From assembly GCA_947175645.1 (NCBI GenBank), contig CAMWNP010000021.1, positions 1 through 51,132 on the forward strand: DNA of 51,132 nt, given 5' to 3'. Below are positions 1 to 51,132 of this stretch, piece by piece (positions within the stretch are counted from its first letter, which is position 1; each line of letters starts with the position of its first letter). This DNA comes from an uncultured Porphyromonadaceae bacterium (GTDB lineage Bacteria; Bacteroidota; Bacteroidia; Bacteroidales; Muribaculaceae). Both the position numbers and the translations under genes were made by a program. The notes beneath the pieces were generated by a model. The model was not told where the DNA came from. It searched no databases and saw only the letters and a program-made list of their open reading frames with translations.

Positions 1-2
1 GG

Positions 3-113
3 CACCGCACCATGACTGAACGAGGTTACCGCACCGGACAGTTCCCCACCATGCAGCGCTGGCTCACTGAACAGTCATGGCGTGACCGTCTGCCGGATGT
101 GGGGAGGTTATAA
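3..113 (+). CDS. C-terminal end of an unknown protein (partial)
   Basis: An open frame enters from the left edge and ends at a TAA at 111-113, giving the last 36 residues of a protein. The tail is rich in Arg, Trp and Thr (it contains the string WLTEQSWRDRLPDV). I do not recognise the family. It converges on the minus-strand carboxyltransferase gene, with a shared terminator hairpin in between. The frame is called because it stays open to the window edge and stops just before that hairpin; 36 codons is weak evidence on its own. Confidence 0.45.
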   Translation, partial: HRTMTERGYRTGQFPTMQRWLTEQSWRDRLPDVGRL

Positions 114-146
114 AAAAGAAGAGTGTGCCGCCATGACACACTCTTC
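111..146 (-). terminator. Rho-independent terminator of the carboxyltransferase gene
   Basis: A perfect 10-bp stem, GAAGAGTGTG (118-127) with CACACTCTTC (137-146), encloses a 9-nt loop. Read on the minus strand it is followed by a run of six T (the A run at 112-117). It therefore serves the minus-strand gene ending at 170; it may also slow transcription arriving from the left. Confidence 0.85.
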
Positions 147-169
147 ATAAAGAATATTAAGTTAAGGAA

Positions 170-2029
170 TTATTCAAATTCAATCATAACCTGATCAGTG
201 GATACCACATCATTGGGGGCGACAAAGATTCGTTTCACAGTACCCTCAATATCAGAGTTGACATCATTTTCCATCTTCATTGCTTCGTAAACCAGGAGAA
301 GATCGCCACGTTTAACCTTGTCACCGGGTTTCACGTTGATGCTAACGATTTTTCCACCCATCATCGCTTTCTGGGTAGGACCGGTGATTGGTTCTTCCTC
401 CTTCTTGGGTTCTTCCTTCACCTCAGCCTTGGGCGCACTTGCGGCGTTTTCTTCCTCGCGGCGTTTGCGGAGGAAACCGGTTGCCACATTGGGGAGAAGT
501 TCAAGCAGGAGTTCTTCTTCCTTGTTAGAGGCAAGTTTCACGCCAAGACCTTCTACCACAGGATTTTCAGGTTTCTTATAGGTTGTCACGTCATAAGCCT
601 TTTCAACAGGACTACCGGTGATTTTTTCGCGGAACGCGGGGTCAACGGGTACGGGAGTCTTGCCGTATTCACCCTTCACCAGAGAGATGAACTGGTTGCT
701 CGCATTTGAGTAGTCAGGGTTACCTTTCTTGCGGTCTATTGCCAGGTTGACAGCCTGAGCACCAACGATCTGGCTTGTGGGTGTTACCAGTGGAACCAGA
801 CCGGCGTCACGGCGTACTTTGGGAATCAGCGCCATAGCATCTTCCAGAAGATCTGATGCGTTAAGAGCCTTCAACTGAGCCACCATGTTGGAGTACATAC
901 CGCCGGGAACCTCTGCCATCTTGACAATTTCGTTAGGTTTGGGGAAGCCGAAATAGTTTTCAATGGCATGACATGCGTCAAGCAGTTCCTGTTCGTTGCC
1001 AGCCTTTGCAGCAGCGATGGCACGGTCAAACTGAGCGTCAACATCTGCAGGTATAGTGTCAGTCAGAGGATCGAAGTCAATGGGGAAGTGGTCTTTCTGA
1101 AGGTCAAAGGCAGCCAGCGACTTGCGGATTTCCTTCAGTTCCTTGCGGATTTTGCCAACTGCTTCCATGTTACATTCAACTTCTATTCCTAACTTCTGGC
1201 AGAAAATGTAGATCAGTTCTATTGCGGGAGCAGCCGAGCCACCGCCGAACCACCAGATGTTGGTGTCGAGGATATCCACTCCGTTGATAACGGCCATCAA
1301 TGCTGATGCAAGACCATAACCGGGAGTACAGTGGGTGTGGAAGTCAACCGGAACTTTCACGCTGCTTTTCAGTTTGCTTATGATTGAAGCGGCACGCAAC
1401 GGGTTAACCAGACCGGCCATATCTTTAAGTGTGATGATTTTTGCGCCGAGGGCTTCCATGGCCACCGCCTTTTCAACGAAGTATTCGTCAGTGAAAATCT
1501 TTTTGGGCTCTTCAGGTTTCTTGCCGAAGAGTTTTGCGAAGAAACCCACCTTCTGAGGGGCTGCCTCATCCTTTGGATCCACGGTATAGCAAACCGCACC
1601 GTCAGCAATTCCGCCCAGTTCGTTGATCAGTTTGATTGATTCCTTCACATTATCGATGTCGTTGAGTGCATCGAAGATACGCATAACGTTCAGTCCGTTT
1701 GCTATCGCTTCCTTATAGAATCCCTCGAGTACGGAATTGGGGTAGGGTACGTAGCCGAACAGGTTGCGGCCTCGTGAGAGGGCTGACAGCAATGACTTGC
1801 CCTTCATCACCTTGCTGACAGAGCGCAGACGGTTCCAGGGTGATTCGTCGAGGTAGCGCATTACGGAGTCAGGTACTGCTCCGCCCCAGACTTCCATGAT
1901 GTAGAAGCCGGCGTTTTCATAGAAGGGGAGAAGTTTGTCGATGTTCTCCTGTTTCATTCGGGTGGCGAACAGTGATTGCTGGCCGTCACGTAGCGTAAGG
2001 TCGCGGATTTGAAGTTTTTTTGTAGCCAT
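170..2029 (-). CDS. oadA: Biotin-dependent carboxyltransferase, oxaloacetate decarboxylase alpha / pyruvate carboxylase B type
   Basis: A 619-residue protein with an N-terminal HMGL-like carboxyltransferase TIM barrel and a C-terminal biotin carrier domain. Visible motifs: RDGQQSL (15-20) at the active site, DFHTH with His231 and His233 as metal ligands, LKDMAG with Lys202 as the likely carbamylated lysine, and AMKMEN with Lys585 as the biotin site. A charged, Pro/Ala/Glu-rich linker precedes the biotin domain. The family moves CO2 between biotin and pyruvate/oxaloacetate. The sequence does not decide between an oxaloacetate decarboxylase (Na+ pump subunit) and a pyruvate carboxylase subunit B, because no beta/gamma subunit or biotin carboxylase gene is adjacent. 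Residues about 152-178 are a lysine-rich insertion into the barrel (string FFAKLFGKKPEEPKK). The gene is monocistronic and divergent from the sdh operon. Confidence 0.92.
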   Translation of the reverse strand: MATKKLQIRDLTLRDGQQSLFATRMKQENIDKLLPFYENAGFYIMEVWGGAVPDSVMRYLDESPWNRLRSVSKVMKGKSLLSALSRGRNLFGYVPYPNSVLEGFYKEAIANGLNVMRIFDALNDIDNVKESIKLINELGGIADGAVCYTVDPKDEAAPQKVGFFAKLFGKKPEEPKKIFTDEYFVEKAVAMEALGAKIITLKDMAGLVNPLRAASIISKLKSSVKVPVDFHTHCTPGYGLASALMAVINGVDILDTNIWWFGGGSAAPAIELIYIFCQKLGIEVECNMEAVGKIRKELKEIRKSLAAFDLQKDHFPIDFDPLTDTIPADVDAQFDRAIAAAKAGNEQELLDACHAIENYFGFPKPNEIVKMAEVPGGMYSNMVAQLKALNASDLLEDAMALIPKVRRDAGLVPLVTPTSQIVGAQAVNLAIDRKKGNPDYSNASNQFISLVKGEYGKTPVPVDPAFREKITGSPVEKAYDVTTYKKPENPVVEGLGVKLASNKEEELLLELLPNVATGFLRKRREEENAASAPKAEVKEEPKKEEEPITGPTQKAMMGGKIVSINVKPGDKVKRGDLLLVYEAMKMENDVNSDIEGTVKRIFVAPNDVVSTDQVMIEFE

Positions 2030-2075
2030 ACGTTTTTATTGATTATGTTCTGTTAATACTCATGTTTGTGGTTCG

Positions 2076-2083
2076 CAAATGTA
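2076..2083 (-). promoter_or_regulatory. -7 box of the carboxyltransferase promoter
   Basis: The minus strand reads TACATTTG, matching the Bacteroidota -7 consensus TAnnTTTG, about 47 bp upstream of the ATG at 2029. No good -33 TTG is seen at the expected distance. Confidence 0.5.
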
Positions 2084-2097
2084 TATATAATTTTTTA

Positions 2098-2119
2098 TTT
2101 ACGGAATTTTTTCCGTAAA
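2098..2119. promoter_or_regulatory. Perfect 9-bp inverted repeat upstream of the carboxyltransferase promoter
   Basis: TTTACGGAA (2098-2106) and TTCCGTAAA (2111-2119) are separated by TTTT. The dyad covers the position where a -33 element for the minus-strand promoter would lie, so it is a plausible operator. No regulator is identifiable. Confidence 0.45.
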
Positions 2120-2176
2120 AATTTTCGCCAAAAAAGTAATAATTTCGGATTATATAAATAAGGTGGTGTTGACTTC

Positions 2177-2209
2177 AGTGCACGACCGGTCAGTACTCAC
2201 CGGGGCACT
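2177..2209. promoter_or_regulatory. Imperfect GC-rich hairpin between two divergent promoters
   Basis: AGTGC (2177-2181) pairs with GCACT (2205-2209) and, nested inside, CCGGT (2186-2190) with ACCGG (2199-2203). It sits in an otherwise AT-rich spacer, upstream of the sdh promoter. It could be a regulator site; its function is unknown. Confidence 0.3.
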
Positions 2210-2263
2210 TTAAGCCAAAAAGGGAAAAAATTCAGAATTTCTAAAGAAATTTTTCTTTAATAG

Positions 2264-2294
2264 TTGTAAAAACGGCTTAAAAATTATAATTTTG
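2264..2294 (+). promoter_or_regulatory. Promoter of the sdhCAB operon
   Basis: TTG at 2264-2266, a 20-nt spacer, then TAATTTTG at 2287-2294. This matches the Bacteroidota vegetative promoter. The start codon at 2345 leaves a leader of about 45 nt. Confidence 0.75.
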
Positions 2295-2344
2295 CAGGAG
2301 TTGAATATAAATCAAATCATTAATAATTTTAACAGTTAACTTTT

Positions 2345-3316
2345 ATGTGGTTATTTAACTCATCCATAGGCAGGAAGTTCATCATGTGCCTTACCGGCGC
2401 CTTCCTTGTCCTATTCGTTACGTTCCACTGCGTTATGAACAGTGTCGCCATCTTCTGGCCCGCCGCTTATAACTGCATTTGCGAGTTCCTTGGTGCTAAC
2501 TGGTATGCCCTGCTCGGCACAATGGTTCTTGCTGCGGGATTCATTCTTCACATTATCTATGCTTTCTGGCTCACAATCCAGAACCGCAAGGCTCGTGGAA
2601 ACGACCGTTATGCCGTTACCTCCAAGCCTGCACAGGTTGAATGGGCTTCTCAGAACATGCTCGTTCTCGGTATCGTGATCCTTGCCTTCCTCGCAATTCA
2701 TGCTATCCAGTTCTGGTACAAGATGCAGTTCGCTGAAATCACCGGAAATCTTGTGACTTGCGAATGTGGTCAGGTTGTACCCCCCGCAGCAGGTACCCTC
2801 TTCCTGCAGATGGCTTTCGGTCAGTGGTACACTCTCCCCATATACCTCATCGGCTTCATCGCCCTCTGGTTCCACATGACCCACGGCTTCTGGTCAATGT
2901 TCCAGTCATGCGGTTGGAATGGTCGCGTATGGTTTGACCGTCTGAAATGTATCGCCAACTGGTGGACATCAATAGTTGTGCTTCTCTTCATCGCTGAAGC
3001 AGTCGTGTTCACCGTTAACGCTAAGAACGAAACATATCTGAACTGCCCCGTGCTTCAGGAGCAGTATCAGGAAATGCAGGCCGAGATAGCACTTGAAGAA
3101 GGCGTTGCCGCTCCTTGCTGCAACGGCGAGACCGCTGATTGCTGTCAGGCTGCCGGAGAATGCTGCGGCTCATGCCAGGGTGACGCTTGCGCTGCCGATG
3201 CTCAGTGCTGTGGCAAGTGTGCCGAAGGTCAGGAGCAGTGCTGTGGCAAGTGTGTCGCTGAAGGTGACTCATGCTGCGGCAAATGTAAAGAAAATGTTGA
3301 ATCTGAAAATAAATAA
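2345..3316 (+). CDS. sdhC: Succinate dehydrogenase/fumarate reductase cytochrome b subunit with cysteine-rich tail
   Basis: A 323-residue membrane anchor of the b558 type. There are five hydrophobic segments at about 11-31, 55-77, 105-125, 162-182 and 207-225; His28, His69, His119, His177 and His180 are candidate haem ligands. It passes electrons between the quinone pool and the flavoprotein/iron-sulfur subunits encoded next. Usual homologues end shortly after the fifth helix (roughly 230 residues). This one continues for about 95 residues, and residues 257-323 hold 17 cysteines, with CCGSC once and CCGKC three times. The tail stays in frame, has no stop, and the next gene starts 6 nt after its stop codon, so it is part of the protein. 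It looks like a metal-binding tail, but that is inference. Confidence 0.95.
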
Positions 3317-3321
3317 TCGAT

Positions 3322-5349
3322 ATGGCTGACTACAAGAAACTGGAAGGGATGATCGATTCTACTCCCATAATGAAGGATTATGCCGACATCGAATCATCGG
3401 CTTTACCCGAATTCCAGATAGATTCCAAAATCCCCGAAGGTCCAATAGCAGAAAAGTGGACAAACTATAAGGCTCACCAGAAACTGGTGAATCCCGCTAA
3501 TAAACGTCATCTCGACGTGATTGTCGTTGGTACAGGTCTGGCCGGCGCTTCCGCTGCCTCTACTCTGGCTGAACTCGGATTCAACGTTACCAACATGTGT
3601 ATCCAGGACTCACCCCGTCGCGCTCACTCTATTGCAGCACAGGGTGGTATCAATGCCGCCAAGGATTATCAGAACGACGGTGACTCTGTTTACCGCCTGT
3701 TCTACGACACAGTGAAAGGCGGTGACTTCCGTGCCCGTGAAGCAAACGTTTACCGTCTGGCTGAAGTGTCAAACAACATCATTGACCAGTGTGTTCAGCA
3801 GGGTGTTCCTTTCGCACGCGAATACGGCGGTCTGCTGGCTAACCGTTCATTCGGTGGCGCACAGGTTTCACGTACATTCTATGCAAAAGGTCAGACCGGT
3901 CAGCAACTTCTGCTCGGTGCCTACGCTTCTCTGAACCGCCAGATTGAAAAAGGTAAGGTTAAGAGTTACAACCGCCGCGAAATGCTTGACCTGGTTATCA
4001 TAGACGGTCGCGCCCGCGGTATCATCGTTCGTAACCTCATAACAGGTGAAATCGAACGCTACGCAGCCCACGCCGTAGTTCTTGCCACCGGTGGTTACGG
4101 TCGTGCCTTCTTCCTCTCTACCAACGCTATGGGATGTAACGGCTCCGCTGCAATCCAGGTGTTCAAGAAAGGTGCATATCTGGCTAACCTCGCCTTCACT
4201 CAGATCCACCCCACATGTATCCCCGTTCACGGTGAAGATCAGTCAAAACTTACTCTTATGAGTGAGTCGCTCCGTAACGACGGCCGCATCTGGGTTCCCA
4301 AGAAAAAAGAAGATGCCGAAGCCATCCGCGCAGGCAAAAAACGTCCTACCGACATCCCCGATGAAGACCGCGACTTCTATCTGGAACGCCGCTATCCCGC
4401 CTTCGGTAACCTCTGTCCCCGCGACATCGCTTCTCGTGCCGCCAAGGAACGTTGCGACGCAGGTTACGGTGTAGGTACAGGTAACGCTGTTTATCTCGAC
4501 TTCAAATATGCCATCGAACGCGACGGAGTGGATGCGGTACGTGACCGTTACGGCAACCTCTTTGACATGTATCAGATGATCTCCGATGACAACCCCTACG
4601 AAACTCCTATGATGATCTTCCCCGCAAGTCACTACACCATGGGTGGTATCTGGGTTGACTACGAACTCCAGACTTCTATCAAGGGTCTGTTCGCAATCGG
4701 TGAATGTAACTTCTCTGACCACGGTGGTAACCGCCTCGGTGCATCCGCCCTCATGCAGGGTCTGGCTGACGGCTACTTCGTGCTTCCCTACACCATGCAG
4801 AACTACCTCAGCGACCAGATCAAAGTGCCCAAGTTCAAGACTGACACCCCTGAATTTGACAAGGCTGAGAAAGAAGTACGCGAGCGTATCCAGAAACTGA
4901 TGAACATCAAGGGTACCAAGTCACCTGATGAACTCCACAAGAAACTGGGTCACGTGATGTGGGAACTCGTAGGTATGGGTCGTACCCTCCAGGGTCTGGT
5001 AAAGGCTATCGACGAAATTGAAGAGGTTCGCAAAGAGTTCTATTCTGACCTCCGCATCGTTGGTTCTGCCGACACCATGAACACCGAACTTGAAAAAGCA
5101 CTCCGTCTGGAAGACTTCCTCGTTATGTGCAAGATGATGGCAATCGACGCTCTCAACCGTAACGAATCATGCGGTGCTCACTTCCGTGAGGAATATCAGA
5201 CAGCCGACGGTGAGGCAGCACGTAACGACAAGGACTACATGTACGTAAGTTGCTGGAAATACACCGGCGAAGGTGCCAAACCAATCCTGCTGAAAGAGAA
5301 CCTCAAATATGAGGCTATTCAGGTTCAAACCCGTAACTACAAGTCATAA
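3322..5349 (+). CDS. sdhA: Succinate dehydrogenase/fumarate reductase flavoprotein subunit
   Basis: The 675-residue FAD subunit carries out succinate/fumarate interconversion at the cytoplasmic membrane. The dinucleotide-binding motif GTGLAG is at 70-75, and HSIAAQGG places the expected covalent FAD histidine at 102. The dicarboxylate-binding HPT string and the [12 protein letters not shown] segment are present. Length is typical of Bacteroidetes enzymes, which are somewhat longer than proteobacterial FrdA. It is the middle gene of the operon, 6 nt after sdhC and 19 nt before sdhB. In anaerobic Bacteroidales this complex normally works as a fumarate reductase, so frdA would be an equally valid name. 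Confidence 0.97.
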
Positions 5350-5368
5350 TCTTTAGAGAATTACCACA

Positions 5369-6124
5369 ATGGAAAAAAATATAAACGTAAATCTGAAAAT
5401 CTGGCGTCAGCGTGGTCCTAAAGAAAAGGGCTCTTTCCAGAACTACCGCGTTGAGAACGTCTCAACAGGTACCTCTTTCCTTGAAATGCTCGACATGCTT
5501 AACCAGCAACTCGTAGAAAAAGGCGAGGAACCCGTAGTCTTTGATAGCGACTGCCGCGAAGGTATCTGCGGTATGTGCTCACTTTACATCAACGGACATC
5601 CCCACGGTCCCGTTCAGGGCATAACCACCTGTCAACTTCACATGCGTAAGTTCAACAACGAGGACACCATCACCATCGAACCCTGGCGTTCTGCCGCTTT
5701 CCCTGTGATCCGCGACCTTATGGTTGACCGCAATGCTTTCGACAAAATCCAGCAGGCTGGCGGTTACGTATCATTCAACTGCGGCGGTGCTCCCGATGCC
5801 AACGCAACTCCCATCAGCAAGGAAATCGCTGACGAGGCTATGGACTCTGCAACCTGCATCGGTTGCGGTGCATGCGTGGCTGCATGTAAAAACGGTTCGG
5901 CCATGCTCTTCGTTTCTGCTAAGGTTAGCCAGTTCGCTCTCCTTCCCCAGGGTCAGGTGGAACGTGCTCGCCGTGCCCGTGCAATGGTGGCCAAGATGGA
6001 TGAACTCGGCTTCGGTAACTGTACTAACACAGGTGCATGTGCTGCTGAATGTCCCAAGAACATCTCTCTGAGCAACATAGCACGTCTGAACCGTGAGTTC
6101 CTCAAAGCGAAGATTGCTGAATAA
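5369..6124 (+). CDS. sdhB: Succinate dehydrogenase/fumarate reductase iron-sulfur subunit
   Basis: A 251-residue electron-transfer subunit. The N-terminal ferredoxin-like domain has CREGICGMC and a later Cys for the [2Fe-2S] cluster. The C-terminal domain has [11 protein letters not shown] and [12 protein letters not shown] for the [4Fe-4S] and [3Fe-4S] clusters. It links SdhA to the haem subunit. It is the last gene of the operon, followed by a terminator hairpin at 6153. Confidence 0.97.
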
Positions 6125-6151
6125 TATCAACGCTTACAATCAGAAATATCA

Positions 6152-6185
6152 GGGAGTCGCATCATGATGGTGCGGCTCCTTATAT
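6152..6185 (+). terminator. Terminator of the sdhCAB operon
   Basis: GGAGTCGCA (6153-6161) pairs with TGCGGCTCC (6171-6179) with one G-U pair. A short AT-rich stretch follows, but no long T run. Confidence 0.65.
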
Positions 6186-6187
6186 AT

Positions 6188-6364
6188 CATAAATGTCTGA
6201 CAAAAAAAGAAGAATTTATCAGCATACTCAAGGCCACCGAACGTGAAGGCATTGATTATGTAATAGAGAATCTGGAGACATGGGGATCAAGGCTCCGAGG
6301 ATGGCTTGGGGAGCACACCGTCGTCCAACCTCACAAAATCATTGTTTTAGGATATGTGCGGTGA
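6188..6364 (+). pseudogene. Possible remnant of an HD-domain phosphohydrolase gene
   Basis: The frame contains KKEEFISILKATEREGIDYV, which resembles the N-terminus of a Bacteroidetes HD-superfamily hydrolase. In the intact family this helix is followed by a PAS(S/T)-x-FH segment and then a GGL-x-x-HS motif. Here the PAS segment is missing, and a degenerate G-WLGEHTVV follows before a stop at 6362-6364. The only start codons in frame lie inside the sdh terminator. I read this as a decayed fragment, from memory of the family, with modest confidence. Confidence 0.35.
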
Positions 6365-6578
6365 TGATAGAACATGATGTTCGATGAATTGTTATCCTGT
6401 AATTCTGAAGCGTGACATATAGGTTTTTCCCTTCCGGCACTATAATGGCAGCCGGATCCGTTATGATTGTCCGGCAAAACTCAAGAGGGTTTATTCCGGT
6501 GGCGAGCCGGAGATTCCTGCGGATACGCTCCTCTCCCATAGGGGTGGTATGGAGTTTTGTTAACTCAGTTTCCGTCAT
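6339..6578 (-). CDS. DUF3781 family protein
   Basis: A 79-residue protein matching DUF3781: KLHTTPMGEERIRRNL at the start, a central IIVPEGKNLYVTLQNYRITI and a terminal SIITAHI. Those are the conserved parts of the family as I know it. Function is unknown. The 3' end overlaps the HD-like remnant on the other strand. It is divergent from the PurF-like operon, sharing the 6579-6704 spacer. Confidence 0.72.
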   Translation of the reverse strand: MTETELTKLHTTPMGEERIRRNLRLATGINPLEFCRTIITDPAAIIVPEGKNLYVTLQNYRITIHRTSCSIITAHILKQ

Positions 6579-6605
6579 GTTTGGAGTGGATGGTTAATCA
6601 GGGAG

Positions 6606-6613
6606 CAAAGGTA
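6606..6613 (-). promoter_or_regulatory. -7 box of the DUF3781 gene
   Basis: The minus strand reads TACCTTTG, about 28 bp upstream of the start at 6578. No clear -33 element. Confidence 0.5.
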
Positions 6614-6666
6614 TGAATTTCTCAGAAATTATTCTAAAATTCGTAAAATTTTTCCGGAAAATTACG

Positions 6667-6674
6667 TACCTTTG
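6667..6674 (+). promoter_or_regulatory. -7 box of the PurF-like/pyrG operon
   Basis: TACCTTTG, 31 bp before the ATG at 6705. It rules out translation starting at the in-frame TTG at 6672, because that codon lies inside the promoter. No clear -33 element is seen. Confidence 0.65.
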
Positions 6675-6704
6675 CATTCCATAAGAACAAATTATATATC
6701 CATT

Positions 6705-8141
6705 ATGGGAGGTTTCTTTGGAACAATTTCTAAGCGTCCGTGTGTCAACGAGTTATTCTATGGCACCGACTATAACTCTCACCTTGGCACAAAAAGAGCC
6801 GGTCTGGTGACTTTCGACCCCACCGAGGGTTTCAACAGAACAATACACAGTATTGAACGCGACTATTTCCGGTCAAAATTTGAAGATGAACTCCACAAGT
6901 TTGTGGGTAATCAGGGGTTGGGCGTGATATCCGACACTGATCCCCAGCCTATAATAGTCAATTCCCATCTGGGACGCTATGCCGTGGTGACGGTTGCAAA
7001 AATCCAAAATATTCGTGACATTGCCGCTGACCTGCTTAAAGAGAAGATGCATTTCAGCGAGTTGTCGGCCAACAAAATCAACCAGACTGAACTGGTTGCC
7101 TTGCTGATCAATATGGGTAAGGACTTTGTTGACGGAATAAACCTTGTTTATAAAAAGGTGAAGGGTTCATGCTCAATGCTTATCCTCACGGAAAACGGAA
7201 TTATTGCCGCACGTGACTACCTCGGGCGTACCCCCATTGTAATCGGCAAGAGTGAATTCGGTTATGCAGCCGCAAGCGAGACATCATCATTCCCCAATCT
7301 TGGCTACGAAATTCTGCGTGATGTCGGTCCTGGCGAAATAGTCCGGCTTACGGCCGACGGCATAGAACAGTTGCAGAAACCTGCCAAACGTTCCCAGATA
7401 TGCTCGTTCCTGTGGGTTTACTATGGCTTTCCCGCAAGCGACTATGAGGGTGTCAATGTTGAGTATGTACGTGAGATAGCAGGAAAGAAGATGGGCGAGG
7501 AAGACCCTATTCAGGCCGACTGTGTGTGCGGTATTCCTGACTCCGGAGTGGGGCATGCGCTTGGGTTCTCCCATGGAAGCGGAATCCCATATAAACGTGC
7601 GGTGCTGAAATATACACCCACATGGCCCCGCAGTTTCACTCCTTCCAACCAGAGCCGGCGTGACCTCGTGGCAAAGATGAAACTGATTCCCAACCGAGCC
7701 ATACTGAATGGCAACCGCGTGGTTTTCTGCGATGATTCCATTGTCCGGGGTACTCAGTTGCGTGACAACGTAAGGACATTCTATGAATGTGGCGCCAAGG
7801 AGGTTCATGCCAGAATATCCTGTCCTCCTCTGATTTATGGCTGCCCGTTCATCAATTTCACATCCTCAAAGAGTGACCTTGAACTTATCACCCGGCGCAT
7901 CATACAGGATTTTGAGGGTGACCATACGGCAAAACTCAAGGAGTACGCAACCACTGATTCCCCTGAGTACAAGCGCATGGTCGATGAGATAGCACGTCAA
8001 CTGGAACTTTCTTCGCTCCGTTTCAGCAAACTTGAACATCTTGTTGACAGTATTGGCATACCTAAGTGTAACCTTTGCACACATTGTTTCGACGGAACTT
8101 CATATCAGCCTGACGAAGCATGGGCTGAGGACCATAAATAA
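6705..8141 (+). CDS. PurF-like amidophosphoribosyltransferase paralogue without the N-terminal cysteine
   Basis: A 478-residue protein with the two-domain layout of glutamine-PRPP amidotransferase: an N-terminal Ntn-type glutaminase fold, then a phosphoribosyltransferase domain with the PRPP loop VVFCDDSIVRGT (about 339-350). Near the C-terminus CNLCTHCF resembles the iron-sulfur ligands of Bacillus-type PurF. True PurF begins with a catalytic cysteine right after the initiator Met or a short propeptide. Here the protein starts M-G-G-F-F-G, with Gly where Cys should be, so glutamine hydrolysis by the usual route is not expected. ATG 6705 is chosen because the promoter covers the earlier TTG. 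pyrG follows after 9 nt. It may use free ammonia or have another role. Confidence 0.85.
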   Translation: MGGFFGTISKRPCVNELFYGTDYNSHLGTKRAGLVTFDPTEGFNRTIHSIERDYFRSKFEDELHKFVGNQGLGVISDTDPQPIIVNSHLGRYAVVTVAKIQNIRDIAADLLKEKMHFSELSANKINQTELVALLINMGKDFVDGINLVYKKVKGSCSMLILTENGIIAARDYLGRTPIVIGKSEFGYAAASETSSFPNLGYEILRDVGPGEIVRLTADGIEQLQKPAKRSQICSFLWVYYGFPASDYEGVNVEYVREIAGKKMGEEDPIQADCVCGIPDSGVGHALGFSHGSGIPYKRAVLKYTPTWPRSFTPSNQSRRDLVAKMKLIPNRAILNGNRVVFCDDSIVRGTQLRDNVRTFYECGAKEVHARISCPPLIYGCPFINFTSSKSDLELITRRIIQDFEGDHTAKLKEYATTDSPEYKRMVDEIARQLELSSLRFSKLEHLVDSIGIPKCNLCTHCFDGTSYQPDEAWAEDHK

Positions 8142-9767
<1,626 letters not shown>

Positions 9768-9770
9768 GAT

Positions 9771-9814
9771 AAAAAAATAAAGAGGAAGCAGAACCACTTC
9801 CTCTTTATTTTTTT
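9771..9814. terminator. Bidirectional terminator between pyrG and the toxin-antitoxin pair
   Basis: A perfect 18-bp inverted repeat: positions 9771-9788 pair with 9797-9814 around an 8-nt loop. The core is AGAGGAAG/CTTCCTCT, with seven A on one side and seven T on the other. It can end pyrG on the plus strand and the antitoxin gene on the minus strand. Confidence 0.95.
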
Positions 9815-9827
9815 GTTTGAGTTCAGG

Positions 9828-10160
9828 TTACCACAGAGACAAAGAAACTCCGCCAAACGCCAGGTTTGCAGGAATACCCATCGCTTTAAATGCTCTGGCG
9901 ATAGTGGAAATATTGAGATTCTTTCCACTTTCAATTTTTGAGATTTGCGCTCTTTGAACACCCATTAATTCGCCTAATTGCTGTTGTGTAAGATTTTTCT
10001 TTTTTCTGGCCTGTCTTATTGCTTCTCCAATATGATATGCGCGTACTTCCGCTTCAACTTCAGCCTCAAACGTATCCCGTTTAGGAGTTCCTTTCTTACC
10101 TAAATCTTCTTCTAAAACCTCATCAAAGGAATAAAGTTTCATTTCGCCTATCTGTTTCAT
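9828..10160 (-). CDS. HigA-type antitoxin, XRE-family helix-turn-helix protein
   Basis: A 110-residue protein. Residues about 45-105 form a Cro/C1-type helix-turn-helix (NLTQQQLGELMGVQRAQISK), preceded by an acidic N-terminal region likely to bind the toxin. It starts 1 nt after the toxin stop, the toxin-first order typical of HigBA. An internal ATG at 10142 is an alternative start. It is expected to bind the toxin and repress the shared promoter. Confidence 0.85.
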   Translation of the reverse strand: MKQIGEMKLYSFDEVLEEDLGKKGTPKRDTFEAEVEAEVRAYHIGEAIRQARKKKNLTQQQLGELMGVQRAQISKIESGKNLNISTIARAFKAMGIPANLAFGGVSLSLW

Positions 10161-10161
10161 A

Positions 10162-10512
10162 TCAGTGATTCATTTTTTTTTGTTCAAAATATCTTTTTCT
10201 TATCTCCTCGGCACGTACAATTTCTTTTGGTGGAGTTTTTTGAGTTTTCTTTATGGTGCCATGGGTTGCTATCACAAAAGCACCGGAAGATTTATCCCAA
10301 AAAGAAAAAAGCCTGTAGGCTGTTCCGTGGTATAAGGTACGGAATTCCCATATCTCAGTGTTTTCAAGTTTTTTGAACAACTCACTATCCTTAATACCAC
10401 CCTGAATTTTTTTGATATTATAATAAATCTTATCCCTGGCTTGCTCAGGTATGCTTTTAAGAAATAATCGTGCTTCTTCCAATAAAAGGAATTGAAATAT
10501 AGGTACGTCCAT
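10162..10512 (-). CDS. HigB/RelE-type toxin (phage-derived Gp49-like family)
   Basis: A 116-residue basic protein. Features are the EEARLFLKSIPEQARDKIYY helix region, a central WEFRTLYHGTAYRLF strand block and the THGTIKKTQKTP string, as in Gp49-like/HigB ribosome-dependent mRNA interferases. The open frame extends upstream to 10617, but a TAnnTTTG promoter at 10533-10540 lies inside that extension. ATG 10512 (or 10521) is therefore the likely start. Toxin and antitoxin form a two-gene operon. Confidence 0.82.
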   Translation of the reverse strand: MDVPIFQFLLLEEARLFLKSIPEQARDKIYYNIKKIQGGIKDSELFKKLENTEIWEFRTLYHGTAYRLFSFWDKSSGAFVIATHGTIKKTQKTPPKEIVRAEEIRKRYFEQKKMNH

Positions 10513-10532
10513 TATGTTCATATATAACAATG

Positions 10533-10540
10533 CAAAGATA
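10533..10540 (-). promoter_or_regulatory. -7 box of the higBA-like operon
   Basis: The minus strand reads TATCTTTG, 21 bp upstream of ATG 10512. It decides the toxin start. The -33 side is not clear. Confidence 0.6.
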
Positions 10541-10634
10541 CTAAATAGTTCCATAACGGGAAACTTTTTCTTTAGTTTTTTATACTTTACGCAATTATTT
10601 GTGTTATTTAAAGTCAAATATATTTTGTACGCTA

Positions 10635-10667
10635 TTGTTAAATTCTGAGAAATTCTGATTATATTTG
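10635..10667 (+). promoter_or_regulatory. Promoter of the DUF805 gene
   Basis: TATATTTG at 10660-10667, with TTG at 10635-10637. The 22-nt spacer is slightly long. The leader to the ATG at 10752 is about 75 nt. Confidence 0.55.
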
Positions 10668-10751
10668 CATTGTATTGTCATTTGAATAATACCGGTGGTA
10701 GAAACGACGCAAATACATTGAATAATTACAACATTACAAATAATCAAAATC

Positions 10752-11240
10752 ATGGAAGAGAATTTCAACAACGGTTATCCCGGCTATGACAATGGGTTTA
10801 ATCAATCTCCGTTCCCTCCTCAGGGTCCGAATTATGTTCAGCGCCAGGTTTCATTCGGCGAGGCTATCAAACGTGCATTTTCAAACTACTGCTGCTTTGA
10901 AGGACGTGCTTCACGTTCGGAATACTGGTGGTTCGCACTGTTCACTTTTATCGTTGCTTTCCCATTCAGTTTTGCAAGCGGTTTAATGCAAGGTTATACC
11001 GGTAGCAATGATCCTAATGTTTTTACAATCATTTGTTATATTATTCAACTCGCCCTGTTTTTGCCGTCACTTGGACTGGCTGTACGTCGTCTGCATGACA
11101 TCAATAAAAGCGGTTGGTGGTGGCTGCTGAGTTTTGCATGCTGTATAGGTCCGATTGTACTTATAATATGGTTCGTTAAGGAAAGTGATCCTGTTGAAAA
11201 TGAATATGGTCCGGTTCCCAATGTTGAAGAAGTCTACTGA
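10752..11240 (+). CDS. DUF805 membrane protein
   Basis: A 162-residue protein: a polar Asn/Gly/Pro-rich N-terminus (1-32), then a DUF805 domain. The family signature is clear: CFEGRASRSEYWWF, two hydrophobic segments, SLGLAVRRLHDINKSGWWWL, another hydrophobic segment and a terminal NEYGPVPNVEE. Inner-membrane protein of unknown role. A second DUF805 gene lies at 22203-22700. It is monocistronic with its own promoter and a terminator at 11386. Confidence 0.9.
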   Translation: MEENFNNGYPGYDNGFNQSPFPPQGPNYVQRQVSFGEAIKRAFSNYCCFEGRASRSEYWWFALFTFIVAFPFSFASGLMQGYTGSNDPNVFTIICYIIQLALFLPSLGLAVRRLHDINKSGWWWLLSFACCIGPIVLIIWFVKESDPVENEYGPVPNVEEVY

Positions 11241-11276
11241 TTCCTGACAATATTCATGCCGGTCAGAGTGTTATAA

Positions 11277-11395
11277 CAGGTCATAAGTGGCAATGCTACA
11301 GGAAGTGATTCAGGTCACACACTAACAGAATCTCTATCTGTCTGATTCTCAGAGGTTGCACCTGATCCATTCTGACAAGCCTTATGAGGGTGCAT
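11277..11395 (+). repeat. Terminator-associated dispersed repeat, copy A (diverged)
   Basis: It shares CATTCTGACAAGCCTTA with copies C and D near its right end, preceded by TTGCACCTGA and TTCTCAG. Further left is TTCAGGTCAC, the reverse of the GTGAC-GAA core, and near the start GGTCATAA. The repeat runs directly into the terminator hairpin of the DUF805 gene. This is the most diverged of the four copies. Confidence 0.6.
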
Positions 11396-11428
11396 CAAGT
11401 TTTTTGAATCGCACCCTCAAATTTTTTT
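11386..11428 (+). terminator. Terminator of the DUF805 gene
   Basis: GAGGGTGC (11386-11393) pairs with GCACCCTC (11411-11418), followed by seven T from 11422. Confidence 0.85.
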
Positions 11429-11472
11429 CAATATGATGTTACGTTTCATTCTCGAGGTTGTATTATAGATGT

Positions 11473-11946
11473 ATGGGAACAGAAACGCTAATAGGAACAT
11501 TTGCCCTTCTGCAGGAACGACTTCATTCGGTGGCCTGCCGGATTCTCAAGGATGAGATGGATGCCGATGATGCCGTCCAGGATACCTTCTGTAACTTATG
11601 GGCCTCCAGATTGCCCGACACAAATGATGAGGCTCGTCACCGTTTGTTCGCGGTCCTTAAAAACGTTTGTCTCAACAAACTGAAACGGCGCAGGGCCGTC
11701 AGCATGGAAACGCTTCCCGACTCCTCCATTGAGGAATTCAAGGTTGACGAATCGGAAAAAATAAAGTCAGAACTGCTCCGGTCGCTTCCGCCCCTTCAGC
11801 GCCGAATATTTCGGATGTCGGCTTTTGATGACATGGAATATGAGGATATAGCGGATGCATTAGGAATGACTGTCGGGGCCGTGCGGATGAATATGAGCAG
11901 GGCAAGAAAAAAAGTAAGAGAACAATACAATAAGTTGATGCCATGA
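11473..11946 (+). CDS. ECF-family RNA polymerase sigma factor
   Basis: A 157-residue sigma factor. Region 2 contains RILKDEMDADDAVQDTFCNLW. Region 4 contains PPLQRRIFRMSAFDDMEYEDIADALGMTVGAVRMNMSRARKKVRE, a clear helix-turn-helix. The ATG at 11473 is preferred over the TTG at 11458. The stop overlaps the next gene's start as ATGA, so the two are translationally coupled. It should direct a small regulon controlled by the membrane protein encoded next. Confidence 0.93.
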   Translation: MGTETLIGTFALLQERLHSVACRILKDEMDADDAVQDTFCNLWASRLPDTNDEARHRLFAVLKNVCLNKLKRRRAVSMETLPDSSIEEFKVDESEKIKSELLRSLPPLQRRIFRMSAFDDMEYEDIADALGMTVGAVRMNMSRARKKVREQYNKLMP

Positions 11947-12425
11947 AAGAATTGTCGTTAAAAGAACTTGAAATACTGGCGCAAGCCTATCTTGAATGTC
12001 GGCTGTCAAGGCTTCAGGAAAAGGAACTTGAACTGATCCTCTACGACACTGATGTTACATCTCCTGTCATAGAGGAAGCCCGGCGCACCATGGGAGTGTC
12101 AACGCTTCTGGCAGAGGTCCGCGACACCTCAGGCAGAACCTTGCTCTTGCCGCGACGGAACAGGTTTGCAGCAGCCGGATGGGTGGCTGCCTGTGTAGGG
12201 ATGATAGCCCTTTCCGCAATGATATTCCTCACCGGGCGCAACCTTCCGCTGGACTCTCATGAAGGAAGTTATGTTTCGGTTTACGTTGACGGAAAACCAC
12301 TCACAGGAGATGCTGCCCTGGCGGAAGCGGCGACGGCGCAGGCACTTGACATGGACATGATGTGTCAACTCATGGCCGGAGCCCGTGAAGATTATGAACG
12401 TAATGTTGAATTAATAAATGATTAG
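11943..12425 (+). CDS. Putative membrane-bound anti-sigma factor
   Basis: A 160-residue protein with a cytoplasmic N-terminus of about 75 residues rich in Leu and Glu (LKELEILAQAYLECRLS). One membrane helix follows (about 78-97, AAGWVAACVGMIALSAMIFL), then a short extracytoplasmic part. Topology and coupling to the ECF gene support an anti-sigma role. No conserved zinc-binding anti-sigma motif is visible, so the call rests on context. Confidence 0.7.
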   Translation: MKELSLKELEILAQAYLECRLSRLQEKELELILYDTDVTSPVIEEARRTMGVSTLLAEVRDTSGRTLLLPRRNRFAAAGWVAACVGMIALSAMIFLTGRNLPLDSHEGSYVSVYVDGKPLTGDAALAEAATAQALDMDMMCQLMAGAREDYERNVELIND

Positions 12426-12427
12426 TT

Positions 12428-12811
12428 ATGAAAAGAAGTGTATTATTTTTGACTCTGGTGATAGTTGCCCTCTGTGCTTTCGCTACACCTCCCAATCTGT
12501 CATGTGAAACAATCTTCGGACGTAAGGATATCCGCAAGGAAGGTCATAAGGTGGTTTCCGTCACCGGTCCCGGCAATTATTATCGCAGTGTGTCGTCAGA
12601 CAATGATCCCCAACTCCGCGATGATATCATCAAACTTGTGGAGAAGGACAAAAAGCGTGCATTCAATGTTTATGAAACATACGAAAACGGGAAAGAAAAG
12701 GTTATTCTCAACATAAAGAACAATGAACAGGTCATTAATGTAGGGCTGACCTGGAATGAGGAAGGATACATTAATCTTTTCATTCAAGGTCCACCCGAAG
12801 CGTTCGAGTAA
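12428..12811 (+). CDS. Small secreted protein of the ECF operon
   Basis: A 127-residue protein with a signal peptide (MKRSVLFLTLVIVALCAFA, cleavage near 20). The rest is a mixed alpha/beta domain with YYRSVSSDNDPQLRDDIIKL and a C-terminal beta-rich part. It starts 2 nt after the anti-sigma stop. The layout resembles Bacteroidales ECF operons that carry small periplasmic proteins (DUF4252/DUF6108-like). I cannot assign the family firmly. A sensor or effector role in the envelope is inference. Confidence 0.7.
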   Translation: MKRSVLFLTLVIVALCAFATPPNLSCETIFGRKDIRKEGHKVVSVTGPGNYYRSVSSDNDPQLRDDIIKLVEKDKKRAFNVYETYENGKEKVILNIKNNEQVINVGLTWNEEGYINLFIQGPPEAFE

Positions 12812-12835
12812 TCTTTTGAAAATGAAAAATACTTA

Positions 12836-13244
12836 GACCCGGTTCCCCAATATTTGTTAATGCTGAGGACGCATATCACCGAGAGATTTTTGACTTGTGA
12901 TGAAGGAGCGTAGCCGTAGTTACGTGACTGAAGAACAAGGCAAAAAGCGCCGGTGAGATGCGGTGGTAAGGTAACTTTTTGCCACAGTACACAATTACAA
13001 GTGCCAAAGTTCGGTTATATGATTTTAATCATTTATAACATGTTAGGATAAATTGGGAAATAAATCCTTACATATCATTCTTCTTTCTTATCCGTGGCAT
13101 GAGTTACCATTGGCACGGCCAATCGTCATGCATCTGCGTCCGCTTGTTTCGGTCACAATGCAACCGCATTGCTCTCTCACTGCGCGAACACATCTGCATA
13201 ACGCTTGACCGCCTCAGTATTAACAAATATTGGGGAACCGGGTC
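12836..13244. mobile_element. 409-bp MITE-like element, copy 1
   Basis: The ends are near-perfect terminal inverted repeats of about 33 bp starting GACCCGGTTCCCCAATATTT. TTA lies immediately outside both ends (12833-12835 and 13245-13247), fitting a 3-bp target duplication. There is no transposase. Copy 2 at 21599 has exactly the same length and differs at about 15 positions. Inside, the two halves are diverged inverted copies of each other: each has GAGC, a short hairpin, GTGAC-N-GAA, then AGATGC and a GGTAACT...TGCCAC block. A TNA target would fit mobilisation by an IS5-group transposase; that is inference. Confidence 0.88.
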
Positions 13245-13657
13245 TTAGTCCGGCACTCGCCTTCACGGCGGGTGTTCTGGTTTCTGTATACTTCCTTGGC
13301 GTACCCTTTGAGAAGGAAAAAGATGCGGAAAGGTTCCTTACGGTTGAGTATAACGGCGTATGTACCGGAGGAATAACCGTTATTCCGGTTCACGGAAGCA
13401 CCACGGGGCAGAGTATAGCGGATTTTATCCGTCACACAATGTGTAAAGATTATGTGTATCTGAGCGGAGGAAGGATAACCACACTTTCGGGGGATTCGGT
13501 AGATATTTATATTAATGGGAAATCTGCAAAGTGCAGTGATCTCGGTCAAATCCCGGTTTGCAAAATCAGGAGTGTCTCTTTCACAACCCGTCAGTCAATC
13601 AATGGTATGCGTGGGAAGAGCAATGTAGTAAGTGTCGTTTTGAGAAAATCTTCGTGA
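13245..13657 (+). pseudogene. ECF-operon protein truncated at its 5' end by the MITE
   Basis: The frame encodes about 137 residues after the element: a hydrophobic start (ALAFTAGVLVSVYFLGV), a middle segment with SGDSVDIYINGKSAKCSDLG, and a terminal SNVVSVVLRKS. The last part resembles the plug-like domain of TonB-dependent proteins. The open frame runs back into the MITE end without an ATG; only a TTG in the element could start it. ATGAAAAATACT lies just left of the element, but rejoining the flanks at TTA puts that ATG out of frame. The gene is probably broken. Confidence 0.65.
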
Positions 13658-13705
13658 AACCCTCCAAATTTTTGATGAATAATTATGAAAGATTTTAGAA
13701 AGCAG

Positions 13706-13802
13706 TAAATTTGCGTATAATAATACATCTATTTGAAAAAGTGTTATATCTACACTTTAATAAGGATTTAAAGGCATCAGGCTTCGGCTAGAGATGCCTT
13801 TT
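13706..13802 (+). ncRNA. Candidate small RNA with its own promoter and terminator
   Basis: TAAATTTG (13706-13713) is a -7 box with no open frame after it. The following 85 nt contain a hairpin (AAAGTGT with ACACTTT, about 13738-13758), then a terminator stem AAAGGCATC (13770-13778) with GATGCCTTT (13793-13801) ending in T. No -33 element at the right distance is seen. The unit could instead be a leftover terminator of the broken ECF operon. Confidence 0.4.
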
Positions 13803-13935
13803 GTCATACTACAAAAATACTTATTCCGCAGTTTGCTTATAAATTTATAAATATACGGAAGATACCGCAGAAGGAAGCACTTTCAATATTTCTTCACACA
13901 AAAAAAACAGCATATTATAAATCCTGTCTTTTAAA

Positions 13936-13987
13936 ACACGCCCAACACCTCAACACGCCCAATTGTAGGACTGTAGGACACGCCCAA
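13936..13987. repeat. Three copies of ACACGCCCAA
   Basis: The decamer begins at 13936, 13953 and 13978 in a spacer that is otherwise very AT-rich. The third copy is just upstream of a TATCTTTG box at 13997-14004. A regulator-binding cluster is possible. Confidence 0.5.
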
Positions 13988-13996
13988 TTTGTAGAA

Positions 13997-14055
13997 TATC
14001 TTTGTTATAATAGGCAAATAATCCTTAGAATATAGGGGCTATTTGCCTAATTTTT
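13997..14055 (+). terminator. Promoter box followed directly by a terminator-like hairpin
   Basis: TATCTTTG (13997-14004) is followed by TAGGCAAATA (14011-14020), which pairs perfectly with TATTTGCCTA (14040-14049), then ATTTTT. A transcript from this box would begin at or near the hairpin and end at once. The hairpin could also insulate the gene at 14097 from transcription from the left. Confidence 0.45.
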
Positions 14056-14057
14056 CG

Positions 14058-14065
14058 TATCTTTG
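14058..14065 (+). promoter_or_regulatory. -7 box for the small membrane protein cluster
   Basis: TATCTTTG, 32 bp before ATG 14097, directly after the hairpin. It supports the choice of 14097 over earlier in-frame codons. Confidence 0.55.
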
Positions 14066-14096
14066 CAGGCAGATAACTTATGCTTCCCATGATAAT

Positions 14097-14450
14097 ATGA
14101 GAATTGAAATCACAAAGAAGCAGTTAATTGTTGCTGTAATAACGATAGCAGTGGTAGTCCTTAGTTTCATTGGGAACTATTTCTTCGGCTTTGATAAAGG
14201 CGTAGAATCTTCTGAAAATCCTAAAGGGGATGGCGAAAACTTCTATGTAGAAATGCGCCCTGAAGAAGTTAACAATAAATTTAGCACTAGGATAATTTAC
14301 CATTCTACATTGAACTGCCCTGAAATTAAAGCAGGCGTAGAATGTAATGATTTTGGGATTACTTATGATGCAAACGATGGCACAACAAAAGCATATCCTT
14401 ACTATTTATGCCACAAATGTATGGATAAGGATTTAATTGGAAAATTGTGA
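14097..14450 (+). CDS. Small membrane-anchored protein with a CxxC pair
   Basis: A 117-residue protein with one N-terminal membrane helix (about 11-30, IVAVITIAVVVLSFIGNYFF). The soluble part ends with HSTLNCPEIKAGVECNDF and YYLCHKCMDKDLIGKL. The Cys/His spacing suggests a small zinc-binding knuckle outside or under the membrane. Family not recognised. It begins a run of four AT-rich small genes in the same direction. Confidence 0.6.
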   Translation: MRIEITKKQLIVAVITIAVVVLSFIGNYFFGFDKGVESSENPKGDGENFYVEMRPEEVNNKFSTRIIYHSTLNCPEIKAGVECNDFGITYDANDGTTKAYPYYLCHKCMDKDLIGKL

Positions 14451-14495
14451 AATGCGGATTAGAAATGCCCTTGAATATACATTAAAGAAATAACT

Positions 14496-14717
14496 ATGGG
14501 ATTGGTATTCTACTTGATACTTTGCACATTAGTAACTGCTGCTATTTGGTATTTCTTTTGTGGTGGTGAAGAATCAGATAAAGGTGATGCAGCCAAAAGA
14601 GAAGGTGAAGGGAAAGAACCTGAAAAGGGTTTAGGTTCAGGCTGTATTACTTGCCTAATTATAGGATTCATTATGTCGTTATGTTATGTGGGCTGTTCTG
14701 TTTTAATGCCACATTAA
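14496..14717 (+). CDS. Small two-helix membrane protein
   Basis: A 73-residue protein with hydrophobic segments at about 3-22 and 49-70, joined by a charged Lys/Glu/Gly loop (EESDKGDAAKREGEGKEPEK). It contains several cysteines in or near the second helix. No family recognised. Placed 45 bp after the previous gene. Confidence 0.55.
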   Translation: MGLVFYLILCTLVTAAIWYFFCGGEESDKGDAAKREGEGKEPEKGLGSGCITCLIIGFIMSLCYVGCSVLMPH

Positions 14718-14796
14718 ATGGTTACAAAAATAAACTACTGGTTAGTAAAAAAGAAAATGTTTAATGTCGCTTCATAATAACTAAATCAAAATACAA

Positions 14797-15105
14797 ATGG
14801 ACAAAGCAATTAAAAAAGAAAAGGTATTTGAGACTATCATAGGGCTTCTGTTTTGCCTTCCTGCTGTGATAGGTGTTATTTGCTTTATAGTGAATCTTTG
14901 CACAGATGGGGATTCCTGCAAATTATGCAGCCTTAGAGGTCAGTGGGATTGGCAGTATGGCGGTGAAGGTGGTGGTGCTACACCCCCTATTCCTATTTAC
15001 TTCGGAATGATGGCTATAGCAGGTGCTTATATGCTGAAGAACAGTGTTCGCTATCTTTTCCTGAAAGAAGAAAAACCTGAAGAAACAAACAAAACAAACA
15101 ACTAA
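14797..15105 (+). CDS. Small membrane protein
   Basis: A 102-residue protein with membrane helices at about 12-34 and 68-88. A short loop holds CTDGDSCKLC and a Gly-rich stretch; the tail is Lys/Glu/Asn-rich. No family recognised. The next gene starts 5 nt after its stop, so the two are probably co-transcribed. Confidence 0.55.
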   Translation: MDKAIKKEKVFETIIGLLFCLPAVIGVICFIVNLCTDGDSCKLCSLRGQWDWQYGGEGGGATPPIPIYFGMMAIAGAYMLKNSVRYLFLKEEKPEETNKTNN

Positions 15106-15110
15106 AAACA

Positions 15111-15653
15111 ATGAAGAAGTTAATCTTACTACTGACAGTGTTCTTCACTTGCTTATGTGTGAAGGCACAGGAAACTACTACAGATTATATCTACAGTAGC
15201 GATGGCTTTGAAGTCAAAACTGGAGTCTATAACGGAGTAGAATACACTGGTTTATATTCTAAAGACGGTAAAACCTTTGTATCTGCTATTAAGCCCAGTT
15301 ATGAAAACAATTTCTATATTATAGATGGCTGTGAAACAATAGCAAGTGGCGCTTTTCAGTATGCATATGGAATTAACGTCTATTTCCCGTCAACTGTAAA
15401 ATCTATTGCCCCTGATGCGCTTACTACAAGAGTTATGTTATCTGGTAACAGTAAGCGTAATTTTTGGGGAGGCATTAAAGATGGCGTCAGAGAGCAAAGC
15501 GGTTCAGGTGCTGTAAATGCCCCTACTGCTGACCCTAATGCAACAGAGGTGGCTCGCTACAATGTTCAGGGGGTTAGACTTTCTGAACCTTCTGACGGCG
15601 TGAATATTGTGCAGATGTCAGACGGAACAGCACAGAAGGTTTTGGTAAGATAA
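15111..15653 (+). CDS. Secreted protein with a BspA-like leucine-rich repeat segment and a C-terminal tail
   Basis: A 180-residue protein. It has a signal peptide (MKKLILLLTVFFTCLCVKAQ). The middle region, with FYIIDGCETIASGAFQYAYG and VYFPSTVKSIAPDAL, looks like one or two BspA-type leucine-rich repeats. It ends with YNVQGVRLSEPSDGVNIVQM and a terminal KVLVR. That ending resembles the short beta-strand tails common on exported Bacteroidales proteins, also seen here at 29589 and 36629. Last gene of the AT-richer run. Confidence 0.7.
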   Translation: MKKLILLLTVFFTCLCVKAQETTTDYIYSSDGFEVKTGVYNGVEYTGLYSKDGKTFVSAIKPSYENNFYIIDGCETIASGAFQYAYGINVYFPSTVKSIAPDALTTRVMLSGNSKRNFWGGIKDGVREQSGSGAVNAPTADPNATEVARYNVQGVRLSEPSDGVNIVQMSDGTAQKVLVR

Positions 15654-15665
15654 GCTTACACCGAC

Positions 15666-15700
15666 AGAAACAACGACTAATCATTTGTTTCTATTGTTTA
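15666..15700 (+). terminator. Terminator-like hairpin after the secreted protein gene
   Basis: AGAAACAA (15666-15673) pairs with TTGTTTCT (15685-15692), followed by ATTGTTTATTG. The T run is weak. Confidence 0.5.
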
Positions 15701-15832
15701 TTGTTGGTTTCAGTATCAGGCAATACCTCTTGTGATGGGGGAACGTCAACAGAGTGATATTTTTCGACCGGGCTGGATGGCAGTCTGTCAGAAAATGATT
15801 GGGATGCGGGCGTGAAATTCCTTTTTTTTGAG

Positions 15833-15840
15833 TAAATTTG
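15833..15840 (+). promoter_or_regulatory. -7 box of the proCBA operon
   Basis: TAAATTTG, 30 bp before ATG 15871. The same GAGTAAATTTGCA string occurs in the yidC promoter. No clear -33 TTG. Confidence 0.6.
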
Positions 15841-15870
15841 CATTTGGAAAAGAGAAAAACTGCAAATTTT

Positions 15871-16641
15871 ATGAAAATTGGAATTATAGGGGCCGGTGCC
15901 ATGGGTGGCGCGGTTGCATCCGGACTGGTTGAATCCGGTATCAATCCCTCTGATATAACAATATCAAACCCTCATGTTGATAAACTTAAAGTGTTCGGGG
16001 ACAAGGGTTTGAATGTGACTGTTGATAATCTTGAGGTTTGCCGTGGCGCAGATCTGCTCTTTGTTGCGGTCAAGCCGTGGATACTTCCGGGAGTTGCAGA
16101 GGAGATAAGGAATGCCGTATGTGAAGCCGGAGCGGCAGTGTCAGTGATTGCTGCCGGTATAACAGGGGAAGATCTTCTTCGCTGGTTCGATTGCGGCGGA
16201 AAGGTTCCCGTATTATCACTTTCAATGCCGAATACGGCCGTAAAGTGCGGTCAGTCAATGACTTTTGTGGTGCCGGTTACCGGAGATGAGAATAATCCCG
16301 ATGTGGAACTTTACCGTAGACTCGGTGACGTGAGTGTGATTGAGGAGCGTCTGCTTCCGGCCGCCACTTCACTTGCGTCATGTGGCATAGCCTACGCGCT
16401 GCGTTATATCAGAGCGGCAACGGAGGGAGGTGTCCAACTGGGATTCCGTGCTTCTGAGGCACAGCGTATTGTGGCTCAGACCGTGAAGGGAGCGGCGGCA
16501 CTGCTGGAAGATGGAGCGCATGCCGAGGCTGAGATTGACAAGGTGACCACACCGGGTGGACTGACGATCCGCGGCCTCAATGCCATGGAACAGTCAGGAT
16601 TTACCGCCGCAGTTGTTAACGGATTGATAAACAGCAAGTAA
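15871..16641 (+). CDS. proC: Pyrroline-5-carboxylate reductase
   Basis: A 256-residue enzyme for the last step of proline synthesis, reducing P5C with NAD(P)H. The Rossmann motif GIIGAGAMGGAVASGL is at 4-19, and the C-terminal signature with VTTPGGLTIRGLNAMEQSG is near the end. Start 15871 follows the promoter; the open frame's earlier TTG at 15838 lies within it. The TAA overlaps the ATG of proB by one base. Confidence 0.96.
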   Translation: MKIGIIGAGAMGGAVASGLVESGINPSDITISNPHVDKLKVFGDKGLNVTVDNLEVCRGADLLFVAVKPWILPGVAEEIRNAVCEAGAAVSVIAAGITGEDLLRWFDCGGKVPVLSLSMPNTAVKCGQSMTFVVPVTGDENNPDVELYRRLGDVSVIEERLLPAATSLASCGIAYALRYIRAATEGGVQLGFRASEAQRIVAQTVKGAAALLEDGAHAEAEIDKVTTPGGLTIRGLNAMEQSGFTAAVVNGLINSK

Positions 16642-17711
16642 TGGCAAGAATAGTGGTAAAGATAGGGAGCAATGTGCTGACCCGCCATGACGGAAAGCCG
16701 AATGTCACCAACATGTCGGCCATTGTCGATCAGGTGGCACATCTGCGTGAAGCGGGTCACGAACTGATCCTCGTTTCCAGCGGTGCAGTGGCATGCGGGC
16801 GAGGAGCGGTAACACCCTCACGCACGCTTGACAGCGTGGCTGCCCGCCAACTCTTTTCGTCTGTTGGACAGATCAGACTCATCAATATCTACAATGACCT
16901 GTTCGCACAGTATGGCATTGTGGTAGGACAGGTGCTCACCCAGAAGGAGAACTTCTCATCACGGACCTCCTATCTGAATCAGCGGGGCTGCATGCTGACG
17001 ATGCTTGAGAACGGTGTCATTCCCATTGTCAATGAGAACGATACGGCAAGTCTCACTGAACTGATGTTCACTGATAATGATGAATTATCGGGGATGATAG
17101 CCACCATGATGGATGCAGACCTGCTCGTGATTCTCTCCAATGTTGACGGCATATACACCGGCAGTCCCTCGGATCCCGGTTCCCGACTTATAGAGCGGGT
17201 AAGTCCGGGTGAGGATGTGAGCGGCAATGTCGTAGCCTCCAAGAGCGGCTTCGGCCGGGGAGGAATGGGCACGAAATGCGGAATTGCCTCGAAAGTCAGC
17301 GAGGAAGGAGTGACGGTCAAGATAGCGAAGGGTGACCGGAGAAATGTTCTGGTAGACTTGATAGAGAATCCCGGGGCTGTTCCGCACACCACTTTCGAGG
17401 CAAGGGGAGAGGCCCTGAGCACGGTAAAGCGCTGGATAGCCCATTCGTCATCCTTTGCCAAGGGGCGTATAGTGGTTGATGACAATGCGGAAAAGGTGCT
17501 TCGCGGAGACAGTGCCGTATCGTTGCTGCCTATAGGAGTTCTCAGCGCCGAAGGTGACTGGGAGGAAGGAGAAATCGTAAATATTTTTGACAGAGAGGGT
17601 AGGCTTATAGGTGTTGGAAAGGCATCGCTCGGCGGTGACGCCACTCGTGCCGCCATTGGTCAGCGAGGCGGACGGCCTGTTGTGCATTATGACTATCTAT
17701 ACATTGAATAA
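16641..17711 (+). CDS. proB: Glutamate 5-kinase
   Basis: A 356-residue enzyme for the first step of proline synthesis (glutamate to glutamyl 5-phosphate). An amino-acid kinase domain (VVKIGSNVLT, LVSSGAVACG, NENDTAS, FGRGGMGTK) is followed by a C-terminal PUA domain, which in other bacteria is tied to proline feedback. It overlaps proC by 1 nt, and proA begins 1 nt after its stop. Confidence 0.96.
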   Translation: MARIVVKIGSNVLTRHDGKPNVTNMSAIVDQVAHLREAGHELILVSSGAVACGRGAVTPSRTLDSVAARQLFSSVGQIRLINIYNDLFAQYGIVVGQVLTQKENFSSRTSYLNQRGCMLTMLENGVIPIVNENDTASLTELMFTDNDELSGMIATMMDADLLVILSNVDGIYTGSPSDPGSRLIERVSPGEDVSGNVVASKSGFGRGGMGTKCGIASKVSEEGVTVKIAKGDRRNVLVDLIENPGAVPHTTFEARGEALSTVKRWIAHSSSFAKGRIVVDDNAEKVLRGDSAVSLLPIGVLSAEGDWEEGEIVNIFDREGRLIGVGKASLGGDATRAAIGQRGGRPVVHYDYLYIE

Positions 17712-17712
17712 G

Positions 17713-18960
17713 ATGAACTATACAGATCTTTTCACAAAGGTGAAAAAAGCATCGGCGGGAATTTCACTGCTTGATGACAATAAAAGAAACAGCGTAATCC
17801 TACGGCTTGCCGATCTGCTTTCCGATAGTACGGAGAAATTATTGGAGGCCAACCGTAAGGACCTCGACCGGATGAGTCCGGAGAATCCCCTTTATGATCG
17901 TTTGAAACTAACGCCTGAAAGAATAGCCGGGATAGCATCGGATCTCCGTCACGTGGCCACACTTCCATCGCCATTAGGTGAGGAGATTGAGCGCCGCACC
18001 CTGCCCAACGGAATCCTTTTGCGAAGGATTAGAGTGCCGTTCGGTGTCATTGGTGTGATCTATGAGGCACGGCCTAATGTGACGTTCGATGTGTTCTCGC
18101 TATGCTTCAAGAGCGGAAATGCGTGTGTCCTTAAAGGGGGACGAGATGCCGAGAATTCCAATGAGGCGGCTATGGAAATCATTCATCGGGCACTGACGGA
18201 GGAGCAAGTGTCAACAGATGTGGCGTTGCTGCTGCCGTCGACCCATGAAGCAACCGCAGCCATGCTGGGTGCTGTGGGCTATGTGGATGTGTGCATACCG
18301 CGTGGCGGTCGTAAACTGATTGATTTCGTGCGGGATAACGCACGTGTTCCGGTGATAGAGACAGGCGCCGGGGTGGTACATCTGTATTTTGCCAAGGATG
18401 GCGACCTTGAGATGGGGAAACGTGTAATAGAAAATGCAAAGACAAGGAGAGTCAGCGTATGCAACGCCCTCGACACACTGCTGATTGAACGTTCACGCCT
18501 TGCCGACCTTCCTGAACTTCTTGCTCCGCTTGCCGCTAAAAATGTGGAACTTCATGCCGATGAACGTGCCCTGGAGGCATTGAACGGTAAGTATCCTGCG
18601 GAACTGCTGACGGGTGCTGATGATGAGACCTGGGATAAGGAGTGGATGGACTACAAGATGGGAGTACGTGTGGTAGACTCATTTGAAGACGCCGTGGCAC
18701 ACATAGCAGCGCATGGGTCAGGTCACAGCGAGAGCATCGTGACGTCAGATGAAGCCGAAGCGGTGGCTTTCCAGGCTATGGTAGATGCCGCATGTGTCTA
18801 TGTTAACCTTCCCACAAGTTTCACTGACGGCGCACAGTTCGGACTCGGTGCGGAAATAGGCATATCCACCCAGAAACTTGGTCCGCGCGGGCCTATGGGG
18901 CTTAAAGAGATGACCACGTACCGCTATTTGCTTTCAGGCGACGGACAAGTCAGACCGTAG
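17713..18960 (+). CDS. proA: Glutamate-5-semialdehyde dehydrogenase (gamma-glutamyl phosphate reductase)
   Basis: A 415-residue aldehyde-dehydrogenase-fold enzyme that reduces glutamyl 5-phosphate. It has the conserved VIYEARPNVTFD and KGGRDAENSN segments and the catalytic Cys in RRVSVCNALDTLL. ATG 17713 is chosen because the open frame to its left is only the out-of-frame tail of proB. Together proC-proB-proA cover the whole route from glutamate to proline. Confidence 0.96.
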   Translation: MNYTDLFTKVKKASAGISLLDDNKRNSVILRLADLLSDSTEKLLEANRKDLDRMSPENPLYDRLKLTPERIAGIASDLRHVATLPSPLGEEIERRTLPNGILLRRIRVPFGVIGVIYEARPNVTFDVFSLCFKSGNACVLKGGRDAENSNEAAMEIIHRALTEEQVSTDVALLLPSTHEATAAMLGAVGYVDVCIPRGGRKLIDFVRDNARVPVIETGAGVVHLYFAKDGDLEMGKRVIENAKTRRVSVCNALDTLLIERSRLADLPELLAPLAAKNVELHADERALEALNGKYPAELLTGADDETWDKEWMDYKMGVRVVDSFEDAVAHIAAHGSGHSESIVTSDEAEAVAFQAMVDAACVYVNLPTSFTDGAQFGLGAEIGISTQKLGPRGPMGLKEMTTYRYLLSGDGQVRP

Positions 18961-19011
18961 CGAAACTGTTTGAAACTGTTGCGTGCGGCATCTGTTTTTC
19001 CGTCAAGAGTC

Positions 19012-19042
19012 TTGCATATTCTTAATTATTTGAGTAAATTTG
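19012..19042 (+). promoter_or_regulatory. yidC promoter
   Basis: TTG at 19012-19014, a 20-nt spacer, and TAAATTTG at 19035-19042. The leader to the ATG at 19164 is about 115 nt and contains no open frame or obvious hairpin. Confidence 0.8.
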
Positions 19043-19163
19043 CAAGCAGATTGCAGCGGCTTCGGAAAGGAATCAGCGGGGTTGCAGCATGATGCCTGTA
19101 GTAATCTGATTATTAACCAATTATAAAATAGCACCAGGTGTAAGCCGGTGTAAAACTCACATT

Positions 19164-21248
19164 ATGAATAAAAATACCCTTATAGGTATGCTTCTGATGG
19201 CTGCCCTGATTTTCGGTTTCATGTGGCTCCGCACTCCTTCCGCCGAGGAGATAGCCGCAAAAAAGGCTGAACAGGAGCAGGCAGAACTCGCCCAACGTGA
19301 ACTGGCTGAAAGAGAGGCCCGCGAAGCAATGACTGCCGATACTCTTTCCTCCGCGGAAATCGCATCCGTTATCCCCACAGTGAAACAAGTGGGTATTGCA
19401 GACTCCACCGGGACAATCAGTTACAAGGTCAACGGCGTGAATCTGAGCCTCTCAGGTGACAATGTCACCGGTAGTGTAGCCGCAGGCGATACAGTTATAT
19501 CTTACGCTCAACTTTCAAAGAATGACTTCAGCGGTCTCACCATTGTTCAGAGCAAGGCAGCCGTTGCAAATCTGCGTGACGCAATCAATAATGCCTCACG
19601 TTTCCAGACGTTCGCCCGTTATCTCAACGGTGATGAGAAGGTTGTAACTCTGCAGAATGACCTTATAAGTGTGGATTTCTCCACCAAGGGTGCGCAGATT
19701 GCACGTGCCACACTCAAGGATTACATCAATTATCTCTCACCGGATTCTGCTAATGTAGTTGCGTTTGGCCCTTATTCCCACTTCAACTTCGCGTTCACTT
19801 CGTCAACCCAACGTTTTGAAACCGACAGTTTCTTCTTCGAGCCCGTCATTGAAAACGATTCAACGGTGCTTATGAAACTTGACCTGGGTAAAGGATCGGA
19901 GTGGGGAATACGTTACACCCTTCCTGCCGGCAGTTATGTTCTCTCCATGGAGGTGGTTCAGAAAAACATGCAGGAGATTGTGCCTCCTAGCGTTGCGACA
20001 ATAGATTTCAATGTGGACCAGACTCTGGCCCGCAATGAGGAAGGTCGCACGTTCGAGCAGCGTAACAGTGCTCTGTTCTACAAATTCGTCGGTGACTCTC
20101 CTGATGACCTGTCAGCACAGGGTGAGGATGAGGAATCGCTCAATCAGAGCATCAAGTGGATTGCGTTCAAGAACCAGTTCTTCTCAACAATCTTCATACC
20201 GCGCACAAGTTTCTCAACCGCCAAGGTTCAGTCGAAGGCACTTGACAAAGACCCGTATTATGTGAAATACATGAAAGCGGAAACCACCCTTGACTATTCA
20301 TCGGCAAGCGAACAGCCGGTGGCGATGGATATCTTCATCGGGCCGAACCTTTACCCTCTGCTTTCAGATCTTGACGATACGCTTTCTCCCGACGAGAGTC
20401 TTGACCTGACGCGCGTGATTCCCCTCGGATGGTCCATTTTCCGCTGGATCAGCACCCTTATCATCATTCCGGTGTTCACATTCCTGAACGGTTTCATAAC
20501 CAACTACGGTCTGATCATCTTCCTTCTGACAATCTTTATAAAGATTATTCTCTTCCCCTTCACCTACAAGAGTTTCATGTCACAGGCGAAGATGCGAGTG
20601 CTCCAGCCTGAAATCAAGGCTATAAACGAGAAGTATCCCGGCCAGGAAAACGCCATGACCCGCCAGCAGAAGACCATGGAACTATACAGCCGCGCCGGAG
20701 CAAGTCCTTTCTCAGGATGTCTTCCCATGATTCTCCAGATGCCTATTCTGGTTGCCATGTTCTGGTTCTTCCCCTCATGTATTGAACTTCGTGGTGAATC
20801 ATTCCTGTGGGCACACAACCTTGCCGCACCTGACTATATTCTCACCCTTCCGTTCACCATACCCTGGTATGGGAACCATGTGTCGTTGTTCTGCTTGATG
20901 ATGACCGTGGTCAACGTGATATACACGCGCATCAACATGCAGAATCAGCCCGGAGGTGATACAATGCCGGGTATGAAGTGGATGATGTATCTGATGCCTG
21001 TCATGTTCCTTTTCTTCTTTAACGACTATGCGTCAGGATTGAGTTACTATTACTTCCTGTCGCTGCTTATCACCATCATTCAGACATGGATTTTCCGCAA
21101 GTGTATCAATCAGGACAAAGTACGTCAGAAGATGATGGAAAATGCAAAGAAGCCCCGTAAGAAAAGCGGACTTCTGGCACGTCTTGAGGAAGCACAGCGT
21201 CAGCAGCAGGCTGCCATGCGTGAGATGCAGAAAGGGAAAAAACGTTAA
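19164..21248 (+). CDS. yidC: Membrane protein insertase YidC
   Basis: A 694-residue Bacteroidetes-type YidC that inserts and folds inner-membrane proteins with or without Sec. The N-terminal signal-anchor helix (about 5-20) is followed by an Ala/Glu-rich linker and a large periplasmic beta domain (to about 400). The conserved C-terminal membrane core follows, with ISTLIIIPVFTFLNGFITNY, LFPFTYKSFMSQAKMRVLQP and FSGCLPMILQMPILVAMFWF. The basic C-terminal tail (KKPRKKSG and EMQKGKKR) is suited to ribosome contact. Single gene with its own promoter and terminator. Confidence 0.97.
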   Translation: MNKNTLIGMLLMAALIFGFMWLRTPSAEEIAAKKAEQEQAELAQRELAEREAREAMTADTLSSAEIASVIPTVKQVGIADSTGTISYKVNGVNLSLSGDNVTGSVAAGDTVISYAQLSKNDFSGLTIVQSKAAVANLRDAINNASRFQTFARYLNGDEKVVTLQNDLISVDFSTKGAQIARATLKDYINYLSPDSANVVAFGPYSHFNFAFTSSTQRFETDSFFFEPVIENDSTVLMKLDLGKGSEWGIRYTLPAGSYVLSMEVVQKNMQEIVPPSVATIDFNVDQTLARNEEGRTFEQRNSALFYKFVGDSPDDLSAQGEDEESLNQSIKWIAFKNQFFSTIFIPRTSFSTAKVQSKALDKDPYYVKYMKAETTLDYSSASEQPVAMDIFIGPNLYPLLSDLDDTLSPDESLDLTRVIPLGWSIFRWISTLIIIPVFTFLNGFITNYGLIIFLLTIFIKIILFPFTYKSFMSQAKMRVLQPEIKAINEKYPGQENAMTRQQKTMELYSRAGASPFSGCLPMILQMPILVAMFWFFPSCIELRGESFLWAHNLAAPDYILTLPFTIPWYGNHVSLFCLMMTVVNVIYTRINMQNQPGGDTMPGMKWMMYLMPVMFLFFFNDYASGLSYYYFLSLLITIIQTWIFRKCINQDKVRQKMMENAKKPRKKSGLLARLEEAQRQQQAAMREMQKGKKR

Positions 21249-21274
21249 CATTATCTTCCAATTTTTATTTTTCA

Positions 21275-21312
21275 GGAGGGTGCGGATTAAAAAGTCGCAC
21301 TCTCCTTTTTTT
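21275..21312 (+). terminator. yidC terminator
   Basis: GGAGGGTGCG (21275-21284) pairs with CGCACTCTCC (21296-21305), allowing one G-U pair, followed by seven T. Confidence 0.9.
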
Positions 21313-21340
21313 ACATCTTTTTCAGAGGAACAGAGGAGGA

Positions 21341-21450
21341 GTGTCATTATAAATATCCGTGTGGATGTTTCGTAATTCGGCTTCGGTCACAGGCTACTGA
21401 GGTATGCTCTAAGCCCCTTGCATCTGACTTATTCTGACATACCCTCAGAG
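21341..21450 (-). repeat. Terminator-associated dispersed repeat, copy B
   Basis: It begins with GTGTCATTATAA and contains AATTCGGCTTCGGTCACA, GGTATGCTC, TTGCATCTGACTTATTCTGA and ACCCTCAGAG in the same order as copy D. Strand is given by the core, which reads GAGCATACC...GTGACCGAAGCC on the minus strand. The spacing is nearly that of copy D, with substitutions. It lies between the yidC terminator and the second 409-bp element. Confidence 0.75.
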
Positions 21451-21598
21451 ATCTTATTTACGGGGTTGAGGGGCAGTTATCTTTTTATTTTCTTTGTGAA
21501 TCCCGGTCATTTACGAGAGGGAAGTTTGTTATGCCCGGACCACTTATGAGGCATACGCCGTGGATGGAGATAGATCATAATAGGATGTCAGTGGTTTA

Positions 21599-22007
21599 GA
21601 CCCGGTTCCCCAATATTTGTTAATACTGAGGACGCATATCGCCGAGAGATTTTTGGTTTGTGATGAATGAGCGTAGCCGTAGTTACGTGACTGAAGAACA
21701 AGGCAAAAAGCGCCGGTGAGATGCGGTGGTAAGGTAACTTTTTGCCACAGTACACAATTACAAGTGCCAAAATTCGGTTATATGAATTTAATCATTTGCA
21801 ACATGTCAGGATAAATTGGGATATAAATCCTTACATATCATTATTCTTACTTATCCGTGGCATGAGTTACCATTGGAACGGCCAATCGGCATGCATCTGC
21901 GTCCGCTTGTTTCGGTCACAATGCAACCGCATTGCTCTCTCACTGCGCGAACACATCTGCATAACGCTTGACCGCCTCAGTATTAACAAATATTGGGGAA
22001 CCGGGTC
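21599..22007. mobile_element. 409-bp MITE-like element, copy 2
   Basis: Same orientation and same length as copy 1, about 96% identical by eye. Its terminal inverted repeats are perfect for at least 33 bp (copy 1 has one mismatch), and TTA flanks both ends (21596-21598 and 22008-22010). It has no coding capacity: only short frames with no resemblance to proteins. It is inserted in a gene-free spacer. Confidence 0.88.
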
Positions 22008-22139
22008 TTAAATTGAAGCGGACGGGAGTGTGGAATACCAGGTGACCTGATGGCAAATCATTTCTACGGGATTTTTGTTGGATTTATCAGTCTTCGCCTA
22101 TGTAATTCACTGTTCCATAATGTATAAAATGATGATATA

Positions 22140-22168
22140 AAAACGTCACATCTTCACAGACATGACGC
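22140..22168 (-). terminator. Terminator of the second DUF805 gene
   Basis: On the minus strand CGTCATGTC pairs with GATGTGACG (plus positions 22160-22168 and 22145-22153; two G-U pairs), followed by TTTTTAT. Between 22011 and 22139 I see nothing identifiable. Confidence 0.75.
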
Positions 22169-22202
22169 TTCCGATTTGAATTTATCTTTGTATTGTTTCA
22201 AT

Positions 22203-22700
22203 TTATTGCCATCTTGTGTTGTCAGAGAATGTAGAGTTTGAGTTATTTTCCCAGGGGAGTTGCTCAACATTCGGTACAGGACCATACTGATTCTCATACA
22301 TATCGGAAGGTAGTGCCAGCCAATAGTAAAGGATAAGTCCTGCAAGAGGGATTAATGATATGAGAATGTACCAACCGCTTCTGCCCGTGTCGTGCAGACG
22401 TCTGACAGTGACACCCAGTGAAGGAAGCAGCAGTATAAGACCCAAAATTATCATGGGACCGGCACAAATAAGCATAGTCACTATAGAAGCGGTCGTTTCC
22501 TCTGCATCCATGGCCATCAGGATTGTAGTTGTTATGATGGTCAGGAATATCATCACGCAGTAGAGAATCATCATCATGGCATATTGAGCGAGATAGGACC
22601 ACCAGAATTCTGATCGTGATGCCCGTCCGCTGAAATTGCAGTAATTCTTCAGGTAAACCTTTTTGACGGCTTCCATGAATGTGAGTTCTTTCTGATACAT
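22203..22700 (-). CDS. DUF805 membrane protein (second copy)
   Basis: A 165-residue protein. Near the start is NFSGRASRSEFWWSYL, then hydrophobic segments, SLGVTVRRLHDTGRSGWYIL, another membrane segment and NQYGPVPNVE: the full DUF805 signature. ATG 22700 is used because the promoter box lies at 22727-22734, inside the longer open frame. It is divergent from purL. It shares the domain but not the N-terminal extension of the protein at 10752. Confidence 0.88.
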   Translation of the reverse strand: MYQKELTFMEAVKKVYLKNYCNFSGRASRSEFWWSYLAQYAMMMILYCVMIFLTIITTTILMAMDAEETTASIVTMLICAGPMIILGLILLLPSLGVTVRRLHDTGRSGWYILISLIPLAGLILYYWLALPSDMYENQYGPVPNVEQLPWENNSNSTFSDNTRWQ

Positions 22701-22726
22701 GGATATAATGCAGTAGAAATTTTTTG

Positions 22727-22756
22727 CAAATATATCACAAAAATTATATAATGCAA
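22727..22756 (-). promoter_or_regulatory. Promoter of the second DUF805 gene
   Basis: On the minus strand TTG (22756-22754), a 19-nt spacer and TATATTTG (22734-22727). The leader is about 20 nt. Confidence 0.75.
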
Positions 22757-22839
22757 AATTTTTTGAAATTTTTGATGCAGTTTTTTTCAAGGATGGTAAT
22801 TTTTGCCGTGGCAGTGATGAAAAAGATAATAACTTTTCG

Positions 22840-22847
22840 TAAATTTG
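22840..22847 (+). promoter_or_regulatory. -7 box of the purL promoter
   Basis: TAAATTTG, 27 bp before ATG 22874. It excludes the longer open frame that starts at 22724. No clear -33 TTG. Confidence 0.6.
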
Positions 22848-22873
22848 CAGTCATAATCAATATTATCATTACT

Positions 22874-25800
22874 ATGGTTACATTTTTTAAGTACGGACAA
22901 AACACCGTATATGCGGTTGAATCGGTCCGGAAACTCACAGAAGGTGAAAAAGAGAGATTGACATGGTTGTTCGACGGCGCCAAGCCTCTTTCATCAACCT
23001 CCCTGAAGGGTCAGTTCATTGGTCCGCGTAAGGAGATGGTGACACCATGGAGTACGAACGCCGTGGAGATTACCCGAAATATGGGAATCGATTCAATTTC
23101 ACGAATTGAGGAATTCAACAGAGTGACCGCTGAAAAACCACAGTATGACAAAATGCTCAGCCGGCTCTACGACGGACTGAACAGCAAACTGTTCTCCACT
23201 GACATTATCCCCGGCAAGATTGAGCATATCACCGATATCAGACAATATAACAGAGAGGCCGGACTTGCACTTAGCCCCGATGAAGAGGACTATCTTGAGA
23301 AACTAAGTGAGAAACTCGGACGACCGCTGACTGACAGCGAGGTGTTCGGATTCTCTCAGGTTAACTCAGAGCATTGCCGTCACAAGATTTTCAACGGTCA
23401 GTTCATCATTGACGGTGAAGAGAAGCCGATGACTCTTTTCAAACTGATCAAGCGCACATCACAGGAGAATCCGGGCGGACTGGTGTCAGCATATAAGGAT
23501 AATGTGGCCTTTATTAAAGGTCCGGTCGTGGAGCAGTTCGCTCCCCGCAATCCACAGGGTCCCGATTACTTCGAGGTGAAGGATCTGCGCACTGTTCTCT
23601 CGCTAAAGGCGGAGACACATAATTTCCCCACAACGGTTGAACCGTTCAACGGAGCCGCTACGGGCACTGGTGGTGAGATACGCGACCGTCTGGGTGGCGG
23701 TAAGGCGTCGCTGCCGCTTGCGGGAACAGCCGTCTACATGACATCATACGCACGTCTTGATCCCATGCGCCGCTGGGAAATGATCAGCAATCCGCGCGTT
23801 TGGCTTTATCAGACCCCTGCGGAAATTCTCATCAAGGCGTCAAATGGCGCGAGTGACTTCGGCAACAAGTTCGGTCAGCCTCTGATATGCGGGTCACTTC
23901 TCACTTTCGAGCATGACGAGAATAATCAACTCTATGCCTACGATAAGGTTATCATGCTTGCCGGAGGTGTTGGTTTCGCTGCCGCAAAGGATGCCATCAA
24001 GGGTGTGCCGGAGCCGGGTCAGGAAGTCATAGTGATGGGTGGCGACAACTACCGTATCGGTATGGGTGGCGGCGCTGTATCGTCAGTTGCTACCGGAGAG
24101 TATGGCAACTCCATAGAATTAAATGCGGTTCAGCGTGCGAACCCGGAGATGCAGAAACGTGTGTCGAACGTTATCCGTGCGCTGGCGGAGTCAGACAATA
24201 ACCCTATCGTTTCAATACATGACCACGGGGCCGGCGGTCACCTCAATGCGCTTTCGGAACTTGTGGAGGCAACCGGCGGAACAATCTATCTTGACAAACT
24301 TCCCGTTGGGGATGCCACTCTTTCCGCTAAAGAAATTATAGGAAATGAGAGTCAGGAACGCATGGGTATGGTCATGAACGCCAAGGATGTTGAGCGCGTA
24401 AAGGCTATTGCTGACCGTGAGCGTGCTCCCTTCTATGAGGTCGGTGTCACCACCGGCGACGGTAAATTCGTTTTTGAGGCGGAAAAAGGGGAGAATCCGA
24501 TTGACCTTGAAATGGATGATATGTTCGGAAACTCTCCCCGGACGGTGATGCGTGATCACACGGTTATCAGGGAGTCAGAAAATATAGATACCGAAAAGGT
24601 TGATATCGCTCAGGCAGTTGCCGATGTGCTTTCACTCGAAGCCGTAGCCTGCAAGGACTGGCTTACAAATAAAGTTGACCGTTCAGTGACCGGTAAGGTG
24701 GCCCGTCAGCAGTGTCAGGGAGAGATTCAGTTGCCCCTGAGCGACTGCGGAGTTATGGCACTTGATTACACGGGCAAAGCCGGTATCGCAACATCCATCG
24801 GTCATGCTCCTCAGGCTGCTTTGGGTGATGCTGCGAAAGGTTCGGTTCTTGCCATAGCGGAATCCCTTACCAACATAGTGGGTGCACCGCTCAAGAAAGG
24901 TCTGTCGGCGGTGTCACTGAGTGCGAACTGGATGTGGCCCTGCAAGAATGAGGGTGAGGATGCCGCGCTTTATCGCGCGGTGGAGGCATGCTCTGATTTT
25001 GCCGTGGCATTGGGAATAAACATCCCTACCGGAAAGGACAGTCTGTCAATGACTCAGAAATACTCGTCAGGTCAAAAGGTTATGGCTCCCGGCACCGTGA
25101 TTATCTCTGCCGCCGGTGAGGTGACGGATGTCAAGAAAGTTGTGTCACCTGTGCTCCAGAACATCCCCTCCATATTATATTACATAGATTTCTCAGGAGA
25201 TACGCTCCGCCTTGGTGGGTCTGCTCTTTCCCAGACAATGGGAAAGGTGGGTGATGACGTGCCAACAGTTAAGGATCCGGCCCGTTTCGTGGCTACTTTC
25301 AATGCCATCAACAAACTTGTGGGACGCAAGGCCATCGCTGCAATGCACGATGTTTCAGCCGGCGGTCTGGTTACTACTCTCCTCGAAATGCTCTTCGCCA
25401 ACGAAAAGGGAGGTTTGCACGTGGCACTGGACGGATTCTCGGAAGCAGACAATGTAAAGGCGCTCTTCGCTGAGAACCCCGGTCTGGTAATACAGGTTTC
25501 CAACACTTGCAAAAACATGGTGGAAGAGGCTCTGAACGCTGCCGAAGTCCGCTATTTCGGCCTGGGTACTCCCATTGCCGACCGTACACTCCGCATTGAA
25601 AACAAGGGTGCTGAAGTGGCGCATCTTGATGTCGACGCCCTCCGCGATGTATGGTATAAGCCCTCATATCTGCTTGATACCCTGCAGAGTGGCGAGAGTG
25701 CGGCTGCCGAACGTTTTGCAAACTACAAGAAACAGCCCATCCGCTACCGGTTCCCCGCCGATTGGAAGGGTACGTTTGAGTCGCTGGGTATTGATTCCGG

Positions 25801-26572
25801 ACGCCGTACCCCTTCAGGAGTCAAGGCTGCCATCATACGAGAAAAAGGTGTCAACGGTGACCGTGAGATGGCATATTCACTTTATCTCGCCGGCTTCGAT
25901 GTCAAGGATGTTCACATGACTGACCTTATGACCGGACGGGAGACCCTTGAGGATGTCAACATGATTGTTTTCTGCGGAGGATTTTCAAACAGTGACGTGC
26001 TCGGATCTGCCAAAGGTTGGGCATCGGGCTTCCGCTGGAACGAGAAGGCACGCACATCACTTGAAAGATTCTTCAGCCGGAAGGATACGCTGTCGTTAGG
26101 TATATGCAACGGCTGCCAACTTATGATCGAACTCAATCTCATCGCTCCTGAAAAAGAGAAGAGGGTGAAGATGCTTCACAACAAGTCGCATAAGTTTGAA
26201 TCCTCTTTCCTGGGACTCACTATCCCCGCTAATAACTCAGTGATGCTCGGATCTCTGGCGGGTTCAAAACTGGGTATATGGGTGGCTCACGGTGAAGGCC
26301 AGTTCTATCTTCCCGAGGCTCTGGGTGAATATAATATCGCGGCCCGTTACAGTTACAACGGCTATCCGGGTAATCCCAACGGTTCCCGTGGTGCGGTTGC
26401 CGCTCTTGCAAGCAAGGATGGCCGCCACCTGGCAATGATGCCTCACCTTGAACGCGCCATATTCCCCTGGCAGTGTGGTTACTGGCCACGTTCACGCCGC
26501 AACAATCAGGTCACTCCCTGGATCAAGGCGTTTGTGAACGCCCGTCAGTGGATAGAGAACATCAAGGGTTGA
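22874..26572 (+). CDS. purL: Phosphoribosylformylglycinamidine synthase, single-chain type
   Basis: A 1232-residue enzyme of purine synthesis (FGAR + glutamine + ATP to FGAM). The N-terminal linker and two AIRS-like synthetase halves show NSEHCRHKIF, KAETHNFPTTVEPF, ATGTGGEIRD and DHGAGGHLNA. The C-terminal class I amidotransferase domain has LGICNGCQ with the nucleophile Cys, and MPHLERA containing the catalytic His. ATG 22874 is the first start after the promoter, and the protein then begins MVTFFKYGQ, as expected for the Bacteroidetes form. Single gene, followed by repeat copy C and its terminator. Confidence 0.96.
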   Translation: MVTFFKYGQNTVYAVESVRKLTEGEKERLTWLFDGAKPLSSTSLKGQFIGPRKEMVTPWSTNAVEITRNMGIDSISRIEEFNRVTAEKPQYDKMLSRLYDGLNSKLFSTDIIPGKIEHITDIRQYNREAGLALSPDEEDYLEKLSEKLGRPLTDSEVFGFSQVNSEHCRHKIFNGQFIIDGEEKPMTLFKLIKRTSQENPGGLVSAYKDNVAFIKGPVVEQFAPRNPQGPDYFEVKDLRTVLSLKAETHNFPTTVEPFNGAATGTGGEIRDRLGGGKASLPLAGTAVYMTSYARLDPMRRWEMISNPRVWLYQTPAEILIKASNGASDFGNKFGQPLICGSLLTFEHDENNQLYAYDKVIMLAGGVGFAAAKDAIKGVPEPGQEVIVMGGDNYRIGMGGGAVSSVATGEYGNSIELNAVQRANPEMQKRVSNVIRALAESDNNPIVSIHDHGAGGHLNALSELVEATGGTIYLDKLPVGDATLSAKEIIGNESQERMGMVMNAKDVERVKAIADRERAPFYEVGVTTGDGKFVFEAEKGENPIDLEMDDMFGNSPRTVMRDHTVIRESENIDTEKVDIAQAVADVLSLEAVACKDWLTNKVDRSVTGKVARQQCQGEIQLPLSDCGVMALDYTGKAGIATSIGHAPQAALGDAAKGSVLAIAESLTNIVGAPLKKGLSAVSLSANWMWPCKNEGEDAALYRAVEACSDFAVALGINIPTGKDSLSMTQKYSSGQKVMAPGTVIISAAGEVTDVKKVVSPVLQNIPSILYYIDFSGDTLRLGGSALSQTMGKVGDDVPTVKDPARFVATFNAINKLVGRKAIAAMHDVSAGGLVTTLLEMLFANEKGGLHVALDGFSEADNVKALFAENPGLVIQVSNTCKNMVEEALNAAEVRYFGLGTPIADRTLRIENKGAEVAHLDVDALRDVWYKPSYLLDTLQSGESAAAERFANYKKQPIRYRFPADWKGTFESLGIDSGRRTPSGVKAAIIREKGVNGDREMAYSLYLAGFDVKDVHMTDLMTGRETLEDVNMIVFCGGFSNSDVLGSAKGWASGFRWNEKARTSLERFFSRKDTLSLGICNGCQLMIELNLIAPEKEKRVKMLHNKSHKFESSFLGLTIPANNSVMLGSLAGSKLGIWVAHGEGQFYLPEALGEYNIAARYSYNGYPGNPNGSRGAVAALASKDGRHLAMMPHLERAIFPWQCGYWPRSRRNNQVTPWIKAFVNARQWIENIKG

Positions 26573-26604
26573 CCATAACTGAATAATATGTTTTTAGAGG
26601 ACGG

Positions 26605-26690
26605 TGTATAATAATAAGCCATCTGCGTTGTTGCTTTCGGAAGCGGCTTGCATCTGACTTATTCTGACAAACCTTAAGAGTGTGTGCCAA
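26605..26690 (+). repeat. Terminator-associated dispersed repeat, copy C (core deleted)
   Basis: It contains AATAAGCCATCTGCGTTGTT, GCTTTCGGAA and then, without the GTGAC hairpin core, GGCTTGCATCTGACTTATTC and TGACAAACCTTAAGAG. The last bases form the left arm of the purL terminator. Compared with copy D it lacks about 50 bp of the centre. Confidence 0.8.
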
Positions 26691-26718
26691 AATTTTTGTT
26701 TTGACACACACTCTTTTT
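26676..26718 (+). terminator. purL terminator
   Basis: AAGAGTGTGTG (26676-26686) pairs with CACACACTCTT (26705-26715). An inner CAAAA/TTTTG pairing extends it, and a T run follows. The left arm is also the end of repeat copy C. Confidence 0.9.
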
Positions 26719-26748
26719 CTTAAAAAATGTTGAAAGGTGAATGGAAGT

Positions 26749-26780
26749 TTTGGTAGGACGGATAAAATTTATTATTTTTG
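26749..26780 (+). promoter_or_regulatory. Promoter of the GH13 amylase-like gene
   Basis: TTTG at 26749-26752, a 20-nt spacer and TATTTTTG at 26773-26780. The leader is about 85 nt. Confidence 0.75.
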
Positions 26781-26871
26781 CATGATATTGTAAGCCATGG
26801 AGACAAACTCCTAATTACCATAGAAAAATAATTATTAATCATACCAACATCTACTTGCATTTCCAAACGAC

Positions 26872-29589
26872 ATGAAAAAAGTTTTAGCACTTCTTGTGGC
26901 ACTGTTTTGTGTTGCAGTGATGGGCGTGTCCGCACAGGTCATCACCACCTCACCCGCATTGCTTCAGGAAAAAAGTTCAAATGTGGTTCTGACTTTCCAT
27001 GCTGACCAGTGTGGCGTGACTGCTCTTCAGAACCTCTCATCATCAACCCCTCTCTATGTCCATATCGGCGTTGTGACTAATAAAAGTAACGGTGGATGGA
27101 CCCATGTGGTAACAGACTGGAATACCAGCAATGCAGCCAACCAGTTGAAGTATACCGCAAAAAACACCTATACATTCACCATCGGTGATATCCGCTCATT
27201 CTTCAAGATTACCGATGCAAGCGAGCAGGTTACAAAAATCGCCTTCATAGCGCGTACCGCCAATGGTTCCGCCCAGACAAAGGATATTTTCATCGATGTC
27301 CTTCCCCAGGGTTTCCAGATGGCTCTCACATCAAATGTAGAGAATTACGTAATAAGTTCAAAGACCACTATTGCGTTCACCGTAAACACCACAGATAATG
27401 CCCAGATTGACCTTTCAGTCAACGGAACATCATTCGGTTCGGCAACAGGTAAAACGCTGACCAAGTCTTACACTTTCTCTGAACAGGGTTTCTACAAAGT
27501 TGTCGCTACGGCTACCGCCAACGGTCAGACCGTGACAAAGTCAGTGACTGTGGCATGGCCCCGTGCGTCTCAGGCAGGAACATATCCCGGCGGTGTGCCC
27601 AAACAGGGTGCTGTCCGCAACGGTGACGGCACCGTCACTTTCTGTCTGGCTGCTCCCGGCAAGTCTTCAGTTATCCTCATCCCCTCATGGGACAACTATG
27701 AGACTCTTAACAAGAATGTGATGAAGTATCAGGATTATCAGGGTAACCGTTATTTCTTCACCACAGTAAGCGGACTTAACACTACAACCGCTTATCCTTA
27801 CTACTACCTTGTTGACGGTGTGACTAAAGTTGCCGACCCCTACGCACACCTCATCCTTGACTGCTACAGCGATAAATGGCTTAGTGACGATGTTTATCCC
27901 GACCGTCCCCGCTATCCCTACGATGTAATGGATGATGCAATGCTTGCGGTATATCAGGAAAATCTTGACGACTTCAAATTCTCGAAATTTGAAATTCCTG
28001 ATCACAAAAGCCTTGTCATCTACGAACTTCTCCTCCGTGACTTTACCGGAACAGACAACACTGACGACGGTACAATCAAGGCCGCCATGGAAAAAATCCC
28101 TTATCTGGCAGAACTCGGCGTGAATTGCGTGGAACTCCTTCCCATAATGGAATTTAACGGTAACAACTCATGGGGTTACAACACCAACTTCTATATGGCG
28201 CCTGACAAGTCTTACGGTTCTCCCAAAGAACTGAAGGAATTCATTGAAAAGTGTCACGTTTACGGAATGGCTGTAGTTCTTGACATTGTGTTCAACCAGA
28301 GCGACGGTCTGCACCCCTGGTATCAGATGTATCCCATCTCATCCAATCCTTTCTATAATGAAAACGCACCTCATGACTACAGCGTGCTCAATGACTGGAA
28401 ACAGGATAACGCTCTCGTTCAGAAACAGTGGACAGATGCTATCACCTACTGGATGACAAAATATAATGTTGACGGCTTCCGTTTCGACCTTGTTAAAGGT
28501 CTTGGTAACAACAGTAGTTACGGCAGCGGTACTGAAGCCTACAACTCTTCACGTGTAAGCAACATGAAGAAACTCCATGCGGCCATCAAGGCTGTGAAGC
28601 CCAACGGTATCCACATCAACGAAAACCTCGCCGGAGACCGTGAGGAAAACGAAATGGCAGCCGACGGTCAGTTGAACTGGAGCAATGTAAACGATGCTTC
28701 AGGCAAATACGCTCAGGCAACCGCCGGTGTGGATAACCAGATGTCAGGTTTCTACGCTCCCTACTGGAACCGTACCGCATTCTCAACAGTAAGTTACGCT
28801 GAAAGTCACGACGAGCAGCGCCTCGGTTACTACGCCATGCAGTCTGCGGCTCTGAAGTCAAAAACAGATATGCGCATGCGCCGTTTAGGTTCTGTAGCCG
28901 CCACCATGCTGATGACTCCCGGTCCGAAGATGATCTGGCAGTTCGCTGAACTGGGTGCGGAAGAAAGTACCAAAAACTCAGGTGGCAACAACACCGATCC
29001 CAAGAAAGTATGCTGGGATTACCTTAATGACCAGTATCGTGCAGGACTCATGCAGAGTTATAAGGAACTCTGTAACCTCCGCTTTGACAACCCCGAACTG
29101 TTCACTTCTTCCGATGTGACTTACAAACGTGAAGGTTTCGCCAACAATGTTACTTCTGCACGAAGCATCTCTCTTACAAAGGGTGATAAGGAACTTGTTC
29201 TTCTGCTTAATCCCGCACTCAGCGGTAATAAGTCAGTTTCCGCCTCAGTTTCAAAAATCAACAACGGAAACTATCAGATCATGTCCGCTTCAGAAGGATT
29301 CAACCGCAACACCATTCCTTCTTTCACTAACGGAAAGATTACTGTTTCAGTACCCGCAAACTCATACGTGGTTTACGGCTCAAAGAACACTCTCGGTGTG
29401 GAAGATGTGGCAGCCGATGGCAATGATGTTGCAGTCATCGGTGGCGACGGTGAGATAATCATCGTGGGCGATTACAGCGATGTTCAGGTTTACAACATTG
29501 CAGGTCAGGCAGTTAACAGCCTCTATGTTAACCCCGGCATGTATATTGTAAATGTTGACGGTAAGGTTTCAAAAGTTATCGTACGATAA
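26872..29589 (+). CDS. Secreted GH13-family alpha-glucan hydrolase (amylase/pullulanase-like)
   Basis: A 905-residue protein with a signal peptide (1-22, MKKVLALLVALFCVAVMGVSAQ). Two N-terminal beta domains follow, the second with features of a CBM48/early-set domain (about 235-330), then the GH13 barrel from about 375. Catalytic residues are visible: nucleophile Asp539 in DGFRFD, acid/base Glu584 in INENLAG, and Asp647 in ESHDEQ. The C-terminus (about 835-905) ends in a beta tail (VQVYNIAGQAVNSLYVNPGM, final KVIVR) like that of other exported proteins here. It likely degrades starch-type glucans outside the cytoplasm. No susC/susD genes are adjacent; it is monocistronic. Confidence 0.92.
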   Translation: MKKVLALLVALFCVAVMGVSAQVITTSPALLQEKSSNVVLTFHADQCGVTALQNLSSSTPLYVHIGVVTNKSNGGWTHVVTDWNTSNAANQLKYTAKNTYTFTIGDIRSFFKITDASEQVTKIAFIARTANGSAQTKDIFIDVLPQGFQMALTSNVENYVISSKTTIAFTVNTTDNAQIDLSVNGTSFGSATGKTLTKSYTFSEQGFYKVVATATANGQTVTKSVTVAWPRASQAGTYPGGVPKQGAVRNGDGTVTFCLAAPGKSSVILIPSWDNYETLNKNVMKYQDYQGNRYFFTTVSGLNTTTAYPYYYLVDGVTKVADPYAHLILDCYSDKWLSDDVYPDRPRYPYDVMDDAMLAVYQENLDDFKFSKFEIPDHKSLVIYELLLRDFTGTDNTDDGTIKAAMEKIPYLAELGVNCVELLPIMEFNGNNSWGYNTNFYMAPDKSYGSPKELKEFIEKCHVYGMAVVLDIVFNQSDGLHPWYQMYPISSNPFYNENAPHDYSVLNDWKQDNALVQKQWTDAITYWMTKYNVDGFRFDLVKGLGNNSSYGSGTEAYNSSRVSNMKKLHAAIKAVKPNGIHINENLAGDREENEMAADGQLNWSNVNDASGKYAQATAGVDNQMSGFYAPYWNRTAFSTVSYAESHDEQRLGYYAMQSAALKSKTDMRMRRLGSVAATMLMTPGPKMIWQFAELGAEESTKNSGGNNTDPKKVCWDYLNDQYRAGLMQSYKELCNLRFDNPELFTSSDVTYKREGFANNVTSARSISLTKGDKELVLLLNPALSGNKSVSASVSKINNGNYQIMSASEGFNRNTIPSFTNGKITVSVPANSYVVYGSKNTLGVEDVAADGNDVAVIGGDGEIIIVGDYSDVQVYNIAGQAVNSLYVNPGMYIVNVDGKVSKVIVR

Positions 29590-29611
29590 GAACAATCTCA
29601 ATATAATCCGT

Positions 29612-29655
29612 AGAGGGTGTGTCGAAATGAAAAATTTTGACACACCCTCTTAAGG
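29612..29655 (+). terminator. Terminator of the GH13 gene
   Basis: AGAGGGTGTGTC (29612-29623) pairs perfectly with GACACACCCTCT (29639-29650), extended by inner A/T pairs. No long T run follows; the right arm opens repeat copy D. Confidence 0.75.
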
Positions 29656-29773
29656 TTTGTCAGAATAGGTCAGATGCAAGGCGCTGAGGATGAGGCTGAT
29701 GGGAGCATACCTAAGTATGTGACCGAAGCCGAATTCCGAAAGCAACGACGCAGATGGCTTATTATGACACACC
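29639..29773 (+). repeat. Terminator-associated dispersed repeat, copy D (fullest copy)
   Basis: About 135 bp. The order is CCTCTTAAGGTTTGTCAGAA, CAGATGCAAGGCGCTGAGGA, GGGAGCATACCTAAGTATGT, then GTGACCGAAGCCGAATTCCG, AAAGCAACGACGCAGATGGC and TTATTATGACACACC. GCATAC and GTATGT form the short hairpin just before GTGAC. TGACACACC occurs at both ends as a 9-bp direct repeat (29638-29646 and 29765-29773). Its orientation is opposite to copy C. Confidence 0.82.
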
Positions 29774-29826
29774 GTCTTTTTACACCTCTTCATCAGGCGA
29801 GGAATACTTAAATTATGTTAATAATG

Positions 29827-29857
29827 TTTGAGTAGTTGTAAAATGTTTGTAAATTTG
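29827..29857 (+). promoter_or_regulatory. Promoter of the winged-helix gene
   Basis: TTTG (29827-29830), a 19-nt spacer and TAAATTTG (29850-29857): an exact match to the Bacteroidota consensus. Confidence 0.85.
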
Positions 29858-29920
29858 CAGCCATAATGAACGGATGATACGCAAAATGCGTTATATGTCT
29901 AACAAATAAATATTGAGATT

Positions 29921-30130
29921 ATGAATACAGAAACAATTGGAACTTGGGCAGGCGCTGTATGGAATGCCCTTAATGAGGCTGATGCACTTGGCATGAAGCA
30001 ACTCAAAAAAATCACTAAACTGAAAGAAAAAGAAATCTACGCAGCAATCGGCTGGCTCGCACGTGAAAACAAAGTCGTTATCAATGTGAACCCCGAGGAT
30101 GAGAAAGAATATATCTTTACTCTCGCGTAA
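29921..30130 (+). CDS. Winged helix-turn-helix protein (DUF2582-like)
   Basis: A 69-residue protein that is almost entirely one winged-helix domain. It has TWAGAVWNALNE (helix 1), GMKQLKKITKLKEKEIYAAIGWLARENKV (recognition helix region) and a short wing ending YIFTLA. This matches the small wHTH family described for Bacteroidetes. DNA binding is likely; targets are unknown. Single gene with a consensus promoter and terminator. Confidence 0.85.
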   Translation: MNTETIGTWAGAVWNALNEADALGMKQLKKITKLKEKEIYAAIGWLARENKVVINVNPEDEKEYIFTLA

Positions 30131-30152
30131 AAAATTATTTACCCCATATAAT

Positions 30153-30190
30153 AAAGAACCGCTCCGGAACATCGGGGCGGTTCTTTATTT
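30153..30190 (+). terminator. Terminator of the winged-helix gene
   Basis: AAAGAACCGC (30153-30162) pairs with GCGGTTCTTT (30177-30186), and the T-rich ATTT follows. Confidence 0.9.
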
Positions 30191-30200
30191 ATCGGGTTAC

Positions 30201-30231
30201 TTTGCAGGGCCACGGATTTGTAGTAAATTTG
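30201..30231 (+). promoter_or_regulatory. Promoter of the ATP-grasp gene
   Basis: TTTG (30201-30204), a 19-nt spacer and TAAATTTG (30224-30231). Exact consensus match. Confidence 0.85.
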
Positions 30232-30274
30232 CATAAGTAGAAAACATCTGCTTTTCATATTTTGAAGCCATAAA

Positions 30275-31405
30275 ATGAAGTCGTTATATCTGTTTAATCC
30301 TGAAAATGATCTTGCACTGGCATGCAACCGCAGGAATTATTCCCCGCCTCGCAATGCACTTGAGTTGCGCCGCTCCGGTGCTCTTCTGCCGTTGTGGTAC
30401 TGCACTGCCGGAGATGCTGTATTAGTTGAATCAATGCCTGACACATGTTGGCTTGACGCCATCCGAGGCAAGTTCGGGATTGATACATCAGTGGTTACGG
30501 CTGTACCTGATGAGGTTGTCAGGGCTGTTCCATGGGGATGGTCACTTGCGGCCCGCAGTGAATTCCTGGCAGCCGGAATGCGGGAAGAACTGCTTCCTGA
30601 TGAAGAATGTATCAGATCGATGCGGGAACTCAGTCACCGTCGTCTGACAGTCAGTATCCTTGACGGTATGAAATCGCATGGATTATATCATGGAGAACTT
30701 CCGGTGGAACTTCATAATTCAGTTGACGTTTTGCATATCCTGAATACGTACGGAAATGACGGTATATATCTGAAAGCACCCTGGTCAAGTACGGGGAGAG
30801 GTGTAATACCCGGTTCCGGTAAGTCAGATGACAATATCATGATGCAGGCGGCCGGAATTATAAAGCGGCAAGGAAGTGTTATGGTGGAGCAGGCATTCCG
30901 TAAGGTACGTGATTTCGCCATGCTGTTCAGAAGCGCTCCGGGAGTGGGGGTCAGATATGTGGGTTTATCTTTGTTCGACACCTCCTCTCAGTCATATACC
31001 GGCAATATACTCGCATCGGAAAGCCGATTGCGCAACATCCTTTCAGGCGATATATCAACTGAGGATACGGATAGGGTGAGGGAAGCGATAATACCACTGC
31101 TGGATAACCTTATAGGTGACAGATACGAAGGTTACTTCGGGGTAGACATGATGGTGGTTGACATAAATGGTCAGCACCATATTCATCCATGTGTGGAGGT
31201 GAATCTTCGTATGACTATGGGGGTTGTGGCTCATAAGTTCACACGGAACTATCTTGCAGATGATGTCACCGGAACATTCAGGGTGGAATTCGGTGAAACT
31301 GCAGAAGCCACAGAACCTGTTATTGTGGATGGAAAACTGGTCAGGGGAACGTTACGGTTGGTTCCCTCAGGTGGAAAGTTCTCCATCACTGCAACTGTCT
31401 CCTGA
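30275..31405 (+). CDS. Orphan ATP-grasp-fold protein
   Basis: A 376-residue protein. It opens with LYLFNPENDLALA, a motif I associate with an uncharacterised Bacteroidetes family. The ATP-grasp core is visible: Lys167 in KAPWSSTGRGV (nucleotide-binding lysine plus Gly-rich loop), FGVDMMV, and Glu308-x-Asn310-x-Arg312 in CVEVNLRMTMG (metal-binding). The fold suggests ATP-dependent ligation of a carboxylate to an amine or thiol. The substrate is not apparent, and no peptide or cofactor biosynthesis genes are adjacent. The 3' end overlaps the convergent DUF2007 gene by 20 bp. Confidence 0.75.
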   Translation: MKSLYLFNPENDLALACNRRNYSPPRNALELRRSGALLPLWYCTAGDAVLVESMPDTCWLDAIRGKFGIDTSVVTAVPDEVVRAVPWGWSLAARSEFLAAGMREELLPDEECIRSMRELSHRRLTVSILDGMKSHGLYHGELPVELHNSVDVLHILNTYGNDGIYLKAPWSSTGRGVIPGSGKSDDNIMMQAAGIIKRQGSVMVEQAFRKVRDFAMLFRSAPGVGVRYVGLSLFDTSSQSYTGNILASESRLRNILSGDISTEDTDRVREAIIPLLDNLIGDRYEGYFGVDMMVVDINGQHHIHPCVEVNLRMTMGVVAHKFTRNYLADDVTGTFRVEFGETAEATEPVIVDGKLVRGTLRLVPSGGKFSITATVS

Positions 31406-31622
31406 GAATTTCCTCGGCCTGTTGCTGAAACCGTTCAGGTACATACAGGTCAATCGCGGACCATGACAGTGTGGTCGGGTATACCGTTGACATAGTGTCA
31501 CTCGGTATCAGGGCCGGTATTCCTTCAGCCTCAAGGGCACCCTTTATGATGTAGGCTGACTGGAGGTCAGCGAACGAATGGATATTAATCCATTTGTCAG
31601 TGGCATTGTTCATGGGGTTCAT
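31386..31622 (-). CDS. DUF2007 family small protein
   Basis: A 78-residue protein. It has FADLQSAYIIKGALEAEGIP and a terminal AIDLYVPERFQQQAEEILRR, the pattern of DUF2007 (putative signal-transducing/PII-like). Function unknown. It overlaps the thioesterase gene upstream by 26 bp and the ATP-grasp gene downstream by 20 bp. It is the last gene of the ilv operon. Confidence 0.8.
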   Translation of the reverse strand: MNPMNNATDKWINIHSFADLQSAYIIKGALEAEGIPALIPSDTMSTVYPTTLSWSAIDLYVPERFQQQAEEILRRQLQ

Positions 31623-32361
31623 ATTTTATCAGGGCCGCGGTGCAAAGAGTTGAGTCACGCATAATGTTGACCAGCACCGTACTGTTGTCAATCTTCTCGG
31701 AGACAATGCTAACCAGGTCACCGGCGTAAGTCTCGGCATGGAATGTGATATCGAACCTGCTGACCCTGTGGGTGTCATAGAATTCCAGGTCATGGATATT
31801 CACTATCTGCTCCACATAACGAGTGGTGGTGACGTGACGGTTGCAGTCCATGTCGGAATACTGGAAGCGGTGTTCCCATATTGATGAAGGTGTGGTAATC
31901 TTGGGCAAGCGTTCACGAGGTTCCATTTCTACGGGAGCATCACTGACCGGAAGACCGTCAGGGAAAAGCCTGTCAAGGCGTGCTGCACGGCGTTTGTTCA
32001 GATCGATTGCCATCCACACGGTAATGGCGAAACCTATTTCTTTACCGTCTTCGCCGATGACGGAAATAGCGCGTTCGCTGAAATACGGATTGATATTCAC
32101 AATCCATGTGCGCAGCGAGAAAGTCTTGTTACATTCCGGGAAGCGGTTGATTCTAAGGGAAATTCTTCCAAGCACCCATGCAGCGTCATTTTTTATCATG
32201 TAGTCATAACCGATACCGAGCGAATTCGCATGCTCGGTGGCTATGTCGATGATTTCGGAGATAAGAGACTGCAGCGGCAGATCCTGCTGTGGTCCGCAGT
32301 GTGAGGCCTTTACGAATATCTGTTTGGAAAAAATCAGGTTATTGTCCTTGCAAAGTGTCAT
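31597..32361 (-). CDS. Acyl-ACP thioesterase
   Basis: A 254-residue double-hotdog protein of the acyl-ACP thioesterase (FatA/FatB-like) family, which releases fatty acids from acyl carrier protein. Visible features are AAWVLGRISLRINRFP, LRTWIVNINPYFSERAISVI, and in the second half the catalytic-type YSDMDCNRHVTTTRYVE (Asp, Asn, His). ATG 32361 is preferred (23-bp overlap with ilvN); ATG 32385 is possible. Linkage of this gene with ilvDBN is known from other Bacteroidales and may link to branched-chain acyl precursors (inference). Confidence 0.85.
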   Translation of the reverse strand: MTLCKDNNLIFSKQIFVKASHCGPQQDLPLQSLISEIIDIATEHANSLGIGYDYMIKNDAAWVLGRISLRINRFPECNKTFSLRTWIVNINPYFSERAISVIGEDGKEIGFAITVWMAIDLNKRRAARLDRLFPDGLPVSDAPVEMEPRERLPKITTPSSIWEHRFQYSDMDCNRHVTTTRYVEQIVNIHDLEFYDTHRVSRFDITFHAETYAGDLVSIVSEKIDNSTVLVNIMRDSTLCTAALIKYEPHEQCH

Positions 32362-32896
32362 TTTTCCGTTTGTTTTGTTTTTCAATATACTCGCTGACGA
32401 ACTCGCGCTCGCTTTTGGTGATTGTCACACGTCCTGAGCGGACGAACTGTCGCAGGTTATAGCGCTTGAGTTCATCAAAAAGGGCGGTGGTTTCCGAATT
32501 ATGTCCGGTTTTCTCTATGACGGTGAATCCTCGGTTTATGTCAAGTATACGGGCATTATATTTCCTGATAATCTCTTCAAGGTGAGGTTCGTCGAGCAGG
32601 AGGTCCGTATCGACTTTATATAGCGCCACTTCCTGATAAAATATGTCGGAATCAGTGTAGAGAAACGCTTTCAGAACATCAATGCACTTCTCTATCTGAA
32701 GAACGAGTTTTTCCATTACAGGACGTGTCGACCAGGATGTGATGGTCCATTTGTGAACTCCGGGTATAGAGCATGTTGATGCGGAGATTGATTCTATGTT
32801 GATGCAACGGCGCGTGTAGATCAGCGCAACCTGGCTCAGCAGACCTACAGTGTTTTCTGAGAATACCGATACAGTGAAAAGTTCCTTGTTTTCCAT
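32339..32896 (-). CDS. ilvN: Acetolactate synthase small (regulatory) subunit
   Basis: A 185-residue protein. The N-terminal ACT domain (TVSVFSENTVGLLSQVALIY) normally binds valine for feedback control. The C-terminal domain contains EEIIRKYNARILDI and YNLRQFVRSGRV. It activates and regulates the IlvB catalytic subunit encoded 7 nt upstream. The GVHKWTI part of the ACT domain differs from the usual ...RMTI string, as is common in Bacteroidetes. Confidence 0.92.
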   Translation of the reverse strand: MENKELFTVSVFSENTVGLLSQVALIYTRRCINIESISASTCSIPGVHKWTITSWSTRPVMEKLVLQIEKCIDVLKAFLYTDSDIFYQEVALYKVDTDLLLDEPHLEEIIRKYNARILDINRGFTVIEKTGHNSETTALFDELKRYNLRQFVRSGRVTITKSEREFVSEYIEKQNKRKNDTLQGQ

Positions 32897-32903
32897 GAAT
32901 CTG

Positions 32904-34610
32904 TCAGATTGAGAATTTGGTTGTTGGGTTCAGTAATATCCGGTCCACGACTCCTCCGGCGGGAATCATGGGGAAAATCATATCCTTGGCGTCGACACGG
33001 ACATTCATCAGGTAGGCGCCGTCATGTTCAAACATACGCTTTACCGCATCGGAAAGCATGGAACGGTCCGTGACATCTTCACCGGCTATTCCGTAGGCTG
33101 AAGCGAGTCTTACGAAGTCAGGGTTATGCATCTGAGTCTGTGAGAAACGTGCATTGAAGAACAGTTCCTGCCATTGACGCACGTTGCCCAGAAAACTGTT
33201 GTTGAGAAGCACTATCTTCACGTCGACATTATAAGTCATTATAGTTCCGAGTTCCTGAATGGTCATCTGCAGTCCGCCATCTCCAACGAAGAGAACCACC
33301 GGACGTTTCTCCGCTCCTATCTTCGCACCGATTGCAGCGGGCAGTCCGAAACCCATGGTTCCCAGACCTCCTGAACTGATGAATGACCTGGGTGACCGGC
33401 ACCTGAAGTATCGGGCGGCAAACATCTGGTTCTGACCTACGTCGGTTACGCATATGGTGTCAGCCGGCGCCATTTCGGAAACAACATCTATCACCTCACC
33501 CATATTCATTTCTTCCTTGTCAGGGTGAAGTTCGTGTGAGATAACTTCAGAAATCTCGGTTGTATCACATTTGTCAAACAGGGCGAGCCACTCCTTCCGG
33601 TCGCGATACTGCATCAGGGGAAGGATAGAGGCAAGCAATTTTCCGGCATCACCGTGAACTGATTTTGATGCACGCACAATTTTGTTGAGTTCCGACGGAT
33701 CGATGTCAACATGAATGATTTTGGCCTGCGGTGCATATTTGCTGACGTCGCCTGTGATACGGTCATCAAATCTCATTCCTAACGCCAGTATGACATCAGC
33801 CTTATTGGTTGCGATATTGGGACCGATATTGCCGTGCATCCCCAACATTCCTTTGTGGAGAGGGTGGGAGAACGGCAGGTTGGCTCTGCCGAGCAGTGTG
33901 GTGGCTACGGGAATATTCCCTTTCTCCGCCACTTCCAGCAGACTGTGTTCAGCATTCGCTATGGTTATGCCATGTCCAGCAAGAATCAGAGGACGTTCGG
34001 CATTGTTCAGAATCCCGGCTATTTCGTTGATGTCCTCTTCCGGAATTTCCGGAGTTGGATTGTAACTTCTTATAAAGCGACACTGTTCGTGGCTCCATTC
34101 CGTCAGTCCGAACTGAGCATCTTTGGCTATGTCAAGTACCACCGGACCGGGGCGTCCTGAGGATGCGATGTAGAAGGCACGTGCAACAGCACCGGGGATG
34201 TCCTCAGGACGGCGTATCTGGACCGCCCATTTCGTCAACTGCTGGGTGACGGCCACCACATCGGTTTCCTGAAAAGCATCCGTGCCGAGGAACGCTGTAG
34301 ATACCTGACCGGTAATCACTACCAGGGGTGTGGAGTCCATCAGAGCATCTCCCAGACCGGTCACAACGTTGGTGGCACCGGGACCTGAAGTCACTATCAC
34401 CACACCTGTTTTGCCTGATGAACGCGCGTAGCCCTGCGCTGCATGTATCGCACCTTGTTCATGGCGCACCAGGATGTGGTTTATCTCGTTCTGATAGTCA
34501 TAGAGTTTGTCATAAACGGCTATGATCTGTCCTCCGGGGTATCCGAACACGGTGTCTACCCCTTCGCATATTAGTGATTTGATAAGTCCTTCTGCTCCGG
34601 TTATTTTCAT
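32904..34610 (-). CDS. ilvB: Acetolactate synthase large (catalytic) subunit
   Basis: A 568-residue ThDP enzyme for the first committed step of valine/leucine/isoleucine synthesis. Residues include GAEGLIKSLICEGVDTVFGY at the start, the catalytic Glu in VRHEQGAIHAAQGYARSSG, the FAD-region GMLGMHGN, and the ThDP-Mg motif GDGGLQMTIQEL...NNS near the C-terminus. Gene order on the minus strand is ilvD, 70-bp gap, ilvB, 7-bp gap, ilvN. Confidence 0.96.
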   Translation of the reverse strand: MKITGAEGLIKSLICEGVDTVFGYPGGQIIAVYDKLYDYQNEINHILVRHEQGAIHAAQGYARSSGKTGVVIVTSGPGATNVVTGLGDALMDSTPLVVITGQVSTAFLGTDAFQETDVVAVTQQLTKWAVQIRRPEDIPGAVARAFYIASSGRPGPVVLDIAKDAQFGLTEWSHEQCRFIRSYNPTPEIPEEDINEIAGILNNAERPLILAGHGITIANAEHSLLEVAEKGNIPVATTLLGRANLPFSHPLHKGMLGMHGNIGPNIATNKADVILALGMRFDDRITGDVSKYAPQAKIIHVDIDPSELNKIVRASKSVHGDAGKLLASILPLMQYRDRKEWLALFDKCDTTEISEVISHELHPDKEEMNMGEVIDVVSEMAPADTICVTDVGQNQMFAARYFRCRSPRSFISSGGLGTMGFGLPAAIGAKIGAEKRPVVLFVGDGGLQMTIQELGTIMTYNVDVKIVLLNNSFLGNVRQWQELFFNARFSQTQMHNPDFVRLASAYGIAGEDVTDRSMLSDAVKRMFEHDGAYLMNVRVDAKDMIFPMIPAGGVVDRILLNPTTKFSI

Positions 34611-34680
34611 CTTCTTTTTTACTTTATGAAATTGTATGGATTGGATATGTGGGAGTATTGGATAGATTCCCGGGTTACGC

Positions 34681-36504
34681 TTATTTCCTTACGCCCCCCT
34701 TATCGGCCGAGGTGACCATTGAAGCATAGCACTGAAGAGCCTTGGAGACATAGCGGTCACGATGTCGCGGTTTGAAAGCATCGTTACCGCGTGCTATCTC
34801 TTCAACACGTCGGGCGTCAAGTTCCGCATCAGTCAGTCTGACATTGATTGTTCGTGCGGGAATATCTATTTCAATCATGTCACCGTCACGCACCAGCCCA
34901 ATGTTGCCTCCGGCTGCCGCTTCCGGCGATATGTGTCCTATGGAGAGACCTGATGTTCCCCCTGAGAAACGTCCGTCAGTGATGAGCGCGCATTTCTTTC
35001 CGAGGTGTTTTGCCTTTATGTAACTTGTGGGGTAGAGCATCTCCTGCATTCCGGGACCTCCCTTAGGCCCTTCGTGCGTAATGACAACCACATCACCCTC
35101 CTGAACTTTGTCAGTAAGAATCGCTTCCACTGCTTCATCCTGTGATTCGTATACTTTGGCGGGTCCGCAGAAGCGGAATATGGAACTGTCTACGCCCGCT
35201 GTCTTTACAACGCATCCGTCAACAGCAATGTTCCCGTAAAGCACGGCAAGCCCGCCATCCTTATCGTAGGCATGTTCCAAGTCACGGATACATCCATTGC
35301 TACGGTCAAGGTCAAGGGTTTCGAAGTGTGAGTCCTGACTGCCCATATCCACTGACTTACGGTTGGCGGGTGCGGCTTTCCACACCGGAAGAGCCTCATC
35401 TTTATCAAAATCAGGTGAGTCAGGGGCGAATTTTTTTATCGCTTCATCCAAAGTCAGACCATCGGCACGTTTCACCGAGGTGTCGATAAGGCCTGCTTCG
35501 GCCAGAACTTTCATTATGGAAAGGATTCCGCCAGCACGGTTGACATCCTGTATGTGGTAATGGGAGTTGGGCGCAACTTTGCAGAGCACGGGGGTTTTTC
35601 GTGACAGACTGTCAATGTCGGCCATAGTGAAATCCGCCTCGGCTTCGTTGGCTATTGCAAGAAGATGAAGCACCGTGTTTGTTGATCCCCCCATTGCAAT
35701 GTCAAGAGTCATGGCGTTCAAAATGGCAGCCCTGGAGGCTATGCTTCTGGGCAGTACACTGTCGTCATCGTTGAAATAATATGCGAAAGTGTTGTCAATC
35801 AGTTTGTTGGCTGCTCTTCTGAATAGGTTTACACGCTCCTTGTGTGTTGCTACCACGGTTCCGTTTCCGGGAAGGGTCAAACCGATGGCCTCATTGAGTG
35901 AGTTCATGGAATTGGCGGTGAACATTCCTGAGCATGAACCGCAGGTGGGGCAACCTTTCATTTCGTATTCATGAAGAGTATGATCACTCACAGTATCGTC
36001 AGCGGCAGCCACCATAATGTCAACAAGGTCGGAAGGTTTTCCTTCAACTTCACCTGCCTCCATTGGACCACCGGAGACAAAAATTGCGGGTATATTCAGG
36101 CGCATTGCCGCCATCAACATTCCGGGAGTGACCTTGTCACAGTTCGAGATGCATATCATGGCATCCGCCTTGTGGGCGTGGACCATGTATTCCACGGAGT
36201 CGGCGATAAGGTCACGCGAGGGTAGGGAATATAGCATCCCGTCATGTCCCATGGCAATGCCGTCATCTATGGCTATGGTGTTGAATTCTGCCGCGAAACA
36301 TCCCCGGCGTTCAATCTCTTCCTTGACAATCTGACCTATCTGATGAAGGTGGGTGTGACCGGGAACAAACTGGGTGAAAGAGTTTACGATGGCTATTATT
36401 GGTTTGCCTAACTGTTCTTCTTTCATTCCGTTAGCCCTCCACAGGGCTCTGGCTCCGGCCATGCGCCGACCTTCAGTGCTGGTGGCACTTCGCAATTTCC
36501 TCAT
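34681..36504 (-). CDS. ilvD: Dihydroxy-acid dehydratase
   Basis: A 607-residue iron-sulfur enzyme that dehydrates dihydroxy acids in branched-chain amino acid synthesis. Cys122 (in [11 protein letters not shown]) and Cys188/191 (in [17 protein letters not shown]) are candidate cluster ligands. The C-terminal [20 protein letters not shown] signature is present. First gene of the operon; its promoter overlaps a long dyad. ilvC, often the next gene in related genomes, is not in the window. Confidence 0.97.
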
Positions 36505-36510
36505 AATAAA

Positions 36511-36579
36511 ATGTAACTTTTCAGAGGGGGATACTCCCCTAATTTCTGCAAAGTTACATTAATTATTTATTATTCGCAA
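36511..36579 (-). promoter_or_regulatory. ilvD promoter overlapped by a long interrupted dyad
   Basis: On the minus strand TTG (36579-36577), a 20-nt spacer and TAACTTTG (36556-36549). An inverted repeat spans 36511-36559: ATGTAACTTT with AAAGTTACAT, CAGA with TCTG, and a central AGGGG/CCCCT. It covers the -7 box and the start of the leader, so it could be an operator for branched-chain amino acid control. Confidence 0.7.
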
Positions 36580-36628
36580 GTGCGGAGGGTTAAAAGTGCA
36601 GGCAGGACACCGGTCTTTTCAGATTAAA

Positions 36629-37186
36629 TCATCTGACAATGATCTTCCGGCCGTTGACGATGTATAGACCCGGCTTCAGGGGTTGATCTACGGCAACGGT
36701 TCCGTCAATCCTGTAGAAGACATCATCAACTTTGCAATCTTCCTTCGCTATTTCCGTTGAAGACATTGGTTGGAGTGAAAGCGTAACCTCCACAGTTCCG
36801 CTTCCGAGAAACTCGCGCAGCATGGAAGATGTGGCATTATCAATCTTTCCCAGAGGAGTGTAACTCCAGGAATTAGAGCCGTAAAAGATTACAATACTAC
36901 GTCCCTGGTAGAGCATTATGTCACCGGGAACGGTTGTGATCTGACTGTTTGATGCAGGTAACGACACGGGTAGATCTCCGACCTTTTCAAAGCCTCCAAA
37001 ATCTTCCATACTGACTGTGATGGGATTATTCGCCAACATTTCAGTGAGGCGATGTGTGGTTTCGTTTTCGGAAAGCGTAGCCGTCAGGGTCCGGTTTCCG
37101 GAAGTAAGATAAAGTTTGGTCCGGGCTTGAGTCATGTTTGACATAAGTGCTGATAAAAGAATTATGGACAGAGTCAGTAGTTTCAT
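36629..37186 (-). CDS. Exported cyclophilin-like domain protein with a C-terminal tail
   Basis: A 185-residue protein with a signal peptide (about 1-21, ending QA). A cyclophilin-like domain of the kind often paired with flavodoxins follows: MEDFGGFEKVGDLPVSLP and VPGDIMLYQGRSIVIFYGSN. A short C-terminal segment ends LKPGLYIVNGRKIIVR, the type of tail seen on other exported proteins here. It is the third gene of a minus-strand operon, 28 bp after the acetyltransferase. Peptidyl-prolyl isomerase activity is not established for this subfamily. Confidence 0.8.
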   Translation of the reverse strand: MKLLTLSIILLSALMSNMTQARTKLYLTSGNRTLTATLSENETTHRLTEMLANNPITVSMEDFGGFEKVGDLPVSLPASNSQITTVPGDIMLYQGRSIVIFYGSNSWSYTPLGKIDNATSSMLREFLGSGTVEVTLSLQPMSSTEIAKEDCKVDDVFYRIDGTVAVDQPLKPGLYIVNGRKIIVR

Positions 37187-37214
37187 AAGTTGAAGTTACA
37201 ATTATCTCAGATTG

Positions 37215-37826
37215 TCAGTCAGACGTTGTTCCCATCTGCTTACCGTTTGGGTTTTCCACCGGGATTTTCTTTATAGTACGGGCAGGAACTCCTCCAACTA
37301 TGGTTAACGGCGGAACATCATTGTTGACTACCGCTCCGGCTGCCACAATGGAACCTTCCCCGATTGTGACACCCTGCAGAATGGTGACGTTCGCTCCTAT
37401 CCAGACCTTGCCTTCTATTCTGACGGGGGCCGCAGTCATATCAGCCCTCCGGTCGGGGTCCATGACATGATTGAGGGTCGCTATCACGCAGTTGTGCCCT
37501 ATGAGGACATCATCGCCAATGAATATACCTCCCTGGTCCTGGAATTTGCATCCGGAATTGATGAATACACGCTTGCCGATATGCAGATTTTTTCCGCAGT
37601 CAGTGAAAAATGGAGGGAACATGCTGAAACTCGGATGAACATCGGTTCCGGTCAGTTCTGACATAAGTGCTACAATTTCCTCATGGGTGTGATAAGCGTT
37701 ATTGATCTGCATGGTTATCCGTATGGCCTCCTGTGACAACTCGTGCATCTTAAGGTGTACGGGAGATCCTCCGGGGATAACATCTCCGGAGGAGAGGATT
37801 CTGATAAATTCTTCCGTTGTCATCAA
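37215..37826 (-). CDS. Hexapeptide-repeat sugar O-acetyltransferase (maltose/galactoside acetyltransferase type)
   Basis: A 203-residue left-handed beta-helix acyltransferase using acetyl-CoA. Visible are the hexapeptide turns (IGDDVLIGHNCVI, IGANVTILQGVTIGEGSIVAA), the catalytic His in IATLNH and the closing GGVPARTIKKI. The N-terminal region with HEEIVALMSELTG fits the MAT/GAT subfamily. Substrate unknown. It starts 5 nt after the hydrolase stop. Confidence 0.88.
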   Translation of the reverse strand: MMTTEEFIRILSSGDVIPGGSPVHLKMHELSQEAIRITMQINNAYHTHEEIVALMSELTGTDVHPSFSMFPPFFTDCGKNLHIGKRVFINSGCKFQDQGGIFIGDDVLIGHNCVIATLNHVMDPDRRADMTAAPVRIEGKVWIGANVTILQGVTIGEGSIVAAGAVVNNDVPPLTIVGGVPARTIKKIPVENPNGKQMGTTSD

Positions 37827-37831
37827 ACAGA

Positions 37832-38908
37832 TTATTTTGGCATCCAGGTGAGGAAGAATGTGGCTATCTGATTCATTGGAATCTTGTCAAGATTATCGTA
37901 TAGATCGCAATGTGAAGCATCGGCCACAATAAGAAGTTCTTTGTTGTCGCCATGAAGTAGTCTGAACGTATCTTCTCCGAAATAGCGGGAATGGGCGTTT
38001 TCACCATGGACGATCATAACGGCTCTTTCGAGTTCTCCCGCATACTCGAAGAACTTGAAGTTCATGAACGGAAGCACAGATGTGCCGTTCCAACCGTCAG
38101 TAGAGTTGCCGGAACGTGGATGAAAACCTCTGGGCTGCTTGTAATAGGCATAATAATCTTTCACGAATTGCGGAGCATCATCAGGCAGGGGATCGACAAC
38201 TCCGCCCGCACGGTTGTAGTGACCGTTTTTGTAGTCCTCAGTGCGCTGTGCGGCCAGTGCGGCACGTGTGGCATTCCTCTTTTCCTTTGAGTTGTCGGAA
38301 TCAAAATAGCCGTTCGCGCTGACGCGTGTCATGTCATACATGGTTGATGCTACGGTTGCTTTGATGCGTGGGTCGTTTATTGCTGCCTGAATGGCTATAC
38401 CTCCCCAGCCGCATATCCCTAAAATGCCAATCCGGTCAGGGTCCACGTCAGGCTGAACCGAGAGGAAGTCCACCGCAGCCGAGAAGTCTTCGGTGTTGAT
38501 GTCAGGCGATGCCACTCTGCGTGGTTGACCACCGCTTTCTCCGGTAAATGAAGGGTCAAAGGCTATGGTTATGAATCCACGCTCCGCAAGTTGCTGGGCA
38601 TAGAGCCCGCTTGACTGCTCCTTTACTGCTCCGAAGGGACCGCTGACTGCAATAGCGGGAAGTTTCCCTGACGCGTCAACAGGTGTGTACATGTCAGCAG
38701 CGAGCGTGATGCCGTAACGGTTGACGAATGTAACTTTCCTGTGGTTGACTTTATCACTTTTGGGAAACACTTTGTCCCACTCTCCGGTGAGGGAAAGTTC
38801 TTGTGCGGGTGCTAAAGATGTGATGGTGTTGGGGTTGTACATAGTCTGTGAGTTGAGGGTTAAGGCTACTCCGCTCAGCATGAGTGCCATTGTCAATAAA
38901 TGTTTCAT
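37832..38908 (-). CDS. Exported alpha/beta hydrolase with Cys nucleophile elbow
   Basis: A 358-residue protein: a signal peptide (MKHLLTMALMLSGVALTLNS), then an alpha/beta-hydrolase domain. The nucleophile elbow reads GICGWGG, so cysteine stands where serine is usual, as in dienelactone-hydrolase-like enzymes. The later IVHGENAHS and ADASHCDLYD provide candidate Asp/His partners. ATG 38908 follows the -7 box at 38929, so the longer frame from 38950 is rejected. First gene of an operon divergent from the flavoprotein gene; role unknown, possibly redox or xenobiotic detoxification. Confidence 0.82.
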   Translation of the reverse strand: MKHLLTMALMLSGVALTLNSQTMYNPNTITSLAPAQELSLTGEWDKVFPKSDKVNHRKVTFVNRYGITLAADMYTPVDASGKLPAIAVSGPFGAVKEQSSGLYAQQLAERGFITIAFDPSFTGESGGQPRRVASPDINTEDFSAAVDFLSVQPDVDPDRIGILGICGWGGIAIQAAINDPRIKATVASTMYDMTRVSANGYFDSDNSKEKRNATRAALAAQRTEDYKNGHYNRAGGVVDPLPDDAPQFVKDYYAYYKQPRGFHPRSGNSTDGWNGTSVLPFMNFKFFEYAGELERAVMIVHGENAHSRYFGEDTFRLLHGDNKELLIVADASHCDLYDNLDKIPMNQIATFFLTWMPK

Positions 38909-38928
38909 ATAATTTTCTTTGTAGTAGG

Positions 38929-38936
38929 CAAAGTTA
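38929..38936 (-). promoter_or_regulatory. -7 box of the hydrolase operon
   Basis: The minus strand reads TAACTTTG, 21 bp before ATG 38908. A -33 element at the right spacing is not clear. Confidence 0.55.
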
Positions 38937-39079
38937 CAAGTTTTTGACAACTCCCACTAACCTGTTTTATGGAAAAAATTACCAGTTTTACAGTTGGACA
39001 GATGAAATGTTGAACAAATTATGGCTGACATCGTTAAAATAGTTACAGAAACTGATAAATTTCAAAATCTATTTAATTT

Positions 39080-39724
39080 ATGGATAAGGGATATAACATA
39101 CTGCTGGTCAACGGGAGTCCTCATTCAAAGGGATGTGTTGCAAGGGCATTTGATGAACTTGAAAGAACTCTGAATGAAAATGGCGTGGCCACAACCAGAA
39201 TAAATATCGGCAACAAGAATATCCGTGGCTGCATTGCATGCAACTTTTGCCGGACGCATGGAAAATGCGTGTTTGATGACGCAGTTAACGAAACAGCACC
39301 CCTGCTGGCCGAAGCGGACGGCTTGATTGTGGGAACACCTGTGTATTATGCGGGACCTAACGGGCAGTTGCACGCTTTTCTTGACAGATTGTTCTACAGT
39401 ACCTCCGGAAGCGTGGACTGTAATCAGAAAATTGGAGCAACAGTAGTGTCCTCACGCAGGGCAGGCAGTACTTCGGCTTTCGATGATCTCAATCATTTCT
39501 TTACAATGAATTCCATGCCCGTTGTATCATCTACCTACTGGAATGAGGTGCACGGCTTCACCGCAGAAGATGTGGAATCAGATCTGGAGGGGCTACAGAC
39601 AATTCGTAACCTCGGACGTAACGCAGCATTCCTGGTCAAGGCCATTCGCGCTCAGAAAGAACGTGACGGACTGCCCGTGCAGGAACATGAGCATTTTACC
39701 TCATTTTTTGCCGAGCGTCGCTGA
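39080..39724 (+). CDS. Flavodoxin-fold NAD(P)H-dependent oxidoreductase (iron-sulfur flavoprotein type)
   Basis: A 214-residue protein. The FMN phosphate loop NGSPHSKGCVARAF is at the N-terminus, followed by the cysteine motif CIACNFCRTHGKC, then GTPVYYAGPNGQLHAFLDRL. The compact cysteine motif resembles that of iron-sulfur flavoproteins; whether a cluster is bound cannot be told. It faces the hydrolase-acetyltransferase-cyclophilin operon, a neighbourhood that often includes flavin reductases in Bacteroidales. Confidence 0.87.
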   Translation: MDKGYNILLVNGSPHSKGCVARAFDELERTLNENGVATTRINIGNKNIRGCIACNFCRTHGKCVFDDAVNETAPLLAEADGLIVGTPVYYAGPNGQLHAFLDRLFYSTSGSVDCNQKIGATVVSSRRAGSTSAFDDLNHFFTMNSMPVVSSTYWNEVHGFTAEDVESDLEGLQTIRNLGRNAAFLVKAIRAQKERDGLPVQEHEHFTSFFAERR

Positions 39725-39851
39725 ACGTCACGGTATCTGTTGACAAGAAAATATTCATAGGACCGGTTCTGCAATAAATGTAAATTGTGGGACCGGCTTT
39801 TATTTGTCCCAGGTTTTTCCTGAACCATTTATGTATGTTTTTACGAAGAAA

Positions 39852-39883
39852 TTTGTTCAGGTCGGAAATTATGTATAATTTTG
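39852..39883 (+). promoter_or_regulatory. Promoter of the YqhA-family gene
   Basis: TTTG (39852-39855), a 20-nt spacer and TAATTTTG (39876-39883). The box covers the in-frame TTG at 39881, so translation must start later, at ATG 39956. Confidence 0.75.
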
Positions 39884-39955
39884 AATGACAGATTGTCTGA
39901 GGGTCAGCATACAGTCGTTGGCGCCGGTCAATGTCAAATCATTATCACTCATCGT

Positions 39956-40828
39956 ATGGAAGACTTGATTTTACTGAAAAAACGGCTGATAGCCGATGGA
40001 AACCTCAGTGATGAGGATGTGGAAGTGCTTCGTGTGGCTTTGTTTGATGGTGGCATGAGTATGGAGAAGGGTGACTTCTTGTATTCACTTAAGGATTCCT
40101 TCAATAAGGCTCATGTTTCACCGCAATTCAAAACCCTGTTTGTTGATGCTCTGGCGGCTCTTCTGCTGGAGGATGAGGATAGTCCCGGCGAAATTGATGA
40201 GCACGAAGCCAAGTGGCTGCGTGCGAAAATTCAGAACAATAAGTATTTCGATGAATATGACAAGGCTCTGCTGAAAGCCCTCAGGGAACGCTCCATAAAC
40301 TTTCCTAATATATTGAACTACAAAAATGCGGTGGCGAGAAATTTTGAGAAGTGCCTGTACTTCACACGGTTTCTTACACTTCTGGCTGTGTTCGGCTCAT
40401 TGATTTCTGCTGTTGCGCTTTTTGTGAAAGGTACGATAATTGTGATAGACGCTCTGGGAGAATTCCTGGAAAACATAGCGTCACCGCAATATGAACACAT
40501 GCTCGAGATGTTTGTGTCATCAGTGGATGTGTTTCTGTTCGCCATGATGCTGGTGATATTCGGTGTAGGTGTCTATGAACTTTTCATCACCAAAATCGAT
40601 CCTGTGCTGCAGAAAGTTGACGGACGTCCGTCATGGATGCACATAAGTAATGTGGATGACCTCAAATCCGCCCTCGGCAAGGTTATCCTCATGGTGCTTA
40701 TAGTCACATTCTTCAAGCACTCCATTGAAGTGGAATACGGTAATGTCAACGACCTTCTGAAACTGGGCGTGGGCATTGTTCTGATAGCACTGTCGCTCTT
40801 TGTAGCCGGCAAATCACATCATAAATGA
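39956..40828 (+). CDS. YqhA/UPF0114 membrane protein with an N-terminal helical domain
   Basis: A 290-residue protein. The C-terminal half (about 130-290) is YqhA-like, with helices FLTLLAVFGSLISAVALFV, FLFAMMLVIFGVGVYELFI, the SNVDDLKSALGKVILMVLIV segment and a last helix near the end. The N-terminal 125 residues form an acidic, all-helical domain with ALFDGGMSMEKGDFLYSLKD, resembling TerB/calcium-sensing-like helical domains. That resemblance is weak. Usual YqhA proteins are about 160-190 residues, so this is a two-domain version. Function unknown. Monocistronic. Confidence 0.75.
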   Translation: MEDLILLKKRLIADGNLSDEDVEVLRVALFDGGMSMEKGDFLYSLKDSFNKAHVSPQFKTLFVDALAALLLEDEDSPGEIDEHEAKWLRAKIQNNKYFDEYDKALLKALRERSINFPNILNYKNAVARNFEKCLYFTRFLTLLAVFGSLISAVALFVKGTIIVIDALGEFLENIASPQYEHMLEMFVSSVDVFLFAMMLVIFGVGVYELFITKIDPVLQKVDGRPSWMHISNVDDLKSALGKVILMVLIVTFFKHSIEVEYGNVNDLLKLGVGIVLIALSLFVAGKSHHK

Positions 40829-40890
40829 CGGAAGTTGTCAAAAATCACGTGTTGCGGCAAAATAAATTTTTTAGTTAATTGAGAAATTTG

Positions 40891-40898
40891 TAACTTTG
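40891..40898 (+). promoter_or_regulatory. -7 box of the ppdK promoter
   Basis: TAACTTTG, 63 bp before ATG 40961. No TTG at the usual -33 position; a T-rich tract is there instead. Confidence 0.6.
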
Positions 40899-40960
40899 CA
40901 AAATTCAACAGATAAAACCAATTTGAAAATACATATAATCAGTTTAAAATAACAATTCAC

Positions 40961-43675
40961 ATGAAAAGAGTTTATACATTTGGCGACGGTAAAGCCGAAG
41001 GTAATGCCTCAATGAGAAACCTCCTCGGAGGTAAAGGCGCTAACCTCGCTGAGATGAACCTCCTTGGAATGCCTGTTCCTCCGGGCTTCACCATCACTAC
41101 AGAAGTCTGCACCGAGTACACTCAGTATGGTAAGGACGAAGTTGTAAAACGCCTTCAGAGAGACGTGGAAGCAGCAGTGGCTCACGTTGAGAGCCTCACC
41201 GGCAAGAAGTTCAATGATCCCGCTAATCCTCTGCTGGTTTCCGTTCGTTCAGGAGCGCGCGCATCAATGCCCGGTATGATGGATACAGTCCTCAACCTCG
41301 GTATGAATGACGCTACGGTGGAATCAATGGCTGAGAAAAGCGGCAATCCCCGTTTCGCCTGGGATAGTTACCGCCGTTTCGTTCAGATGTACGGTGACGT
41401 TGTTCTCGGCATGAAACCCAAAAGCAAAGCCGACATCGATCCATTCGAGGAAATCATGGACAAGGTCAAAGAACAGAAAGGTATCAAATTTGACTCTGAA
41501 CTTGATGTAGATGACCTCAAGAACCTCGTCAAACTCTTTAAAGCCGCAGTAAAGGAATTTACCGGCAAGGACTTCCCCGATGATGCTTGGGAACAACTCT
41601 GGGGTGGTATCTGCGCCGTATTCGACAGTTGGATGAATGAACGCGCCATTGTTTACCGCCGCATGAACCAGATCCCCGAAGAGTGGGGTACAGCCGTTAA
41701 CGTTCAGGCAATGGTTTACGGTAACATGGGTAACAACTCCGCTACCGGTGTGGCATTCAGCCGCGATGCAGCAACAGGTGAAAACATTTTCAATGGTGAA
41801 TACCTCATCAACGCACAGGGTGAGGATGTGGTTGCGGGTATCCGTACTCCGCAGCAGATCACAGTGGAAGGTTCACGCCGCTGGGCCGCTCTCCAGGGAA
41901 TTTCTGAGGAAGAGCGCGCATCAAAATATCCTTCTCTTGAAGAGTCTATGCCTGTTTGCGCTGCAGAACTCATTGCAATAGCAAACAAACTGGAGGACTA
42001 CTACCGCGATATGCAGGATATGGAGTTCACAATCCAGGATGGTAAACTGTGGATGCTCCAGACACGTAACGGTAAACGTACCGGTGCCGCTATGGTTAAA
42101 ATAGCCATGGATCTGCTCCGTGACGGCAAGATCGATGAAAAGACCTGCCTGTTGCGTATGGAACCTCAGAAACTCGATGAACTTCTCCACCCCGTATTTG
42201 ACAAGAAGGCTGTCAAAGATGCCAAAGTAATGGCTAAAGGTCTGCCCGCATCTCCCGGTGCTGCTGCAGGTCAGATTGTATTCTCCGCTGAAGATGCTGA
42301 AGCATGGGCAGAGAAAAAACGTAAAGTCGTTCTTGTACGTATCGAAACATCACCTGAAGACCTCCGTGGTATGGCTGTAGCACAGGGTATCCTCACCATG
42401 CGTGGCGGTATGACTTCACATGCAGCCGTTGTCGCACGCGGTATGGGTAAATGCTGTGTATCAGGTGCAGGTGAAATCGTGATTGATTACAAAGAGAAAA
42501 CCCTGACAATGGGTGGCAAGACATATAAAGAAGGTGACTGGATTTCACTTAACGGTTCAACCGGTGAGGTTTACAATGGAGAGGTGAAAACCACCGAACC
42601 CGAACTTGACGGCGACTTCGGTGCAATCATGGATCTGGCAGCCAAATTCACCAAAACTCTTGTCCGCACCAATGCTGACACTCCGCGTGATGCCCGTCAG
42701 GCACGTCACTTCGGTGCACAGGGTATAGGTCTTTGCCGTACAGAGCACATGTTCTTTGAAGGTGACCGCATCAAAGCAGTACGTGAAATGATCCTCGCTT
42801 CAGATGAAGAAGGCCGTCGCGTGGCACTCGCCAAACTGCTTCCCATGCAGCGCGGTGACTTTGAAGGTATCTTCGAGGCAATGGACGGCTTCGGCGTGAC
42901 AATCCGTCTGCTCGATCCCCCCTTGCATGAATTCGTACCTCATCAGACTGCAACCCAGAAGGAACTTGCCGAAGATATGGGCATCTCTCTGGCAGAAGTA
43001 AAGGCAAAAGTTGACAGCCTTGAGGAATTCAACCCCATGCTCGGTCACCGTGGATGCCGCCTCGGTATCACCTATCCCGAAATCACCGAGATGCAGACAC
43101 GCGCCATAATTGAAGCAGCACTCGCTGTAAAAGAACGTGGCGTTGATGTTCACCCTGAAATCATGATACCTCTGGTAGGCTCACTCAAGGAAATACAGAA
43201 CCAGGCTAATGTGATCAACATCACAGCCGCAAAAGTATTTGAGGAAAAAGGACAGTCAATCCCCTACATGGTTGGTACAATGATTGAAGTGCCCCGTGCA
43301 GCCCTTACTGCAAACGAAATCGCTCAGGTAGCCGACTTCTTCTCATTCGGAACAAATGACCTTACCCAGATGACCTTCGGATTCTCACGTGACGATGCTC
43401 CCAAGTTCCTCAAATTCTACAAGGAACACGGCATCATCAAGGTAGATCCCTTCGAAGTACTTGATCAGGAAGGTGTAGGTCAACTCGTTGAAATGGGTGT
43501 TAAGAAAGGACGTTCAGTTAAGCCCGAACTCAAAGTGGGTATCTGTGGCGAACACGGTGGCGAACCCTCTTCAGTTAAATTCTGCGCCAAACTCGGCATG
43601 AACTACGTTAGTTGCTCACCCTTCCGTGTGCCCATCGCACGTGTAGCAGCGGCGCAGGCTGCGATAGAGGACTAA
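40961..43675 (+). CDS. ppdK: Pyruvate, phosphate dikinase
   Basis: A 904-residue enzyme that interconverts pyruvate + ATP + Pi and PEP + AMP + PPi. The ATP-grasp N-terminal domain opens with GGKGANLAEMNLLGMPVPPG. The swivelling phosphohistidine domain has GGMTSHAAVVARG with His487. The C-terminal PEP/pyruvate barrel has CGEHGGEPSSV with catalytic Cys862. Codon use is strongly biased (GGT, CGT, ATC), as in sdhA and the GH13 gene, suggesting high expression. Monocistronic. Its last bases and downstream spacer are duplicated at 45055. Confidence 0.98.
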   Translation: MKRVYTFGDGKAEGNASMRNLLGGKGANLAEMNLLGMPVPPGFTITTEVCTEYTQYGKDEVVKRLQRDVEAAVAHVESLTGKKFNDPANPLLVSVRSGARASMPGMMDTVLNLGMNDATVESMAEKSGNPRFAWDSYRRFVQMYGDVVLGMKPKSKADIDPFEEIMDKVKEQKGIKFDSELDVDDLKNLVKLFKAAVKEFTGKDFPDDAWEQLWGGICAVFDSWMNERAIVYRRMNQIPEEWGTAVNVQAMVYGNMGNNSATGVAFSRDAATGENIFNGEYLINAQGEDVVAGIRTPQQITVEGSRRWAALQGISEEERASKYPSLEESMPVCAAELIAIANKLEDYYRDMQDMEFTIQDGKLWMLQTRNGKRTGAAMVKIAMDLLRDGKIDEKTCLLRMEPQKLDELLHPVFDKKAVKDAKVMAKGLPASPGAAAGQIVFSAEDAEAWAEKKRKVVLVRIETSPEDLRGMAVAQGILTMRGGMTSHAAVVARGMGKCCVSGAGEIVIDYKEKTLTMGGKTYKEGDWISLNGSTGEVYNGEVKTTEPELDGDFGAIMDLAAKFTKTLVRTNADTPRDARQARHFGAQGIGLCRTEHMFFEGDRIKAVREMILASDEEGRRVALAKLLPMQRGDFEGIFEAMDGFGVTIRLLDPPLHEFVPHQTATQKELAEDMGISLAEVKAKVDSLEEFNPMLGHRGCRLGITYPEITEMQTRAIIEAALAVKERGVDVHPEIMIPLVGSLKEIQNQANVINITAAKVFEEKGQSIPYMVGTMIEVPRAALTANEIAQVADFFSFGTNDLTQMTFGFSRDDAPKFLKFYKEHGIIKVDPFEVLDQEGVGQLVEMGVKKGRSVKPELKVGICGEHGGEPSSVKFCAKLGMNYVSCSPFRVPIARVAAAQAAIED

Positions 43676-43691
43676 TCCCTTAAAAGGATAA
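43649..43691 (+). repeat. ppdK 3' end, first copy of a 43-bp direct repeat
   Basis: The last nine codons of ppdK, its stop and 16 bp of spacer recur at 45055-45097, ungapped, with 36 of 43 positions identical. Shared blocks are GCGGCGCAGGC, ATAGAGG, CTTA and AAGGATAA. Confidence 0.8.
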
Positions 43692-43701
43692 ATATTAACA
43701 T

Positions 43702-43736
43702 GGCAGGGATTTCAATCGCAGAAATCCCTGCCTTTA
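43702..43736 (+). terminator. ppdK terminator
   Basis: A perfect 12-bp stem, GGCAGGGATTTC (43702-43713) with GAAATCCCTGCC (43721-43732), followed by TTTATG. Confidence 0.85.
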
Positions 43737-43751
43737 TGATTCTTTAGAAAA

Positions 43752-43967
43752 ATGTCAGAAGCCGAACTGAATTCATACCGTTTCAATTCCGGTAAAGAGC
43801 CCACCGATGAAATGCTCGCGCAAATTATGCACGAAGTAGCACAAGATGCGAAGAAAAGTAATGAGGAGGCTGTGAGCAGGTATCTTTACGATATGTGTAA
43901 AGAAATGAAATATGATCAAGAGAAATGGTCCGATCGCATCAACGAGGTTAAAAATGGGAACTACTGA
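43752..43967 (+). CDS. Putative antitoxin of the zeta-toxin module
   Basis: A 71-residue acidic helical protein (contains EPTDEMLAQIMHEVAQDAKK). No family recognised, and it is not the classical epsilon antitoxin. Its stop overlaps the start of the zeta-like kinase by 14 bp, the coupled layout typical of toxin-antitoxin pairs; the antitoxin call rests on that. No promoter is seen between the ppdK terminator and the ATG. Confidence 0.6.
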   Translation: MSEAELNSYRFNSGKEPTDEMLAQIMHEVAQDAKKSNEEAVSRYLYDMCKEMKYDQEKWSDRINEVKNGNY

Positions 43968-44559
43968 GTATAAGCCGGAATTGAACATTATAGCCGGACC
44001 TAACGGGTCAGGTAAAACTTCTATTACCCAAAAATTTCTTCATCACGAATGGGCGGAGGGAACAACATATATCAATCCCGACCAAGTAGCCAAAGATATG
44101 TTCGGCGATTGGAACAATTCGGAAGCCGTTCTGAAGGCTGCCAATTATTGTTCAGAACTTCGAGAAAGATGTCTTGCAGAAAAGAAAAGTGTTGTATTTG
44201 AGACTGTGTTTTCTGCTCAAGATAAAATTGATTTTGTCATACGAGCCAAGCAATCAGGCTTTTTCATCCGCATCTTCTTTATTTCAACCTCAAGCCCCGC
44301 AATAAATGCGTCCCGTATTGCAAATAGGGTCATGAAAGGAGGACACGATGTGCCTATTTCAAAAATAATATCGCGCTATTATAAGTCTATTCGTAACTGT
44401 AAAACAGTGTCATCTATCGTTGACCGTCTATACATCTATGATAACTCAATTGACGGTGCCGATGCACGCCCTCTTTTCCGCCTTACAAATGGAGATTTAG
44501 CAAAACAGTACACCACCGAAATTCCTGAATGGGCTCTAACACTCTTTCAAATAAATTAA
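43954..44559 (+). CDS. Zeta-toxin-like P-loop kinase
   Basis: A 201-residue protein. It has Walker A GPNGSGKT (15-22), then the zeta-type INPDQVAKDMFGDW, SVVFETVFSAQDKIDFVIRA and RIANRVMKGGHDVPISKIISRY segments. Zeta toxins phosphorylate UDP-N-acetylglucosamine and block wall synthesis; small chromosomal relatives have varied roles. ATG 43954 is preferred over the in-frame ATG 43912, which would give a 56-bp overlap and an extra basic segment before the conserved strand. Confidence 0.82.
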   Translation: MGTTEYKPELNIIAGPNGSGKTSITQKFLHHEWAEGTTYINPDQVAKDMFGDWNNSEAVLKAANYCSELRERCLAEKKSVVFETVFSAQDKIDFVIRAKQSGFFIRIFFISTSSPAINASRIANRVMKGGHDVPISKIISRYYKSIRNCKTVSSIVDRLYIYDNSIDGADARPLFRLTNGDLAKQYTTEIPEWALTLFQIN

Positions 44560-44599
44560 AATTGTGAAATTTCGCAAGTCCTGACTTCGTCATTGCGTC

Positions 44600-44914
44600 A
44601 CCCTAAACGCCGAGATGGTTAAACAGATGAAGCAGAACTTCCCGTTGAAATACTTTTATGGGGAGAGTGCAAATGCGATCAAAATCCAGATTTGGGTAAC
44701 GCTCATTGCAAACCTGCTGCTGATGGTGATGAAAAAAGGACTGAAACGTCGATGGAGTTTCTCCGGACTGGCAACAATGGTCAGGATAACGCTGATGTAC
44801 TATGTGGACTTCTACAGTCTGTTTAATAATCCCGAAAAGGAGTGGGAAATCATCCTTTCCGAGGCTTACGGAGATCCTCCGGCACCATCTCTTTTTGATG
44901 TAGGGGGCTTGTAA
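44600..44914 (+). pseudogene. IS4-family transposase, C-terminal remnant
   Basis: About 100 residues equal to the end of an IS4-type DDE transposase: KQMKQNFPLKYFYGESANAI, KIQIWVTLIANLLLMVMKKG and LATMVRITLMYYVDF. The frame is closed by a stop a few codons upstream of 44600, and the catalytic DDE region is absent. The transposase is dead. The left part of the IS is missing. CGGACAGCAATA, about 75 bp after the stop, could be part of the old right end. Confidence 0.8.
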
Positions 44915-45054
44915 TTTAAAAAAGAAGACTCGAACACCGTAAAATCAGCGTTCGAGCCATGTATTTTTGCAATTTTCAAGTTTTATCGGACAGCAATATT
45001 TAGAAGTAGATAGGATCATTGCCATAACGATCCTATCCGCATAATGAAATTTAT

Positions 45055-45097
45055 GCGGCGCAGGCAGCCATAGAGGGCTGCTCTCTTATAAGGATAA
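45055..45097 (+). repeat. Duplicated ppdK 3' end, second copy of the 43-bp direct repeat
   Basis: An ungapped match to 43649-43691 with seven differences. Between the two copies lie the zeta-toxin module and the IS4 remnant. The match includes bases after the ppdK stop codon, so it is a DNA-level duplication and not a second protein. The rest of 44915-45178 holds nothing else I can name. Confidence 0.8.
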
Positions 45098-45178
45098 TAA
45101 ATAAAACAAGAGGCCATGCTTATTTTGAACACAGCCTCGGTATATTTCAGAATTCGGAACCAGTTTCCCTCAAGTGTG

Positions 45179-45517
45179 TCAGCGTATGATTAGTTCACCC
45201 GGTTTGCGTTTTGCCTTCGCTTTCTCCATATCGTCGTAATACTCTGAAACGATCTGTTTGAGTTTTGTCTTCGATTTTGTTGTCACAAGAACTATCCCTC
45301 CACGCCGTGGTGCGAATATCCGGGTAAGGTTCGGGTCTTTGATTATCTCGATATTCAATATATCTGTAGGATCTACATCGGTGAAACTGCATTCCACTCC
45401 ATCAATGATATACACCGGTATATTCAGCGAGTCAGGTATGTTGCAGTTCTGTTCCGGTGTTCCTCCCAACGCCATAAATGATGTTAATACTGAAAGGAAA
45501 AAGAATAATCTTCTCAT
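45179..45517 (-). CDS. Small exported protein with a TonB-plug-like domain
   Basis: A 112-residue protein with a signal peptide (MRRLFFFLSVLTSFMALGG). One domain follows with IPVYIIDGVECSFTDVDPTD, ILNIEIIKDPNLTRIFAPRR and GGIVLVTTK, the pattern of a TonB-dependent receptor plug without the barrel. It ends KPGELIIR. ATG 45517 is chosen over the open frame from 45559 because it gives a proper signal peptide. Standalone plug-like proteins occur in Bacteroidales; their role is unclear. Confidence 0.7.
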   Translation of the reverse strand: MRRLFFFLSVLTSFMALGGTPEQNCNIPDSLNIPVYIIDGVECSFTDVDPTDILNIEIIKDPNLTRIFAPRRGGIVLVTTKSKTKLKQIVSEYYDDMEKAKAKRKPGELIIR

Positions 45518-45565
45518 TGTTGTTATAATTATAATAGTGTTTAAAATTGAATTTGGCAAAGATGT

Positions 45566-45745
45566 TCAGCCACGGTTCCGGTTTATTTTTCGTGTCAGAA
45601 AGGTAATCCCACAGTTGAGGCAAAGACTCAGAAAGAATGTCACAGCCACGACAAGCAGGTTACAGTCAGGAGCAAAGACCGCGTATCTGATTATCAAGGT
45701 GACCGGGACCGCCAATATGCCTGCAGTGATGTAACGTAATCTCAT
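45566..45745 (-). CDS. Very small two-helix membrane protein
   Basis: A 59-residue frame starting MRLRYITAGILAVPVTLIIR and ending with the basic TRKINRNRG. There are two hydrophobic segments (about 6-24 and 30-50) with positive residues at both ends, so both ends are probably cytoplasmic. A TACCTTTG promoter box lies 21 bp upstream. The downstream gene begins 48 bp later in the same direction. Family not recognised. Support comes from promoter placement, membrane topology and the positive-inside pattern. Confidence 0.6.
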   Translation of the reverse strand: MRLRYITAGILAVPVTLIIRYAVFAPDCNLLVVAVTFFLSLCLNCGITFLTRKINRNRG

Positions 45746-45765
45746 AAATTTACATTAGTAGTTGT

Positions 45766-45773
45766 CAAAGGTA
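45766..45773 (-). promoter_or_regulatory. -7 box of the small membrane protein gene
   Basis: The minus strand reads TACCTTTG, 21 bp before ATG 45745. No clear -33 element. Confidence 0.5.
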
Positions 45774-45998
45774 AAAAGAAATTCCGAGTCATAAGGCGGT
45801 GCTTTAGGATTTTAACTATGTTTAAGGAACTATTTACCATGGAGATATGTTTACTTTTATATGATAAGAAGAAGTTGATAATAAAAACTGGCATTCAACA
45901 ACTACTTCATAAATGGATATTAGAATATAGCCGGAACGGGGGCCAGTTTGTCTGCTGATGCGGATTGAAGCAAGGCAACTAAATAAAACTCAAGTTTT

Positions 45999-46220
45999 AT
46001 GGAACAGAATCAGATAGCGGTAATATTACTTTACATCAGCCTGGGCACTCTGATTGTCCGGGCAGTGATGCGTATGGTTCTTGCCCTTACATATAAGAAG
46101 CGTAACCATGGCGCTCCATTGTCCGATGAGCAAAGAAGGCGGATAAGGAAGAGCATATTGCCCGTTGGAATCATCGGTCTGATACTTGCTCTGGTGGCAT
46201 TTGTGCTGATGGTTGTGTAA
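45999..46220 (+). CDS. Small two-helix membrane protein
   Basis: A 73-residue protein with helices at about 6-30 and 52-72 and a basic cytoplasmic loop (YKKRNHGAPLSDEQRRRIRK). No family recognised. The spacer before it (45774-45998) shows no convincing promoter. It is followed by the inverted repeat at 46226. Confidence 0.6.
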   Translation: MEQNQIAVILLYISLGTLIVRAVMRMVLALTYKKRNHGAPLSDEQRRRIRKSILPVGIIGLILALVAFVLMVV

Positions 46221-46225
46221 AAAAG

Positions 46226-46292
46226 TGGTACAAATATTTGGATTAGTGTTACGAATTATATTTGTACCAATCGTGATAATGTGCTAAATTTG
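46226..46292 (+). promoter_or_regulatory. Promoter with a 12-bp operator-like inverted repeat
   Basis: TGGTACAAATAT (46226-46237) and ATATTTGTACCA (46258-46269) are perfect inverted arms 20 bp apart. The right arm contains the -33 TTTG (46261-46264); a 20-nt spacer leads to TAAATTTG (46285-46292). A dimeric repressor binding both arms could block this promoter, which drives the small membrane gene and dxs. Confidence 0.7.
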
Positions 46293-46306
46293 CACAAAAA
46301 GTTGAC

Positions 46307-46549
46307 ATGAATCTGAAGTATTTAAGGATAGTCATAGCCTCCGCACTGGTGGCATTCGCCCCGCTTATAGCGGCAGCCGTGCTGTTTTTCCTCTATGGCA
46401 ACGGGGGGAAGATATACGACAGTGAGGCAGGGTTGATATTCGGAGTTGACGTTGCCGGAGTGCTGGTGATGTGGGTGATTTCATTTGTCATAGCATTGCC
46501 GGTTTTTCTGTGGGCTGTGAGCCGTAAAGAAAAAAATAATAAAAAATAA
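46307..46549 (+). CDS. Small two-helix membrane protein upstream of dxs
   Basis: An 80-residue protein with helices at about 6-29 and 46-70 and a basic C-terminal tail (SRKEKNNKK). No family recognised. It follows the operator-like promoter and ends 8 bp before dxs, so it is co-transcribed with it. Confidence 0.65.
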   Translation: MNLKYLRIVIASALVAFAPLIAAAVLFFLYGNGGKIYDSEAGLIFGVDVAGVLVMWVISFVIALPVFLWAVSRKEKNNKK

Positions 46550-46557
46550 CTGAGGAA

Positions 46558-48333
46558 ATGGATAAATTAGACCTTAACAAAATTGAGTCGCCCGCAGATA
46601 TCCGCAAGATGGATACGGCGGAACTGAAAGAGGTGGCAGACGGTCTGCGCAGAACCTTGATTGAGAAACTTTCGTCCCATGGGGGTCACTGCGGTCCCAA
46701 CCTGGGTATGGTGGAGGCTATCATTGCGCTTCACTATGTTTTTGATACACCCAAGGATAAAATCGTGTTTGATGTTTCGCACCAGACTTATCCCCACAAG
46801 ATGATAACCGGACGTATTCGTGCGTTCACTGATCCGAAACACTACGATGACGTCACGGGTTACACCTCTCCCTCGGAAAGCGAGTATGACCTCTTTTCTC
46901 TGGGTCATACCTCATCAGCCATAGCGCTTGCATCAGGACTTGCCAAGGCGCGTGATCTCACCGGTGGCAAGGAGAATGTTGTGGCGGTGATCGGCGACGG
47001 CTCGCTCAGCGGAGGTGTGGCGTTCGAGGGACTTGACTATGGTGCTACTCTGGGCACGAACTTCATTGTAGTTGTCAACGACAACGACATGAGTATAGCA
47101 GAGAACCACGGCGGAATTTATGAAAACCTCCGGCTTCTGCGCAACACTAACGGTACGGCCGGAGAAAATCTGTTCCGCACGTTCGGCTACGACTACATCT
47201 ATGTGCAGTATGGCAACGACATCGAGAGCCTTATCAGCGCTTTCCGCTCAGTGAAGAATTCTGACCATCCGGTGGTGGTGCATATCAACACAATGAAGGG
47301 TATGGGCCTTCCGGTTGCCGAGTCACATAAGGAGCAGTTCCACTACACCGCTCCGTTCGATCCTGCCACCGGTGCTCCGCTCAGCGGTACACCCGCGGGT
47401 GTTGACACCGACACGTATGCAGATATTTTCGCAAAAGATTTTCTTGAAAAAATCAAAGATAACCCTGGTCTGGTAGCCATTACGGCAGGCACTCCCGGAG
47501 TAATTGGATTCGGACCTGACCGACGCGCCGAGGCCGGTAAACAGTTTGTTGACGTGGGTATAGCCGAGCAGCAGGCTGTTGCCATGGCGAGCGGTCTGGC
47601 AAAGGGTGGTGCAACTCCTGTTGTAGGGTTGGCAAGCACATTCCTGCAGCGAGCATTTGATCAGTTCAGCCAGGATATAGCATTGAATCATCAGCCGGCC
47701 ACATTCCTGGTGTTCTATGGCTCTATGTTCGGAATGAACGATGAAACTCATCTGGGGTTCTTTGATCTGAGTCTGCTTTCCAATATCCCTGACCTTCTTG
47801 TGCTGACCCCGTCATGCAAGGAAGAATTCGTGGCAATGCTCCACTGGTCGGAAAATCAGCGTAAGACACCTGCCGTTATCCGCATACCCGGAGGCAACGT
47901 CCTGACAAATCCTGACATAAATATTCCGGAGGATTACTCTGAAGCCGGTTATGAAACGGTGCGTGCAGGATCCCGTGTGGCCTTGATCGGGGTAGGGGGC
48001 TTCCTTCCTATTGTCACTCAGGCTGCCGATATTCTTGCATCTGCCGGTGTTGACGCTACGGTTATCAATCCCCGCCAGGTTTCACACCTTGATAAGTCCA
48101 CACTTGATTCACTTCTTGGTTATGATGTCATCATCACTGCCGAAGATGGAATTCTTGACGGTGGATATGGTCAGAAGGTTGCCTCATATTTCGGCAATGC
48201 GTCTGTCAAGGTTATCAATCTCGGATTGCCCAAGGAGTTCCTCAACCGATACAACGCCGGAGAACTCCAGCGCAGGTGCGGTATGACTCCTGAACAGATT
48301 GCTGCCACGGCTCTCGGAAATATCAGGAAATAA
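46558..48333 (+). CDS. dxs: 1-deoxy-D-xylulose-5-phosphate synthase-like ThDP enzyme (divergent)
   Basis: A 591-residue transketolase-family protein of the Dxs type, which joins pyruvate and glyceraldehyde 3-phosphate for isoprenoid, thiamine and PLP synthesis. Motifs are GGHCGPNLGMVEA, FDVSHQTYPHKMITG (72-86), the ThDP-binding GDGSLSGGVAFEG...NDNDMSI and DVGIAEQQAVAMASG. It is shorter than usual Dxs (about 620-640) and differs at conserved spots: DVSHQ for DVGHQ, AEQQ for AEQH. It may be a second, specialised Dxs or a different ThDP enzyme. Second gene of its operon. Confidence 0.78.
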   Translation: MDKLDLNKIESPADIRKMDTAELKEVADGLRRTLIEKLSSHGGHCGPNLGMVEAIIALHYVFDTPKDKIVFDVSHQTYPHKMITGRIRAFTDPKHYDDVTGYTSPSESEYDLFSLGHTSSAIALASGLAKARDLTGGKENVVAVIGDGSLSGGVAFEGLDYGATLGTNFIVVVNDNDMSIAENHGGIYENLRLLRNTNGTAGENLFRTFGYDYIYVQYGNDIESLISAFRSVKNSDHPVVVHINTMKGMGLPVAESHKEQFHYTAPFDPATGAPLSGTPAGVDTDTYADIFAKDFLEKIKDNPGLVAITAGTPGVIGFGPDRRAEAGKQFVDVGIAEQQAVAMASGLAKGGATPVVGLASTFLQRAFDQFSQDIALNHQPATFLVFYGSMFGMNDETHLGFFDLSLLSNIPDLLVLTPSCKEEFVAMLHWSENQRKTPAVIRIPGGNVLTNPDINIPEDYSEAGYETVRAGSRVALIGVGGFLPIVTQAADILASAGVDATVINPRQVSHLDKSTLDSLLGYDVIITAEDGILDGGYGQKVASYFGNASVKVINLGLPKEFLNRYNAGELQRRCGMTPEQIAATALGNIRK

Positions 48334-48353
48334 TATATCCCGGAAACCATATC

Positions 48354-48392
48354 AACGGTGACATGGCAGCCTATCCTGCACGTGTCACCGTT
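48354..48392 (+). terminator. dxs terminator hairpin
   Basis: AACGGTGACA (48354-48363) pairs perfectly with TGTCACCGTT (48383-48392). The T run after it is poor. Confidence 0.65.
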
Positions 48393-48458
48393 ATTCTGTC
48401 TGAAAAAATGACATAATTACACCTATGACTCCACTTTTTGACATCTTTTTCACAAAAA

Positions 48459-48491
48459 TTGGTAAAAATTAAACTTGGCACACTCTTTGCA
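48459..48491 (+). promoter_or_regulatory. htpG promoter, sigma-54-like
   Basis: TGGCAC (48476-48481), five bases, TTGCA (48487-48491): the -24 GG and -12 GC are exactly 10 bp apart, as in the sigma-54 consensus. A vegetative reading also exists: TTG (48459-48461), a 20-nt spacer and ACTCTTTG (48482-48489), but with AC where TA is expected. The leader to ATG 48531 is about 30 nt. Confidence 0.55.
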
Positions 48492-48530
48492 GATTGTTAT
48501 AGAAGTAGAATAATCAAATAACATACATAT

Positions 48531-50573
48531 ATGCAAAAAGGAACCATCGGGGTTACAACCGAGAATATTTTCCCCGTAATCAAAAAATTTCTCTACAGTG
48601 ATCATGAGATTTTCCTCCGTGAACTGGTGTCGAACGCTGTCGACGCTACTCAGAAGATCCGCACCCTCGCTTCCTTCGGTGAGTACAAGGGTGAACTGGG
48701 CAAACTCGATGTACGTGTGACAATCGACAAGGAAGCCGGAACGCTGACGGTTTCGGATCACGGTATTGGTATGACCGCTGATGACATCAACAAATATATC
48801 AACCAGATAGCCTTCTCCGGTGCGGAGGAGTTCCTTGAAAAATACAAGGACAACGCCAACAGCATCATAGGTCACTTCGGACTTGGATTCTATTCCGCTT
48901 TCATGGTGGCTAAGAAAGTGGAGATCCGCTCACTTTCCTATAAGGAAGGAGCCGAGGCTGTCCGTTGGGAATGTGACGGTTCGCCTGAGTACACCATGGA
49001 GCCTACTGATAAGACTGAGCGTGGAACTGACATCATCCTTTATATTGACGATGACAACAAGGAGTTCCTTGAACAGTCACGCATCGACGCGCTTCTCCGC
49101 AAATATTGCCGCTTCCTCCCCGTGCCTGTTATTTCAGGTAAGGAACAGGAGTGGAAAGACGGAAAGATGGTCGACACAGACCGTGACAAAGTCATCAACA
49201 GCACCGAACCCATATGGATGAAAAAACCTGCTGACCTCACACGTGAGGATTACCTGAAATTCTATCAGGATCTCTACCCCGGCCAGGAGGAACCGCTGTT
49301 CTGGATTCATCTGAATGTGGATTATCCGTTCACTCTTACCGGCATACTGTTCTTCCCCAAGATAAAGAACAATTTCGAGATTACCAAGAACCGCATCCAA
49401 CTATATTGCAACCAGGTGTTCGTGACCGATTCAGTTGAGGGTGTAGTACCTGAATTCCTGATGTTGCTTCAGGGTGTGATTGATTCGCCTGACATTCCTC
49501 TGAATGTGTCGCGTTCTTATTTGCAGAGCGACTCTTCAGTAAAGAAAATCTCAACATATATCACCAAGAAAGTTTCAGCCCGACTGGATGAACTCTTCAA
49601 GGAGTCACGTCAGGATTTCGAAGCGAAATGGGACGATATCAAGATTTTCATCCAGTACGGTATGCTCACTGACACCAAGTTCTGCGATGCAGCCATGAAC
49701 TTCTGTCTGCTCAAGGATGTGCAGGGTAAATATTTCACTATCGATGAATACAAGAAACTGATTGAACCTGAACAGACTGACAAGGACGGCAACATCATTT
49801 TCCTGTATGCCACTGACCGCGAGGCACAGTATAACTACATCCAGAGTGCGGAAAGCCGTGGCTACAACGTGCTGATTATGGACGGACAACTTGACAACCA
49901 TTTCGTAGGGTTGCTTGAGCAGAAGATTGAAAAGAGCCGGTTCGTGCGTGTTGACTCTGACGTTATCGATAACCTTATCGTGAAAGATAACCGCAAAGAG
50001 GCGGACCTCACACCGCTGCAGCGTAACATCATGACCTCCCTTTTCCGCTCACAACTGCCCAAGATGCAGAATGCTCAGTTCCTTGTCACCTTCGAGGCTC
50101 TGAGTGCTAATGACGCACCTATCGTCATAACGCTGAACGAATTCATGCGGCGTATGAAGGATATGGCGGCCATGCAGCCGGGAATGGATATCTACGGAAA
50201 TCTGCCCGATAACTATAATCTTGTTGTCAACACTGAGCACCCGTTGATTGTGCGTCTGCGCGATGAGTCCCAGAACAATCTCGGTGACCAGGTTTCACCC
50301 CTTGAAAAGAAAATCGACGACAGCAACAGCCTGATAACAGAACTGCGTGCCGCGATAAAGGATGGCAAGCCAACTGCCGAGCAGGAAAAACAGCAGCAGG
50401 AACTTGAAGCCGATGTTGCCAAGGCCCGTGCCGATGAAGAGAAGATCATAGCGGACTATGCCGTAAACACTCCGTTGGTTAGTCAACTTATCGACCTTGC
50501 GCTCCTCGGAAACGGCCTGTTGAAAGGTGAGGCATTGAGCAAGTTTATCCGCCGTTCGGTCGACCTCCTCTAA
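48531..50573 (+). CDS. htpG: HSP90-family chaperone HtpG
   Basis: A 680-residue ATP-dependent chaperone. The GHKL ATPase domain shows ELVSNAVDATQKI, SDHGIGMT and GHFGLGFYSAFMVA. The middle domain has GVIDSPDIPLNVSRSYLQSD. The C-terminal dimerisation part contains a Bacteroidetes-type charged helical stretch with AEQEKQQQELEADVAKARAD. Length is normal for the phylum. Single gene; its promoter resembles a sigma-54 site. Confidence 0.97.
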   Translation: MQKGTIGVTTENIFPVIKKFLYSDHEIFLRELVSNAVDATQKIRTLASFGEYKGELGKLDVRVTIDKEAGTLTVSDHGIGMTADDINKYINQIAFSGAEEFLEKYKDNANSIIGHFGLGFYSAFMVAKKVEIRSLSYKEGAEAVRWECDGSPEYTMEPTDKTERGTDIILYIDDDNKEFLEQSRIDALLRKYCRFLPVPVISGKEQEWKDGKMVDTDRDKVINSTEPIWMKKPADLTREDYLKFYQDLYPGQEEPLFWIHLNVDYPFTLTGILFFPKIKNNFEITKNRIQLYCNQVFVTDSVEGVVPEFLMLLQGVIDSPDIPLNVSRSYLQSDSSVKKISTYITKKVSARLDELFKESRQDFEAKWDDIKIFIQYGMLTDTKFCDAAMNFCLLKDVQGKYFTIDEYKKLIEPEQTDKDGNIIFLYATDREAQYNYIQSAESRGYNVLIMDGQLDNHFVGLLEQKIEKSRFVRVDSDVIDNLIVKDNRKEADLTPLQRNIMTSLFRSQLPKMQNAQFLVTFEALSANDAPIVITLNEFMRRMKDMAAMQPGMDIYGNLPDNYNLVVNTEHPLIVRLRDESQNNLGDQVSPLEKKIDDSNSLITELRAAIKDGKPTAEQEKQQQELEADVAKARADEEKIIADYAVNTPLVSQLIDLALLGNGLLKGEALSKFIRRSVDLL

Positions 50574-50602
50574 GCAAGAACTCATATTATTATATCATAG
50601 TC

Positions 50603-50652
50603 GAGAGTATGCCTGTCGGACACTATGTGTCGCCGGGCATACTCTCTTTTTT
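50603..50652 (+). terminator. htpG terminator
   Basis: GAGAGTATGCC (50603-50613) pairs with GGCATACTCTC (50636-50646), followed by six T. Nothing identifiable is seen from 50653 to 50826, an AT-rich spacer. Confidence 0.92.
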
Positions 50653-50826
50653 AGGTGCGGAGTTTACCCTCAAACTCCGTTATTTCATTACTTCAATAAA
50701 ATTGAAGCAAACTTTCAGAAAAATAGATTTTTTGTTATAACTACTTTTAGAGGAATAAACATTGTAAAGGTTTAATTAAACTGTCTAGTAGTTGACACTT
50801 GTAGAATTATAGAGCATATTATTGCA

Positions 50827-51021
50827 TTATGCTGGTCGTACACTTAATATAACAACTTCTACATTTGAGCCATAAGTGTGCCAGTGTCCGTTGAGTTGTT
50901 GTTTGAGAACAGTGAGTGCCTCAGATTCAGATGAGGAGTGTAAACTTAGTATTCGAGCGTTTTGATGTAACATTCCATTTAATGGTCCAATATAGGCATA
51001 CTTAACAAGATATTGTTTCAT
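50827..51021 (-). CDS. Small protein of unknown function
   Basis: A 64-residue protein starting MKQYLVKYAYIGPLNGMLHQ and ending VEVVILSVRPA. The pattern beta strand, central SSSESEALTVLKQQL helix, beta strand suggests a compact alpha/beta fold. No family recognised. No TAnnTTTG box is seen upstream. AT content is high. It may be a mobile-element or plasmid-like accessory gene; confidence is moderate because of its size. Confidence 0.5.
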   Translation of the reverse strand: MKQYLVKYAYIGPLNGMLHQNARILSLHSSSESEALTVLKQQLNGHWHTYGSNVEVVILSVRPA

Positions 51022-51095
51022 AAATTTTAAAAATTAAAATGTGATGTAATTTATTATTACTGTCCGCTAAAAAAAAATTGAGTAGGAATAAAATT

Positions 51096-51130
51096 AGGTC
51101 TGATTCCATTTGCAGGAGTCAGACCTTTTA
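51096..51130. terminator. Terminator hairpin at the right edge
   Basis: AGGTCTGA (51096-51103) pairs with TCAGACCT (51119-51126), with TTTT on the right and AATTTT on the minus-strand side. It probably serves a minus-strand gene beyond the window. Confidence 0.7.
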
Positions 51131-51132
51131 GT

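Follow-up and report, generated by a model that had tools for sequence, protein, structure and literature searches.

IS-derived MITEs are common, and few of their interiors have an assigned function. Among described systems, the closest to the elements analyzed here are IS5-family insertion sequences (NCBIfam NF033580) and MITEs, which share with them a DDE transposase, a TNA duplication, and terminal repeats common to deletion derivatives; the IS5_3-like elements of ~870-906 bp that we examined differ, however, in giving no match to the paired, inward-reading arms of ~95 nt found here, and at most 117 bp separates repeat and frame on their upstream side. Two further systems belong to other recombinase groups, IS200 having a different transposase class and IS110 systems having the IS110 recombinase and typically no terminal inverted repeats. 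The CIR repeats of Caulobacter, whose properties are conserved in Caulobacter and Brucella, are likewise small mobile repeats, with an RNA of two arms and a linker; they are set apart by description only, through other hosts and an exposed GANTC methylation motif, whereas the present elements have a tandem G.A core and a recognized parent transposase (PMC2229807). The Correia/NEMIS elements of Neisseria are MITEs with long RNA stem-loops that affect transcripts by way of RNase III, and differ, again by description only, in being cut at the terminal repeats, the present elements having their own internal hairpin at each end (PMC10969869, PMC2229807). The 5' leader of IS200 tnpA in Salmonella offers a hairpin of ~100 nt near the transposase transcript start, with a stem-loop in that region hiding the ribosome-binding site, but the present elements add a second, mirrored hairpin at the far end (PMC12594629). 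BrickBuilt and other MITEs of Porphyromonas gingivalis are also Bacteroidales MITEs with IS5-family terminal repeats, although the stem-loops predicted for them come from 23-nt tandem repeats and they have other terminal repeats and irregular duplications (PMC4596501). IS110 bridge RNA, finally, is a structured RNA from non-coding IS ends (PMC11208160), but guide loops and an RNA cofactor lack support in the present elements, and a bridge-RNA system is ruled out here by the IS5 DDE transposase and the 33-35-bp terminal repeats.

The window, a stretch of 51,132 nucleotides from an uncultured Muribaculaceae bacterium, contains two 409-bp elements with terminal repeats of ~33 bp and TTA on both sides, as the original prediction had described them (Table 1). 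The copies are 96% identical, and the two 33-bp terminal repeats of copy 1 are 97% identical to each other. Both the proposed mobility and the proposed TTA duplication are borne out across the family: identical 3-bp flanks are present at 48 of 67 distinct insertion sites, every one of them TNA, whereas the next 3 bp outward agree at 3/67. The terminal repeat, 33-35 bp long in the elements measured, occurs 48 times in the 3.17-Mb host genome at up to 3 mismatches (reversed-pattern control, 0), so that a chance resemblance is excluded, and further copies include a third 409-bp element (C9) and many shorter or longer relatives. The exact repeat has 0 occurrences in viral contigs, and a distant-mode search for plasmid and phage carriage returned no match. 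The elements are also transposase-free as claimed. Among ORFs of at least 80 aa, the sole one mainly inside copy 2 is an 89-aa frame with a TTG start, and copy 1 is overlapped by nothing more than the ends of the two frames that flank it. Segmental duplication as the origin of the two copies was rejected, their flanks being unrelated: when the copies were compared with 600-bp flanks, the match spanned query 598-1012 of 1609 for an element at 601-1009, and its restriction to the element and a few adjoining bases rules such a duplication out. No alignable empty site turned up in 60 relatives: a single match, 74 bp long and 76% identical, was returned for the flanks of copy 1, and beside copy 2 the alignable sequence was mainly the final 250 bp of yidC, the gene upstream.

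Table 1. Features of the two 409-bp elements, in window coordinates.
Feature	Position	Strand	Remark
409-bp element, copy 1	12836..13244	+	~226 bp of left end and 183 bp of right end of parent IS, without transposase gene
TTA target duplication, left of copy 1	12833..12835		
Left terminal inverted repeat, copy 1	12836..12868	+	
Left (transposase-proximal) arm, copy 1	12870..12964	+	long imperfect hairpin, tandem G.A core
A/T-rich palindrome GTTATA...TATAAC	13014..13039		between left arm and site of lost transposase start; by eye
Approximate deletion junction of transposase gene, copy 1	13061..13062		by comparison with L089
Right (distal) arm, copy 1	13116..13211	-	hairpin on minus strand
Right terminal inverted repeat, copy 1	13212..13244	-	
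TTA target duplication, right of copy 1	13245..13247		
409-bp element, copy 2	21599..22007	+	
TTA target duplication, left of copy 2	21596..21598		
Left terminal inverted repeat, copy 2	21599..21631	+	
Left arm, copy 2	21633..21727	+	model R1 match 21625-21732 + (in training set)
Right arm, copy 2	21879..21974	-	model R2 match 21874-21981 -
Right terminal inverted repeat, copy 2	21975..22007	-	
TTA target duplication, right of copy 2	22008..22010		

Several copies at unrelated sites, target-site duplication, and terminal repeats common to a transposase-bearing insertion sequence and the 409-bp form indicate that these elements are almost certainly MITEs, non-autonomous forms that arose by internal deletion from an IS5-type insertion sequence of ~1.1-1.3 kb (NF033580, transpos_IS5_3). 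The original prediction had suggested looking for a full-length relative, and longer insertion sequence copies with the same ends within 1-2 mismatches do exist, namely L206 (1078 bp), L207 (1180 bp), and L209 (1060 bp, interrupted by a contig end), each with one or both arms. The open frame of L206, 287 aa from stop to stop, matches transposase models, but this copy is missing the right arm, and the frame is broken into four pieces in L207 and two in L209, so that both arms and an unbroken frame are combined in none of the three. Together with L264, a 1112-bp insertion sequence with related ends, the frames of L206 and L209 (3/3) score 133.6-171.2 bits with the NF033580 IS5 model, against a curated cut-off of 110, and exceed the curated cut-offs of PF01609 and PF13340. 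An IS5-type DDE transposase and a TNA target duplication thus both speak for IS5 family membership, the latter presumably marking the IS1031-type subgroup; a sequence search returned no solved structure for the transposase. Matches to copy 1 break near query 226/227, ending at 226-228 or beginning at 227, and altered versions of its A/T-rich palindrome are seen by eye in copy 2 and in L089.

Each element end has one hairpin of ~95 nt just inside the terminal repeat, reading inward. The short hairpin of the original prediction is the tip of this longer hairpin, one per half, which is maintained by compensatory change. In copy 1, the left arm folds with z=-7.5 and is matched by model R1 at 12862-12969 + (E=1.6e-29), and the right arm folds with z=-7.7 and is matched by model R2 at 13111-13218 - (E=6.9e-28), each arm being in the training set of its model; the whole element folded as single-stranded DNA gives z=-11.3. 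The motifs listed for the two halves do stand in the same order when read from the sequence, and the diverged, inverted halves do exist, being the two ends of the parent insertion sequence. Building by inverted duplication of an older unit stood up as well, with the refinement that the duplication did not arise inside the 409-bp element but was inherited from the parent. Left and right arms are modestly similar (39-56% identity), and their gapped consensus alignment is matched by 65 of 5000 pair-preserving shuffles. The left-arm model R1 also detects the right arm of copy 1 (E=1.8e-7), but since each arm model matches the complement of its own arm at ~27-44 bits, such cross-model matches are not clean by themselves, and the arms are judged homologous from the unpaired core that they share and from the arm tree. 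In that tree, ten elements whose orientation is given by a transposase frame contribute 18 arms, and all 18 group with the side expected of them, proximal or distal; the inverted duplication is therefore old and predates the split of several IS lineages.

Evidence on what is conserved in the arms comes from covariation, which also upholds the claim of a conserved internal structure, both left and right arms having covarying stems. In left arms, 95.9% of cells are paired and 55 cells are changed on both sides, against 14.6 after shuffling, and in right arms the corresponding values are 97.1% and 28 against 8.0 (0/500 shuffles reach either count); by the measure of pairs with a change on both sides, the left arms are not significant (reached by 65/500 shuffles). 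Both-sides change is seen at 27 of 28 pairs among 34 diverse arms, and stem sequences diverge strongly between lineages while pairing persists. The left- and right-arm alignments kept rows less than 96.5% identical, without N, at a score threshold of 90, and lost L097 (left) and L233 and L111 (right) as recombinant or truncated; A3 and A4, of 45 rows each, were fitted to the model, with 9 rows of A3 omitted (8 complementary-strand matches, 1 gapped) or 11, depending on the analysis, and with 10 rows of A4 omitted for the arm tree and 11 for the 34-arm count of core and pairs. The first tandem G.A is present in 34/34 of these arms and the second in 31/34, or in 34/35 and 31/35 when L308:1183-1290 is counted, an omitted, rearranged arm with a perfect palindrome in place of the 3' half of the core; L269 is the one arm with a variant core in a 36-row set from A3. 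A kink-turn or box C/D reading of GTGATGA...CTGA was set aside, the letters fitting successive tandem G.A pairs in a continuous helix better. In all 12 arms tested, both energy and z-score favor folding of the inward strand over that of its complement, and among the 48 elements that exceed 300 bp, one has an outward-reading core near an end.

We infer that the arms function in a folded, single-stranded form, most likely RNA: single-strand folding is very probably the selected property, and action as RNA rather than as single-stranded DNA is the reading we favor, with less assurance. Subterminal binding sites are common in transposons, so the arms could instead be palindromic double-stranded sites for the transposase or a host protein, with folding as a by-product. 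We regard this as highly improbable, because the stems differ strongly by lineage while pairing is kept, the near-invariant core letters are not palindromic, and G-T and A-C mismatches should be equally frequent at a palindromic DNA site, whereas among reconstructed changes of Watson-Crick pairs 53 gave G-T and 18 gave A-C; a further 46 changes broke pairs into other mismatches and were counted against our preferred explanation. It is likewise very doubtful that the arms are inert leftovers of the ancient duplication, hitchhiking with the ends; armless derivatives do exist, and deletion between two ends keeps end sequence by default, but across deep divergence the arms show compensatory change, an asymmetry between strands, and a core that hardly varies, all of which speaks against it, as does the occurrence of one module on different terminal repeats.

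The retention of the arms in deletion derivatives supports the preferred account and bears as well on whether they act as DNA. Both arms are kept in 42/58 size classes, against 25.0 expected under uniform breakpoints, and in 11/21 of a less biased subset, against 6.8 expected (P=0.018); this test used one row per size and lineage, omitted the 1078-, 1117-, and 1180-bp elements, and counted an arm as kept if 120 bp of the end remained. This excess over uniform deletion would suit arms that assist the transposase in locating or pairing the ends through hairpin or cruciform extrusion or a single-stranded stage, as would their mirrored placement at both ends of elements with IS5-type terminal repeats and mostly TNA duplications. 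Tandem G.A pairs are stable in DNA as well. Counting against this reading and the preferred account alike, one or both arms are missing in 19/67 elements, so they are not strictly required; a 314-bp form that lacks the right arm occupies two sites, both of them flanked by TTA on either side, and armless copies exist (single ones may have lost their arms after insertion), as do armless IS5 relatives. Against action as DNA in particular, G-T pairs, easier for RNA than for DNA, are frequent (150 of 1148 right-arm cells), and the G.A core is on one strand per arm, so that the two ends would use opposite strands. Action as DNA is a reading that we consider rather unlikely though far from negligible, and RNA is the preferred one.

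If the arms are RNA, a transcript entering from either flank would meet an arm first, in its functional strand and in either insertion orientation, and the fold could then buffer against transposase expression from outside or against transcription running through the ends. Derivatives would keep their arms because the fold raises their own success. Such buffering against outside transcription is a tentative proposal that we hold at somewhat under even chances; the account as a whole, of IS5 MITEs with homologous inward hairpins working as folded single strands, seems reasonably probable even with this guess included. Alternatively, the hairpin may mainly serve the host transcript in the manner of REP or Correia elements, ending, stabilizing, or being cut from mRNAs and so making insertions tolerable. 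At 6 of 14 own-genome sites, by crude gene calls, a predicted left-side frame stops no more than 10 bp from the element or enters it, although TAA targets favor stop codons, and RNase III cleaves transcripts at Correia elements (PMC10969869, PMC2229807). We nevertheless consider a host role rather unlikely. Unlike an ordinary terminator, the hairpins have no U-run directly after them (by eye, five T lie 14 nt past the left arm), and elements with a single arm show no strand preference toward upstream neighbors: of 16 such elements, 8 have the upstream gene on the functional strand and 11 have a downstream gene facing them, again by crude gene calls, which does not favor action on neighboring mRNAs. 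Both points also weigh against the preferred account. This lack of clear gene orientation is also what action as DNA would lead one to expect, neighbors then being irrelevant. The count of 16 omitted L261, L301, L270, L271, L290, and L293; L260, for which no repeat was found, was given bounds by hand, and as the repeat finder favored identical flanks, the duplications that it reported are a biased count. An inward Bacteroidales promoter in the terminal repeat was also rejected, the near-match AATATTTG being missing, by eye, from the ends of L264, L304, L314, and L316.

The arm is a candidate structured family matching nothing in Rfam 15: the whole window is without a match at gathering score, and of three sub-threshold matches up to E=5 for L001 and L089, none lies within the element. 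The arm module is found on several different terminal repeats, and elements of 160-196 bp have a single hairpin and terminal repeats resembling those of other, armless IS5 elements. The hairpin may point to an undescribed structured module traveling with IS5-type transposons in gut bacteria. A bolder version, which we think improbable, is that the arm is an RNA module that moves between IS5-type lineages, is transcribed, serves as an RNA component in the machinery or regulation of the element, and is exploited by tiny one-armed elements with other terminal repeats; if true, it would make for a DDE transposon with a folded RNA at both ends. As a side observation, the arms of one element (L227) are 4.2 kb apart, with two long frames; it was considered as a cargo transposon, and by eye its contents resemble other transposases. 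What sets the arms apart is a structure that compensatory change has preserved, that belongs to one defined strand and is mirrored at the two ends, and whose age exceeds that of several IS lineages, and the arm model, core motif, and many natural mutants provide a precise object for probing RNA against single-stranded DNA at transposon ends. Arm model matches are present in 140 of 248 genomes sampled from the host family.

Both 409-bp copies in the window read as originally predicted and are 96% identical to each other; their flanks are unrelated, so they are not products of a segmental duplication, and the further copies expected in the host genome exist, with 48 occurrences of the terminal repeat at ≤3 mismatches (control, 0) and a third 409-bp copy on another contig. 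Eight host contigs (C11, C12, C16, C19, C24, C26, C28, and C57) have element matches within ~330 bp of a contig end and, because several contigs end in or near elements, additional copies, perhaps full-length, have probably been collapsed in the assembly. Two host loci hold rearranged copies (L023:1466-1632 on C2 and L025 near 1476-1624 on C10), each with a second terminal repeat situated within another copy or at its end, an arrangement that nested insertion or inversion would give. Identical 3-bp flanks occur at 48 of 67 distinct sites (28 TTA, 18 TAA, 1 TGA, and 1 TCA), compared with 3/67 for the next 3 bp outward as a control, and TNA stands on both sides at 63/67. Among the 19 sites lacking identical flanks, 11 have one TTA and one TAA flank, which may reflect recombination between copies or, in some, a 2-bp TA duplication.

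Longer insertion sequences (IS) with the same terminal repeats, which the original prediction proposed to look for, were found at three loci (L206, L207, and L209), none of which combines both arms with an unbroken frame. At L089, the shortened frame scores above the cut-off for PF13340 and below that for PF01609. The window element retains ~226 bp from the left end of its parent and 183 bp from the right, and its two-ended relatives show 57 different lengths across 67 sites, which points to separate deletions, rather than amplification of one miniature element, as the origin of most of them. Both copies and L089 also have an A/T-rich palindrome (window 13014-13039) that stands between the left arm and the site of the lost transposase start and could act as operator or promoter. 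No title or abstract opening in the open literature searched describes this element or its arm; because ISfinder and subscription papers, like preprints, lay outside that search, the parent IS may already have a name.

Features of the 409-bp family and its relatives
Feature	Location	Length	Flanks or repeat ends	Remarks
Copy 1	window 12836-13244	409 bp	TTA	
Copy 2	window 21599-22007	409 bp	TTA	
127-aa frame	window 12428-12811			Ends 24 bp before copy 1; weak DUF5024 match below cut-off
yidC	window 19164-21248			One flank of copy 2; named from Pfam domains
Phosphoribosylformylglycinamidine synthase gene	window 22724-26572			Other flank of copy 2; named from Pfam domains
Left-arm stems				CGCAT/ATGCG, TCxCCG/CGGxGA, TTTTTG/CAAAAA, CTTGT/ACAAG; tip CGTAGC/GCTACG
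Right-arm stems	minus strand			CGGTCAA/TTGGCCG, CGTTATGCA/TGCATGACG, GTTCGC/GCGGAC, CAATGC/GCATTG
Shortened IS	L089	861 bp	TGA both sides	Same two ends around shortened frame
Longer IS	L206	1078 bp	TAA	Frame matches NF033580 (IS5 transposase) above cut-off; without right arm
Longer IS	L209	1060 bp		At contig end; frame in 2 pieces; NF033580 above cut-off
Longer IS	L207	1180 bp	TTA	Both arms; frame in 4 pieces
Full-span IS, diverged arms	L264; L304; L305; L314; L316	1112; 1283; 1119; 1126; 1261 bp	34-35-bp repeats	
Related IS	L315	1149 bp	First 13 bp matching	
Single-arm mini-elements	L256:717-877; L257:655-815; L258:661-821; L259:623-783			
Single-arm mini-elements	L281:1473-1668; L301:585-744; L301:1619-1779			
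Repeat end	L256-L259		GAAACTGTTTAAA	
Repeat end	L253, L268, L301		GAGATTGTCTAA	
Repeat end	L281		GAGGGTGTTTAATAAC...	
Repeat end	L301		GAGCTTGTTTAATAAT...	
Repeat end	L275, L284, L287		TAAGTAACTG...	Variant in L278
Armless IS5 (examples)	L302; L300/L303		AGAAACTGTTTAAA; AGAGGGTGTTTCATAAC	Ends similar to mini-elements

Read inward, each end of the element carries a hairpin of ~95 nt starting near position 34. Across 44 left arms, 95.9% of cells are paired, cells changed on both sides number 55 against 14.6 after shuffling, and the covariation score is 0.186 against 0.078, neither value being reached in 500 shuffles; pairs changed on both sides were 7 against 5.0, a count reached by 65/500 shuffles. 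The 41 right arms are 97.1% paired, with 28 cells changed on both sides against 8.0 (0/500) and 7 such pairs against 3.8 (2/500). Sliding the partners by 1-3 columns lowers pairing to at most 57.2% (left) and 43.2% (right). Between lower stem and tip sits a core of successive tandem G.A pairs (GA-AG-GA-GC opposite GU-GA-CU-GA); among 34 diverse arms, excluding the rearranged arm of L308, the pair set adjoining the tip is GA/GA in 34/34 and the next set is kept in 31/34, and in a 36-row set that takes in the variant arm L269, each of the four letters closest to the tip is retained in 35 or 36 rows. The L308 arm (1183-1290) has a perfect palindrome where the 3' half of its core should be, as though one half had overwritten the other. 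Left and right tips differ, except in one lineage (L238, L215, L237, and L239) whose arms share nearly the same tip hairpin (CGATGG...CCATCG), a hint of exchange between arms or of a shared binding factor.

G-T cells outnumber A-C cells by 51 to 10 in left arms and 150 to 10 in right arms, reconstructed changes from Watson-Crick pairs went to G-T and A-C in 26 and 9 cases (left) and 27 and 9 (right), with 27 (left) and 19 (right) to other mismatches, and the inward strand folds better than its complement, by energy and z-score, in all 12 arms selected for folding. The strand under selection is therefore the one that runs inward from each end. A putative RNA role of the arms would be consistent with this strand, with G-U pairs being tolerated, and with the mirrored layout, in which an incoming transcript would first meet an arm in its functional strand for either insertion orientation. 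The IS200 leader hairpin, described in PMC12594629 as a fold that limits transposase expression, offers a precedent. Action of the arms on neighboring genes is argued against by 16 single-arm elements, which, on crude gene calls, show no strand preference toward the upstream gene (8/16), the downstream gene facing the element in 11/16; alternatively, the arms may serve transposition as DNA.

Of 67 elements, 48 keep both arms, 14 one, and 5 none. Both arms occur in 42 of 58 size classes against 25.0 expected from uniform breakpoints, a set skewed by the many loci retrieved through long matches, and in 11 of 21 classes against 6.8 expected (P = 0.018) when only loci from the host genome and from the exact search for the terminal repeat are counted. 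One-armed 314-bp copies at two sites show that the right arm can be dispensed with.

The proposal that the element was built by inverted duplication of an older unit is borne out by hairpins at both ends of five full-span IS with diverged arms and of L315, among which L304, L314, L315, and L316 have the transposase match in a single piece and L264 and L305 have damaged-looking frames, and by an arm tree. In ten elements oriented by their frames (L089, L207, L264, L304, L305, L307, L308, L314, L315, and L316), the arms group by side in 18/18 cases, transposase-proximal arms together and distal arms together (clade support 0.93-0.97, and 0.95-0.98 in another arm tree); this grouping across IS lineages indicates that the duplication predates their split. 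Other labeled elements had sides assigned by similarity and thus give no independent test; L301, whose labels cross in the tree, carries its two arms as small elements beside another IS. This evidence is stronger than that of the arm models or the consensus alignment: the left-arm model (R1) detects copy 1's minus-strand right arm (E = 1.8e-7) and its right-arm counterpart (R2) detects the left arm (E = 4e-7), each also matching its own complement at similar scores, and the gapped left-right alignment is only mildly unusual, being reached by 65/5000 pair-preserving shuffles.

A 23-base piece of the terminal repeat, sought as an exact match across 84,980 genomes (one for each species), gave 61 stretches in 8 assemblies, titled as uncultured Bacteroidales or Porphyromonadaceae, Muribaculaceae, Duncaniella, and Bacteroides metagenome-assembled genomes. 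These titles suggest Muribaculaceae, to which Duncaniella belongs, as the host family. The 409-bp sequence matched 100/298 sampled host-family genomes (E ≤ 0.001). R1 matched 140/248 sampled host-family genomes in 20/30 genera, with at most 15 candidates scored per genome, so that per-genome counts are lower bounds. Under stricter filters, by which weak matches are lost, it matched 6/295 genomes in the order and 1/296 in the phylum, the latter being the host itself; three of the six belong to the host family, and the others have the fold with a variant core (GGCAC/GTAAC; G473), the core on the strand opposite to the reported match (G500), or a partial core only (G581).

The arm also occurs in single-arm elements of 160-196 bp with 12- to 34-bp repeats whose ends are unlike those of the 409-bp family, and several of these ends equal or resemble those of armless IS5 elements of ~870-906 bp. 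Ten of 25 single arms are bounded by repeats that have identical TNA flanks, a count biased by a repeat search that rewarded such flanks, and genome G015 holds a 322-bp two-armed element with GAGCTTGTTTAATAAT... ends and TNA. Among 20 further IS5-like loci, R1 matched arms in 8 (18 matches at E ≤ 0.05, 4 of which fall on the strand complementary to an arm) and none in 12 at that threshold. From these sequences, small elements seem to have acquired the arm on more than one occasion. At L227:280-4494, a right and a left arm stand 4.2 kb apart around one uncharacterized gene and two genes resembling transposases of another type, probably through nested insertions, and L261:327-764 packs three arm hairpins (one plus, two minus) into 440 bp, perhaps as a compound of small elements.
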